Source: Lepidostoma basale | Lineage: Eukaryota; Arthropoda; Insecta; Trichoptera; Lepidostomatidae | NCBI GenBank assembly: GCA_022606425.2 | Contig: JAHDVF020000883.1 | Location: 1,860,001 to 1,924,000 of the forward strand | Length of the DNA: 64,000 nt | Direction: 5' to 3' | Shown: in pieces, positions 1-64,000 of the stretch | Layout: every line of letters starts with the position of its first letter | Position numbering within the stretch: the first letter of the stretch is position 1 | Notes under the pieces: generated by a model | Database searches by the model: none | Told to the model about the DNA's origin: nothing | Seen by the model: the letters and a program-made list of their open reading frames with translations, nothing else | Position numbers and translations under genes: made by a program

Positions 1-534
1 AAGAATGTCAGTTAAAATTCAAAATAAATGTAATAATGCCATCTAGCGGCATTTGTACGTATCTATCCACAGTAAAATTTTCATATTCAAAAATCATGTG
101 TGTCATCGACTATGGCCAGATAATCGATTGCTAATTGCTAAGAAATATATAGACTTTGATTAGCTTTATTCTCAATTTATTCAAATTAACCTTCTACTGA
201 CATTCCTTGTTTTTCCCCTGCAGTCTTCATAATACAGTATGTAAATAGTCAAATACATTTCATTTCATAATTAAACTGAATTAAATATTATAGCAACAAC
301 AAAAGCGTTATGTGTGTTTCTATACAAAGTGCGTTCTCTACAGATTTCAAATAAGTGAAAGTGGCATTAGAGAGACATTTAAAATTAATGAGGTTCAAAA
401 GTATTAACATGTTTACCCAATACATTCAAAAACTACCGATGAGTGTCAAAATATCTTTAAATTTTTCAGACTTGGAATTGTGAAGGAGAAATCTAAAAGA
501 TAGTACACTTCTGGAGAACTTGAAACGATGTCCC
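1..534. other. AT-rich flank downstream of P450 gene 1
   Basis: This stretch lies 3' of gene 1, which is transcribed toward the window start. It contains a short motif (gccatctagcgg, about 40-51) that recurs near 3900 and, slightly altered, near 12573. I see no coding region, RNA gene or complete repeat in it. The 3' UTR of gene 1 should lie here, but I could not fix a poly(A) site with confidence. Confidence 0.5.
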
Positions 535-3185
535 TTACTTCCTTTGCTTGATTTTCAGCCATACGCCATACTTGGGAACAGTAACAAAGGCCATAGGATT
601 GATTGTTAATTTGGACTCTGTTTTTGCGGACGGCTCCACAGAGAACTTGGTGAGAAACGAAACCAATCCTACCATGCTCTGCATTTTTCCAAATCTTAAA
701 CCTGCAAATAAAAACTGTATGTTAAACAATGCATTTTTTAATACAAAAAATGTAGTGATGCAAAGGCAGTGGACGAATGTTGCCAGCAGAAGTCAAATTT
801 GATTAACAACGTCTTTGTGTTATTTAGGCTACTTACGCAAAAATCCGGCAGTAACTGGTAGTTCAATTGATTTCCATGCCGTAACCCGTTCAAATGGTTT
901 TAACTACAAATTAATACGAATGAAAATGGCAGTTTTCCAAAAGTTTTATTATATTTTATGGGAATGACATATTTCGCCCTTCTAAGGCATTATCAAATGT
1001 CACATTTGATAATGCCTTAGAAGGGCGAAACATGTCATTCCCATAAAATATAATAAAACTTCTAGAAAACTGACGTTTCATTCGTATTAATTATTTAATA
1101 TGGAGTTTCACATCATTGTTCAAGAAAAAATAAATACAAATTCATATTAATATGTAGGTAACACTTGTATTTTGAAAATGATAAAAAAACAAGGTTTTTA
1201 TTTTTTTTTTTTTTTATTTTTTTTTTTTTTATGTACACAACAGGTCGTTTCGACCCAATTACTGTATACATTTTTTTAAATATTTTTTTAGCTATTATAT
1301 TGATTCTTGTGACATGTGATAGGTAGCCAATCTATCGCCATTTTATTGTCACGTGAATTCTACACCAGACCAAAGACAGTGTGACAATCACACTGCCATC
1401 GCCGGGAATCGAACCCAGGACCTTCGGCATGGAAGTCAGAGATCGTAACCACTCTGCCACGAAGGTCGTGTCATTACTAGTGACACAATAGAAATATTCT
1501 TTATTGATGAGTTTATTTTTTCGAATACGTATTTAAATATTAGTTTGCGTGTATGATGTAAAATAAACATTAAATGTTTTAAATACGACATTTTTTTTTC
1601 TTAAGTGATAATGATGGAAAATTTACTTGTGCAATAAAATAAATTGTACAAAACACACTGTATTCTAGCAATTACAATATATTTATTATGTCATGTTTAG
1701 CACTGATGCCAAATTTTCTTTTTATATTTCCAGTTTTAACGATTGTTATTATAATAAAGAAATACACGAAATGAAATTAATTGTTATTTGTATGGAAATA
1801 ATTTGATTATATTGATTACCTATGCAATTTCGCGGCCCTTCACCAAATGGTAAATACACCATCGGATGTCTCGTTTGTTTGGCTTCTGGTGTGAACCTCT
1901 CCGGTCTAAACTTTTCGGGATCCGGGTAATACTCGGGATCATAATGCAACGCTTGCACTGGTATAACAATAGAACAGTCTTTTTCTATGGTCAGATTTGT
2001 ACCGGGAAAAGTGTAGGTGGTTCCACACACGCGGGTGATCGTTCCTAGAGCTGGATACTTTCTCATTGTTTCGCTTATGGCGCATTCCAAGTAGTGCATA
2101 TCCGCTATGGTTTCGTACGACATAATACCGCCATTTTTCTTTAACGCGTTGTTGATGTCCAGCATCACCTTTTCTTGAATGTCAGGGTTCATGGCCAATT
2201 CGTACAAGGTGCAAGCCATCAGCGTAGAAGACGTTTCGAAGCCGGCTGCGAAGAATATAAATGCCTGGGCCGCCATGAACATGTCTGTGAATTCGATTAT
2301 ATTTTCGCTACTACTGTCACTTTTGACATATCCTTTTTGTTTTAATTCCAAAAGAATATCGACGAAATCTTGCCGTTTTACATTGCTCTCTAACCGTGCA
2401 GTGGTAATTTCTCTCATTGTAGAAACGAAGAAATCCTCGACTTCCATCGGTATTAGTTTCATTCTGAAAAATACGAACATTTTCGGAGACAGAATACCCA
2501 AAATTGACTTGAAAACTTTCCACTTTGTGGTCTGAAATATTTTCTTTCCCATGTTTCTAAACAACGAATTAGAATCGTCCATCGATTTCGCCTGTACTCC
2601 GAAAGCACATGAGCCGATTACGTCGGTAGTGAATCTTGCAGTAAGGTCCCTAACATCCAGTTCTTCATTGGCATTTATATTGTGATCGAGAAATTTTTGA
2701 AACTCTTCACCCTTTTGCACAATCAAGGGAAACATATTTTTTAATTTGATTGACGTGAATGCGGGCGTGAGCTTCACTCTCATGGCCCTCCATTTTTCTC
2801 CTTGCACTCTGAAAAGATTAGTATTTATTCCTTCGTGATCTGAAATAACGTCGTTCGATCTTTCCGGGAACGATGAAAAGTCTTTCACGAGAACTTGTTT
2901 TATCAAATCTGGATCTTTAACCATTAGTTCCGGAGTACGCGTTCTAAAGGATCCGACCAATTTCTCATTCGGGTATTGGTTGTAAATTTTATTATAAATT
3001 TCACCTGCATTGGAACGTAACAAAAAGAAATCTTTATATGCGCCTACGAATAAAAGTGGTTTGATGTACACTAGTCCTCTGTCTTTCCAGTAATTGAAAT
3101 TGGCTGATAAATATTTGTAAAAGAAGTATAGAATAACACTCAATAATAACGCTACATTGATAAGTGTCACTTCAGGAAACCACAT
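535..3185 (-). CDS. Cytochrome P450, CYP6-like (gene 1)
   Basis: Exons are complement(1820..3185) and complement(535..701), joined across a 1,118-bp intron, giving 510 residues, a normal length for a microsomal P450. The ATG at 3185 is chosen because the longer open frame begins only with TTG, and this Met aligns with the starts of the other five genes. Seen: a hydrophobic N-terminal anchor (about 8-25), WRAMR helix C, AGFETSS in helix I (oxygen-activation Thr), ETMR (ExxR) followed by KYPALG, PERF, and the haem loop PFGEGPRNCIG with Cys about 454. Exon 1 ends at ATAG|GTAATC, exon 2 begins after a CAG acceptor and encodes LRFGKMQSMVG. Known for CYP6: ER-bound, NADPH-reductase-dependent oxidation of plant toxins or insecticides. 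Substrate unknown. It groups with genes 2 and 3. The intron holds a hammerhead-type inverted repeat and a SINE. Confidence 0.93.
909..1092. repeat. Head-to-head hammerhead-type inverted repeat in gene 1 intron
   Basis: Two arms of about 90 bp (909-1000 and 1003-1092) are near-perfect reverse complements around a few-base centre. Each arm carries TTGATAA or its mirror, a short stem, GCGAAAC-type sequence, ATGTC, and then a flank reading AAAATATAATAAAACTTC. The same flank recurs near 20060, 38780, 40090 and, more diverged, 43670, which defines a dispersed family. On the plus strand the left-copy mirror has GAAAT where the right copy has GAAAC. Confidence 0.8.
1003..1045 (+). ncRNA. Hammerhead-ribozyme-like motif (variant core)
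   Basis: The order is TTGATAA (1006-1012), stem II GCC/GGC (1014-1016 with 1024-1026), GAAAC (1027-1031), a 2-nt loop, and GTC (1034-1036), as in type I hammerheads with a minimal stem III. The first core box departs from CUGANGA (UUGAUAA), which would be expected to abolish or weaken cleavage. Probably a decayed ribozyme. Confidence 0.4.
1196..1468 (-). mobile_element. tRNA-derived SINE, tail type 1
   Basis: On the minus strand it begins with a tRNA-like head (CCTTCGTGGCAGAGTGG as box A, GGTTCGATTCCC as box B). A conserved body follows (TTTGGTCTGGTGTAGAATTC, then CACATGTCAC), then a tail reading CAGTAATTGGGTCGAAACG and an A-rich end. Full-length or nearly so, inserted in the intron of gene 1. 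Confidence 0.85.
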
Positions 3186-3695
3186 TTTATTTTTTTTTGT
3201 ACACAACTAACTACTACGCGGGGCAGATAACAACTGTTTGCAATAGATAACCAGTTTATGTTACTTTAATTAAAGGGGGGGTACATACTTAATGTTGTAT
3301 CGCACAGTATCATCTTAGTGGAAAAAATAAATTCAGACAACTCCAATATCTAAATGTTGCATCATTGAAATTTGCATCATTAAAATATGCTAAGCTAGTC
3401 TTAGATTTATGTTATATTATTTAATAGCTTAAAATACAAGTCATTTGGACACTGATACTTATCTCACACCATTCTGGTACGTTGCATAAACACAATCCTA
3501 TGATTTTAGTATAAATCATTTGTATGCATAATTGGTACTACCAATTAATTCCACTGTCCAGAGGCAGGCAAAATTGGTTTTCTTCAACGCTCTTCAATCC
3601 AAACACTATTCAACTATATAAACTATTATTAACTATGGCACCTACAATTACATAGATTTTTTTTTACTGTAAAAGTACTACAATTTTATACTTGT
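3186..3695. other. 5' flank of gene 1
   Basis: AT-rich DNA upstream of gene 1 that should contain its promoter. Repeated AGATAAC motifs occur just upstream of the start (about 3224-3252). I found no convincing TATA plus initiator pair at the right spacing, so no promoter is placed. Confidence 0.4.
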
Positions 3696-5298
3696 AACAA
3701 TAAATGGTTTTAGAACATTCATAATGTATTTAATTATTAACCATACATATATGTATTAGATTTTCTTTAAATACGTATTTTTAAAATACTTGTATTATTT
3801 AAAGAATTATGAACCACTACATTTTTTTTTTATATGTGTATAATATTTATTTACGTTCGTCGGTTTACACCCGTTGATTACATTATCGAATTAAATTAAC
3901 GCCATCTAGCGGAATCTGTGAATACTAACTACTAGCATGTATCATTAGTTTCAAGATCTTAACAACAGATGTCCACTTTGTTTTTATATATTTTAATAAT
4001 TTACGAAAATAGAAGATAATTACAATAGATAACTCTCATTTAATTTATTATTATTTTCTTAGTTTTTTAACTAAAACGTTTAAATTCTAAGTCTATAAAA
4101 ATATCCCAATAAATTTCGGGTTTCTTTGAATTTCAGTTGTTGTGTCTTACACCCATTATAAAAATTTACAAATACTTATGAACTTCACTGTTTCGCAGTT
4201 CTAATAAATATTAATTCAAATTTAAACTTGTGTTCATCAGAACTACGAATAATATATTTTTTGATGTAGGGATATCGCCTGTATGTACACTAGAAAAAAT
4301 CAAAAATCCCTCTAGGAGGAGCGATAAAAAAAAGAGAAATCGCGAATCAAATCGTTGTTAATCTCTCAATTTTTTATTAAAACATTTATTTTGAGTGGTA
4401 TGAAGAAAAAAACATGCGCTGATAATACGTCTCAACCACCTCCATATTATTTTGGAAAGCATGTAGGTTTAATAGAAAACTGTTTTACCGACCAATTTCG
4501 TAATTGAAGTTTGGCATATGTTGCGCATGATGGTGATTTTTGTGATTTACTCCGGTTTGGCATCAAAATAATTTATTATTGAAGATCAAGGTAATCTTAA
4601 GGTTATTTTTGTTTATTCTTTGGTACATATCATTTAAAAACCATAGTATCGTATGCTGTCATATTATATTGAGAACTAATATATTATTATATCAAATAAT
4701 TATTATTATAAATACCCACGCACTGATTCATATGAATACCGTGCTGTTTTTTTTTTTTAATATAAACATACAAAATTTAAAATAAAAATTCAGTGCATAT
4801 ATAAAACAAAAATCTGTTGGTAATTTTAAAATTAAAAAAAATAGGTAATCACATACGTACGACCGCTTCTTCCATTGACGGTATAAGATGGCTGAATATG
4901 TCCGCATAGTTACTTGTTTTTATAAAAGTCTTTATATGAAGAGATTTACGAACAATATTCTATAATTTTAATTGCATCTTCTTGTTTAATTCATATTAAA
5001 TTTAATTTATTCCAGGTGGGCGATGATATTACATCATTTTCGTAAATGACGTAGCAGGTCTGAGAAGTTTGAGAATCTATGGTTTGGTTCTTAGGCTATT
5101 CAATGAGTTCGGTGAGTAATTCCATACATTTTATTGGTATTCTTAGTAAAAAAAAAACATTATTATATTTTAATAATAGCATTTTTTGCTATATTCATTA
5201 GTATTATATTATTACTAAGTTCTTACCTCACAATGAGTTCATAGCATTATTAATAAGAATGTGTATAGATGGTTGCGATTTTAATTTGGAAAAAAACT

Positions 5299-5712
5299 CT
5301 ATTTCATAATTAATGTATAAAGAAAACTTGATTGTGCACGTAATTGATTAATTTGGTCATGCCATATTTTCCTCGGTCGTCCTCGGCTTCTTTTTCCACT
5401 CACGCTGCTTGTGTACAACTTTTTAACCATTCTACTCTCATCCATTCGTTCCATATGTCCAAACCATCTCAGGGCTCCTTTTTTGATTTTATCCATGATG
5501 CAGTCATCTGCCTTACATTTCTCTCTTATTTCATCGTTCGGTATTCTATCATACAACGTTTTCCCGCACATTATTCTTAGTGATCTCATTTCTACGGCGT
5601 TTATCCTGCTTTCATCCTTCTTTTGCCAGCTCCAAGCTTCACTTCCATAAATATTTTTGTATATAAATAAATCAATATAAAACCAAATAGCAATTGAGTT
5701 TTCATCATACAT
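5299..5712 (-). mobile_element. Non-LTR retrotransposon 3' end, family A (fragment)
   Basis: A 137-codon open frame matches the C-terminal tail of a non-LTR retrotransposon reverse transcriptase: GSEAWSWQKKDESRINA, then RSLRIMCG, RWFGHMERM and GKRSRGRPRKIWHDQIN. This family occurs about twenty times in the window. 5'-truncated. Present only in duplication copy 1. Confidence 0.75.
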
Positions 5713-6099
5713 TAATTACGAGTACATAAGAACATGAATACCAATCTGCAGTAAGTTTGATTTATGAAATAATTAATAATAGAAAATACTTATAATCCTT
5801 ATTTAGATAATATTGTACCATGGCAGTGAATTCATTTCATAAGATACAAAAATACAATATGGTATTATGTAATGCAAATGGAAGTACTTGTTATTCAAAT
5901 ACTATGGTAATTCCATATATGTAAATATTGTATTGAAATACTTAAAATTACCACTACGAACATCGTGAAAAAAACATTCAATATGCCAATATGTGACAAA
6001 CATTCATTAGGGATAAAATTATGATTTTTCTTTATTAAATATGACGTCAACCTCCTAGGAGACCAATTCCTCATAAGAAACAGGACACATGGCTTACAC

Positions 6100-6490
6100 T
6101 AAGAAGAAGAAGAGAAGAGGAAGAAATATTTGTATGGAAGCGAAGCAATAAACTATCAAAAGAAGGATGAAAGTAGAATAAATGCAGTAGAAATGAGATA
6201 TCTTAGACTTATGTGTGAAAAATCTGTGTAAGATAGAGTGTAGAATAAAATATGTATGAGAAGTGAATGCGATGCGCATGAAAGTGTTTTGAACAAAATA
6301 ATGAAAGGAACATAAAGATGGTTCGGACACATGGAAAGAAAGAATGAAGAAATAATGTTTAAAAAAGTATACGTTAACGATGTAAATGGAACTAGAAAAA
6401 GAGGAAGACCGAGGAAAACGTGACACGAACAAATAAATAAAATATTGAATGTCGGCCACGTAAAGAGTCGGGGAAATCGACGTGCCTGCA
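6100..6490 (+). mobile_element. Non-LTR retrotransposon family A fragment, degenerate
   Basis: Plus-strand sequence retains recognisable pieces of the family A C-terminus (AGATGGTTCGGACACATGG, GGAAGACCGAGGAAAACG) but the frame is broken. The corresponding copy at 14560-14900 sits at the same place in the second duplication block, so this insertion predates the duplication. Confidence 0.65.
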
Positions 6491-6785
6491 GGACAAGATA
6501 AATGAATGTTAAGGAAGCGAGAGATTGTGAAAAATACCTGAGCAGGCCTAAACATGCTGTTCCCATAAAATATACTACATCTTCTAGAAAACGGACATTT
6601 ACATGATACAAATTTCATACATTTGTAATTAATTATATAATAATTATTCATTTGTTAAGACGAAAATGCCCGCTTTCTACAAGTTTCTTAGTATTTAATA
6701 GGAGTGACGTATTTTTTCTTGCTAAGGCATTTCATTATGTACATATTCGTCGATGTAAAATATGTGGAAGAAGAAAAGAAAAATA

Positions 6786-9415
6786 TTATGACCTTGGTTT
6801 TATTTTCAAAAATACACCATTTTTCGGCATCGTTACAAAAGCCAAAGGGTTAAATATAATTTTAGGTTCAGTTTTTTCACAAGGCTCCACTGAATATTTC
6901 GTCAAAAAGGAAACCAGTCCCACCATACTCTGCATTTTTCCGAACCTCAAACCTGAAAACATAATATTTTTTTGGGTTAGTCTTAATTTATATAATAACA
7001 CCAGATTTTATTGAACAACTGAAAATCAACACCCTGTGATGGTCTCTTAACTCCCGTTTCTACAAATCTTTATTTTTTATCATTTTTATTTTTATTATGT
7101 TTTCCTGAATAATGCTTCTATAAATTGTTGCCTAAAATTTATAGCTTACTACTCCAGCTTCGAAGAAAATGTTACTTTTTGCCCAACCAAGTATTCAAAA
7201 TTAAAACAACGCCAAATTTTAACTGACTGTACTGAAAATAAAATGTACTATGCTATTTTGGCAAGTAACTTTAAAAGTTGGCGCATTTAATAATTCGAAG
7301 GGCATCCGTCATGCCGGAACCATTTTTTTTTGTATACAACAGGTGTGTATCTATTTGTCTCAAACATTAGTAAAAGTGGCGTCACTATCTGTCTCGCTCA
7401 CGCTACGAAAAATGCCTTATAGTCTCTCAGAATTTTTTTTTCGAAAATGGATTTTATTACAAATAAAAAGCCCACACCTAATTTAAGAAATAATCAAGGA
7501 TGTGTTATACCATTTTGGAATCCTCATTAAAATTTAATTAATAAATGCGCCAACTTTTAAAGTTACTTGTCAAAATAGCGTAGTACATTTTGTTTTCAGT
7601 ACAGTCAGTTAAAATTGGGCGTAGTTTTAATTTTGAATACTTGGTTGGGCAAAAAGTAACATTTTCTCCGAAGCTGGAGTAGATAGCTATAAATTTTAGG
7701 CAACAATTTATAGAAACATTATTCAGGATTACATAATAATAAAAAATGAAAAAAAAAAAATTTGTAGAAACGGGAGTCAAAAGACCATCACAGGGGGTTG
7801 ATTTTCCAGATTTTTTTTAAATACTCATAATTTCAAAAATACAAAACTTAGATTTTTTTTACATTTTTCCCATAACCAGCATGACTTGCCCTATCATCTG
7901 TTTCCGGGTTGACAATCTTTTCAATCTTTGTCTTCGGGGGAAAAAATGTCGAAAATAATAAATATTTGTTATTCTTAATTGATAAATAAATATCATTATT
8001 GAAGTTCACAGCTAACGCATTACGATTATCAAAAATTAAAGGAATATTTTACCTATACAATTGCGGGGTCCTTCACCAAAGGGCAAAAACACCATAGGGT
8101 GTCTCTCTTGCATGGCTTCTGGGGTGAACCTCTCTGGAATAAACTTTTCCGGTTCAGGATAATATTTCGGATCATTATGAATCGCGTATACTGGTATACA
8201 AATACGTACACCTTTTTCTATAGTCAAATTTGTGCCGGGAAATGTGTATGTAGTGGAACAAACGCGTGAAAGATTGCCTAGAGCGGGGTACTTTCTCATT
8301 GTTTCGTTCATCACGCACTGTAAATATCCCATGTCTAGCATTGCTTCATACGACATGACACCGTCATGTTTATTCAGCGCGTTCTTAATGTCCACTATCA
8401 CCTTGTCTTGCGCGTAGGGGTTCATTGCCAACTCGTACAGAACCATGGCCATCAGAGTAGAAGACGTCTCGAACCCGGCCACGAAGAATATGAACGCCTG
8501 AGCAGCCATAAATGTATCGGTGAATTCGATTTTATTATCACTCAAACTATCAGTTTTTATGTATCCTTTTCCTTTTAATTCCAAAAGAATATCAACAAAG
8601 TCTTGGCGTTTTGTATCCGTTTTCTTTCTCTCAGCGATAATATCCGTCATTGTAGATACGAAAAAGTTCTCAACTTTCTCTGCATGAACTCTCATTTTGA
8701 AAAATCCATACACTTTAGGAGTCAAAAGACCTATAAGCACCATGATTACTTTATACCAAGAAGTCTCAAATATCTTCTCTCCCATTCTTCTAAATAAAGA
8801 ATTTGAATCACTCATCGACTTGGCTTGCACTCCAAAGGCGCACGAACCTATGACATCCGTGGTGAATCTGGCAGTTAAGTCTCTTATGTCTTGAATATCG
8901 TTTTCCTTCACATTCTTCTCTATGAATTTTTCAAACCACGCACCCTTTTCGCTTATTAATTTATACATGTTTTTTAATTTGATGGACGTGAATGCGGGGG
9001 TGAATTTTAGTCTCATTGCCCTCCATGCGTCGCCTTGCACGCAAAATAAATTAAAATTGATTCCATTTGTGTTTGATATGACGTCATCCACCCTTTCGGG
9101 AAAGGCTGAAAAGTCCTTCACCAGCACTTGTTTTATCATGTCCGGATCTTTGATTATTAGTTCAGGATTACGTATGTAAAAATATCCTATCATTTTTTCG
9201 TTTGGAAATAATTTGTAAATCGTCTGATAACTTTCACCGCTGTTTAACTGTTTCCATAAACCGTTGTAGAATGGTGTGAGTATTGAAAATGGCTTGACGT
9301 GAACAATTCCTTTCTTACTCCAGTATACGAAATTACTTGTCAAGTATTTATATATTGCAAATATAATGCTGCCGACTAATATTGCGTTCGTATATGATAC
9401 TACAAGGCTCAACAT
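6786..9415 (-). CDS. Cytochrome P450, CYP6-like (gene 2)
   Basis: Exons are complement(8053..9415) and complement(6786..6952), giving 509 residues with a 1,100-bp intron. The start is the ATG at 9415. The nine codons further upstream open only with TTG, and the chosen Met aligns with the other genes. Seen: N-terminal anchor AILVGSIIFAIYKYL, WRAMR helix C (about 132-136), AGFETSS, ETMRKYPALG, PERF, and PFGEGPRNCIG with Cys about 453. Exon 2 encodes LRFGKMQSMVG and ends KIKPRS. One I-helix position reads FFVAGFETSS where the other five genes read FFAAGFETSS. It is the tandem duplicate of gene 3. A TATA/initiator pair lies about 170 bp upstream. The intron carries a 0.8-kb foldback element. The role is a microsomal monooxygenase, with unknown substrate. 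Confidence 0.94.
7019..7809. mobile_element. Foldback element with ~270-bp inverted arms in gene 2 intron
   Basis: The left arm (7019 to about 7293) and right arm (about 7535-7809) are reverse complements over their whole length with scattered mismatches. The termini read CTGGAAAATCAACCCCCTG on the minus strand and CTGAAAATCAACACCCTG on the plus strand. The spacer of about 240 bp has no ORF that I recognise. The equivalent intron of gene 3 follows the same sequence up to TTTTATTGAACA and then lacks the element, so it is a post-duplication insertion. It would fold into a long hairpin in the pre-mRNA. Confidence 0.85.
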
Positions 9416-9579
9416 CTCTATGATTCTCAGATTATTAAACAACCGAATATATCGTTGATTAAAACTGAATTACTATTTAATAGCTCCGAATAAGGTTATA
9501 TTTAAGGATTTTATACACAGAACGATGCACAAGACGAAATCTATCGCACGGCAGCTGTACGTAACTCAATAAATGTATA

Positions 9580-9615
9580 CGAATGAAAAGTCTCGTTTCT
9601 TGTAGCAACTATATA
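9580..9615 (-). promoter_or_regulatory. Core promoter of gene 2 (TATA + initiator)
   Basis: Minus-strand TATATAG (9615-9609) lies 31 bases upstream of the A in TCATTC (9586-9581), which matches the arthropod initiator TCAKTY. Predicted transcription start is about 9584, with a 5' UTR of about 169 bases. Both boxes and their spacing are preserved upstream of gene 3. Predicted from sequence only. Confidence 0.6.
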
Positions 9616-9984
9616 AACAAGTATGAGAGAGATAACTATGACATATTTAAAAAATGGTCTCATATATTTAAATTAATTAAGCCGATTGATTTTTGTGTAA
9701 CATTCAATTTAAAAAAATATATAAATAAACCACCGATCATAAACGCGTTGATGAAATAATATTTGAATAATAGCATTATGAAAATATGTATTTTAAAAGT
9801 ATTTGAATTACAATTGTGGCATTTCGTGATGACGTCTAATTGACATTACTAAAAATATCGTTTTGTTGATAGGAAAAGACTGACAGAACAGTACAGTATT
9901 ATATACAGTATTATATTATATTATATCCTCATACTTAACACTAATGGAGGCTATTCCACGCCAACGGACCCGCAACGCTGGACT

Positions 9985-10200
9985 GTTTTTTTGAAACTCG
10001 AGGATAACAGAGACATGCAAGGTCCAGGTTATTTATTGTAAGGTTGGGAAGGCAAAGGAAATTAAACTGGCATATCTGAGGAGAACTAAACTAAATTTTA
10101 GAATGAGCTTCCGAAAATATACATTTTGAAGTAAAAGAGCCACACTTTATGAGCGAAGAATCTCGGATTAACAAAATGTAAGAATAACTTACCATTCTAT
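9985..10200. repeat. Interspersed repeat, also at 20925-21115
   Basis: The segment GAATGAGCTTCCGAAAATAT, AGCCACACTTTATGA and CCATTCTATGACTTTC recurs in the same order near 20998-21106. In both places it is next to retrotransposon 3' ends and a GCTGCCTGAAACTTT motif. No coding potential is seen. Confidence 0.55.
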
Positions 10201-10204
10201 GACT

Positions 10205-10600
10205 TTCAAATCAAATCAAATCAAATCAGTTTATTAACTCAATAGACATTACAAACAGGAAAATGTTTAAGGCATCTATTAAGTACAGGTAAAATATCAT
10301 AAAAATACAACAAAGTGCCAGGAACGCATTAGAGGTGGTTTCTTTCTGCTGCAGCTGCCTGAAACTTTCACTCAAACCTCTAAATGACAACTTTCTTGGC
10401 CGAGTGGTAAGTGCATTGACTGCCACCCCGAACTGGTCCAAGTTTAAAAAGCATAAAAATTGGAGAAGTTTTCTCCTGGCGTTGTCTAGCAAATGTAGTC
10501 TTTCACATTGCATTAATAAAGGATGCTTACACCTATTTTTAATAGATGGCGCTAGTGTAGATTGAACTAAAAAATGTGAAGTGTGGTCCAACATAGTAGC
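10205..10600 (-). mobile_element. Jockey-like LINE 3' end (family C), chimeric fragment
   Basis: It starts with the repeated tail (AAATCA)n seen at 21508 and 55415, followed by the same 3' UTR (AGTTTATTAACTCAATAGAC). The interior contains a tRNA-SINE head piece (TGGCCGAGTGGTAAGTGC near 10399) and then unrelated repeat sequence containing ATAGATGGCGCTAGTGTAGA, also present near 49310. This is a mosaic of nested fragments with no intact frame. Confidence 0.6.
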
Positions 10601-10619
10601 ATATATACAACTTCCAAAA

Positions 10620-11165
10620 AATTGTCAGACGTGGTGGTCGTAAGTAGGGCGAAATGGGGAATGTTGTTAACCAACCAACGACAGGTCATAAGTCCTGGAA
10701 ACACCTCGATCACCTTTAGTTTGTTAAACCAAGAAGTGACACCCCCGTTTACTTTGACACAAGCGGTGCTTAATTCTTACAGTGATACAATCGCACGTAT
10801 CAGTTTTGTACTCACTTCATACTGGTCCATGAGCTTCCATAGTTTTCCTATCATCTCGGTCATACGCTTTTTGAAGATCCACAAACGCGACTTTTGCCGA
10901 AAAATATTGAGTTAGATTGCGGAATGCAAAAATCCATTCTATTTATCCTCGTCCACTCAGGAAGGCTCCTTGTACATCCCGAATTTCTCCAGATCTCACA
11001 CTATCTATCAGAATCCTATCACACAGTTTGCAAACGGAACTCAGCAGACTAATGGGCCTGTGGTTTTCGCAATCTAAACGGGATCTCTTACCTTTGGATA
11101 GAGGCATGATAATCGCTCTCCTTCAGTCTCTGCGGAGTATATCTATCCTCCATACATTTTTTAGA
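10620..11165 (-). mobile_element. Non-LTR reverse transcriptase fragment
   Basis: On the minus strand the region about 10965-11110 translates to PLSKGKRSRLDCENHRPISL and continues LLSSVCKLCDRILIDSVRS. This is the typical reverse-transcriptase palm segment (the NYRPISLLS block) of RTE-like LINEs. It continues with frameshifts toward 10800 (sense opposite to the plus strand). No complete RT domain remains. Confidence 0.7.
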
Positions 11166-11199
11166 GTAAACACAAATTAATAAGAGTAGTATAAAAAAT

Positions 11200-11582
11200 A
11201 TTCTGAATAAATTCACTTCATTATTGTTTACTGTTGTTTAAGTGATGATTTTTCTTACATTATTCTGAATTTATGGGATACAGATTGAAAAAACATAAAA
11301 AAAATACTCTTATTTAACATTTCATAATAATTATAAGTTTTTAACATTAATGCATTCTGGAAAAGGTATTGTTTAAACCACCAATAAATAATAGTATATA
11401 TGATATACGTAATTTTTACTAATGCGCTACACGTATAATTTTGTACATGTAATAGAGATTTTTCGTATAGTTTTTAAAACTTTTAATTTTTGTTGATACA
11501 TTCCCAAGGGGTGTTTTATATGACGAAATGCTTATCTTTTGACTGTTATGAAATAAAATGTAAACATTGTGCGAAATAAACG
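11200..11582. repeat. Dispersed duplicate of 24065-24425
   Basis: These ~380 bp match 24065-24425 base for base with scattered differences (GATGCATTCTGG, then TTGTTTAAACCACCAATAAA, TTGTTGATACAT). Both copies lie 3' of a P450 coding sequence (the gene 1-like pseudogene here, gene 4 there), which suggests an old duplicated downstream region. Confidence 0.7.
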
Positions 11583-12120
11583 GCAAACCCAAAATTGACT
11601 TGAAAACCTTCCACTTTGTGGTCTGAAATATCTTCTTCCCCATGTTTCTAAACAAGGAATTTGAATCTTTCATTGATTTCGCCTGTACTCCATAAGCGCA
11701 TGAGCTAATTACGTCAGTAGTAAATCTTGCAGTTAGGTCCCTAACATCCAGTTCTTCACTTACATTTATGTTGTGATCGAGAAATTTTTGAAAGTCTTTA
11801 CCCCTTTGCACAATCAAGGGAAACATGTTTTTTAATTTGATTGACGTGAATACGGGCGTGAACATTAAGGCAGAAACATACTATTTACACGCCACGCCAT
11901 CCGATGCCACGTGATGCGTGTTGAGTCGAATCAAATTGTATTGTTTTCTATGAACAGAATCACACTACGAACACCCGACGCGACGCCATGCGCGCACACG
12001 CCACCCGATCCAGACGAGCTAGATCAACGTGTTGCCGGTGGTGGGAGTAAACACGCCACGTCGCGTGTTAATAGTATGTTTCTACCTTTACTCTCATGGC
12101 CGTCCATTTTTCTCCTTGTA
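11583..12120 (-). pseudogene. P450 pseudogene, remnant of a gene 1 duplicate
   Basis: Minus-strand coding sequence (11583-11867, resuming 12088-12120) closely matches gene 1 over the region from just after WxxxR to the F-G region (FTSIKLKNMF, LDVRDLTARFTTDVI, KSMKDSNSLFRNMGKKIFQ). It lacks the N-terminal anchor, helix I, ExxR and haem loop, and is cut by a 220-bp MITE. Both ends are abrupt: 11583 joins to unrelated DNA, and 12120 joins to sequence that in copy 1 lies near 3696. One glycine of the family motif is changed (VISSCAYG instead of VIGSCAFG). It cannot encode a P450. It shows that the duplicated unit once contained gene 1 as well as gene 2. Confidence 0.9.
11868..12087. mobile_element. 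Harbinger-like MITE inside the P450 pseudogene
   Basis: Terminal inverted repeats of 18 bp (AGGCAGAAACATACTATT at the left, AGGTAGAAACATACTATT read from the right) differ at one base. They are flanked by TTA on both sides (11865-11867 and 12088-12090). Removing the element plus one TTA restores 15-base alignment with gene 1 (gtgagcttcactctc). TWA duplications are typical of PIF/Harbinger elements. The interior is richer in GC than the surroundings and has several ACGCCAC motifs. No transposase. Confidence 0.85.
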
Positions 12121-12284
12121 CTTACAATAAATAACTAACAATAAATGGTTTTAGAACTTCTATAATGTATTTAATTATTAACCATATACTCGTATGTATT
12201 GGATTTTATTTTAATATTTATCTTTTAAATACTTGTGTTGTTTTAAGAATATGTGAAATACTGTATTTTTTTTATATGTGTATA

Positions 12285-12505
12285 ATAGAATGGGGAATGT
12301 TGTTAAACATAAAGCGATCGCTCAACCAAACCAATGTCAGGTCATAAGTCCTGTAAGCGCCTCGACCACCATATTCTGTTTCCAGAAAACAATTTACATC
12401 TTCGTCTCTCTTGAGATACAATTAATCCTTATATAAAAAAAAAGTTATTCACCATGGGTAAAATGCAGTATTTGTCTAGAAGAATTTGTATACATTCAAA
12501 ATGTT
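12285..12505. repeat. Interspersed repeat with GCGATCGC core
   Basis: The block AAAGCGATCGCTCAACC, AGGTCATAAGTCCTG, CAATTTACATCTTCGTCTC and GAGATACAATTAATCC recurs at about 49395-49590 (same strand), 49825-49960 (opposite strand) and partly at 10640-10710 and 39000-39090. It looks like a non-autonomous transposon. I did not resolve its ends. Confidence 0.55.
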
Positions 12506-13799
12506 ATGTGTATAATATTTATTTACGTTCGATGGGTTTATGATTGTCGATAACATTATCGAATGAAAATAACGCCATCTAGGCGAATCTGTGAATACTA
12601 GATACTAGCATGTATCATTAGTTTCAAGATCTTACAAACAGAAGACCACTGTGATTAAACATATTTTAATAATTTACGACAACAGTAGATAATAACAATA
12701 GATTACTCTAATTTAATTCTGTTTTTTTTTATTAAACATTTCAAATCAAAGCCAATACAAATATCCATTATAAAAATTTACAAATATTTATGTACTTTAA
12801 TAATATTTATGTTCATGAAAGCAACGAATAATATATTTTATGATGTAGGGATATCGCCTCTATGTACTCTATAAAAAATCAAAAAATAACCTCTAGGATG
12901 AGCGTTAAAAAAAAGAGAAATCGTGAATCAAATATTTCTCAATCTCTCATTTTTTTCTTAATATATTTATTTTTAGTGATATAAATAAAAATTTGTGCGC
13001 TGATAATACGTCTCAACCACCTCCATATTTTGGAAAGCATATAGGTTTAATAGAAAACTGTTTTACCGACCAATTTCGTAATTGAAGTTTGGCATGTTGC
13101 GCATTGTGGTGATTTTTGTGATTTACTCCGGTTTGGCATTAAAATAATTTATTATTGTGGATCAAGGTAATCTTAAGGCTATTTTTGGTTATTCTTTGGT
13201 ACATATAATTTAATCACCATAGTATCGTATGCTTTCATATTATATATCATTATATCAAATAATAATTATTATAAGTACCTACGCACTGATTCATACAAAT
13301 ACCGTGCTGTTTTTTTTTAAATATAAATGTACTAATTTTTTTTTTAATGTTTCAATCAAAATTAAAATAAATTGGGTAAACACATTAACATACAAAACCT
13401 TCTTCCATTGACGGTATAAGATGGCTGGATATGTCCGCGTAGTTACTTGTTTTTATAATATTATTTATATGAAGAGATTTACATACAATATTGTATAATT
13501 TTAATTGAATCTTCTTGTATAATTTATATTAAATTTATTTAATTCCAGGTGGGCGATGATATTACATTATTTTCGTAAATGACGTAGCAGCCCTGAGAAG
13601 TTTGAGAATCTATTATTTGGTTTTAAGGCTATTCAATGAGTTCGGTGAGTTATTCCATATATTTTATTGGTATTCTTAGTAAACAAAAAACATTATTATA
13701 TTTTAAGAATAGCTTTTTTTCTACATTCATGAGTATTATATTATTACTTAGTTCTTACGTCACAGTGAGTTCATAGCATAACTCATGAGAATGTGTATA

Positions 13800-14370
13800 T
13801 ATGGATATGAAGACAAATATCTGAAACTTGGGGAACATAATAGTGCTATGGCAGGTCCAATATTTGTAATTAAATGGAAAGACAGTTGTACAAAAGCAGT
13901 TTGCGAGGCCTCAAACTCTCATGATCCTTCACAGATAACTTCTATAAAACGAACTTACAAACAGGTCGGAAAATATGACATACCCTGTTTGCAATTCGTG
14001 TTATATGCCATATCATACGAGTATATCCGGTCAAAAGAAAAAGCCAACAGGGCCTTAGAACAGTTTTTTTTATTTTGAGAAACGTATATAAGATTAATGT
14101 TGTAAGTCTTCTTGTAAAACAAATAAATAAAAGATTACATTTTTCCCCAAAAATCCCATATTTTTATTATGAAAACTATATTACGAAAACACCAATTTTT
14201 TTTTACCAGTCAGAAAACAGACCGCTGGGAAATCTTAAATTACAAATAAACTGTACATAAAAAATAATAAAAAATAAAACTGTTATGTTCATCAAAAGGA
14301 ATACAGAATATATTAAAAAAAGAATTAATCATATACCATTAAAAACAAAATTGACCTTTAAAGGGTTAAA
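13800..14370 (+). mobile_element. piggyBac-like transposase remnant
   Basis: The ORF at 13785-14078 encodes FVIKWKDSCTKAV, then TSIKRTYKQVGKYDIPC. This resembles the conserved WKD ... I.CP block near the C-terminus of piggyBac transposases. The segment ends at AAAGGGTTAA (14366), like a piggyBac terminus at a TTAA target. The syntenic copy 1 sequence lacks it. The upstream catalytic part is absent, so it is a dead fragment. Assignment is by motif memory and is moderate. Confidence 0.5.
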
Positions 14371-14559
14371 TACTGTGGTAATTCCATATACGTGAATGTT
14401 GTATTGAAATACTTTCAGTTACCACTACGAACATCGTGAAAAAACATTCAATATGCCAATATGTGACAAACATTCATTAGGGACAAAAATATGATTTTTC
14501 TTTATTAAATATGACGTCGACCTCCCAACAGAACAATTACTCCAAAGCCTACACTAAGA

Positions 14560-14905
14560 AAAAATAACAGAAGAATAAAAAATATTATGTATGGAAACGA
14601 AGCATTAAACTGTTAAAAAAATGATGAAAGTAGAATAAATGAAGTAGAAATGACATATCTTAAACGAATGTGTGGATACTCTGTGTACGATAGAACGTCG
14701 AATAAAAATATAAGAAGTGAACGCGGAATGAAAGTGTTTTGAACAAAATACTGAAAGGAATATTAAGATGGTTTGGACACATGGAAAGAACGAATGAAGA
14801 AAGAATGTTTAATAAAGTATACGTAAACGATGTAAATGGAACTAGAAATAGAGGAAGACCTAGGAAAGCGTGGCACCATCAAATAAATCAAATATTGAAT
14901 GTGAG
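14560..14905 (+). mobile_element. Non-LTR retrotransposon family A fragment
   Basis: The frame at 14739-14939 reads KGILRWFGHMERTNEERM, then GRPRKAWHHQINQI, the C-terminal tail of family A. The same insertion is present, more degenerate, at 6100-6490 in duplication copy 1. Truncated at both ends. Confidence 0.7.
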
Positions 14906-15128
14906 ACATTTTTATTATACAAATTTCATACATTTGTAATTAATTATATAAATTTTCATTCATTTGTTTAGACGAAAAAGCCCGCTTTCTATAAGTTTCT
15001 TAGTATTTCATAGGAGTGACGTATTTTACCTTGCTAAGGCATTTCATTATGTACGTATTCCTCATTATAAAATATGAATTAATATAACTTGATTCATCTT
15101 CAATCACGGGAAGTAGAAAAGATAAACA

Positions 15129-17512
15129 TTATGATCTTGGTTTTATTTTCAAAAATACACCATTTTTCGGCATCGTTACCATAGCCAAAGGGTTGAAAAT
15201 AATTTTAGGTTCAGTTTTTTCACAAGGCTCCACTGAATATTTCGTCAAAAATGAAACCAGCCCCACCATACTCTGCATTTTTGCGAACCTCAGACCTGAA
15301 AATATAATATTTTTTTGGGTTAGTCTTAATTTATATTATTACACCAGATTTTATTGAACACCTCATTAAAACATATATTTTCTTTAAGGGTATCTAAAAT
15401 TAAGGTCTGGTGTAGAATTCACGTTTTATTAAAAAGGCGATAGATTGGCTAACATGTCATAAGAATCAATAGCTAATACGTTATATACGGTTATTGGGTT
15501 CAAATTACATACTGTATACCAATGTCGTAAGCAGCGGGAAACTTTCACATCAAAAAGGCGAAAGTGGCATCTTAAGAACAAGAAAAATGTTACACTTTGT
15601 TGCAAATCAATCCCTTTATTTGAAACTATAATAACTAACAAAGTTTAAATTTGGAAAAAATTAAATAACTGTTAATTTTTACTATTACGATTTTATTTTT
15701 ATTAACGAAGTAGTATTGCTTCGTCGTCAGGTTAAGAAGATATGCCACCATCGCAGTAGGTGAAAACAGCTATTTGGTTAATAATTTTATTTTAATAATT
15801 TCTCCATATCAAAAAATCACAGCTCACATATTGTATTGCACAATAAAAAATATTATTCAACGATTTTTTTTTCTAATAAAAAGAAAATACAAGGAACTCG
15901 AAACCACAACCTTTGCTTTCGAAGCGCCATGTTTTAAACAAAATGAACTTCATAGATATAAATATTTAACAATATTGTGGTTTTTGTTTAAAAAATTTTT
16001 TTTTTCATATTTTTGATGTTTTTGGACATCGAAGGTAGTACAAATATATCATCGGGAAAAGAAATACGTTATTCTTAATAAACAAATAAATATTATGAAA
16101 TTTCACAGCTAACGCATTACGATTACCAAAAATTAAAGGAATATTTTACCTATACAATTTCGGGGTCCTTCACCAAAGGGCAAAAACACCATAGGGTGTC
16201 TCTTTTGCATGGCTTCTGGAGTGAACCTCTCTGGAATAAACTTTTCCGGTTCAGGATAATATTTCGGATCATTATGAATCGCGTATACTGGTATACAAAT
16301 ACGTACACCTTCTTCTATAGTCAAATTTGTGCCAGGAAATGTGTATGTAGTGGCGCAAATGCGTGTAAGATTGCCTAGAGCGGGGTACTTTCTCATTGTT
16401 TCATTCATCGCGCACTGTAAATATTCCATGTCTTGCATTGCTTCATATGACATGACACCGTCATGTTTATTTAGCGCGTTCCTAATGTCCACTAACAACT
16501 TGTCTTGCGCGTAGGGGTTCATCGCCAACTCGTACAGAACCATGGCCATCAAAGTAGAAGACGTCTCGAACCCGGCCGCGAAGAATATGAACGCCTGAGC
16601 AGCCATGAATGTATCGGTGAATTCGATTTTATTATCACTCAAACTATCTGTTTTAATGTATCCTTTTCCTTTTAATTCCAAAAGAATATCAACAAAGTCT
16701 TGGCGTTTTGTGTCCGTTTTCTTTCTCTCAGCAATAATATCCGTCATTGTAGATACGAAAAAGTTCTCAACTTTCTCAGTATGAACTCTCATTTTGAAAT
16801 ATTCGAACACTTTAGGAGTGAAAATACCTATAATCACCACAATAAATTTATGCCATGAAGTCTCGAATACCTTCTTTCCCATTCTTCTAAATAAAGAATT
16901 TGAATCACTCATCGACTTGGCTTGCACTCCAAAGGCGCATGAACCTATGACATCCGTGGTGAATCTGGCAGTTAAGTCTCTTACATCTTGAATCTCATTT
17001 TTCTTTACATTCTTCTCTATGAATTTTTCAAACTCCGCACCCTTTTCGCTTATCAATTTATACATGTGTTTTAATTTGATGGATGTGAATGCGGGGGTGA
17101 ATTTTAGTCTCATTGCCCTCCATGCGTCGCCTTGAGCGCAAAATAAATTAAAATTGATTCCACTGGTGTTTGATACGATGTCATTCATCCTTTCGGGAAA
17201 GGCAGAAAAGTCCTTCACCAGCACTTGTTTTATCATGTCCGGATCTTTGATTATTAGTTCAGGTCTACGTATGGAAAAATATCCTATCATTTTTTCGTTT
17301 GGAAATAATTGGTAAATCATCTGAATACTTACACCGTAGTTGAACTGTTTCCATAAACAGTTATAGAATGGTGTGAGTATTGAAGATGGCTTGACGTGAA
17401 CAATTCCTTTCTTACTCCAGTATACGAAATTACCTGTCAAGTATTTATATATTGCAAATATAATGCTGCCGACTAATATTGCATACGTATATGATACTAC
17501 AAGGGTCAACAT
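15129..17512 (-). CDS. Cytochrome P450, CYP6-like (gene 3)
   Basis: Exons are complement(16150..17512) and complement(15129..15295), giving 509 residues with an 854-bp intron. The ATG at 17512 is used because the upstream extension begins with TTG. Seen: N-terminal anchor AILVGSIIFAIYKYL, WRAMR, AGFETSS, ETMRKYPALG, PERF, and PFGEGPRNCIG with Cys about 453. Exon 2 reads LRFAKMQSMVG, where the glycine after RF found in the other five genes is alanine. This lies in helix L just after the haem loop and could affect folding mildly. The exon otherwise ends KIKPRS like gene 2. It is the tandem duplicate of gene 2 with a preserved TATA/initiator pair. Differences from gene 2 are spread over the protein, including the N-terminal substrate-access region. 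Presumed functional detoxification-type monooxygenase. Confidence 0.93.
15396..15550 (+). mobile_element. SINE, 5'-truncated, in gene 3 intron
   Basis: It carries the SINE body and tail (GGTCTGGTGTAGAATTCACG, GGCGATAGATTGGCTA, GGTTATTGGGTTCAAA) without the tRNA head. It is followed by CAGCGGGAAACTTTCACAT, a separate repeat motif that recurs near 44400. Confidence 0.7.
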
Positions 17513-17679
17513 CTCTATGATTCTCAGATTATTAAACAACCAAATATCTCGTTGATTAAATCTAAATTGTTATTTAATAGCTCCGAATAAGGATTTACTT
17601 AAGGATTTTACACACAGAACGATTCACAAGACGAAATCTATCGCACGGCAGCTGTACGTAACTCAATGATTTATGTATA

Positions 17680-17715
17680 CGAATGAAAAGTCTCGTTACT
17701 TGTAGCAACTATATA
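17680..17715 (-). promoter_or_regulatory. Core promoter of gene 3 (TATA + initiator)
   Basis: Minus-strand TATATAG (17715-17709) is 31 bases upstream of the A in TCATTC (17686-17681). It is identical in layout to gene 2 and predicts a start at about 17684 and a 5' UTR of about 172 bases. Confidence 0.6.
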
Positions 17716-18062
17716 AAGAGATAACTATGACATACGAGTATTTAAAAAATGTTCTCATATATTTAAATTAATTAAGCCGATTGATTTCTGTGTAATATTC
17801 AATAAAAAAATGCAAATAAACCACCGATCATCAACTCGTTGATGAAATAAGATTTGAATAAGAGCATTATGAAAATATGTATTTTAAAAGTATTTGAATT
17901 GCACTTGTGGTATTACGTGATGACGTCTAATTGACTTTACTAAAAATATTGTTTTGTTGATAGGAAAAGACTGACAGAACAGTGCAGTATTCAACAAAGT
18001 CACTATCCTCATATTTAATACTAACATGGAGGCTAGTCCACGACAACGGACCCGCAACGCTG

Positions 18063-18735
18063 AAAGCTCGATCGTAGAAACTTTGATTCAACTGGAATCG
18101 TAATGTTGTTGCATGATGTTTCTACTGATTCTACTGAACGTTGACTTTCTATTGGCATGGGTTTCAAACAGAAGTCCGAAATATACGTGGATGCCATCTG
18201 ATGTCGAGCCATTTATACTGTTAAATACAGTTTGTATTTTACTAGCTCCCGGATTTTATTAAATTGGAGAATACAATTCCATTACTTGTTCCTTGAAATA
18301 GATTTCTAATATACCAAATCGTTTACAATTTAGATATCCTAATAAATACTTTATTCGGTTAGATGTATTATAACATACCTATTGAGCAAGTCATGCGATT
18401 CAGTTACCGAGATGTAGAGATCTGTAATAACAGTTACCTGTATATATGGAGAAAGGAATACACTCTAACCAAAAGTAAGGTCAGGGTATATATGGTATCC
18501 GCTCCATCAAAATACATGGGGAAGAATTGAGTTTAGAATACAACAGGACTAAAACCTTCTCAGATTGGCAGAAGTGAGAACTCTATGCTCCATTTCAGAC
18601 AGAGCTCTTAGAGATTGGATCAGATGTAAGGTCTTTCTGTGGTGTTCAAGATACCTAACATATAGTTTGTTAGGAATAAAGGAGAATGCACCTTTATGGG
18701 AATCATGTGGACCCCATGGAAAATACAAGACTTGC
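18063..18735. other. Unassigned AT-rich spacer
   Basis: This stretch begins where the segmental duplication stops. I recognise no gene or repeat in it. Short open frames near 18550-18780 have no recognisable similarity. Confidence 0.4.
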
Positions 18736-19325
18736 AATTCTTCTTCTTCTTCTCCTTATAGATCTTTGGTCTGTTCTTGAATTCAGGCTGGCCTCTCTTG
18801 GGAGGTTCACTCCCAACTATCTCTCCATCTCTTCGGCGGTCTTCCAGGGGAACGGCAGCCGGCAGGAATCTGATGCGCCACAGCATGTGGGATTCTGGTG
18901 GGATCCATCCTCTGCACGTGCGCATTCCAGTATCTTCAGCGTTGTCTGCCCCATCTCACGACATCCTCCACCTTGCAGATCTCGCGGATGGCCGTGTTCC
19001 TCACCCTATCGCGAATAGTCTTTCCTGCTATCATCCTTAGCGTCCTCATCTCTGCCACCCGTACTTTAGCCTTCGTTCTTGTGGTATCCGCTCTGATCTC
19101 AATGCTATATGTCGGTATAGGCCTTACGCAGGTTTTATATATTCTGACCTTACTGTCAGTTATTATATACTTGTTTTTCCATATTATATCCTTGAGACAA
19201 CCTGATACCGCCAAAGCCTTGTTGACTTGTCCTATTGTTTCACTGACAAGATCATTTTGACTGAGCAGATCCACTCCCAGATATCTAAACTTTGCGATCT
19301 GTTCCAGCATTCTGTCATTTAAGGA
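18736..19325 (-). mobile_element. Non-LTR retrotransposon C-terminal fragment
   Basis: The minus-strand frame reads FRYLGVDLLSQND, then TCVRPIPTYSIEIRAD, MRTLRMIAGKTIRDRVRN and IREICKVEDVV. This is the region after the RT palm up to the C-terminal tail of an RTE-like element. A 3' portion (GGCCTCTCTTGGGAGGTT near 18790) has an inverted, diverged copy at about 19480-19640 and another near 24930. Confidence 0.7.
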
Positions 19326-19334
19326 TAACCTGCA

Positions 19335-19660
19335 TCAATTCAATGCAATTCGTTTTAAATAAAAATCCCAGCAGCAATACACTACCAAAAAGTCCACTAA
19401 ATATATGAAAGGATGGCTGGGCGTCATCAATAGCAGGAATGACTCTGCAGTATTGACTCTGTACACGGATATCCGCGAAACCTGCAAGAAGATCCTTCTA
19501 GAATCCCACACGTTGTGATGCATCAGATTCCTGTTGGCTACCGTCCCCCCGGCAGACAGCCAAAGAGATGCATTCAACTTCCTGAGAGAGGCCAGTCTGA
19601 CCACAGGAACAAACCAATAATCTAAAAGGAGAATAAGAAGAAAAAACACCGTTTTCCACT
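19335..19660 (+). mobile_element. Inverted fragment of the neighbouring LINE 3' region
   Basis: Read on the minus strand, GGCCTCTCTCAGGAAGTTG, CATCTCTTTGGC and GTGTGGGATTCTAGAAGGATC parallel 18790-18900. The two pieces are therefore head-to-head. Non-coding. Confidence 0.55.
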
Positions 19661-20130
19661 TTTTTACCTGAGTGACGTGTTTCTTGTAAGGGCATTATCA
19701 AATAATATTCTGTTTCTTCTTCTTTAACAGTCATTGTCGTCCACTGCTGGACTTACTTCTCCATGTATGACATGTCATACGGGGGGTGGTTGTTATAACG
19801 CCACGCTTGCCAGACGGGTTGGCTAGGTGTCTTTCCACATTAGCCTATGCATCAATATTATCACTCGATCATTCACACTCGATCACTAACATTTCGCATA
19901 GTTTCCAGGGGAGACCAAAGTCGAAGAGGTGTGGATAGGTACTTGGGATCAGATCAATCCTCCAGCGTAGCATGGCCATCACCACGGTGATGGCCATACA
20001 CCGCTCGAAGAGTCAATAGGATCCCCCTTACTCCCCCTCTAATAATATTAATTTTTGTCAATCCCAAGAAATATAATAAAACTTCTAGCAATGGGACGTT
20101 TTCATCAATATAAAGTACTTAATATGAAGT
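19650..20130. repeat. Hammerhead-type repeat interrupted by LINE-derived sequence
   Basis: A minus-strand unit (TTGATAATGCCCTTACAAG, GAAAC, ACGTC; 19668-19706) and a plus-strand flank (GTCAATCCCAAGAAATATAA, AAAACTTCTAG; 20055-20110) face each other. They are separated by about 330 bp that resembles a LINE 3' region (CCACTGCTGGACTTACTTC near 19740, GCCATCACCACGGTGATGGCC near 19974). It is probably an inverted pair split by an insertion. Confidence 0.45.
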
Positions 20131-20920
20131 TTTACAGATCATCAAAAGAAGAAAGAACTGGGTAGCCAAATTTAATTATGTTTTTTTCCATTTTGGATGT
20201 ATTCTATATTAAGAGATCCACTCGCTTGACCAACGTAATTTAAAATTTAAAATTTGTGAAACGAAAAAGATTGTGTCACAATCGAAAGATATTTATGGAA
20301 GAGAACAAAAGTCTACAATTATCAGATTATATGATCCAATAGATATTATTTACTCTCAGTTTACCAATTTCATAATTATTTTATTCAATCTTCCGATATA
20401 GCGCTATGAATACTTTTTGTATTGAAATGAAAAATTTTCTATTTTCTCCAATGCTTCCTTTTTTAAATGTTCTGTACCCTACAATAATTTGGAGTCTTCC
20501 TGGTATTTGAAAGAAATCCGTTTTCCTTCAATATTTAAATAATGTCCGCCAAAAATGCCTAATTGTGATTTGTTCGGTGAAATAAAAACGAGCGAAATTA
20601 CATGAAGTGTGTTTGACAAAAGAATAAAGAAAACCTTTGTCTCTTTGTCGTTTCCTGTTCAAACTTTGCACGTTTCATCTTTACACTTGGGTGGTGGGAA
20701 AGATAAAAATGTGCCCGAGATTTGTGAAGGTGTAGAAGTACATTATTAAGTGAACCCGAAGAAAGCACTACGACTCAATGAGAAGAATGCAATTGACAAA
20801 AATCAAGCGGTTGATTATAAAAATGTTCCGAATGTTCTAAATGATTTCAAACAGTCGTTTTTTTTTATTCAAAACAATTGGTTTTTTTTTTTTTCAACAA
20901 CTGTTTTTAAAGGATGTCGT
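20130..20920. other. Unassigned AT-rich spacer
   Basis: No coding region, RNA gene or clear repeat seen. Confidence 0.35.
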
Positions 20921-21179
20921 TAGATGGGGAAGGCAAAGGAAAAGATACTGGCACACCTGAGGAGAAATAAACAAAACTACAACTGGTCGTAAAATTAGAA
21001 TGAGCTTCCGAAAATATATATTTTGAAGTTAAATAAGCCACACTTTATGAACGAGGAATCGCGAATCAACAAAATATAAGAGGAACGTACCATTCTATGA
21101 CTTTCTGCTGCTGCTGCCTGAAACTTTTACTCTTATCTCCAAACACATTTTTCTCAAAACCGTTTTTTTTTACATGATG

Positions 21180-21507
21180 TCTCAAGCTCTAATTCATTCA
21201 TTTACTTCATGTTTTGTTGCAACCACGTATCCCTGTCTTGTGCCTTTTGCATACAATCGCCAGCAATTCTTCTAATGTCATCGGACCATCGTGTGGAGGG
21301 TCTCCCTCTGTTTCGTTTGTGTTTGCGGGGTCTCCACTCTACCACCTTTTTGGTCCATCTATCGTCTGCCAATGTGGCAACATGTCCCGCAAATGACCAT
21401 TTAAGCTTCGCTACCCTTGCGACGACATTTGTTACTCCCGACTTTCTACGTATTTCAGTAATTCTTATCCAGTCTGAGAGTATTTTTCAAAATTTAACCC
21501 ATTGACA
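21180..21507 (-). mobile_element. Non-LTR retrotransposon C-terminal fragment (family D)
   Basis: On the minus strand the sequence encodes RVAKLKWSFAGHVATLADDR, then WRPRKHKRNRGRPSTRWSDD, the typical C-terminal tail of a LINE ORF2. Related pieces are at 34750-35270, 57880-58060 and 59030-59440. Confidence 0.7.
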
Positions 21508-22570
21508 TCAAATCAAATCAGTTTATTAACTTAAAAGACATAACAAACAGGAAAATGGTTAAGGCATCTATTGAGTACAGATAAAATATTATAAAAATAC
21601 AACATAGTACGAGGAACGCATTAGAGATGGTTCAACATTAGGAAGACAAGATACTTTCTAAAGTCAAGAGTATTTGTCGCCTGAATGTACCTTCACTAAT
21701 ATGAAAGACGTCGATCTCCGAGGAGACCGCGTTTAGCAGACTAATTGCTCTTCCTACCGGTGTAACCAGAGGCAGATTGGTTCTGGTGGCCGGTAGGTAA
21801 AACAATCTGTGCTGTCGCTGTCGGAGAAATCTATCAGGGACAAAAATACCAACATCCTCTAGCACGGCCGAGTTTTTGAAATATCCCCTGATTAATCTAA
21901 AGAAATGGGTAGGTAACAGATGCCCATCTCTTCGAAACTGTAATGAATTGGTTCCAAGCATTCCTAACAGAAATTCCGTGGGATAGAACCACGGATAACT
22001 ACCATACTCCCTCATGTTGAGATACCTCAGCCATTTTTTCTGAACCCTCTCCAACGTAACGGAATATCTCTCCTCGTGAGGACTCCATATCACAGATCCA
22101 CTTTAGAGTCTGCTCCGAACAAATGCGTTGTATAGGACTCTGAGCACATTGGGATCTCTGAAAACTCTTCCGGTCCGAATGATGAAGCCCAACATCTTCA
22201 GTGCAATGTCATAAATTCTCTCGATATGTGCACGAAATGTCAGCCTACTCTCATAGATGATTCTGAGATCCTTCATCGTAGATACGTGTGTTAAATGCTG
22301 GTTGTTCATTGTGTATCTATGATACACAGTTCTCAATGCTCTAGTAAAAGGTAGCATAGCGCACTTAGAGACATCGAAGTGCATTTTATTACTGTGACTC
22401 CAGTTAATAATATTATCAATGTCCGACTGGAGGCGAAGACAGTCATCAGGATTTCTATGAATAATTTCAGATCATCGGCAAATCGCGAGAAGTTTATCAC
22501 CTTCGCAATATCATTTATGAAGATGGTGAAGAGGAGTGGCCCTAAGTTTGAACCTTGTCTTACGTGTAGC
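21508..22570 (-). mobile_element. Jockey-like LINE 3' part (family C), frameshifted
   Basis: Read on the minus strand, two or three frames give a continuous C-terminal RT: VRQGSNLGPLLFTIFINDI, FADDLKLFIEI, then KMHFDVSKCAMLPFTR, LTFRAHIERIYDIALK, VRSRLEYGSVIWSP-like sequence (with errors), and the post-RT domain ending RQILLTLESILSS. The FADD catalytic motif is present. The 3' end has AAATCA repeats. Stops and frameshifts make it dead. It joins directly to an RTE-like sequence at about 22570. Confidence 0.82.
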
Positions 22571-23310
22571 ATGGCTCTTTCGTGTTTTCTCTGTGCTACA
22601 CGGAGTCTCTTTATGGTCGACTTGGTGAGGGTTAGCATTTCTGCTCCATATGTCAATACTGTTAGTACGTATTGATAATACATTTTGCGTTTCAGACACT
22701 GGGGAATCTTACTATAAAAGAACTTCTTCAGATTGCCATATGCCACTCACCTAAGACCAATTCTTCTCTGAAGCTCAGCAGTCTGATTATCTCTGGAAAG
22801 TAAGATGTTGTGGCCGAGATACTTGTATTCGTTGACTTCTTCTATTAGCTGGTTGTCAATCTCTATAGCACCGCCCAAGATCAGATTCGTCATTATATTG
22901 GTCTTGATTGTGTTTATACAGAGCCCTACTTTTTTTGTCACTTCCATAAGCTCTTTCAGCATGACACGCGCTTTATTACGATGTCATCCGCGAATCTTAA
23001 ATTGTTAAGATTTTTTCCGTCCACCTTGATACCTTTTTCTTCCCAGTTCAGGTATTTAAAGGCATATTCCAAAACCGCTGTGAACAATTTTGGGGATATT
23101 GTATCTCCTTGCCTTACCCTTCTCTATTGGAAACTGGTCAGTGGGTTTATCTAGTTTTACGTGGGCTGATGTATTATCGTATATATTATTTAACAGTTTT
23201 GTGTATCTGTAATCTATACGGCATTGTTGTAAGGTTGCTAGTATGACATCATTATTGATGGTGTCGAAGGCTTTTTGGAAATCAACAAAGATTAGCAACA
23301 AGGGTCAATT
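22571..23310 (-). mobile_element. RTE-like reverse transcriptase fragment
   Basis: On the minus strand: FVDFQKAFDTINNDVILATL, then (after a frameshift) GDTISPKLFTAVLEYAFK, a degenerate LRFADD, MLKELMEVTKKVGLCIN, EVNEYKYLGHNI, AYGNLKKFFYSKIPQCLKRK and LTYGAEMLTL. This is the RT palm, thumb and downstream region of an RTE-type LINE. The family C sequence interrupts it after AQRKHERAML. Confidence 0.8.
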
Positions 23311-24064
23311 ATATTCAATTGTTTTTTTCAATAAGAATCTTTAGCGTCAGCAAGTGTGTAGTAATATCATCTGTACATTTTTTCATGCCTTTGGCGTGAT
23401 GCTCTCTGGCAGACACTTATTGTAGAGGATTTTCAAATTTTCATGGAGGGTTATACCTTCAATATTGAACCATTTATCGCTTTGTATTAATATATAATAT
23501 GTTTTTTATACATAATTTTTTTTTAATTATGATAAACATGTCGAATTGCAATGTTTATCAGACAGCCGCCATTTTGCGAATAACATTTTTTTGTTCACTT
23601 TGAGGTAGGTGCAACTAATTAACATTCTTACTAATTATGAATCCTTTTTTAAAATTAATTTCAGATGACCAAAAGTGCTGCAATCGTGTCAGTCATAACG
23701 TTCCCTCATTTTAACTCTCACTCCCCAGCTTATATTTTTATAAAGTAATTTTTTTATTTACAGATTTTCTTTTAATTTTTTTTTTAAATCTTATGAAAAA
23801 GTGAATACTAAAAATCTTATTCGTCTCTTGTATCGAGTTAGACATAACGCGCAAATTGTATGCCTCTTGACCCGGATACCCTCCTAAGTGCTCAATGCGC
23901 GCCCAGCACGTTGGTGATTATTTGAAACATAATTAATTTTTATAGGTTATATTTTATTAATTAATAAGTCCTGATTTGAGCATCTTACCAGATATCTGAA
24001 AATGTTGCACAATTAAAGTGTAAGGATTTAATATATTAAGTTTCGTATACAATATATTATAAAT
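23311..24064. other. AT-rich spacer with LINE traces
   Basis: The first ~150 bp may extend the RTE-like fragment upstream (degenerate). The remainder shows nothing recognisable. Confidence 0.35.
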
Positions 24065-24425
24065 GAACACAGAATATGTATGATTTCACTTACATTACAC
24101 CGAATTTATGTGATACAGATTGAAAAAATAATAAAAAATACTCTTATTTAACATTAAATAATACTATATTTCGCATTAAAAGTTTTCAACATTGATGCAT
24201 TCTGGTAATGGTATTGTTTAAACCACCAATAAATAACAGTATATATGATATACGTAATTTTTACCGATGCGCTACACGTATAATATTGCACATATAATAG
24301 AGATTTTTTGAATTATTTTTAAAACTATATATTTTTGTTGATACATGCCTAAGGGGTATTTTATATGACAAAATGTGTATCTTTTGACTGTAATAAAATA
24401 AAATGTAAACATAATGAATTTCGAT
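24065..24425. repeat. Dispersed duplicate of 11200-11582
   Basis: Collinear with 11200-11582 (GATGCATTCTGG, CACCAATAAATAACAG, CGCTACACGTATAAT). It lies just downstream of gene 4. Confidence 0.7.
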
Positions 24426-24539
24426 TAAAATGATATTAATTACAATAGTTAGACACAACGCGCAAATTGTATGCCTCTTGTATGGCACACATTAACAAAA
24501 TACGTTGAACATTAAAAATAGCATAATTTGTATTTTTTT

Positions 24540-27500
24540 CTAAATTGTCTTATTACGATTCGAAATTTTAAGCCATATGCCATTTTTAGGAGATGTTACG
24601 AAAGCCAAACTGTCTAGGACTATTTTTTCTTCTGTTCGTTCAGAGGGCTCCACGGTGAACTTGTCGAGGAAGGAGACGAGACCAACCAAACTTTGCATCA
24701 TTCCATACCTCATTCCTAAAACAAAGTAAAAAAGTTTTTAGCATAAACAATGAAATTGAGAAAATTGTGTTCATTCATTCATCTTCGAAATACGAATTTT
24801 GTACACTGATTTCATTTATATTTTACAAAACATGTTAAGAGTTATGAATTCGGTTATTTTTTTCACTTTTCTTCTTATTATTATTTTTGCATATCTTTTG
24901 GCCTGTTTCTAAAGAGTAATTGGCCTCCTACGAGGACGACTCCCAACTGTCAATCCATCTCTTTGGTGGTCGGCCCGGGGTCATCTACCTTTAAAATGTC
25001 CGTGCAACACAATGAGAAGAAGTCTGGATGGATCCATTCTCCTAACGTGTGCATATCAGTATCCTCTTCTTTGCCATCCCCACAATAAGGAATGGAAAAT
25101 AATTGTATAATACATTAATACATTAAACAAAGCTGCTGACTGTAGACCGAACGCAACATCAGATTAGAGTAGTGATGTCAGGAGTTCCACTAAAGAACAC
25201 CAAGGAGTTTGTCTACCTCGGGAGCAAAATAACATTGGACGGTCGGTCTAAGAGCGAGGTCGACAGCCGTATACATCAGGCTAGGCCTGCATTTAATAAA
25301 AGGTCGAAAATAATATAATCAAATAATATAGAGACTAAAACTGAGAATACTCCTCATCAAGACCTATATATGGAGTATCTTGATGTACGGCTGCGAGACA
25401 TGGTGCCTATCCGAAAGAGATAAGCGGAGACTAGAGGCTTTTGAGATGTGGTCCTATAGAAGACTATTAGGAATTTCCTGGAGAGACCACATCACGAATG
25501 AGGAAGTTCTTCAAGGAATCGAAGGAGGAAGACACCTGCTCAGGACCTTGTCCAAAAGGCGTGCAAGATGGATCGGCCATGTAATACGTCAAGGAGGTCT
25601 CTTGCATGCCATAATGGAGGGTATGACCGAGGGGACAAACTCTAGGGGACGCCCACGCCGAGAGTACCTGGAGGACCTGTTGATGGACGTGCGCTGCTCA
25701 TCATATGCAGGTTTCAAAAGAGCCGCAGAAGACAGGGAAGAATGGAAGAGAAGAATAGAAGAAATTGCTGCAAACCAATCCCAGGATTGAAACTTTCTAA
25801 CTAAACATTAAAGGAAGTCGTCGACTTACGACCTATGAGACTTATGACTGTTCGACTTTACGATCACAATCCGCGATCGGTTCCCTACGCTAAACTTGGC
25901 GTACGCGGTCCATAAATGCAAATTATGTATTTTTATTTGTTTTATTTATATATAATTTTACCAAAAACATTTTGATATTAGGTATTTTTTTTTTGTATAT
26001 AATACAAAAGGTCTTCACAACCCAATTACTGTTTACATTTTACATACAAAAATAACACAGACATACATGTTACAATAAAACATATACATAAGCAATTGTG
26101 GTATGTACCTGTATGATCCTTAAAGGACGCATAGGTCATTTGGAGAATATCCACATTGACTGACACCTCATTCAAGAGCACCATACCCCGGGTTATTGTA
26201 TGCTGCGCCATGACATTTGTTCTGCTATGCGGTATGCACGACAGATCGTGTCTTCTAGCGCGAGCATACCTGTCCGGTGCATTGAGGCCATAACACTTAA
26301 AGAGGTATGGGATATCAATGAGGTTACGGAGTATTTTAAATCCTAATCTACCTTTTCTTCTTGATTCGAGACTGCAGTACTCTGTGTTAATCAATAGATC
26401 ATTGTGATGCATAAACCTTGGATATGCGGTTGTTAAAAAAAGGCGAGGCAAACTCGAAAAATAATCGAAAAATAAAATTAGGCAAACTCGAAAAATAATA
26501 ATAAAATAATTCATAGAGAAATCCGATAATTTACACTGACATATGTATATCACGGTTAGAAAATATTATATTACGACCAAATCAAATAAGTTAATAATAA
26601 TTTACTCAAAATAACGCATTAGAGATGCTTTTTTTTTTAAGAAAGTTGCTCTCTGAAGTCAATAATTTCGGTCTTCTGATCGTAACATTTTCTTTAACTA
26701 ATATGAATGACATCTTTACAAACATATTTTGGTTTGCAAATATCCTTTCTGAGCGTAAAATATTTCTCACTGATAAAGGATGCCTCCAGTCCGAAACATG
26801 TTTGGGAAAAGTGCAATAAATGTTTTTCCTCTCCTTACCAAATGAAATTTTCTTCGTTAGGGAAGTAAGAGAAACGGAAATTAAAAAAAGGGACACATGC
26901 GTTTTGAAATGTTACAGAATGCTTATTATTTTTTGTTCAATTTATATCAATAAAAAAAATTGGGACTGGAAAATACAGTATGTTTAAAAAATAATTCATG
27001 TACATATATATAAATTGACGATGAATATAGAAATAGTATGTTTATTATTAAGATAACTTAAACACGTACCGATGCAATTTCTAGGACCTTCTCCAAACGG
27101 TAGATAAACCATAGGATGTCTCTTTTGGCACGCCTCTGGAGTGAACCTATCCGGGTCAAACTTCTCCGGATCGGGATAATATTGGGGATCATAATGCATT
27201 GCCATTACGGGAATTATAACAGAATACCCCTTTTTTATAGAGTATTTTGTTCCGGGAAATGTGTAATCAGTCTCACTGACTCTTGTGAGAACCCCTAGAG
27301 CCGGGTACTTCCTTATGGTTTCACTGAATACGCATTTTAAATACTTCATTTCAGATACGCCTTCATAAGATATTTTCCCGCCGTGTTTCGCCAACACAGT
27401 GTCAATCTCAGACAAAACACGTTCCTTGACGTCGGGATTTTTAGCCAACTCATATAATGTGAAAGACATCGCAGTTGAAGATGTCTCAAAGCCCGCTGCA

Positions 27501-28432
27501 AAAAATATAAATGCCTGCGCCGTCATGAATATGTCCGTGAATTCTATGCGGGTTTCGTCCGTGGAATTCTTCGTGTGGCCCATCGCCTTTAAGTCCAACA
27601 TTAAATCAATGAAATCATCCCGTCTCACTTTGCTCTTCTCTCTCTCTTTCACAATTTCACTAACTGTAGAAACGAAGAAGTCTTCCGCCTCTGGATCCAT
27701 TATTTTTATATTTAGAAACTCGAATAATTTCGGGTACAACAAAAGTAATAGCGCCTTCAAAGTCCTCACCTTGGACGCTTCGAATATTTTACCCCCAAAT
27801 ATTCTGAACGGCGCATTCGAATCTTCCATCGCGTTCATCTTAATTCCAAATCCAACAGAACCAATGACATCTGTTGCGAATTTGGCCACGAGATCTTTGA
27901 TTTCGTGTTCGCTTTGGTCTTTAATTGTATTGTCGAGGTAAGTTTGGAATTTCTCACCGGTTTCGACAATAAGATGAAACATATTTCTAAGTTTTCCAGA
28001 TGTGAATATAGGTGTGAACTTTTGCCTCATTGCCTTCCATTTTTCACCTCGGGTAGCAAAGAGATTTGCAAACAGTTTCGATATTTTTTCAGATGTGTCA
28101 ATTTGCCTTTCTTGAAAATTTGGGAAATCTTTTACTAGCACTAGCTTGATAAAGTCTGGATCTTTTATTAAGAGTTCCGGACGCCTGGATCTAAAGCAGC
28201 CGACAAATCCTTCATTTAGGAATTCCTCGTATATTGTTTTGTATACTTGACCTACATTCTCGCGGAGGAGCATCATATTTTTATATGAACCGAAAACAAG
28301 TAACGGCTTTTTATATGGCATGCCCTGGTCCCGCCAATAGGTAAAGTGCTTAGTAAAATATTTGTATAGGACATACAAAATCAAGCTAAAGAACAATATC
28401 AGATTAACGAAGTTAATTTCAAACGGAAGCAT
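24540..28432 (-). CDS. Cytochrome P450, CYP6-like (gene 4)
   Basis: Exons are complement(27070..28432) and complement(24540..24715), giving 512 residues across a 2,354-bp intron. Start ATG at 28432 (MLPFEINFVN). Seen: a hydrophobic anchor (LILFFSLILYVLYKYF), WKAMR helix C, AGFETSS, ETIRKYPALG, PDRF, and PFGEGPRNCIG with Cys about 453. Exon 1 ends TGCATCG|GTACGT, exon 2 starts after TTTTAG and encodes GMRYGMMQSLVGLVSF, more diverged than the others (RY for RF). It groups with genes 5 and 6 (IFTSGKLRNMFHLI) but is the most distant of the three. The protein should be an ER-membrane monooxygenase with unknown substrate. Its intron contains two retrotransposon pieces. A TATA-like element and initiator lie about 100 bp upstream. 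Confidence 0.93.
24890..25090. mobile_element. LINE 3' fragment in gene 4 intron
   Basis: AATTGGCCTCCTACGAGGACG, CAATCCATCTCTTTGGTGG and GGATGGATCCATTCTCCTA parallel the 18790-18910 segment. Non-coding fragment. Confidence 0.5.
25160..25795 (+). mobile_element. Non-LTR retrotransposon family B 3' part
   Basis: Plus-strand coding sequence with one break: FVYLGSKITLDGRSKSEVDS, then the frame MYGCETWCLSERDKRR, FEMWSYRRLLGISWRDHI, KRRARWIGHVIRQ and GRPRREYLEDLL. This is the RTE-like ORF2 C-terminus. A nearly identical copy lies inverted at 42090-42610. It inserts in the intron of gene 4 opposite to the gene. Confidence 0.82.
25985..26470 (-). mobile_element. Jockey/R1-like LINE 3' end sharing its tail with the SINE
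   Basis: The minus-strand frame reads PRFMHHNDLLINTEY, ESRRKGRLGFKILRNLID, YARARRHDLSCIPHSRTNV and LLNEVSVNVDI, a post-RT C-terminal domain. Its 3' terminus (CAGTAATTGGGTTGTGAAG followed by an A-rich end) closely matches the 3' tail of the type 1 SINEs, which suggests that this LINE family mobilises them. Confidence 0.7.
26590..26900 (-). mobile_element. Family C LINE fragment, degenerate
   Basis: The flank CAAATCAAATAAGTTAATAA plus TTACTCAAAATAACGCATTA resembles the 3' end of family C. The inner sequence retains GATAAAGGATGC, also found near 10520. The frame is decayed. Confidence 0.45.
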
Positions 28433-28525
28433 TATGGTATTCTAAATTCAAAATTAAGTTTCAAACAAAACACGGAGTATAAATCACCTGAGGAACCATT
28501 CCGAATACCTCACTATCAACAACTA

Positions 28526-28562
28526 AACTGAATGTATTATGAGTTATTTTGGATAAAATATA
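28526..28562 (-). promoter_or_regulatory. Candidate core promoter of gene 4
   Basis: Minus-strand TATATTTTATCC (28562-28551) lies 31-33 bases upstream of the A in TCAGTT (28531-28526), an exact TCAKTY initiator. Predicted start is about 28529, with a 97-base 5' UTR. Confidence 0.5.
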
Positions 28563-29225
28563 AGTGCAAATGCGCGAAATGGAATTCATTATTAAGAGAG
28601 AGAAAGAAAAATACAACAAAGATTTTATCTTCTTAAGTTTTCTCGAAAATGAACAAAAAAATTGAGAAAATAACACTTAAATACCCGCAACATTGGTTTA
28701 AAAAAACGGATTTACATAATGATAATAAAATCCATTTTTAGGTGGAAGCGCAATATGTTATTGAAATATATAAAAAATAAATACAAGGCCGATAATTTTT
28801 TTCCAATATTCAAATACATAAAAAGAAATACTTATATATAATATATTATACATACTTACGTTTAATAGGATTGTAAATTTATTTCCCTTCTAACCTGTAA
28901 CAAGATACTATTTAGAAAGGGAATCCGATAAGGAGATTCAATATTCCTGAACTCTTTACATTAGAAAAACATTTTTTAAACTGATTACTCCAGCATCCAA
29001 TCCACAAAACAGCCGACGCTAGAATTAATAATCTACGTAGGTAACTAAAAAATAAAAGAAGTGAGGTCATTGGCTAATCTCTTCTAATTAAACCCTCCCT
29101 CAATTATTGTTTAGTTTTAGCCTTTTTCGACGTAAACATAAATATTTGCTGTTTAAGAACTTGTGTAATCCTAAAGCAGCGATAAATCTCTTACGGAAGT
29201 TATATGGGAAATTTATAATAATTAT
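28563..29225. other. 5' flank of gene 4, nothing recognised
   Basis: AT-rich DNA without recognisable gene or repeat. Distal regulatory sites of gene 4 may lie here but none is evident. Confidence 0.35.
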
Positions 29226-29264
29226 ATATTCTGGTTTGCAAAAATAATAGATTGCCCTGGAACA

Positions 29265-29730
29265 TCGAACAAGTTTGACCGAAAAATGAACTCCTCAAAC
29301 CGGGTAAAACGGTCTCGGGGGAAGTCTACCGACAACAACTAAAGCAGTTAAAGCAGGCACTGGCTGAAAAACAATCGGAAATAAGCAACAGGCACTACAA
29401 GTTGATTCTAAAACACGACAACGCTCGACCTCATATCGCAATCGCGGTCAAAAACTATATACAGAGTGTGGGTTGGGAGATTATACCGCACCCGCTTTAT
29501 TCACCAGATGTGGCACCATCGGATTACCACGTGTTCAAATCCATGATGCCTGGATTACCTCAAAAGACGAGGCGATTTTTCGACGATGGATTCATCGATA
29601 GCCAGAAAGATGGAAAAAGTAGTGGCTAGCGATGGACTGTATTTTTATTGATGTTTTTTTTATTTATTTTACCTTTCAAATGAATGCTATTTTCATACAC
29701 AAAACGTACCGAACTTTCCGAACTACCCAA
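29265..29730 (+). mobile_element. mariner transposon remnant (3' part)
   Basis: Plus-strand sequence encodes the C-terminal half of a mariner transposase: LLKPGKTVSGEVYRQQLKQL, then KHDNARPHIA and HPLYSPDVAPSDYHVF. The two aspartates (in HDNARPH and PSDYH) are separated by 34 residues, the D34D spacing that defines mariner. The catalytic N-terminal D is missing. A right terminus ACTTTCCGAACTACCCAA ends at 29730 next to TA. No matching left inverted repeat is seen, so the element is 5'-deleted and immobile. Confidence 0.85.
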
Positions 29731-29934
29731 TAAATATTTATTCTGAGAGATAAAAAATACAATATTAATTAATTATGATTACACCATAGTTACAAAGTAA
29801 AAAAAATAAACTGAACTCTTAGTATAAGCAGTTATCAATAATAGGAAAAAATCTTAAATATCGCAAGTAGCCATTTAACAAGATAGTCGCGTGTCACTGA
29901 TTCCCAAGATAATCCAGTTGATTTTTTCCAATTC

Positions 29935-30135
29935 ATTTTCCAGTGCAGAAACGTGGTCTTCAAGGAGACCTTAGAACATAAAGAGAAGCGCAGGGCGACC
30001 GCAACGGCGGTAGAAGGATGACCAGAATCAACACGTCAGCATAACCTGGATGCAGTATAAGACAGAGTGACATGGAAACGAATGGAGAACGCCTGTGTCC
30101 AGGAGTGGACGGTAATAGACTGAAGAAGAAGCAGA
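29935..30135 (+). mobile_element. LINE C-terminal fragment
   Basis: GAGAAGCGCAGGGCGACCGC encodes the EKRRAGRPQRRW-type tail (GRPxxRW) of a LINE ORF2, followed by sequence ending in GAAGAAGAAGCAGAAG. Short and frame-disrupted. Confidence 0.5.
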
Positions 30136-30688
30136 AGAATATGTATTTGGTTAGTATACGTATAAAAGTTTTCTTTATTTATTTACAATGAACTTCTAAC
30201 AAGACATTTCGATTGACAACATTAATCACTTTAATAACTTATTGAACGCTAAGGAATTAACACTGTGGAATTCTAAAGTAATAAACTTAGGAAATTGAAA
30301 AACTTTGTTTAATGCACTATTTATTAAAAAAAAATTTATTAAAAATCACTTTAAAAAAATGTTAAATAACTTTGTCTACATTTTATCTCCCAAGTTCCCA
30401 TTCCCAATCAAATGCAAATTAATCACTTATTAATTTCTTTATAAATTATGTCTTTTCAAATGTATGTTTTTTTCTAAATTACATTTTTTTAATATTATCA
30501 TCATGTATTATTATTATTTATTAGTTTTTACTGTTAAAAAATATTTGTTAGTACCTACTTATAACAAATAGCCCAAGTTAATTTTTAAATTTGAATTATT
30601 GCATCGAATTTGAAAATCGTTTTTTATTAGTCTCTCTTTGTTTAGTTTTTAAAATATTTAATAAATAAAAGTAGAAACAAACAGTTGT
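30136..30688. other. Very AT-rich spacer
   Basis: Nothing recognisable beyond homopolymer-rich AT sequence. Confidence 0.4.
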
Positions 30689-30936
30689 AATTCTTTTTTT
30701 TTGTGTACACAACAGGTCGTTTGGACCCAATTACTGTATACCATTTTTTATTTTTTAGCTATTATATTGATTCTCGTGACATGTGATAGGTAGCCAATCT
30801 ATCGCCATTATACTGTCACGTGAATTCTACACCAGACCAAAGACAGTGTAACAATCACACTGCCATCGCCGGGAATCGAACCCAGGACCTTCGGCATGGA
30901 AATCAGTGCTCTTACCACTCTGCCACGAAGGTCGTC
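30689..30936 (-). mobile_element. tRNA-derived SINE, tail type 1
   Basis: Minus-strand head CCTTCGTGGCAGAGTGGTAA, box B GGTTCGATTCCC, the same body as the 1196-1468 copy, and a tail CAGTAATTGGGTCCAAACG followed by an A-rich end. Near full length and little diverged. Confidence 0.85.
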
Positions 30937-31204
30937 TATTCTATTTCAAATAACAACATTAATATGTTAATGTTATACGGTTGTTTTGCATCTATCCTTC
31001 CAACTATTTTTCTAAACATAATTATTATGTTATCTGCTTTCCAGAGAAAGCCCAATTCAACTGTAACCTTATCATCAAGCAATCGCCATCATTGATAATC
31101 GCTCTTATGACATCCGCAATGACTATTTTCACCAATATAAAAGCCCATACAGCAGAAAGATAAAGAAGATACAATTATTCTAACGTCAAATTTATTGTTA
31201 CTCT

Positions 31205-31400
31205 TTACAATACAGTAATTCGTGGCACAATGGCAAGAGCTATGACTGCCATACCGAAGGTCCCGGATTCAATTCCCGGGGCTGACAGAGTGAAAAAAAA
31301 TCTCACGCTGTCTATTGTCTGGTAATATTTATTCGACTTACTACTTATCCAATATCATAAGAATCTATTTTGAATGATGTATTGTCGATAGTTCCTACCT
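31205..31400 (+). mobile_element. Diverged tRNA-derived SINE
   Basis: TTCGTGGCACAATGGCAAGA and TTCAATTCCC form box A and box B equivalents. The body (GCTGTCTATTGTCTGGTAAT) is much changed from the other copies. An older insertion. Confidence 0.6.
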
Positions 31401-31860
31401 TCTCCACAGGGGTAGGCAGGTGAGAGAATAGACTGGCACACAACTCTAGCCTGACTCACCTCTCTAGCTTCCTCCACATTCATACAACAAGTCTTACACG
31501 TACGTATCCCTCCGACTTCTAACATCCGACCGACATTAAAAAATTATAAATTTGCTCATGCCACGTTTTCCTCGGTCTACCTCGACTCCGTACTCCATTT
31601 ACATCGTTAACGTATACTTCCTTGATCATTTTTTCTCCATCTATGCGCTCCATATGTCCTAACCAACGCAGCGATCCATTCATAATTGTGTTCATAATAC
31701 CTTCTTCTACTCTACACTCCTTTTTTATATCAGCATTTGTAATTCTACCGTACATCGTTTTACCACACATACGTCTTAGGGACCTCATCTCTACCGCATT
31801 TATTCTGCTCTCATTCTTCTTCTGCCAATTTCATGTTTCGCTTCCGCCGAAGCCGCCTTT
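31395..31860 (-). mobile_element. Non-LTR retrotransposon family A 3' end
   Basis: The minus-strand frame MRSLRRMCGKTMYGRITNAD, SLRWLGHMERIDGEKM and RGRPRKTWHEQI is the family A C-terminus, followed by its 3' UTR. Truncated upstream. Confidence 0.75.
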
Positions 31861-32230
31861 TAGTAATTGATTAATTTGGCCATGCCTTCCTTGGATGCCT
31901 TCCTTGGCCTTCCTCGATTTATTTTTCCACTACTTGTATATATATTTTAAACCATTATTCTCTCATCCATTCGATCCATGTATCCAAACCATCTGAGTGA
32001 CCATTTCATAAATTTATTTAGGACGCATTCATCCACCTTACATTCCTTTCTTAATTCATCATTAGGTATTCTTTCATAACATTTTACGCACATTTATATT
32101 AGTGACCTTATTTCTGCGGCATTTATCGTATTTTTATCCTTCTTCTGTCAACACAAAGCCACACTTCCATACATAAGTGACGTTCTTATAAATATTTTTT
32201 CTAAAAATTTTCCTGAATATATCGTTTTCT
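31861..32230 (-). mobile_element. Second family A fragment, degenerate
   Basis: It parallels the previous element in the same orientation (AATTTGGCCATGCC, CCATTCGATCCATG, CCAAACCATCTGAG on the plus strand). Frame broken. Confidence 0.6.
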
Positions 32231-32430
32231 AAAATTCACAATGTATTTAACGCAGCTGACACAATACTTACTTTTACTCATAATCATCTTGTTCTGAATT
32301 TAATAAATATGTTATGGGAAAACCGGAGCTCCTGAAGCTGGTTAAGAAGACAGAAAAATATAAGAACAGTTTAATCTTTTTGAACTTTTGAATGCAACAT
32401 ATAATGGATATAATATTGTTGTACTGTTTT

Positions 32431-32612
32431 AACAGTAAACAACGCTTCAAACGCAATAGTCCATGCAAGTTTAGATTTGAACATGTCTGAACATGTACGA
32501 GTATCTGTATTATTACATCATTATTCAAAAAACAGTAAACAACTCTTCATACTCAATAGTCCATGCAAATTTATGTCTGAACATGTCTGAACATGTATGT
32601 AGAGCATTCCTG
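32431..32612. repeat. Two-copy tandem repeat, 100-bp period
   Basis: AACAGTAAACAACGCTTC at 32431 and AACAGTAAACAACTCTTC at 32531 start units that both continue CAATAGTCCATGCAA and GAACATGTCTGAACATGTA. No coding meaning seen. Confidence 0.75.
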
Positions 32613-32876
32613 CGGGTAAGGAAACTTATAACACAACATATTAAACCACAAATCAGATACATAAACCATTTTATGAAACATCAAAATAGTCATTTATTTG
32701 ACTATTATAAGGATAATGTAAACACAGCTAATATTAAGTGTATTGTTTACTTACGGAACATCTAAATCGTGCTGATGATGATACTTGGTGTTTAGTAAAT
32801 AGGGGTCTTCTCACTTATGGACGCCCAATATTTTTCCTCGCTGACATGGACCACAATAAAGTCAAAATCGACCTGA

Positions 32877-33055
32877 TGATTTATATATGGTGCAGGGAGA
32901 TTATAAAAACGGAGATTTGATGAAATCCCTAAAGTAGATGATCATTTCACGGAAGATGTTACAATTCTGTGGGGTGATTTCTCTAAAGAAAGTAAGTGAT
33001 TTGATCAAATCTTTTAACTCTTTTTGTGAAAAGATGAAATAAACAACAAACCTAA
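32877..33055 (+). repeat. Left arm of a spaced inverted repeat
   Basis: TTATAAAAACGGAGATTTG, then ACAATTCTGTGGGGTGATTT and AACCTAACCTAA correspond to the minus strand of 33784-33950. This copy has stop codons where the right copy is open. Confidence 0.7.
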
Positions 33056-33369
33056 CCTAAACTTGTCGACCTTCGTGGCAGAGTGGTAAGAGCTCTGACG
33101 TCCATACCGAAGGTCCCGGGTTCGATTCCCGGCGATGGCAGTGTGTTAGAATAAACTAGACAATAAAATGGCGATAGCTGTGTGATTGTCACACTGTCTT
33201 TGGTCTGGTGTAGAATTAACGTGACAATAAAATGGCGAAAGATTAGCTACCTATCACATGTCACGGAAAACAATATAATTGTCAACAGTACATTGTTACT
33301 TCAAAATTATTTCTGTTAAAATTTAAAACACTGTTATAATATCACAATTTCTTCTAATTCACTGAGAGT

Positions 33370-33420
33370 GGAGAGACAGCTGTTTCGCCAACCGATGTTG
33401 GCATCATCAGGTGTTACAAT
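33370..33420 (-). ncRNA. Hammerhead-ribozyme-like motif with complete core
   Basis: On the minus strand: CTGATGA (33410-33404), one extra T, stem II GCCAAC-ATCG-GTTGGC (six pairs), GAAAC (33386-33382), loop AGCT, and GTC (33377-33375) with predicted cleavage after the C. Stem III would be two pairs. Stem I pairing is weak in this copy. The extra base between the first core box and stem II is found in all copies here and differs from the simplest consensus. Confidence 0.6.
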
Positions 33421-33430
33421 AAACTCAGTT

Positions 33431-33490
33431 TATTGTAACACCTAATGATGCCAACATCGGTTAGCGAAACATCTGTCGCGACACTCTCAG
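33431..33490 (+). ncRNA. Hammerhead-like motif, mirror copy with damaged core
   Basis: CTAATGA (33442-33448; the invariant G is A), stem II GCCAAC/GTTAGC, GAAAC (33466-33470), GTC (33475-33477), then GCGACACTCTC. Likely inactive because of the core change. Confidence 0.5.
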
Positions 33491-33783
33491 TGAATTAAAA
33501 GAAATTGTGATATTATACCAGTGTTTTAAATTTTAACAGTAATATAATAATAGCTAAAAAAAACAAATTGTATACAGTTATTGGGTTTAAGCGACCTGTT
33601 GTTTACAAAAAAAGTGTATTAGATTTCAGGAAAATTATCCTCAAGATGCCACAAATCAACAACGAGATTTAATAAAAATGACAAAACATTATTATTTATT
33701 TGAATTTGTTTTAAATTTCACCAAAAATATGTATTTTGTTAATATCAGCGTAAGTACCTATTTCTTTTGTAAGAATTAGTTAG

Positions 33784-33950
33784 GTTAGGTGTTTTTTTTT
33801 TTCATTATTACACTAAAACACGGATTTGATGAAATCACTAACATTCTTTTCAGGGAAATCACCCCACAGAATTGTAATTTTAACATCATACTTGAATTGA
33901 TCATCTTCTATGATCAGATCTCCGTTTTCATAATTCCTCTGCGACATATA
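33784..33950 (-). repeat. Right arm of the spaced inverted repeat
   Basis: Reverse complement of 32877-33055 with differences. It contains the 44-codon ORF at 33813-33947. Confidence 0.7.
33813..33947 (-). CDS. Short ORF of unknown function in repeat arm
   Basis: The 44-residue frame starts MSQRNYENGD and ends VSDFIKSVF. It is rich in acidic residues (LIIEDDQFKYD). The open frame extends upstream without a stop to an AATATAG that could be a splice acceptor, so this may be a terminal exon. The inverted copy at 32877-33055 has lost the frame. I do not recognise a family. It may be part of an unknown transposon or a gene remnant. Confidence 0.3.
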   Translation of the reverse strand: MSQRNYENGDLIIEDDQFKYDVKITILWGDFPEKNVSDFIKSVF

Positions 33951-34745
33951 GACCACTTTAGGAACTTTTAGTCTATATTAAAAACGAGTTTAAGATTCGC
34001 TAAAAGTTTATACTAAATAAATTCAAAGGTTTTTCAAATTCTACAATATATTCCAAAAAATGATACGTAATTAATTAATTAGAATAACAAATGCACGCTA
34101 TTGGGGATAATTTCCAATAGGCATATTTACTTTCTTCAATCACTCTGTAAACATTTTATCGATGAGTAATGAGCGTTTCAAATTTTCTCTATAAATTATA
34201 ATTTTTTTCGTTTTTTTCATAGTTTTTTTAAGCTCTTTTTTTAAAGTTTTTTCATTAATGATTATTGTTGACAATGGGAACGATTAAAACATACAGGTAA
34301 CTTACCTAAATTACATAATTTTCTCCATTAATTCTAATAAAAAATGGTTACTCGTAAGCCATATTTGATAATGTTCTAACAAAGTGAACATGTTATTACC
34401 ATAAAATGCTTAAAATGTTTTTACAATTATTTTTTATATCAATTTGATTGCGTTTTTTTATAAAACAATATGCTATCTCCATAAAGTTCAACTATATAAG
34501 AATCATTTACATGTCATAATATTATCAGTATTTTAGTCTAAAAATTTTGAATTATACATTTCATTTATAATTTTTTTTAAATCTCAATTTATTTTGAGTA
34601 ATAAACAGCATATGTGGTATAATTCATATAAACTGATTTTAGTGATTTTTAATTATTGATAAAATTTAGAAAATGAATATATGACATCCCTTTTATACGC
34701 CATGAAACCACAATGAAGCCAGTATCAATGTTTACTATGATAATA
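33951..34745. other. Very AT-rich spacer
   Basis: No gene recognised. Around 34350-34400 a decayed hammerhead-family flank may be present (TTTGATAATG, GAACATGTTATT, CCATAAAATG). Confidence 0.35.
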
Positions 34746-34749
34746 ATAT

Positions 34750-35270
34750 AAATTACCCTGAATCTCGTCTAAATAATACATTGCTTTTCTCTTGTTTCGT
34801 ATAATTTGGGTTCAATCCTACGTACATCTGGGGACCTTCGTAATAATTTCTTTTTTTTCCTATTATTTCATTTCGTGCAGGAACAATCATCATAATCAGC
34901 CTAATATAGGCCTCCCTTCCCGACTTCCACAACTCTCTATCTTTCGCCGCTCTGTGCATTAACCTTCTTCCACTCTCTTGATGTCATCAGACCATCTGGC
35001 TTGTGGTCTACCAGGATTTCTCGGTCGCCACTCCAGCATGCGTCTTGTCCACCGATCATATGTTGTCCTAGCCATATGGCCGGCCCAATTCAACTTCAAC
35101 GAGACTATTTTGAACGCTACGTTCGCAACTTTTCTCTGATCTATTATTTTCGCCTCCTGCCTCTCAGACTGATGTTTAACATCCTCCTCTCCATAGCCCG
35201 CTGGGTCACTTGGAGTTTCTGTATTGTTCTTCTTGTGAACGTAACTGTTTCCAGCCAACCACTTAAGTTG
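34750..35270 (-). mobile_element. Non-LTR retrotransposon C-terminal fragment (family D)
   Basis: The minus-strand frame reads KVANVAFKIVSLKLNWAGHM, then RRMLEWRPRNPGRPQARWSD and DIKRVE, followed after a frameshift by HRAAKDRELWKSGREAYIRL. C-terminal ORF2 tail, split by a one-frame shift. Confidence 0.75.
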
Positions 35271-35639
35271 AAACCATGATATCGAGATCTAAAATTGCCA
35301 ACGTAGGATCAGAAGAAATTCTTATTAACAAAGATGAAATTTTACATGCAGGAAAAATATTATATAAGAAATATATTTAATTTATTTTTTTTTTTATGAT
35401 GCCATCTTTGAACAACAGATGGCAATCTAACGATTTAAGAAATAAATCAAAGCTGATATTAACACTCGCTTCACGATGATTAATACTAAACGTGACGAAC
35501 AAATGTGTACATTCCTTGCCCCCAAGTGAAATAATATTTTTATTCTTCAACATTCGATTTTTGATAATGCCGTTGTTAATTATTTTTTTTAATGTTATTT
35601 TTCCTCATATCAATTAAAATTCATTAATGGGTTCAGTGT

Positions 35640-35825
35640 GAATTAACTTCCGTAAAGCGAGTGTTATTGGAGAAATATCTGCAGAAGTCCGAACATAAAA
35701 GCCATCACGCCGTTTCTCCGGAGTGGTAGGCAGAGATAATATGGATGGACCGCCATACCGTTCTGTCCTGACATACCTCTCTAGTTTCCTCCGCATTCAA
35801 CATCGTAATATAAATGGTCCTCGAT
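35640..35825 (-). mobile_element. Family A 3' terminal fragment
   Basis: CATCACGCCGTTTCTCCGGA, GGACCGCCATACCGTTC and CTGACATACCTCTCTAG are the family A 3' UTR. No coding part remains. Confidence 0.65.
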
Positions 35826-36349
35826 TTTTCAAATTTTGAAATTGTGAATATTAAACATATCCGAAAATATCATTTCATTTTACATCTTAGAAAACATGTC
35901 TTATCATTTGCGATATTTTATAAAAACATCTAGTCTTTAGTTCTGCAGAGTATAAGAAAATGTAATATAAATAAACAATTTTGTTAATTTCTAAAGAAAT
36001 ATAATCAATTGAAATATTTTATAACAGTGTTTTTATTTAAACAGTTAATAACGTTGAAATATCACAGTGCTTCTGCCAAAACAATGGATTATCGTATTTC
36101 TAATACCTAAAGGGTTTAACATTGGCGTGATTTTGCTTACGGAATGCTCTAAAACCGAGTAAAAGAACTATACACCGTCAATTTAATTAGATACATTTTA
36201 CATGATTTATATGTTTCGTCTCTCGAGAGAATAACCACAATTTATTCTAAATTCCCCATAACTTTGTGTTCCGGATTCATAATTGAACAATATTTTTTTT
36301 CTTTGTAACACAACATTTTATTATTAAATACAAATAAAAATAACACATT

Positions 36350-36405
36350 AACTTAAACATGCATCGGCATACACTAGGCCCTTCATCAGTGTAGTTAAAA
36401 TATTT
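36350..36405 (-). ncRNA. Hammerhead-like motif, decayed
   Basis: On the minus strand: AACTACA, CTGATGA (36389-36383), stem II region with GGC/GCC, GATGC in place of GAAAC, then ATGTTTAAGTT. The first core box and the stem I strand are identical to the 50747 copy, but the second core box is mutated. Confidence 0.4.
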
Positions 36406-36954
36406 TATTTACAAAATGAATATTTAAACAAATTTTATCATGAATATTGTCATTTTTGAAAACATGGTATTGTATTTAAAAATAATCTGATGTTGCAAAA
36501 TTTTTTTTTCGAAAACGACAATGTTTCTAAAAAGGTATGTTGACCATAAAAAATAATCAAAACATGATTTTAAATTAAAATTTTATTTTGAAAATAGGTA
36601 TTGTGTTTTTTACCATTGCGAATTCATTTATTGTCTTATTTAAAATTGTATAATGTATAATTAGGTAAAAACCCACTCGGTTGTCGTCAAAGAAAGAATA
36701 CGAGAATTGGATTTGGAATACAATAGAGCAATAGAGGAATACTTCGATTCTCTGCGAAAGTAATTCAAAATGTACACGATGAGCATGCCCGAGAACGTTT
36801 CTGGATTATTTTGAATTTTGTTCTGATTATAATTTTATAACATGAAACAAATAAATAAACCATAATACTTAATGTAGAATTTAGTTTACCTCCGTGGATA
36901 TTTCACGGGTTGCAACTAGGACACTTTTATTGTTTTTCCACCACTTTATTTGGT

Positions 36955-37000
36955 TACGATAAACCGGTTTTGCTCCCACCGGAGCATCGTCAGCGTTACA
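36955..37000 (-). ncRNA. Hammerhead-like motif with strong stem II
   Basis: On the minus strand: CTGACGA (36993-36987), T, stem II GCTCC-GGTG-GGAGC (five pairs), AAAAC (36971-36967; expected GAAAC), CG, GTT. The only core departure is G12 to A. Stem I is not convincing. Confidence 0.45.
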
Positions 37001-37314
37001 AAAGACACTCAGTGTTTTCTGTGGAAGCGAAACAGTTTGGCAAAAATAAAGTATTTAAAACATTTATAAAACTGTATTAATATTGTTCTTAATTTTAATT
37101 ACGCCTTAACTAGTAAAAAAAAGTCGTTTATTCAAAATACTACAGAATTATTATTCTACAAATGAGATTGTTTACCTTACAATTATGTATTATGTTAAAT
37201 AAAAAAAATCATTAAATTCAATTAATATGTTAATCGCTTTATCGCGTAGTTGATTATTGTAATTATGTAGGTAGTGTTTATAAATTATTTTTAGAAGTGA
37301 GATTAAACAGATGT

Positions 37315-40300
37315 TTAACATTTCTGGGCCCTGGGTGTAATTTTAAGCCAAATTCCGTTTTTAGGCACCGTAACAAACGCCATACTATCAATTATGATCT
37401 TGTCTTCTGTCTTCTCCGTGGGTTCCACATTGAACTTGCTCAAGAGGGAGACGAGGCCGACCATACTCTGCATCTTGCCGAATCTCAATCCTGAAAAAAA
37501 AATTATAAAAAATTCTTAATTATTTTTTTAAATATCTCATTTGAAATTTCATGATATGTAAGAGGTCTTTGTTAATATTAAAAATAATATTTTATATATT
37601 TATTAACTGTTAATATTTCCTACACTGTTATAATATCACATTTTTTTATCACACACTTTTTGAAAATGTCGCGACAGCTGGCGATACAGCAAATAAATAT
37701 GCAGAAAGAGTATTCACAAACTTATAAATAAAACGTTTACATAGAAATGACTTTTTATTAATGTTGAAAAATTATAAAATGTAAACTGTGTTTGTTAAAT
37801 CATTTTAAAATGTATTTTAACTATCACTTATTAAATAAGACTAAATTTAAAACTGTCATTTTCAACAATATTAATGAAATGATTAAATTTTAAAAGACAG
37901 TTATTAAAATTTATTTTTATGAAATTGTCACTACGGCAGATTCGCCAACCTATGTTGGCATTAACAGGTGGTACAAACAACTTATTTGAAACACATGATG
38001 ATGCCAACACCTCTGGTAACACCGGTGGGAAGAGCAATTACAGGTGACCTTCGTGACAGAGTGGCAAGGATCGATTCCCGGTGATGTCACGAGAATAAAT
38101 AAATTCTAAAAACAAATTGTATTCAGTAATTGGATTCAAACGACCTGTTGCATAAAAAAAATTATTCGCTGAACGCGGTCTCCTTGGAGATCGACGTCTT
38201 TTATATTACATTAGTGAAAGTACGGTTAGAAGACAAATACTCTTGACTTTAGTAAGTATCTAGTCTTCCCTACGTCATATCAGCTCTCATGCGTTTCTGT
38301 TATGAAATATATTATTTTATCTGTACTCAATAGATGCCTTAAACATTAATTTTGTTTGTAATGTCGGTTGAGAAAATATACTGATTTGAACATAGGTGAG
38401 CGGCTTTCACGACAATCTCATAAAAATAAATGCCTTTACGTTTAATAACAGTGATTCAATTTTAAAACATTTAATCATCTTGAAATATAGCGTTTGGGCC
38501 AAAACAATTGATTATCTTATCAATCTTAATGTTTAAAATGGTGTTTACATCATTGTTTAATAAGTAATAAATAGATAAGTTTACTTATTTCATTGTTTTC
38601 TTATTTGATAATTCTTGCAATACAAAACATGTCACTTTCACGATTTGAAGATTATTTTGATATATTGTCCGCTAAACCCTATCTCCTTTCGCTTATGTAA
38701 GTATCGAAGGTGTTGATACTTATAGGTATAATATTCCATGTGTAATTAATACAAATGAAAACGTCTGTTTTCTAGAAGTTTTATTATATTTTAAGAGAAT
38801 GACATGTTTCGCCATGATAACACATTGTCAAATGGCGCATCTTTTTATTAACGCAATGTGAAAGGCTACCGCCATTAACGTATTGCTAGATAACGCCTGG
38901 AGATGTCACTCCAATTTATATGATATTTTTAACATGGAGCAGTTTTTGTTTTTACAACATTTTGAATGTATACAAATAATACTTGTAGACGAATACTGGA
39001 TTTTACCCATTGCGGGTTATCATTTCAAGGATTAATTGTATCTCAATAGAGACAAAGATGCAAATTGGAAACAGAATATGTACATCACTGTTCAAGAAAT
39101 AATAAACAAGTTTTCATTTGAATAAATTATACAATGTATTTTCCATAATTGTTCAATAAACAATTAATACGAATAAATTAGAGCTTAAAGATGTTACGAG
39201 TAGGTGTAACAACAACACAAAAATTACATGGTCGGGCATTTAAGTAATGGCTTTTTATCAAAGGTTTATTTTAAACATAAGGCGTCGGAGAAATTTACGT
39301 GCATGCATGACACGATGTATGAATGTTGAACGGATCCGACGTCCGGCAAGTGGGAACGAGCTGACGTAGCTGTCATTCAAGGTTTGATTTATTTGGACGT
39401 GTCATGTTTTTCGCGGTCTTCTTCTTCATTTATTCTTTCCATGTGTCCAAAGCATCAAATTGTTCCTTTCATTATTTTGTTCATAATATTTTCATTCGAA
39501 CTGCATTCATTTATTATATTTTCATTCGACACTCTATCATACACAGAGTATCACACATTCGTCTAACAGATATCATTTCTATTGCATTTATTCTTCTTTC
39601 ACCCTTCTTTTTGGCAATACCGTACTTCGCTTCCACACATAAGAGTCGGTAAAAGAACACCATTGTGCACTGCCATTTAAACTTTTTGAATAGGCTTTTG
39701 TTAGCGATCACAATTTAAGTGGACCATTCACTTTGTTGCCTGCACCAACCCTTATTTCAATTTCCCTCTTCACTCGCCCATCCTCTGTTACATACATACT
39801 ACCTAAATATACAAAATCATATTCTTATTCCAAATTTTTACCATTAACGCTGATGTTTCAGACTGTCATGATTTTTTTTCGAAAATCATTACCTTAGATC
39901 TATTAACATGCATCATCAGATTATTTTGCACCCATACCTCATACAAACTAGACACCAGGACTTGTAGTTCATGCTCGTTGTCTACAAGATAGATAATTTG
40001 AGATTCCTCTTCTTCTACGCAAAAACACGCGTTAACGTTTCTTTAATAATATGTAATTAATACAAATGAAAAGTCAGTTTTCTAGAAGTTTTATTATATT
40101 TTATTAACACATTACTACCAACTAACTAACCATCACGCCATTTTCCCGGAGGGGAAGGCAGAGAGAAATGATCGCCACAATGCTCTGTCCTGGCATACCT
40201 CTCGGGATTCCTCTACATTCATACATCGTACCATGCACGCACGTTGATTATTCCGACTTCGAATGTGGCCGCCTTTTATTAATTGACTAATTGAGTAATC

Positions 40301-43300
40301 ATGCCATGTTTTCCTCGGTTTCCTTTTTCACTCACACTGCTTGTGTACAACTTTTAAACCATTCTACTCTCATCCATTCGTTCCATATGTCCAAACCATC
40401 TCAGGGATTCTTTTTTAATTTTATTATCATTATTATTATTTTGAATCGCTCTTAACATCATGACAGCATGAGCCAAATCGATGTAAACGGTTTTTTATAT
40501 AGCTATCATAGTGATTCTCGTGACATGTGATAGGTAGGTAATCTATCGCCAGTTTATTGTCACGTGAATTCTTCACCAGACCAAAGACAGTGTGACAATC
40601 ACACTGCCCTTGCCGAGAATCGAACCCGGAACCTTCGGGGTGGCAGTCAATGCACTTACCACTCGGCCACGAAGGTCCTCAAGATATCTGTCATCTGTCA
40701 TCTGCCTTATATTTCTTTCTTATTTCATCGTTCGGTACTCACAACGTTTTCTCGCACATATTTCTTAGTGATCTCATTTCTACGGCGTTTATCCTGCTTT
40801 CATCCTTCTTTAGCCAGCTCCACGCTTCACTTCCATACATGAGGGTTGGTATTAACACATTAACGCATTATCCAATGCATAAAACAACGAAACGAGAAAT
40901 ACAAAGTGCTGCAATTGTTTCTCCAAGGCAAAATTAAAAGAAAATTATGTGTATGATGAAAAAGTATATTTTGACTCAAAAACCTTCGTTAATATTCCGT
41001 TTACCCACTCTATGATCCCAGCTTTTTGATTCAATAAATTTGGATTTGTAAACATATTTTTATTTACCCTTATGTTTATAATTGTGTTTTAGCTGGTTGG
41101 ATACATTTAGGTACTTAAATAACTAACTAACCATCATGCCGTCTCCTCGAAGGGGTAGGCAGAAAGAATGAACTGCCACACTTTTCTTTCCTGACATATT
41201 TCTCTCGCTTCCTCAACATTCATACATCGTGTCATGCAACGCGCGTCGATTTTTCTGACTCCTCACATGGCCGACATTCAATATTTGATTTATTTGATCT
41301 TGCCACGTTTTCCTCGATCTTCCTCTATTTCTGGTTCCATTTACATCATTAACATATAATTTTTTTACCATTCTTTCTTCATTCATTCTTTCCATATGTC
41401 CAAACCATCTTAATGATCCTTTCATTATTTTGTTCATGACACCATCATTCGCACCGCATTCACTTCTTATATTTTCATTCGACACTCTATCATACACAGA
41501 GTATCCACACATTCGTCTAAGAGATCTCATTTCTACTGCATTTATTCTACTTTCATCCTTCCTTTGCCAGTTCCATGCTTCGCTTCCATGCATAAGGGTC
41601 GGTAGAAGAACACCATTGTGCACTGCCATTCTAGCTTTTTTGGATAGGTTTTTGTTTGCGATGACAACTTTAATACTTTACTTTAATATAATTTAGGTAA
41701 TTTCTCTATGATATTACCAAAAAATATATATTTGTTGATCTTTGCTCGGCGCAAATTAAAATTTATGTTTATAATTGCTTTGAACTTTCATTGTGTATCG
41801 GGCATGAAAGTCAATGTGATACTTCTTTTATAATTCCATAATTTGTCATTTCTCCTGAACCGTCATAAAACCCGTGAGTTGGATCTTTTGTTTAAAAATT
41901 GCATTGTGTAAATGTCATTTTACTACTTGTGTGTCAATGACCATTTGTTTGTCTAAAAATATATTTTTTTCCCTTATAAAAGCAACACCTTTAGAGTAAT
42001 AAATTACTATCAATTCAATATGTGTGAACCCTAATTCTTTTAATTGTGTTTTTAGCTGGCTAGATACATTTAGGTACTTGCACTATTAGTTAGTTAGAAA
42101 GATTCAATCCTGGGATTGGTTTACAGCAATTTTTTTCTATTCTTCTCTTCCATTCATCCCTGTCTTGTGCGGCTCTTTTGAAATCTGCATATGATGAGCA
42201 GCGCACGTCCACCAACAGGTCCTCCAGGTACTCTCGGCGTGAGCGTCCCCTAGAGTTTGTCCCCTCGGTCATACCCTCCATTATGGCATGCAAGAGACCT
42301 TCTTGACGTATTACATGGCCGATCCATCTTGCACGCCTTTCAGACAAGGTCCTGAGCAGGTGCCTTCCTCCTTCGATTCCATGAAGAACTTCCTCATTCG
42401 TGATGTGGTCTCTCCAGGAAATTCCTAATAGTCTTCTATAGGACCACATCTCAAAAGCCTCTAGTCTCCGCTTATCTCTTTCGGATAGGCACCATGTCTC
42501 GCAGCCGTACATCAAGATACTCCATACATAGGTCTTGACGAGGAGTATTCTCAGTTTTAGGTCTATATTTTTTGATTATATTATTTTCGACCTTTTATTA
42601 AATACAAGCCTACTTGCACTATTATATTACTAAAATTTCTCTATTTGTTAGGATCTTTGTCGGTCAAAAAATAAAATCAGTATTGGAACTGCTTTGCCCT
42701 ATTATTGTATATCGGGGCACAAAGTTAATGTGTACTAGAAATACTTTTTAAATAAATCGTCTATTGTTTTGGCCGAAACACTATGATACCTTAATATTTT
42801 AAACTGTTAAATTAAATAACTTGGTTTTATGTATCATAATTGTATTTTATTTTACGCGACAGCTGTTTCGTCAACCTATATTGACATGCAACATCTTATG
42901 ATGTCAACATCAGTTGACGTAACAGCTGTCGCGTAAAATAAAATACATGAAACAAAGTTATTTAATTTAACTTTTTTAAATAATTTGGTCATTTCTTTCC
43001 GTACAGTCATAAAAACCGTGAGACGGATCTTTTGTTTAAAAATTCTATAGTGTAAAAGTATTTTGTGTCAATGTCCATTTGTTTGTCTTAAAATATGGAC
43101 TCTCTCTTCACTAAATCAATAGCTTTAGAGCAATAAAACACCCTCAACTCAAAACTTCCATTTAAAAAATCCTTTTCAAAATTTAACCCATTGATATTTC
43201 TATTGTTATGTCCCTGGTACTCTGCCTAAGTTAACTAACACACGTTATAAATATTTCTAAGTTCTTGCACTCATTAAGTAGTAATTTTGGTTTGTTTATA

Positions 43301-45872
43301 TCGTTCTCCCGATAATTAAAGTGTAAGCCTTCGAAACATGTCGAATAAATAATCTCAAAAGTGAAAAAAACAGTGTTTCAATTCACAAAAAAATCGTTAA
43401 AAACTTTCGATAATGGTTAACTTACAGTACAACATGCGTGTTTTGAGCTCTTGGATCTAAAGTAAAAATAGCTATGATGTTGACCAACTTTCGATAAGAA
43501 AAGATAAAAAAGGAGACTTGAAATGATAGAAACTTTATTAGGTTAATATAAAAATTGCATTGACTTATCTAAAATAAAAGTATTTAAATATTTTTTTTTC
43601 TTAAACAATGATGAAAAATTCCATATTAAATTATTAAAACCAATGACGTCTATTTTCTAAATATTTTACTTTATTTTATGTGAATTTGTGTCTGGCGAAA
43701 CATATCATTCACATAAAATATTTTAAAAAAGCTTCTTGAAAACTGACTTTCATCATTCGAATTATTTTAAATTATTTAAAACATTAATATCAATTCAAAA
43801 TGATTTCGAGAAAAAGAACATTAAAATAACCATAAGTTTTTGAACCAAAGAGTTCATTTAAAATACATATTACGTCTTGCAATTACTAGATGTAATGCTT
43901 TACTTATTTCATATCGTAATAGCAGCATTTCAATTTTAATATTTTTTATTATTCTTTTCTCAAATCACTTGGTCAGAAAGATGTCCATTGTCCATCACCT
44001 GTTCAGTTTGTAGCCAGCTATGTAATCAATTCATATATTTAAAATACAATCTCGCCTTTTTTTAATTAACGAATTTATTTTTTTAAAATACAAGAAATAA
44101 ACCTTTGATAAAAAGCCATTACTTGGTGGTTGAACTTATTTAACACTTAAAATGTGTGAAAAATATGTATAAAAACCACATTTTTTTGGGAGAATGAGGG
44201 CTTACCGGTTTCGCTCTATGCGAGCATCCTCAAGGCTTTTAAACACAAACAGTAGGTGTAAACAAACAGTATGTATAAAGCCCTGAGGAAGCTCGCATAG
44301 AGCGAAACCAGTAGGCCCTCATCCGCATATATAAAGTGGTTGTATACCAAGTACCAAAAGTGTTTAATTAAATAATAAATAAACCATAAATAAATGTGAA
44401 AGTAGCGGGAAACTAACACATTAAAAGGCCCAATGTGAATTTTAAGAACCAGCAAAGATGTTCATAGACTTTGCTGCATAAAAAACCACTATGATTAAAA
44501 TTTACTCACCAATACAATTCCTGGGTCCTTCTCCAAATGGTAAATACACCATGGGGTGTCTATTTTGTTTCGCTTCAAGTGTGAATCGATCGGGATCAAA
44601 CTTCTCTGGTTCCGGATAATATTCTGGATCATAATGCAACGCTAACACAGGAATAACTACTGTGATTCCTTTTTCGATTTGGCATTTGGTTCCTGGGAAT
44701 GTGTATTTGGTGTTGCAGACCCTCGTCAATATCCCCAGCGCGGGATACTTCCGCATGGCCTCACTGATTACGCACTCCAAATAGTGCATCTCGGATATCG
44801 CTTCGTAAGACAATTTTCCGTCATTTTTTGCTAATATAGTATCAATCTCATCCATGACGCGTTTCTTAATTTCAGGACTCTTAGCTAACTCGTATAATGT
44901 AAAAGACATTAATGTGGAAGAAGTTTCAAATCCGGCTGCAAAGAATATGAACGCCTGCGCCGTCATGAATACATCTGTAAATTCGATGTGCGATTCGTCG
45001 GAATCGTTTTTCAAGTATCCCTTTTCTTTTAACTCTAAAAGCAAGTCAATAAAATCGTGTCGTTTAACTTTACTTTTTTGTCTCTCATTAACAATTTCGG
45101 TGACAGTGGATATGAAGAATTCCTCCGATTGTTCATCGAAAATTCTCATTTTAAATAACGAAAATAACTTTGGTGACAACAAGCGGACGAACACTTTGAG
45201 TGTTTTTATTTTCGTTGGCTCGAATATTTTCCTTCCGATTTGTCTAAATGGCGCATTCGAGTCTGCCATCGAGTTCATCTTTACGCCAAATGCAACCGAA
45301 CCAATAACGTCGGTGGTGAATCTCGCCATGAGTTCCCTGACCTCCTGCTTACTCTGTTCTTGGATAGTGTCATCGACAAACTTTTGAAACTCTTCTCCCT
45401 TCTCAAGAATCAAATGAAACATATTTTTTAATTTTCCGGATGTAAATATTGGTGTAAATTTTTGCCTCATCGCCTTCCATTTATCCCCGTGCACTGTAAA
45501 CAAATTGGCATTTAACTTCTCGATTTCGTCGTTTGCATCTACCTGCCTTTCTGAGAAGAGAGAAAAATCTTTCACTAATACTTGTTTAATTATGTCTGGA
45601 TCTCGTAACAGTAGTTCCGGCCGCCTAGATCTGAAAGATCCCACTATTTTTTCTTCTTTGAACTCATGATAAATCTTTTGATAGATTGAACCAACGCTTT
45701 CGCGGAAGAGCATGAAGTTTTTATAGGCGCCAAAAAATAGGACCGGTTTTTTGTATGGTAATCCTCGATCCTCCCAATATTGAAAATTATATGATAAATA
45801 TTTGTAAATAGCGTAAGCTAGCACAGAGAAGAATAATATCACATTCACGCCGGTTGCTTCCAGAGACAACAT
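37315..45872 (-). CDS. Cytochrome P450, CYP6-like (gene 5), long intron
   Basis: Exons are complement(44510..45872) and complement(37315..37490), giving 512 residues. The intron of 7,019 bp is filled with retrotransposons. No other second exon lies between, so the pairing is well supported though indirect. Start ATG at 45872 (MLSLEATGVN). Seen: N-terminal anchor about 10-26, W132-R136 (WKAMR), AGFETS 313-318, E371-R374, PDRF 427-430, and PFGEGPRNCIG 445-455 with Cys453. Donor GTGAGT, acceptor TTTTTTCAG. Exon 2 encodes GLRFGKMQSMVGLVSLLS and ends RAQKC. It is very close to gene 6 along its length. One peculiarity is RFTLEAKQ where the other genes have RFTPEA. Predicted microsomal monooxygenase, substrate unknown. 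Confidence 0.9.
37620..38000. repeat. Decayed hammerhead-type inverted repeat
   Basis: It contains ACACTGTTATAATATCACA (flank shared with 33330), TGTCGCGACAGCTGG (37668), a minus-strand unit CTGTTAATGCCAAC / GTTGGCGAATC (37925-37966), and a plus-strand GATGATGCCAAC (37987). All core boxes are damaged. Confidence 0.5.
38008..38345 (+). mobile_element. Family C LINE end with SINE inserted
   Basis: GGTAACACCGGTGGGAAGAG and, after a small SINE (38042-38160), GAGATCGACGTCTTTTATAT, ACAAATACTCTTGACTTTAG and GTACTCAATAGATGCC reproduce on the plus strand the family C 3' end of 21508-21760. It ends TTTGTAATGTCGGTTGAG. Confidence 0.65.
38042..38160 (+). mobile_element. Internally deleted SINE, tail type 1
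   Basis: Head ACCTTCGTGACAGAGTGGCA joins directly to GATCGATTCCCGG, and after a deletion to CAGTAATTGGATTCAAACG plus A-tail. Confidence 0.7.
38745..38840 (-). ncRNA. Hammerhead-family unit, variant core
   Basis: On the minus strand: TTGACAA (38831-38825), stem region, GGCGAAAC (GAAAC 38810-38806), AT, GTC (38803-38801), then the family flank ATTCTCTTAAAATATAATAA. The first core box is non-canonical. Confidence 0.4.
39270..39740 (-). mobile_element. Non-LTR retrotransposon family A fragment
   Basis: Plus-strand CCATGTGTCCAAAGCATC, TTTCATTATTTTGTTCATAA and GACACTCTATCATACACAGA are antisense to the family A C-terminus. Frame broken. A further upstream ORF2 part continues to about 39980 (minus-strand codons for Y..L..MHVNRS). 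Confidence 0.6.
40130..40865 (-). mobile_element. Family A element interrupted by a SINE
   Basis: The 3' UTR and RWFGHMERM region (40130-40425) and the upstream SWLKKDESRINAVEMRSL-type region (40678-40860) flank a SINE. Both halves are the same family in the same orientation. Confidence 0.7.
40426..40677 (-). mobile_element. tRNA-derived SINE, tail type 2
   Basis: On the minus strand it has head CCTTCGTGGCCGAGTGGTAA, box B GGTTCGATTC and the common body. It then ends with TACATCGATTTGGCTCATGC, TGTCATGATG and an AATAAT-rich end instead of the type 1 tail. Nested in a family A LINE. Confidence 0.82.
41120..41650 (-). mobile_element. Non-LTR retrotransposon family A, open C-terminus
   Basis: An uninterrupted 138-codon frame: GSEAWNWQRKDESRINAVEM, RSLRRMCGYSVYDRVSNENI, SLRWFGHMERMNEERMVKK and RSRKTWQDQINQI. 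Among the best-preserved family A copies. Its 3' end has the TTAG-rich tail (plus strand AACTAACTAACCATCA). Confidence 0.8.
42085..42610 (-). mobile_element. Non-LTR retrotransposon family B 3' part
   Basis: A 141-codon frame (MYGCETWCLSERDKRR, SYRRLLGISWRDHITNEE, RARWIGHVIRQEGLLHAI, RREYLEDLLVDVRC). Nearly identical at the nucleotide level to 25290-25795 but in the opposite orientation. Confidence 0.83.
42810..42970. repeat. Head-to-head hammerhead-type inverted repeat
   Basis: The arms, about 42812-42893 and 42895-42973, share TTATTTTACGCGACAGCTGT and its complement, then GTTTCGTCAAC / GTTGACGTAAC. The outer sequence TTAAATTAAATAACTT mirrors AAGTTATTTAATTTAA. Inside the gene 5 intron. Confidence 0.75.
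42891..42935 (+). ncRNA. Hammerhead-like motif with covarying stem II
   Basis: CTTATGA (42895-42901), T, stem II GTCAAC-ATCA-GTTGAC, GTAAC (42919-42923), loop AGCT, GTC (42928-42930). Both core boxes carry one change each. Stem II differs from the 33-kb copy by a C-G to U-A pair replacement. Confidence 0.45.
43600..43790. repeat. Hammerhead-family inverted repeat, decayed
   Basis: TTCTTAAACAATGATGAAAA, AATGACGTCTATTTTCTAAA and TTTATTTTATGTGAAT face ATTCACATAAAATATTTTA. The centre has TGGCGAAACATATC. The first core box is lost. Confidence 0.5.
44190..44330. repeat. Head-to-head hammerhead-type inverted repeat in gene 5 intron
   Basis: The minus-strand unit (44195-44240) and plus-strand unit (44278-44325) share GCTCGCATAGAGCGAAACC in mirror orientation and are separated by about 40 bases. 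Outer sequences GAGGGCTTACCGG and CAGTAGGCCCTC also mirror each other. Confidence 0.75.
44278..44322 (+). ncRNA. Hammerhead-ribozyme-like motif with canonical core
   Basis: CTGAGGA (44283-44289) fits CUGANGA. Stem II is GCTC-GCATA-GAGC, then GAAAC (44304-44308), loop CA, GTA (44311-44313; a permitted NUH site). Stem I pairs GCC (44280-44282) with GGC (44314-44316). One unpaired A sits between core and stem II. The mirror unit has TTGAGGA, one change. Confidence 0.6.
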
Positions 45873-46040
45873 TTTGATATGAAGTACGAAAAGTAACTAA
45901 ACAATAAGTAAGTCAGATGACCGCTTAGCACGCGGGCTATAGCTTGACTGGAGAGTTAATACTCTGTTACAGCAGATCTAGTCAATCAAGTTACTGACCT
46001 TCACACAAACTGGGTGACTGTGAAGTCGCTTTGCTGACAT
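45873..46040 (-). promoter_or_regulatory. Conserved proximal upstream block of gene 5
   Basis: Compared with gene 6 (54945-55085), the pieces ACTTATTGTTTA-like sequence, GGTCATCTGA, a GCGTG core (45929-45934, minus strand), CAGTCAAG and TTCACAGTCACCCAGTTT are kept in the same order. GCGTG is the core of AhR/ARNT-type xenobiotic response elements, but matches this short arise by chance. No TATA plus initiator at 31-base spacing was found. Confidence 0.45.
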
Positions 46041-46620
46041 AACCGATTCGCCTCTCTTCAAAAGGAAATATTATTTACGAAATGTAAAATAATTTTAATC
46101 ATCTGATCGATTTTTTAAATGACCTACGAGTATTATGCAGTATTATGATTATTTGTCTCAATTTTAACACGCATTTTTTTATATTATTTTTAATTTAAAC
46201 ATCTTTGTGGCCGTAAAATTACATAAAATAGTATTAAATTCTTATATAGTTTATAAATGACCAATAATTCATGAATTTCTAACGTTTTTTTTAATGACGA
46301 AATTGTACGTCTTTCTCCAAAAAATGTACTAAAGTTTTTAATAAAGGCATTGTTTTTTAATACAATACTCAATATGAGCAGAAAATATATATTTATTAAT
46401 GTGAATAAGTAACTAAGAAATTAGAAACCAATAATTCATACAAAAAATTACGTATATAATAATTTAATTTAAATGATCATCTAATTCTACTACAAATTTA
46501 AATAAAAGTCTTATGCCACTTATTTAGTTGAATAATTTGAAATAAAAAAATATCTCAATAACCCTTACCATACATTCGTAAAATAAACGTACTCACATCT
46601 ACTCTACTACATAGCTTATT
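46041..46620. other. AT-rich spacer upstream of gene 5
   Basis: No gene or repeat recognised. Confidence 0.4.
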
Positions 46621-46780
46621 ATAATACATAACTAACTAACTAACTATCACGCCGTCTCCCGAGAAGCGGTAGGCAGGAAGAATGGACCGGCACAATGTTA
46701 TTTTTGACATACTTCTGTCGCTTCCGCACATTCATACATCGTGTCAAGTACGCACGTCGATTGTTCTGAATTCTCCCGTA
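46621..46780 (-). mobile_element. Family A 3' terminal fragment
   Basis: AACTAACTATCACGCCGTC, GGTAGGCAGGAAGAATGGAC and CATTCATACATCGTGTCA form the family A 3' end. It then joins unrelated sequence (GAAAGGGTTGGATATAGGTG) that is not recognised. Confidence 0.65.
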
Positions 46781-47096
46781 GCCCGAAAGAGTGAAAGGGT
46801 TGGATATAGGTGCCAAAATAAGCGGAGTGTCAGTAAGCTGTCCATTGTATGCGGTTGGTGCTGTTCTATTTGTAGGCAACGAGCATGAACTACAAGTCCC
46901 GGTGTCTAGTGTGTACCAGGTATGCATGGGAAATAATCAGATGATGAATGTGAATAAGTGTTTGGTAATGATGTAAAATATTTTGAATATATTATATATT
47001 CTACAATAAATATAATAGTTTCGCTTAACTATTATTATGGAATCGATTATTCTTATTGCACATGCACAAAATATGAGTAGGATACCAAGTAATTAC

Positions 47097-47172
47097 ATTA
47101 TAAATAAAAACACTAGTTTTTTACCACTTGAGTGATACTCAAGTGGTAAAAAACAAGTCTTTTATTTATAAT
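47097..47172. repeat. Near-perfect hairpin
   Basis: TTTTTTACCACTTGAGT and ACTCAAGTGGTAAAAAA are perfect complements around a GAT centre. The complementarity continues outward with mismatches (TTATAAATAAAAACACTAG against CAAGTCTTTTATTTATAA). Could be a small foldback element. Confidence 0.8.
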
Positions 47173-47449
47173 TTAATCATGTCCTACCACATAGTGAATG
47201 CCGAAACAATAAATAATGTAAGCAATTTCATATTCCACAAAAAAAATTGTCATCATTGTGATAATTATATTATAATATAAGTTTTTAATGACGGATTTTT
47301 TGCGGCTTTCATATTTATTTATTTATTGGTTATTTACCAAGTGCATAATTTTTCCCAACTGGGGTTACCTGTTCTAGGGAGGCAATTTTTTTTTTAACAT
47401 TTGTAAACACAATGAGCTTTTCGTTCAAAACTATTGTAAACTAACTTAT

Positions 47450-47700
47450 TAATAACATCACACCGTCTCTCAAAAGGGATACACAGAAAAAATGTCCGCC
47501 ACATCATTATTTCCTGACACATCCCTTTATATTCCTCAACATTCATACAAAGTGTCATGCAAGCAAATCGATTCTCCGTTCCTTCGCCTGGGCGATATTT
47601 AATATTTGATTAATTAAATAATGCCACTTTTTCACATTCTTCCACTTTTTTCCCGTTTCGTTCACATCGTCAACGTATATTCTCTTTACCTTTTAAATAA
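47450..47700 (-). mobile_element. Family A fragment, degenerate
   Basis: AATAACATCACACCGTCTC, TCAACATTCATACAAAGTGTC and TTCACATCGTCAACGTATAT are eroded family A sequence. Confidence 0.55.
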
Positions 47701-48225
47701 ATTCACTATTGAAGGTTCACAAATATAATAATGCATGCTGGTATAAATAAATGTTTTTCATTAGAAGGTCAAGTAAGAATATCTTTTCAATTAACTATCT
47801 CAACATTTTAATTATGAGTATTATACATTTTCCCTAATATACTTTTTTTCCCTTCAATATTTATGGCTAACAATACGTATTAACTTCTAAGCTAGTCTTA
47901 CATATGTATCTTCAGAATTGTTCTTTAAATTGTCTTCATCTCTTTTTACATGTCATTGTGGTGGAAAGTTTAGCCGAATTTATGTCGTTTCCAGGGGCCC
48001 CATTTAATTCAATATACAACCATTTTATAGATAATTTCAAAAATAACATTGAATTATTTACTTATGTCTATTTAAAATATAATTAAAGATGAATTGACCA
48101 CCGTAAAGCAAGCGTCATCGGATATTTATAATATACTCGTAATTATTAAAATATAAAAATAAAATAAATCTGTATATATTTTTTAATATATATGTATATT
48201 TAAATAATTCCATTTATATTAATGT

Positions 48226-48262
48226 CTTTGACCGGTTTCGACAGCTCAGCGCCATCATTTTC
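48226..48262 (-). ncRNA. Hammerhead-family 3' half
   Basis: Minus-strand GATGGCGCTGAGCTGTC, GAAAC (48239-48235), CG, GTC (48232-48230), AAAGACA. It closely resembles the 60318 copy. The first core box is degenerate (AAAATGA). Confidence 0.35.
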
Positions 48263-48299
48263 ACTGTTAAAAATGATTTCCTACCATGAAATTTCTAAT

Positions 48300-48960
48300 A
48301 ACATTATTTATTTAAACGTGTCCAAACCATCTTAACCACCCTACGTATTTGAACGTACGTGATACGTTCAATGTGACTGTACCATTCTTCGCTATCCCGT
48401 ATCACGTACGCGCTTGAGAAAAAGTAATGTACCTAAAATGTACAAACTGTTAGGTATACGCGCATGTGCCAACAACACTCGAGTACAAGTCTTCGCAAAT
48501 ATGATAGTTTTACAAGGGGCAGGCGAAGTGTGCAGCCGAGTATTTGACGTATCGTAATTTAAAAAAAAATATAATGTTTAATTAAATTTCATTAATAAAC
48601 CTGCTTTCTTTTGCACGTTTCTCGGAAAATAACCCAAAAGTAGGGCGGTTAATGTTCCTTTCACTACCATATTTTGTTCATAACACTTTCTTTCCCACTG
48701 CATTCACTTATTTTTACAATATTTTTTATTTTTGTTAATTATTAAAACCTTTTTTTATTATATTTGAAGAATGCATGCTTTACTATTTGTGGAATGTTAT
48801 TATAATTTAAGAATATTGTGATTTTGATGTTATACACAGTTTATATATAACTCTTTTGAGTGGGTTGACTTTCCAGCTCCCAGCTTTCTATGCCCACATA
48901 ACTCATGAAGAGTTTTAGCCTCTTTCATGATTTTGATTTTATTTTATCAAAAGGTCTTAT
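48300..48960. other. AT-rich spacer with short family A traces
   Basis: GTGTCCAAACCATCTTAACC (48320) and CATATTTTGTTCATAACACT (48668) are small family A pieces. Nothing else recognised. Confidence 0.4.
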
Positions 48961-48979
48961 TTCAGTGGAATTAAACGTG

Positions 48980-49165
48980 GTTGGATAGTAAGCCCGACGC
49001 AAAATCCCCAATATGAATGGAGGACCGCACCCGCCGGCTGTACGTTAGTCAGCGGGTCCATCGGACTTTGCCAAGAGGACTGGCATCCATCTTCCGTTTA
49101 GCTATCCGCCACCTGGGGACGCTCCTTTACGCCGTGGCAGGCCAGCGCGAGGTGAGCTGACTTTA
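48980..49165. other. GC-rich island of unknown origin
   Basis: The segment is markedly richer in GC than its surroundings (CGCACCCGCCGGCTGTACG, CCGCCACCTGGGGACGCTCC). No frame is clearly open and no family is recognised. Possibly an exon or LINE piece. Confidence 0.35.
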
Positions 49166-49299
49166 GTCACAAATAATTAACAACAATTTAATTATTTTTC
49201 AAATTCACTGTTAAATTTACAACACTGTTATAATATAAAAAAAGAATAATTGTCTCAATTGAGACGAAGATGTAAATAGTTTTTTTGGAAACAGAACAT

Positions 49300-49970
49300 T
49301 TAATCTTAATAGATGGCGCTAGTGTAGATGTGAGGTGTTTTTAACATAGTAGCATATATACATCTTTCAAAAATTTGTCAGACGCGGTGGTCGTAAGAAG
49401 GGCGGAATGGGGATGTTGTTAACATAAAGCGATCGCTTAACCCAACCAATGACGGGTCATAAGTCCTGTAAACGCCTCGACTATCATAGTCTGTTTCCAA
49501 AAAAACAATTTACATCTTTGTCTCTATTGAGATACAATTAATTCTTTAAAATGATTAACCCGCAATGGGTAAAAATCCAGTATTTGTATACATTTAAAAA
49601 AACAAAAAAAGGAATATTTACTCTTTAAGAACTTTGCAACAGTTGTTTGTAAAGGGGTATATAAAAAAAATTGTGATTATATAACATTGTTGTAAATTAA
49701 ACAGTTATAATGTTCAAGTATCACAGTGTTTCGGCCATAACAATGGACAGTTAAAAAAATTCGTATACCTGCATGGCTTAACTTTTGGAATCCTACTTAA
49801 GCAAAGCTCTTATACTTTTTATAAGGATTAATTGTATCTCAATAGAAACGAAGATGTAAATTGTTTTCTGGGAACAGAATATGGTGGCCGAGGCGCTTAC
49901 AGGACTTATGACCTGCCATTAGTTGGGTTGAGCGATCGCTTTGTGTTTAACAACTTGGTGAAAAATATAT
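49300..49970. repeat. Two inverted copies of the GCGATCGC-core repeat
   Basis: The plus-strand copy 49305-49620 and the minus-strand copy about 49825-49965 (AGCGATCGCTTTGTG) flank about 200 bp. The first copy opens with ATAGATGGCGCTAGTGTAGA, as at 10540. Confidence 0.6.
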
Positions 49971-50084
49971 GTATCATAAATTTAATATGACACAGGTATT
50001 TTTTTAAACCTGTTTCGTCTTGCATAGAATAACCATAATTTATCGTTTCTTAAACAATGATGTAAAACTCCATATAAAGTAACT

Positions 50085-50200
50085 AATACGAATGAAAACG
50101 TATGTTTCCAGAAGTAATTTTTTTTATGTGAATGACATGTTTCGGTAATAGATACTAATGAAAATAGACGTTTTCATTACTGTTTATTACAAAATGTTAA
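50085..50200 (-). repeat. Hammerhead-family unit, truncated
   Basis: TTCTTAAACAATGATGTAAA, AATACGAATGAAAACGTATG and TGTGAATGACATGTTTCGG carry the minus-strand 3' half (GAAAC 50143-50139, GTC 50136-50134). The first core box is missing. Confidence 0.5.
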
Positions 50201-50429
50201 TAACAAAAATATTTGCATGTCCTATAAAGGTAAAATACGTTGACTATAAAAATTATCAAAAAATATTTTTTTTCGTATTTTATTGATAACATATTTGAAT
50301 TTGAGTATTGATTTCTTCCGATGTATTTTTTCTCAACCACGAACATATTACTTGTCTTGATGATGATGATGATTTTTATAGCGCCATTTATGTGAGAGAT
50401 TCACTTTAAGGGCGCTCTATTATTACTAT

Positions 50430-50632
50430 TATTATTTATTTTTTATGTATACAACAGGTCGTTTGAACCCTATTACTGTATACAATTTATTTTTTAGCTA
50501 TTATATTGATTCTCGTGACATGTGATAGGTAGTCAATCTATCGCCATTATTGTCACGTGAATTCTACACCAGACCAATGACAGTGTGACAATCACACTGC
50601 CATCGCCGGGAATCGAACCCGGGACCTTCTAA
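50430..50632 (-). mobile_element. tRNA-derived SINE, tail type 1, head truncated
   Basis: The minus strand starts at GGTCCCGGGTTCGATTCCC and lacks box A. The body and tail (CAGTAATAGGGTTCAAACG, A-rich end) are complete. Confidence 0.8.
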
Positions 50633-50746
50633 CGCGCTTCCTTCGAACGCGCTTGAAAAAAGATATTTTAATATCTGTCAAAACTGACCATATTTATGAT
50701 AAAATTATATTGAAATATAATATTTATTTTGAACACATAATATTTT

Positions 50747-50795
50747 AACTACACTGATGAAGGTCTTCTGTGTCCCGAAACATGTTTGTGTAGTT
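50747..50795 (+). ncRNA. Hammerhead-ribozyme-like motif, best-formed copy
   Basis: Stem I 5' strand AACTACA (50747-50753), CTGATGA (50754-50760), stem II region with GG/CC, GAAAC (50777-50781), loop AT, GTT (50784-50786, NUH), and stem I 3' strand TGTGTAGTT (50787-50795). Stem I gives three pairs, a GU bulge, then four pairs. Stem II is short and has mismatches, its weak point. A sister copy is at 51294-51345. Confidence 0.65.
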
Positions 50796-51293
50796 TTTTT
50801 TGTATTTTAAAATATAGTGTTGTGTTACAAGGAAAACAATATTGTTCATAAACAAATATATTTAAAGTTCTCATAAAAAAGAAAGTTATTTCTTAGAAAT
50901 ACAACCATTATATAACATGATAAATATTTTTATAATCTCATTGAAGTATAATATTTCAAAAGAAAAAATATTGAACCCTTAATTGCGGGGAAAAGAAATA
51001 TTGTCCACATGATATTATTAATGTTAATACTAAGTGTCTTAATTTTAATTTGTGTATTTATTTCTTCTTCATTCGCCATCACTTAGTGTCGTAGATTCAC
51101 ATTTGAATAACTTTTTGAAATCATTGTATTATCACTCAGCTCAAATTGATTGATTTATTTCCCGTTCGCCTGTCTTATAGTTCCGAGTAAACAACAATTT
51201 ACCCTGCTACTAAATTAAATTCCCCCCCCCCTCCACTTTCTCACTCGTCATTTAGTTAATAAGTAATAACTCAATATCATTTAACTGTTAAAA

Positions 51294-51345
51294 TTCATAC
51301 ACTGAACAAGGAAAGTTTGTGTCCCGAAACATGTTTGTGATAAGC
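51294..51345 (+). ncRNA. Hammerhead-like sister copy, decayed core
   Basis: ATACA, CTGAACA (51302-51308), GGA...TCC stem region, GAAAC (51326-51330), AT, GTT (51333-51335), TGTGA. The first core box has lost its second G. Confidence 0.45.
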
Positions 51346-51398
51346 GCAAAAAAGTGTTGTGATAATACAATGTTTCCAAAAATTATTCGAATTCTTAA

Positions 51399-51560
51399 TT
51401 GAATGGTTGCAGTAAAATAGGCACTAAGTACCAAAAAAATTATAAAAAAAAACTAAGTATGCAGTTTTGTTATGTATGACGTATAGAACGAAACTGCATA
51501 CTTAGTTTTTTTTTGTATTTTTTTTTGGTACTTAGTGCCTATTTTACTGCAACCATTCAA
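51399..51560. repeat. Long near-perfect hairpin, ~70-bp arms
   Basis: TTGAATGGTTGCAGTAAAAT...CTAAGTATGCAGTTTT (51399-51466) pairs with GAAACTGCATACTTAG...ATTTTACTGCAACCATTCAA (to 51560), leaving a ~20-base loop. Small length differences occur in the A/T runs. It lies directly after the 51294 motif. Confidence 0.85.
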
Positions 51561-51781
51561 TTTTTTTATTGTTTTTGTTATAAGATGTTTTTACTATATT
51601 TTTATTATTTAAAATAATTGAATTATTTGCTTTAATGCGCACCTAATAATTTGATAAATCGCATATTTTTAAAGCTTTGTGTTAGTATTTCAATAAATAA
51701 AATCCTAATTCTTCAATCATCTCTTTAAATAATACATACACATTAATCAAATAACAATATAAATGAATATATAAATAATGG

Positions 51782-52215
51782 CAAAAGAAGGATGAAAGTA
51801 GAATAAATGCAGTAGAAATGAGATCTCTTAGACGAATGTGTGGATACTCTGTGTATGATAGAGTGTCGAATGAAAATATAAGAAGTGAATGCGGTGCGAA
51901 TGATGGTGTCATGAACAAAATAATGAAAGGATCATTAAGATGGTTTGGACATATGGAAAGAATGAATGAAGAAAGAATGGTAAAAAAATTATATGTTAGT
52001 GATGTAAATGGAACCAGAAATAGAGGAAGACCGAGGAAAACGTGGCACGATCAAATAAATCAAATATTGAATGTCGGCCATGTGAGGAGTCAGAGAAATC
52101 GACGCGCGTGCATGACACGATGTATGAATGTTGAGGAAGCGAGCGAAATATGTCAGGAAAGAAAAGTGTGGCAGTCCATTCTTTCGGCCTACCTCTTCGG
52201 GGAGACGGCGTGATG
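51782..52215 (+). mobile_element. Non-LTR retrotransposon family A, open C-terminus
   Basis: A 131-codon frame nearly identical in protein to the 41213-41629 copy (RSLRRMCGYSVYDRVSNENI, RWFGHMERMNEERMVKK, RKTWHDQINQI). It runs to the 3' end with GTTAGTTAGTGAGTTAG. A short AAT microsatellite follows (52236-52260). Confidence 0.82.
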
Positions 52216-52778
52216 GTTAGTTAGTGAGTTAGTTTATAAATAATAATAATAATAATAATATTTTTATCAACAATTTCAATACCCCTTAATTAATTTGCAG
52301 TTAAAACGTGGACTTGAATTGCGGTTGGCTACATTAACAGCTCAGACAAATAATTCCGGTTCATCATAATATGACGCCCAATTTAGTAGTAAGGAACGAA
52401 AGAATAATGGTTTATAAGATACATTCAAATAAAAACTGCCAATGCAGTCTTCTGTAAATCATTTTTTTGGACTGCATATGTAACCAGCGGCACTACAAGG
52501 GTTAACTAGTAAATTAAAAATAAACTTGTTAAAACGTTTAAATAACATACTACGAATATTGCTTTACTATTTAAAAAATTCTGATCAATATTTGATTATT
52601 TCTACAAATGCAATAGCTTATCTTAAAATAATGTATTCTGTAAATTAATATAATAATAAAAAAAATACTTAAATTAAATAAACATGTTAATCTCTGAATC
52701 GTGTAGTTTGAACATGATTTTGATTTTGTATTCAATTTAATTTATTTTGTTAAAGTAAGGTTAAATAAGAGTAGTTTA

Positions 52779-54944
52779 TTACTTCTTAGCTCTGGGTGTA
52801 ATTTTAAGCCAAATTCCATTTTTAGGTACTGTAACAAACGCCAAATTATTAATAATGATCTTGTCTTCTGTCTTCTCCGTGGGCTCCACATTGAACTTGC
52901 TCAAGAGTGAGACGAGGCCGACCATACTCTGCATCTTGCCGAATCTCAATCCTAAAAAGAAAAAAAGGTTTTAAAAAAAACGCTTTTTAAATAATGTTCA
53001 GTTGATGATATTTTTATTATTGTTCAATAAAGGAATAATATTAATAAATTAGGGTTTAAAGTAGGTCTTATTTGTCAAACATGGGTAATCTTTGCTGGTC
53101 TAGTTGCTGTATAATATCACTCACGCTAGAATAAATTGAGATAAACATTAAATTATAATCCTTTGTATTTAAACATCGCCAGCTTTTATTTATTTATTTA
53201 ATAATCACTTAACTAACAAATACATACCTCTTTGAGTAAATATCATACTTAAATTAATGTTAAGTTTATTTAACAATATTACATAAATATGGTTTAAAGC
53301 ATATATTGAAAACAGAAAAAAACATATCATCACACATCAAACATTATTAAGATAAAATGCTGCAATGCTAAAGCAAAGTAAAATTTAAGGAAAAAAATGT
53401 CGGAAAAAGAATCATATCCTAATTTGGCCAGATATTCAGTCAAATAAAATTTATGATAAAATATATAGAAATGACAATTCCATTAATTAACAAAGCTCTT
53501 CCAGATACTTTCATCTGAAAATTAAAATTAAAGTGACAATAACTACCTTATAAACACTATGAATTATATTTTCATACTCACCAATACAATTTCTGGGTCC
53601 TTCTCCAAATGGTAAATACACCATGGGGTGTCTATTTTGTTTCGCTTCTGGAGTGAATCGATCAGGATCAAACTTCTCTGGTTCCGGATAATATTCTGGA
53701 TCATAATGCAACGCTAACACAGGAATAACTACTGTGATTCCTTTCTCGATTTGGCATTTGTTTCCTGGGAATGTATATTTGGTGTTGCAGACTCTCGTCA
53801 ATATCCCCAGCGCGGGATACTTCCGCATGGCTTCACTGATTACGCACTCCAAATAGTGCATCTCAGATATTGCTTCGTAAGATAATTTTCCGTTATTTTT
53901 CGCTAATACGGTGTCAATCTCATCCATGACGCGTTTCTTAATTTCAGGACTCTTAGCTAACTCGTATAATGTAAAAGACATTAATGTCGAAGATGTTTCG
54001 AAACCGGCTGCAAAGAATATGAACGCCTGCGCCGTCATGAATACATCTGTAAATTCGATGTGCGATTTGTCGGAATCATTTTTCAAGTATCCTTTTTCTT
54101 TTAAGTCTAAAAGCAAGTCAATAAAATCGTGTCGTTTAATTTTACTATTTTGTCTCTCATCAACAATTTCAGTGACAGTGGATATGAAGAATTCCTCAGC
54201 TTTTACATCGGAAATTCTCATTTTAAATAACGAAAATAGCTTTGGTGACAACAAACGGACGAACATTTTGAGTGTTTTTAATTTCGATGGCTCGAATATT
54301 TTCTTTCCGAATTGTCTGAATGGCGCTTTTGAATCTGCCATCGAATTCATTTTCACGCCAAATGCAACTGAACCAATGACATCGGTGGTGAACCTCGCCA
54401 TGAGTTCTCTGACCTCCTGCTCATTCTGTACTTGAATAGTGTCATCAATGAACTTTTGAAACTCTTCTCCTTTCTCAAGAATCAAATGAAACATATTTTT
54501 GAGTTTTCCAGATGTGAATATTGGTGTAAATTTTTGTCTCATCGCCTTCCATTTATCCCCGTGCACTGTAAACAAATTAGCATTTAACTTCTCGATTTTG
54601 TCGTTTGAATCTATCTGTCTTTCTGAGAATAGCGAAAAATCTTTCACTAATACTTGTTTAATCATATCTGGATCTCGTAACAGTAGTTCCGGTCGCCTAG
54701 TTTTGAAAGATCCTACTAATTTTTCTCCTCTGAACTCGTGATAAATTTTTTGATAGATTGAACCAACTCCCTCGCGGAAGAACATAAAGTTTTTATATGA
54801 TCCGAAAAATAGGATCGGATTTTTGTACGGCAATCCTTGATCCTCCCAATATTTAAAATTATATGATAAATATTTATAAATAGCGTAAGCTACCACAGTC
54901 AAAAATAATAACACACTCGTGCCGGTTACTTCGAGTGCCAACAT
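52779..54944 (-). CDS. Cytochrome P450, CYP6-like (gene 6)
   Basis: Exons are complement(53582..54944) and complement(52779..52951), giving 511 residues with the shortest intron of the cluster (630 bp). The ATG at 54944 is chosen because the upstream extension opens only with TTG. Seen: N-terminal anchor, WKAMR at 132-136, AGFETSS about 313-319, EAMRKYPALG, PDRFTPEA, and PFGEGPRNCIG with Cys453. Donor GTGAGT and acceptor TTTTTAG match gene 5. Exon 2 encodes GLRFGKMQSMVGLVSLLS and ends RAKK. It is the closest relative of gene 5 in the window, including upstream sequence, so the two probably arose by a tandem duplication separate from the one that made genes 2 and 3. Predicted ER monooxygenase of unknown substrate. 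Confidence 0.94.
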
Positions 54945-55090
54945 TTTGATGTATAGTTCAACAAACAAGTAAACAATAAGAAAATCAGATGACCACTTGA
55001 CACGCGTGTTATCACTTGACTGAAGAAATTATACTACACTCCAGCAGACCTTATTGACATTCACTTAAACTGGGTGACTGTGAAGATGCT
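54945..55090 (-). promoter_or_regulatory. Conserved proximal upstream block of gene 6
   Basis: It shares with gene 5 the ordered pieces GGTCATCTGA, a palindromic CACGCGTG (55001-55008), CAGTCAAG and TTCACAGTCACCCAGTTT. The same caution about chance GCGTG matches applies. Confidence 0.45.
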
Positions 55091-55409
55091 ATTCAAATGA
55101 ATCACCTCTCTTTTAAATTGTGATGAAAGATATATTCAATAATTTAAATCATGCGGTATCTAGAATATATGAGGTATACATGTCATACGATCTTATGATA
55201 CACGTGAATAAGTTCAAGGTTACGATGTTTTAGAAAAAGAAAGCACATCTAAGTTGTCTTCTTCTTCATGTACCATATCAAGATTCAAAAACGCGACGTT
55301 GGTAATCACTTATTTAAAGGCTTCTCTGTATTTGCTTCACCACTCCCTATTTCAATCCAATATTTGATGTTGTATAGCAGTATTAACTATGGCTTGATCG
55401 TTTGCCTTC

Positions 55410-55725
55410 GGCCAGGATCAAATCAAATCATATCAAATCAGTTTATTTACTCAAAAGACATTACAAACAGTATTAGAGATGGTTCGGCATTAAGAAGACA
55501 AGATGCTTTCTAAAGTCGAGAGTATTTATCCCCTGAACGTACTTTCATTAATATGAAAGACGTCGATCTCCGAGGAGATCGCGTTTAGCAGACTAATTGC
55601 TCTTCCCACCGGTGTCACCAGAAGCAGATCACATCGTACCTCAATTTCACCTATTAACATAAGTTGCAGAATATCGTATTTGTTTCCACACAATATGTGA
55701 CCCAAATAGGAAATCTTATGGACCT
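55410..55725 (-). mobile_element. Family C LINE 3' end
   Basis: It starts with AAATCAAATCATATCAAATC and encodes on the minus strand LLVTPVGRAISLLNAISSEI and DVFHINESTFRG, as in the 21508 copy. 5'-truncated. Confidence 0.75.
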
Positions 55726-55739
55726 TAACACTTTTCATT

Positions 55740-56490
55740 ATTTATATGTATATATTTTTATGGGGAATCAAAGGAGTCCCACCGCTTTCCCGAAGTTGTC
55801 ATAGGTCGCCTTTCGTCAGCTTCGCTCTATCAATCCCTTGGCCCGTCCCTCATCCATACGGGACATATATACATTTCAATAATTATCAAATCTGTTGTGA
55901 TGAGCTCTTCTCGCGACTTCTGAATTGCTGATATAATCAGTCCACGATATTCGAAGGATTCTTCTGTGTAGCCACATTTCAAAATCTCTAACCGGTTTGT
56001 AGTATGCACATTCAGAATTCAGGTTTTTACATCTTAAGTGTAAATGGTGATATTTATATATTTCACATAAAGGCACTCCAGAAATCAGGTTATTCTAATG
56101 AGTAAGAATATATTAAGAAGCATCACACTCTTCAATTCACAAATATTCCACTTCCATTGGCGTATCATAACTTATTTATGACTCGAGTCATGGTAGATAT
56201 TAAATGTTTAATTGATTTGTTCGCGCCGCTTTTCCTTGACTGTGTTCCGCATTTACATCATACATGTTTTTTTTATCATATACTATTGGTTAAATGATGA
56301 TATTCATAAAATTACAATAAATATTTTGTTTCATTATTTAGAAGTATTGCAACGCTGTCAAGAACATTAATGAAACTAATGAAGAATTTGCGGGAAAACG
56401 ATGTATGATAGAATACCGAACGACGAAGTAAAAAAAAAATTATGGTAGATGATTGCATCATAAGCAAAATAAAAAAAGGATCCCCGAGAT
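55740..56490. mobile_element. Patchwork of short LINE fragments
   Basis: At 55876-56076 the minus strand has FEMWLHRRILRISWTDYISN, a family B-type tail. At about 56390-56480 the plus strand has a family A piece (ACGATGTATGATAGAATACC). The parts between are unassigned. Confidence 0.55.
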
Positions 56491-56499
56491 TATTTGAAA

Positions 56500-57000
56500 C
56501 GAATGGATGAGAATGGTCTCAAGCAACCTTCTCCACTCGAGTCTATCACTTGCCTAATGGCTAACATCATCCCAAGTGAGGCCTGCTGTTTTGACCTCGT
56601 CCTGCAGGGCTCTTCTTCAGGTGGCTCTAATTGTGCCATGCGTCCTCTTTCCTCCCATAGGAATCAGTTTAGCGCGCCCTGAGCGATGAAGGCTGGGTTC
56701 TGTCTCTGGGTGTGACCGATCCACAGCCATTTGCGTCTAGCGACTTGTTTGCTGATTGGCTTTTCGCCTGCTGTGGTCCAGAGAACGGCATTTGATACTG
56801 TTTGGGGCCAATAGATTTTAAATATTGAGCGTAGGCACCTATTTATAAACACTTGGAGTTTTCCAATAACGTCCGCGGTAGATTCCAAGTCTCACATCCG
56901 TACAGCAGTACACTTTTAACGCTACTGTTGAATATTTGGAGTTTGGGCTTTCTCAAACGCCATACACGGCGAAGCATTGAACATGAGGCAAGCAGTATGA
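56500..57000 (-). mobile_element. RTE-like LINE C-terminal fragment
   Basis: The minus-strand sequence reads KPKLQIFNSSVKSVLLYGCE, then GKLQVFINRCLRSIFKIYW, SKQVARRKWLWIGHTQRQ and a GR-rich tail toward 56500 with frameshifts. Typical ORF2 end of RTE elements. Confidence 0.75.
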
Positions 57001-57049
57001 TTAGAAAAAGAAATCGAATTTTTTTTTTTTTTAATGACGACCACTTTTG

Positions 57050-57185
57050 AAATGGGAAAAATCGATTAGCGTGCATGATACGATGTTCGAATATAGAGGA
57101 AGCTTGAGAGGTGTATCGGGACAGAAAATAATTACGGTCCATTCTCTCTGCCTATACCTCCGGAGAAATAACGTTATGGTTAGTA
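57050..57185 (+). mobile_element. Family A 3' terminal fragment, plus strand
   Basis: GCGTGCATGATACGATGTTC, GAGGAAGCTTGAGAGGTGTA and CTCCGGAGAAATAACGTTATGGTTAG match the family A 3' end. Confidence 0.6.
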
Positions 57186-57414
57186 AGCTATTTGATAAAT
57201 TTATGAAAATATTTCATGATACGCTACATATTCTTTAATAACCCTATATTTGGTCAAATGTGCTGAGTCATGTAATAATATTATTCATAATAATCAAGCC
57301 GGACATCATCATGCAATAGAATAAACGTATGAAAATAATTTACAAACGAAATAAAATGTTCAATTCAGTATTCAAATTATTGTTTTTTTTATTTCTTTTT
57401 TACATGGTATTGTA

Positions 57415-57700
57415 TTGTACAGAGAGAATGGACCGCCACACTACTCTATCCTGACATACCTCTCTAGATTTGTCCACATTCATACAGCGAGTCATACACG
57501 CACGTCGATTCTTCCGGCTTCTGATATGACCAACCTTTAAAATTTGATTAATTTGGTCATGCCATGTTTTCCTCGGTCTACCTCGACCCTGTACTCCATT
57601 TACATCGTTAACGTATACTTTTTTAACCATTCTTTCTTCACCCATGCTCTCCATTTGTCCGAACCAACGCAGCGATCCTTTTCTATATCCCAATAACAAT
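57415..57700 (-). mobile_element. Non-LTR retrotransposon family A fragment
   Basis: The frame KGSLRWFGQMESMGEERMVK, then GRGRPRKTWHDQINQI and CMTRCMNVDKSREVCQD is the family A C-terminus. Confidence 0.75.
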
Positions 57701-57864
57701 TACCAATGTACACACATATACATATACTATGCATATATGCCATATGTGTAGATACATATTTAACTCTTTAAAAAGAAAGCGAATAAAACTTTGATTAATA
57801 GTGATTTCAGGATTTATGAGTGTGCATCGAAAAATATTTTTGGTCTTGCAACATTTCTAAAATA

Positions 57865-58065
57865 TCATCATCATCATCATTCCATTAATCTTCCAGTTGG
57901 ACATAGGCCTCTCTTCCTTACTTCCACAACTCTCCTGCTCTCTTCCTTATTTCCACAACTGTGCCATTAACCTCCTACCATTCTTTTGAGGTTATCAGAT
58001 CGTCTTGATTGTGGTCTGCCTGGGTTTCTGTGGCCGGTTCGCGGTCATAGTCTGACTCAGAGTAC
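57865..58065 (-). mobile_element. Family D LINE terminal fragment
   Basis: A short ATC-rich run (57868-57879) precedes CCAGTTGGACATAGGCCTCT, GATTGTGGTCTGCCTGGG and a GRPQSR-type tail (minus strand). Non-functional. Confidence 0.5.
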
Positions 58066-58199
58066 ATTAGTCAAGTTTTAAAATATAATTAGAATAAAAT
58101 ATTGGATGCATAGTTTTATTAAAACATGCGATTTCAGGAAATCAGGAAATCATATTGCAATTTCTAAATGCTTTGTACGAACACAATTTCACATTACAT

Positions 58200-58735
58200 T
58201 AACTAACTAACTAACCATCACGCCGTTTCCCCGGAAGGGTAGGCAGAGAGGATGGACCGCCATACCGTTCTATCCTGACATACCTCTCTTGATTTCTTCA
58301 CATTCATACATCGTAACATGCACGTTCATCGATTTTTCCCATTTCGAATGTGGCCGCCTTTCAGTATTTGATTAAATTGGTCATTCCATGCTTTCTTTGG
58401 TCTTCCACGATGCACTGCTTGTATTAAACATTTCAAACATTCTTCTCTCGTCCATTCGTTCCATATTATTATTATTATTTTGTTGAATCGCTCTTTACAT
58501 CATGACAGCATGAGCCAAACCGATGTAGGGTATTATAGCTATCTTAGTGATTCTCGTGATATGTGATAGGTAGCTAATCTATCACCATTTTAATATCACG
58601 TGAATTCTACAACAGACCAAAGACAGTGTGACAATCACACTGTCCTCGCCGGGAATCGAACCCGGAACCATCGGGGTGGCAGTCAATGCACTTACCACTC
58701 GGCCACGAAGGTCGTCATATGTCCAAACCATTACA
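58200..58735 (-). mobile_element. Family A 3' end interrupted by a SINE
   Basis: AACTAACTAACCATCACGCC to CATTCGTTCCATAT (58466), then a SINE, then CATATGTCCAAACC (58716). The LINE resumes exactly where it stopped. Confidence 0.75.
58467..58715 (-). mobile_element. tRNA-derived SINE, tail type 2, with target duplication
   Basis: Head CCTTCGTGGCCGAGTGGTAA, box B GGTTCGATTCCC, common body and type 2 tail (TACATCGGTTTGGCTCATGC). It is flanked by CATAT on both sides (58462-58466 and 58716-58720) within a LINE. Confidence 0.85.
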
Positions 58736-59029
58736 TTATGTATTTTGTATTAAAATATGTAGCGTATTCAAAGTAATATACATTCAAATAACGTCATATT
58801 TAATTTAGCAAAGTATGTTTGGTGGTATTGCGAAGCGATAAAAATTTTCATCCAAGCGTAATAACCAAAAGGTTTGAGTAATTGCTATGGAATGTACGGG
58901 CAGAATGGAAAGCAGTGTTTCATTATCTTACTTTGGGTAACCAATCTTTATCACTGTGCAAATAAAAGTAACTTTGAATGACAGAATGAAATTTTACAAG
59001 TCGTATTTTAAAATTCTTATTCTTCTTCC

Positions 59030-59445
59030 TAGCCTTCCCTCCACTGCTGGATGTAGGCTTCTTCCATCTGTCTCCATATTTCTCTATCCTATGCCCATTT
59101 TTTCCTGGCGACCACAATAATATCGACGGCCCATCTCTTCTGTGGCCGACCGACATTCCTTTTGTTTTCCCATGGCCTCCACTTTAAGACTTTGGGAGTC
59201 CATCTTGAACTTGCCTGTTTGGCTACGTGTCCTGCCCATTGCCATTTAAATTTTGCGATCCGATCCATGATATCGGCGACTTTTGTTCGGCGTCTGATAT
59301 CTGTTTTTGTAATTCTATCACTCAGACTTATGCCCAACATTTGCCGCTCCATGGATCGTTGCGCGCTTTTCAATTTGTGGACAGTATTAAGGGTCAGGGA
59401 CATTGTTTCCAAACCATATGTCATCACAGGCAAGATTTAAAATTA
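59030..59445 (-). mobile_element. Family D LINE C-terminal fragment
   Basis: The frame MTYGLETMSLTLNTVHKLKS, RSMERQMLGISLSDRITKTD, IAKFKWQWAGHVAKQAS and GRPQKRWAVDI runs over 114 codons and then shifts frame. ORF2 C-terminus. Confidence 0.8.
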
Positions 59446-59639
59446 GAAATTAACATTCGATGTTTGATTTTTACCAGATACCTCGATTTCGACTGGCGTC
59501 AGGGCTTTATAACTCGACTATCAACAAGACGTGCAACAAGACGTGCTCCAAGACGGCAGATGGATGAGCACGCTCTCCGTCACGTCAAGACACTCCACGA
59601 CACGACACGCCACAATGGTATCATTTTTTATTTTATTTG

Positions 59640-59735
59640 AATTTCTTCTGCCAGTTCCATGCTTCGCTTCCATACATTAGGTATGGGACCAGAACTCCAT
59701 TAGCTATTAATGGCACTTAAAATTTACATTCTGAG
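59640..59735 (-). mobile_element. Family A upstream fragment
   Basis: TTCTTCTGCCAGTTCCATGC, TTCGCTTCCATACATTAGG is antisense to the LMYGSEAWNWQKK region. Very short. Confidence 0.55.
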
Positions 59736-59859
59736 ATTAGATATCAAAATTAGTACGTCTTGAAAGTGAAACTGCGACCAACCTTAGAAAAAGTAAACAA
59801 ATATTCATAAACATAAATTTATGTTTTATTATCAGATAAAACTCACAGATAAAGTTGAT

Positions 59860-60090
59860 CCTTTTCAAAGAGTAAGCATACAATGAAACGTATTTTTTTC
59901 TTGCTTCTGGAATAAATCTCCCTGGATTTAACTTATCTGGTCCCAAATAATATTTATGACCATAGTGCATACATGACACCGATGTAATCACAAAAAAACG
60001 CTTTATCATTTCATACGAGTATGTTTGAACTTGGGAAAGTATAATTAACCTGTCATACGAGCACTCCAGAAGTAGCGTACTGTGTCTTCG
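59860..60090 (-). pseudogene. Cytochrome P450 relic
   Basis: The minus-strand frame contains VSCMHYGHKYYLGPDKLNPG and RFIPEARKKYVSLYAY. It aligns with ALHYDPEYYPDPEKFxPxRFTPEAKQ of the cluster genes, between the ExxR and haem-loop regions. Upstream, QTYSYEMIKRFFVI loosely matches TKYTFPGTKxxIEKGxxVVI. The haem cysteine loop is absent and the DPEYY motif is degraded. It is an old, broken member of the same family and extends the former cluster toward higher coordinates. Confidence 0.7.
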
Positions 60091-60309
60091 CCTCACAAAG
60101 ATCTGTAGAATGAAATTTAAGATCACACGAAAGAAGCAGCCGTTATCTCCGGATGACTTAGGGACACTTTTAAAAACATAAGCAAATACTATTTTAAAAA
60201 ATAATGTTGTTTTATGAAATTTCATGGTAGATGTTCATTGTAAATAATGAAAAAATATTTTTTCTGTACAAAATCTTTTCAAAATATATATTTAGTTAAA
60301 ATCCTCTGA

Positions 60310-60425
60310 TTTTTGTGTCTTTGACCGGTTTCGGCAGCTCGCAGCCATCTTCTGGAAACGGCAGACTGCCCAGGATATGGGGCAGTAAGCTGCCGAAACC
60401 GCTCGAAGACACAAACATTCGTGGA
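60310..60425. repeat. Head-to-head hammerhead-type inverted repeat
   Basis: TTTGTGTCTTTGACCGGTTTCGGCAGCT (60313-60339) mirrors AGCTGCCGAAACCGCTCGAAGACACAAA (60389-60416). The minus unit has near-complete core boxes. The plus unit lacks the first box. Confidence 0.75.
60318..60358 (-). ncRNA. Hammerhead-like motif
   Basis: On the minus strand: CAGAAGA (60354-60348; one change from CUGAAGA), T, GGC-TGCGAGCT-GCC stem II, GAAAC (60332-60328), CG, GTC (60325-60323), AAAGACAC. Confidence 0.45.
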
Positions 60426-61365
60426 TTTTTACTAAATATACATTTTTAAAGCTTTTTTTCATTTTTTATTCACTTACATTATATGCATTATTTAGAAGCA
60501 AAGTCGGGATCTAAAAAACATTCATCGATTAACGAAATCGAAGCAAAAGCAGACATTGTCAGAACGGAACAACACTCAAGAAAAACATAAATGAAAATAT
60601 TATGACCTATCCAGCGTAGAACCCTTAGAGGTGACCTAACGAAGAGATTCGCAAAACCTGCAATATTGACCACTTTGTGAGATGTAGTAGAGAGAATATT
60701 CTGGAGAGACCGAGTTGAGAGAAATGACCCAGCGAGGATTCCCAAGATCGTGATGCACGAGACTCCAGAAGACTTCTAATTGATATCCTGTCTGAACAGA
60801 TTGCAAGATCTATAGAAAATAATCAAAGAAGTTCCATTATTATCCCGTTACCTTTAGCTACCACACCATCAAATGAATATAAAACTACTACCAACACCCG
60901 GTTGCTTACCCGTGAAATATTTACGAAAGTAAATCTAATTCTACAATACGTTAAGTTTCATGGTTGCTTGTTTTCTTGAATATCAAACAACAATAATCAC
61001 AAGAAAAATACTGAACTACAAAATCATGAATATATCACAATCGCATGAAGATGTCTGAATACATTGTCATTCAAAAATAGACAACCGTTAATACCGTGTA
61101 CATACAGACATAAGATTACATTGTCCCATGTAAACAATTGATGATAAAAACGCTGTTTTTATTACATTTCTGCAATACAGTCTAATTGCACGACTCAAGT
61201 ATAAAATCTTTGATAATTACTTTTGATAATTAGGTCAAGTGGCAAATTAAAATAAAATTTTGAAACGTTTGAAACATTAAATAATACCGTATGTTCCCAA
61301 AATTAAAACAACTAATTTACTTATCCATAAATATGAATTTAGTTACTTTTACAATAACAACAACA
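60426..61365. other. Unassigned spacer
   Basis: No gene recognised. The part 60490-60780 is less AT-rich and may be an eroded retrotransposon, but I cannot name it. Confidence 0.35.
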
Positions 61366-61900
61366 AACCATCACGCCGTTTCCCCGTAGTGGTAGGCAGA
61401 AAGAATGGACCGCCACACTTCTCTATCCTGGCACACCTCTCTAGCTTCCTCCACATTCATACAGCGGTTCATACACGCACGTCGATTCTTCCGACTTCGA
61501 CGATTTCTGACATGACGATTTCTAACATGACAAAACATTAGAATTTGATTAATTTGGTCATGCCATGTTTTCCTCGAGCTGCCTCGACTCCGTACTCCAT
61601 TTACATCATTAACGTATACTATCTTAACCATTCTTTCTCCATCCATGCGCTCCATATGTCCGAACCAATGCAGCGATCCTTTCATAATTTTGTTCATAAT
61701 ACCTTCTTTCGCTCTACATTCCTTTCTTATATCAGCATTTGAGATTCTGTCGTATATCGTTCTACCACACATACGTCTTAGGGACCTCATATCTACCGCA
61801 TTTATTCTGCGCTCATCCTTCTTCTGCCAGTTCCATGCTTCGCATCCATATATTAGGGTTGGGGCCAGAACTATAAAATTGTAATTAAGAAAAAACATAC
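61366..61900 (-). mobile_element. Non-LTR retrotransposon family A, long open C-terminus
   Basis: A 175-codon frame: LIYGCEAWNWQKKDERRINA, RSLRRMCGRTIYDRISNAD, SLHWFGHMERMDGERMVK and RKTWHDQINQI, ending in the SILSAYHYGETA stop region. A small internal duplication (HVRNRHVRNRRSRKNRR) is unique to this copy. Confidence 0.82.
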
Positions 61901-62209
61901 ATTTGAAAAGACATAAGATTTACATATATAGAAATTAATAAATGATTCTTTGCATTGGATTAGGAATAGGAGCTTGGGAGATTAAATGTAGACAAAGTAT
62001 TTAAGGAGAAAGGGTAAAAAGAGAAATCTGATTATTAATTATGTTTTCGCCCAATTTCACCGACTTGAGGATTTCTAAATTTTCAAGTTTGTTTAATTTA
62101 TTGCTATTGTTAACTGTGTGAATAAATATTGTATCATTTTTATCGAAACTAAGGTCAAATTTAATACAATGGTTAGCCATCTCAGAAAAAGTAATCTAAA
62201 ACTAACTTA

Positions 62210-62680
62210 CTAACTAACCATCACGCCGTCTCCCCGAAGGGGTAGGTAGATAGAATAGACTCGCTTCCTCAACATTCATACATCGCGTCATGCACGCGCG
62301 TCGATTTCTCTGACTCCTCACATGGCCGACATTCAGTATTTGATTTATTTGATCGTGCCACGTTTTCCTCGGTCTTCCTCTATTTCTGGTTCCATTTACA
62401 TCGTTAACATATATTTTTTTTACTATTATTTCTTCATTCATTCTTTCCATATGCCCAAACCATCTTAATGATCCTTTCATTATTTTGTTCATGACACCAT
62501 CTTTCTCACCGCATTTACTTCTTATAATTTCATTCGACACTCTATCATACACAGAGTATCCACACATTCGTCTAAGAGATCTCATTTTCTACTGCATTTA
62601 TTCTACTTTCATCCTTCTTTGGCCAGTTCCATGTTTCGCTTCCATACGTAATGGTCGGAAGAAGAACACCTTAAGAAATT
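62210..62680 (-). mobile_element. Non-LTR retrotransposon family A fragment
   Basis: The frame MRSLRRMCGYSVYDRVSNEI, SLRWFGHMERMNEEIIVKK and RKTWHDQINQI, with the TTAG-type 3' end (AACTTACTAACTAACCATCA). Confidence 0.78.
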
Positions 62681-62689
62681 ATCTATTAT

Positions 62690-63390
62690 ATATATTATTA
62701 ATAAAATGAAATATCGGAATCGACACGAATATCTTGCGATATATGTAGTTAAGATGATAAATAAGAAAATGAATTAATGGTATCTTTGTATGTCTTTTTC
62801 ATCTGTTTTAAAACTGCTTCCAAACTGCCTGCATTATTTGTGAGAGTTCCGAACTGGTACTAAATCACTTTAAAGATTACCAGGACACGTGATACGTTTC
62901 AAAGAAAGATCGTTGAGGAGAAATGTTTTGTTGCTAACGTTTCTGTTTTGCGAGAACTTCATAACGAAGTGGAAGTTTGGAGCTCAGGTAAATAATCTGC
63001 CGCCTACATCACGAGACAAAATGTAAAAGTTAGGGACGCTTTTGGCTTGGGGGCGCCAAACTTCCGCAGACTTAATGTTGAACGTTCCACGTGTATTATT
63101 GCTACATGAAAGATGCACTTTAACCGCTTCTAAGTTCGCTAAGTCAAACAAAAGAAAATATCACTTTCTAAAGCAATTATTATCCTATACTCAACTTTTT
63201 TATTTAATTCTCAAAGTGCATGTTGGTTGAAACTGGTTTCAAGTAACCTTTTATTTCTTTATTTTGTATAAAAAATATATACGTGATATTATTTTATTAT
63301 ACGATTACATATATTTTTAATAAATATTTAAAAATGTGTTTCACTTTACAAAATGGATAGTGAATATAAAAAATATATATAAATATGTAT
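62690..63390. other. Unassigned AT-rich spacer
   Basis: No gene or repeat recognised. Confidence 0.4.
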
Positions 63391-63392
63391 AA

Positions 63393-64000
63393 TAACTAAC
63401 CATCACGCCGTCTCCCCGAAGGGGTAGGCAGAGGGAATGGACTGCCACACTTTTCTTTCCTGATATATTTCTCTCGATTCCTCAACATTCATACATCGTG
63501 TCATGCACGTGCGTCGATTTCTCTAACTCCTCACATGGCTGACATTCAATATTTGATTTATTTGATCGTGCCACGTTTTTCTCGATCTTCCTCTATTTCT
63601 GGTTCCATTTACACCATTGACATATAATATTTTACCAATTTTTCTTCATTCATTCTTTACATATTTCCAAACCATCTTAATGATCCTTTCATTATTTTGT
63701 TCATAACACCATCATTCGCACCGCATTGACTTCTTATATTTTTATTCGACGCTATCATACATAGAGTATCCACACATTCGTCTAAGAGATCTCATTTCTA
63801 CTGCATTTATTCTACTTTCATCCTTCTTTTGCCAGATCCATGCTTCGCTTCCATACATAAGGGTCGATAGAAGAACACCATTGTGCACTGCCATTCTAGC
63901 TTTTTTGTGTTGTCTTCACTGTGTTGCCTGCCCCAACCCCATTTTTCATTATCCCTCTCCACTCGCCCATCCCTTGTAAACATACTACCTAAATACACGA
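63393..64000 (-). mobile_element. Non-LTR retrotransposon family A, cut by window end
   Basis: The 3' UTR and C-terminal tail (63393-63800) are followed by upstream codons reading KLEWQCTMVFFYRPLCMEAK and YLGSMFTRDGRVERDNE at 63807-63998. This is the region just after the RT thumb. It continues past the window. Confidence 0.78.

Follow-up and report, generated by a model that had tools for sequence, protein, structure and literature searches.

Penelope-like elements (PLEs) provide the closest described systems for the insertion reported here, and their organisation is summarised below. The inverted pLTRs of Adineta Penelope elements lie mostly head to head and one of the two may carry an optional tail of 31 bp; the pLTR of Adineta Pen2a contains the first 12 codons, or 22 codons when the tail is present (PMC3846280). 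Three PLE insertions are described with duplications of 8, 9 and 10 bp, the 8-bp one being GAATTAAT, and some lack any duplication, so that a duplication is no strict mark of the family (PMC3846280). In vitro the protein of the Anolis PLE cuts AT-rich DNA on both strands and extends each of them, and reverse transcription of its RNA starts internally at two adjacent sites, the stretch between which constitutes the tail, 30-40 bp long and present in a fraction of copies (PMC11167929). The hammerhead of this element straddles the start of the ORF and cuts 26 bp after the start codon, although the dominant template is the unprocessed RNA (PMC11167929). PLE hammerheads are minimal, lacking stem III or loop contacts, and may act as dimers (PMC7761336). 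Two routes of PLE insertion have been put forward, namely self-priming, proposed for PLE inverted repeats (PMC3846280), and target priming, in which both strands of the cut site are extended (PMC11167929). A literature search for hammerheads in inverted or Penelope elements returned the known PLE inverted pLTRs; subscription papers lay largely outside this search and we do not claim that bare pairs are unreported.

We analysed a 64,000-nucleotide stretch of Lepidostoma basale DNA, hereafter the window, in which a palindromic insertion of 261 bases (33280-33540) lies within a SINE that we read as tRNA-derived. The interrupted SINE occupies 33066-33620 of the plus strand (limits approximate, from alignment with other SINE copies), and the insertion is flanked on the plus strand by an 8-bp AT-rich direct repeat, AATATAAT, at 33272-33279 on the left and 33541-33548 on the right. 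The insertion, the SINE that it splits and the repeat on either side had been proposed in the original prediction, the coordinates of which proved right. Alignment of the joined SINE flanks with six other SINE copies, all within the window, revealed five copies that cross the insertion site uninterrupted, the sixth being too short to judge. AATATAAT had been noted as occurring singly in such uninterrupted copies and does so in three of the five (at about 30934, 1468 and 50607, minus strand), but the remaining two carry diverged variants at the site. In the filled SINE copy the right AATATAAT is followed by three additional bases, AAT, which do not fit a clean duplication and which we would attribute to a minor alteration of the host SINE copy. 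The split copy also contains a partial internal duplication (33141-33241) that is absent from the five longer aligned copies.

Inverted-repeat analysis placed the arms of the palindrome at 33308-33425 and 33427-33544 (118 nt, 92 % complementary, 1 nt between them), while a gap-free count from the centre at 33426 gave arms of 113 bp within the insertion that differ at 8 of 113 positions. By this count the left arm, which resembles a PLE pLTR end, occupies 33313-33425 of the minus strand and the tail-less right arm 33427-33539 of the plus strand, with the strandless junction of the two at 33426; the head-to-head orientation was assigned from the strand of the motif in each arm. The outer end of the left arm bears a 33-nt extension or tail (33280-33312, minus strand) that is partnerless on the right, where the T at 33540 is unmatched, and that can be aligned with other family members of the window. 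Two inverted arms are thus present as foreseen, but the inverted repeat is not terminal since the left 33 nt have no partner. Read by eye against outgroups within the window, the arm differences amount to about four derived changes per arm, three of those in the minus arm being clustered, and in our reading they do not decide between one and two templates. The full strand folds into one long hairpin of -158.2 kcal/mol, where shuffled sequences average -46.1, and the folds of single arms lie at -14 to -23 (minus arm) and -9 to -12 kcal/mol (plus arm). A 91-nt fold of the minus arm is better than those of shuffled sequences (z -2.33; 3 of 200 shuffles equally good) and forms a nested hairpin, not a three-way junction. 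Direct repeats within 33200-33620 measure only 12 to 28 nt; tandem hammerhead repeats are absent from this interval and the arms are inverted. Metazoan retrozymes are likewise described as small non-coding repeats with type I hammerheads, but they form tandem repeats with circular RNAs whereas 33280-33540 is a single head-to-head pair (PMC7229834).

Each arm had been predicted to contain a hammerhead-like core, and both cores are found, on the minus arm (33375-33410, minus strand) and, in damaged form, on the plus arm (33442-33477, plus strand). Read along the minus strand from 33410, the minus-arm core comprises CUGAUGA, an extra U, GCCAAC-AUCG-GUUGGC, GAAAC, the palindromic ACAGCUGU and GUC, the GAAAC being followed by AGCUGUC. 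The predicted CUGAUGA, six-pair stem II (GCCAAC/GUUGGC), GAAAC and GUC are therefore all in place, but the extra U separates A9 from stem II. The plus arm reads CUAAUGA, having lost the invariant G5, and one of its stem II pairs is broken; the type I core (CUGANGA, GAAA and NUH) is found in the minus arm only. Stem I is absent; the minus arm can form no contiguous pair at its position and the plus arm a single one. The outer stem ACUGAG/CUCAGU was considered as a candidate stem I and rejected because its 5′ strand spans the joint of the palindrome and so falls outside a single arm. Stem III forms no hairpin, the self-complementary ACAGCUGU instead pairing between two copies in a two-strand fold of the minus arm; this predicts stem II within both strands and an 8-bp stem III between them, without stem I and with core nucleotides C3 to A6 taken up in other pairs. 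Like the minimal type I hammerheads found in PLEs and Terminons, the motif has the type I core and a stem III that is absent or very short, with a self-complementary sequence that would pair between two copies and not within one, but it differs from them in the extra nucleotide between A9 and stem II and in the lack of stem I (PMC7761336).

By comparison with the Anolis PLE, the ATG that opens stem II (33402-33404, minus strand) is a possible former start codon. Counted from this ATG at 33404 the predicted cut falls after +30, and the arms end at +92 (inner-type) and +125 (left); the reading frame stops after 16 codons. The Anolis Poseidon PLE PAc similarly has its hammerhead motif at the start of the ORF, the cut lying 26 bp beyond the start codon as against 30 here, and also resembles this locus in having two adjacent reverse transcription starts that bound the tail, an AT-rich target and uncut RNA as its main template (PMC11167929). 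PAc differs in possessing stem I and in cleaving with the protein present, whereas 33280-33540 has no stem I and a closed frame (PMC11167929). On sequence grounds we read the motif as a putative worn, former PLE hammerhead site, which in the 33280-33540 copy is probably inactive and was probably dispensable for insertion; the claim of a ribozyme at this locus is weak.

Comparison with Rfam hammerhead models, which had been suggested as a check, yielded no match at gathering across the whole 64-kb window and, with the threshold relaxed to E = 10, none on the element, its minus arm or the palindrome at 44.2 kb. This is a soft negative with an imperfect control, as Rfam also misses the motifs at 50754 and 26770, which have a better stem I and are each faulty elsewhere. 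Permissive Rfam searches returned only sub-gathering matches, mostly of microRNA-hairpin models on the palindromes; a match to the type III hammerhead model Hammerhead_3 at the centre of the palindrome at 1 kb (994-1036; 12.8 bits against a gathering threshold of 48.5, E 5.5) is at chance level. One site in the window combines an exact CTGANGA with GAAAC and a stem II of five or more pairs; the average over 20 mononucleotide block shuffles is 0.0. When one core mismatch is allowed 7 sites are found against a shuffle mean of 4.05, which is barely above chance, and loose matches alone therefore carry little weight. A scan that demanded a self-complementary hexamer in the position of stem III gave 6 sites, whereas 100 dinucleotide shuffles of the window averaged 0.93 and never exceeded 3; the scan omits the 33410 site, with its 8-nt palindrome, and two of its six sites belong to opposite arms of a single palindrome. 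A palindromic hexamer follows GAAAC at 14 of the 178 GAAAC sites of the window (a raw count without shuffle control), at least three of the 14 falling in P450 coding sequence.

Of the other hammerhead-like motifs of the window, six have a stem I of 0 to 3 contiguous pairs, while another group on the plus strand at 26770, 50754 and 51302 has 7, 4 and 4 contiguous pairs respectively, 7 pairs being possible at 50754 with a 2-nt bulge. Stem III of this group is the self-complementary ACAUGU. G8 is lost at 26770 and 51302, and the motif at 50754 has an exact core and a weak stem II (about two good pairs). The extra nucleotide between A9 and stem II recurs in other motifs of the window. Motif pattern scans of a viral contig collection, a long shot for insect DNA, gave no match.

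BLAST with the element identified family members at 37601-37680 with 37883-38009, at 42855-42933, at 49207-49236 with 49662-49723, and at 35996-36064. Sequence beyond the tail is common to three members, those at 35996 and 49662 and the left arm of the 42.8 kb palindrome, and the ends of the parent element may therefore lie elsewhere. A second head-to-head palindrome of the same family (42788-42989) has a hammerhead-like centre and a left arm that runs outward beyond the tail. Inverted-repeat listing combined with motif scans identified palindromes of two other families in which both arms hold a hammerhead-like core, at about 916-1085 and, for the third family, about 44181-44335, and the inverted-repeat listing provided one of a fourth family with a hammerhead-like motif at about 60270-60457; like that at 42788-42989 these are assigned to neither strand. 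Tight non-overlapping inverted pairs (spacer up to 40 nt) number seven among the 25 pairs listed of 31 in all, and we read a hammerhead-like core in five of the seven, giving five palindromes from four sequence families. The duplication is proved by empty sites in one of these five, that at 33280-33540, whereas the ATTAAT flanking 916-1085, a candidate duplication, is ambiguous because it equals its own reverse complement. In our reading all ten arms of the five listed palindromes continue 5′ past the predicted cut site, and the RNAs that templated them were therefore not cut there. Partial copies of the family of the 1 kb palindrome occur at 50079-50190, where the longer arm meets no more than the outermost bases of a second one, and at 38730-38830.

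The arms look like PLE pLTR ends, and the original prediction was right to name the hammerheads of Penelope-like repeats among the relatives of this locus. Penelope-type head-to-head pLTR insertions are known, and we consider it probable from the analysis above that 33280-33540, with its worn hammerhead-like cores, is a further such pair, by whichever route it was primed. The PLE-like features are the 8-bp AT-rich duplication, the orientation of the arms, the one-sided tail and the position of the motif at a possible start codon, to which can be added the head-to-head palindromes of like build in other families of the window. The frame closed after 16 codons, unlike that of the Anolis PLE, which continues through the tail, speaks against a PLE origin. 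Adineta vaga Pen2a and its relatives share the head-to-head inverted pLTRs, the 8-bp AT-rich duplication (in one case) and the optional one-sided tail of 31 bp, but there the inverted pLTR is described as flanking an element body or captured DNA whereas 33280-33540 consists of the two ends only (PMC3846280). The occurrence of at least five such palindromes from four families in 64 kb points to a recurrent by-product of PLE insertion, not to one self-copying unit. 33280-33540 is best read as the trace of a PLE insertion, not as a new ribozyme element.

The insertion and its duplication, the head-to-head arms, the one-sided 33-nt extension and the further family members can be read directly from the window; from them we infer the PLE origin, priming from both ends of the target and the order of steps that follows. 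The locus would be a truncated PLE insertion in which two copies of the pLTR and ORF start were joined at their 5′ sides, with the downstream ends facing outward to the AT-rich target. The PLE protein would have cut both strands of the SINE at the AT-rich site, and each cut strand would then have primed reverse transcription from PLE RNA. Of two adjacent internal start sites, the outer one would have been used on the left strand, which acquired the tail in this way, and the inner one on the right. These short cDNAs would next have been joined near the 5′ end of the RNA, and filling in of the staggered cut would have left the 8-bp duplication. Taken on its own, two-ended priming at this locus is the likeliest route in our view, though a tentative proposal that we hold at somewhat short of even chances, and with the same reserve we suggest that head-to-head pLTR pairs may be a fixed product of two-ended target-primed reverse transcription, in which the one-sided tail would record the start site of each strand.

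Within a PLE origin the arms could instead derive from self-priming, in which the cDNA folds back, copies itself and is then inserted as a hairpin, a route which we regard as the less likely but still a serious contender. Both arms start at the same nucleotide, leaving a loop of 1 nt (or 3 nt), and the division of the eight arm differences into about four and four is that expected of arms identical at insertion; self-priming is moreover the route proposed for PLE inverted repeats (PMC3846280). It sits poorly with a tail confined to one arm and with the ability of the Anolis PLE protein to extend both target strands in vitro (PMC11167929). Spacers of 13, 34 and 37 nt in three other listed palindromes also count against it, although looped self-priming could give rise to them.

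A foldback or MITE-type DNA transposon, carrying the hammerhead-like core in its arms by coincidence, would account for the inverted arms, the small size and the 8-bp duplication, a length known in the hAT and P superfamilies. We consider this origin improbable. Its inverted repeats would be expected to be terminal, whereas here 33 nt of the left end are partnerless and the outer ends are unequal among family members within the window, and palindromes with this core and head-to-head build also occur in families unconnected to this one by BLAST (the 1 kb palindrome not having been used as a query).

It is more doubtful still that the locus represents a distinct non-autonomous mobile form with two inverted active hammerhead ribozymes as its working parts, as had originally been put forward. 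The intact core, stem II and GUC of the minus arm fit such a form, as does the stem III that ACAGCUGU can form between two copies, which resembles that of hammerheads acting as dimers (PMC7761336). Neither arm has stem I, however, G5 is lost in one of them, and C3 to A6 are engaged in other pairs in the two-strand fold. A transcript of both arms would form the long hairpin (-158 kcal/mol), which is far more stable than any single-arm fold; Rfam hammerhead models gave no match and both arms span the cut site. Together with the PLE-like arms and the one-sided tail these features leave the proposal of a distinct mobile form unsupported. A false palindrome is scarcely credible, since although library preparation or assembly can create near-perfect palindromes, this objection is countered by arms that differ at 8 of 113 positions, by the target duplication and empty sites, and by the presence of other diverged palindromes of like build.

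Head-to-head pairs that are small and complete, with empty sites for comparison and a tail on one side, offer compact test objects for PLE insertion, and clean ones because the ends, the start sites and the joint can all be read in one short sequence. The copying of the templates through the predicted cut site at this locus suggests that hammerhead-like motifs at such places can be passengers. If two-ended priming were true, the mechanism of PLE insertion would stay legible in genomes rich in such pairs, and bare pairs would make up a recurrent, ribozyme-marked class of short palindromic insertions.

A longer inverted repeat of the window (7073-7758) has arms of 223 nt that are 91 % complementary and lie 240 nt apart. 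Pfam searches with 9 of the 35 listed ORFs of the window identified two P450s, one RVT_1 match below cut-off and six ORFs without a family. These results tie no PLE reverse transcriptase or GIY-YIG sequence to the family of 33280-33540, which weighs against a PLE origin, and the 261-bp unit itself contains neither. The minus strand between 1749 and 55028 carries a cluster of insect-type cytochrome P450 genes, two ORFs of which are the Pfam-confirmed P450s and the others were recognised by sequence similarity.
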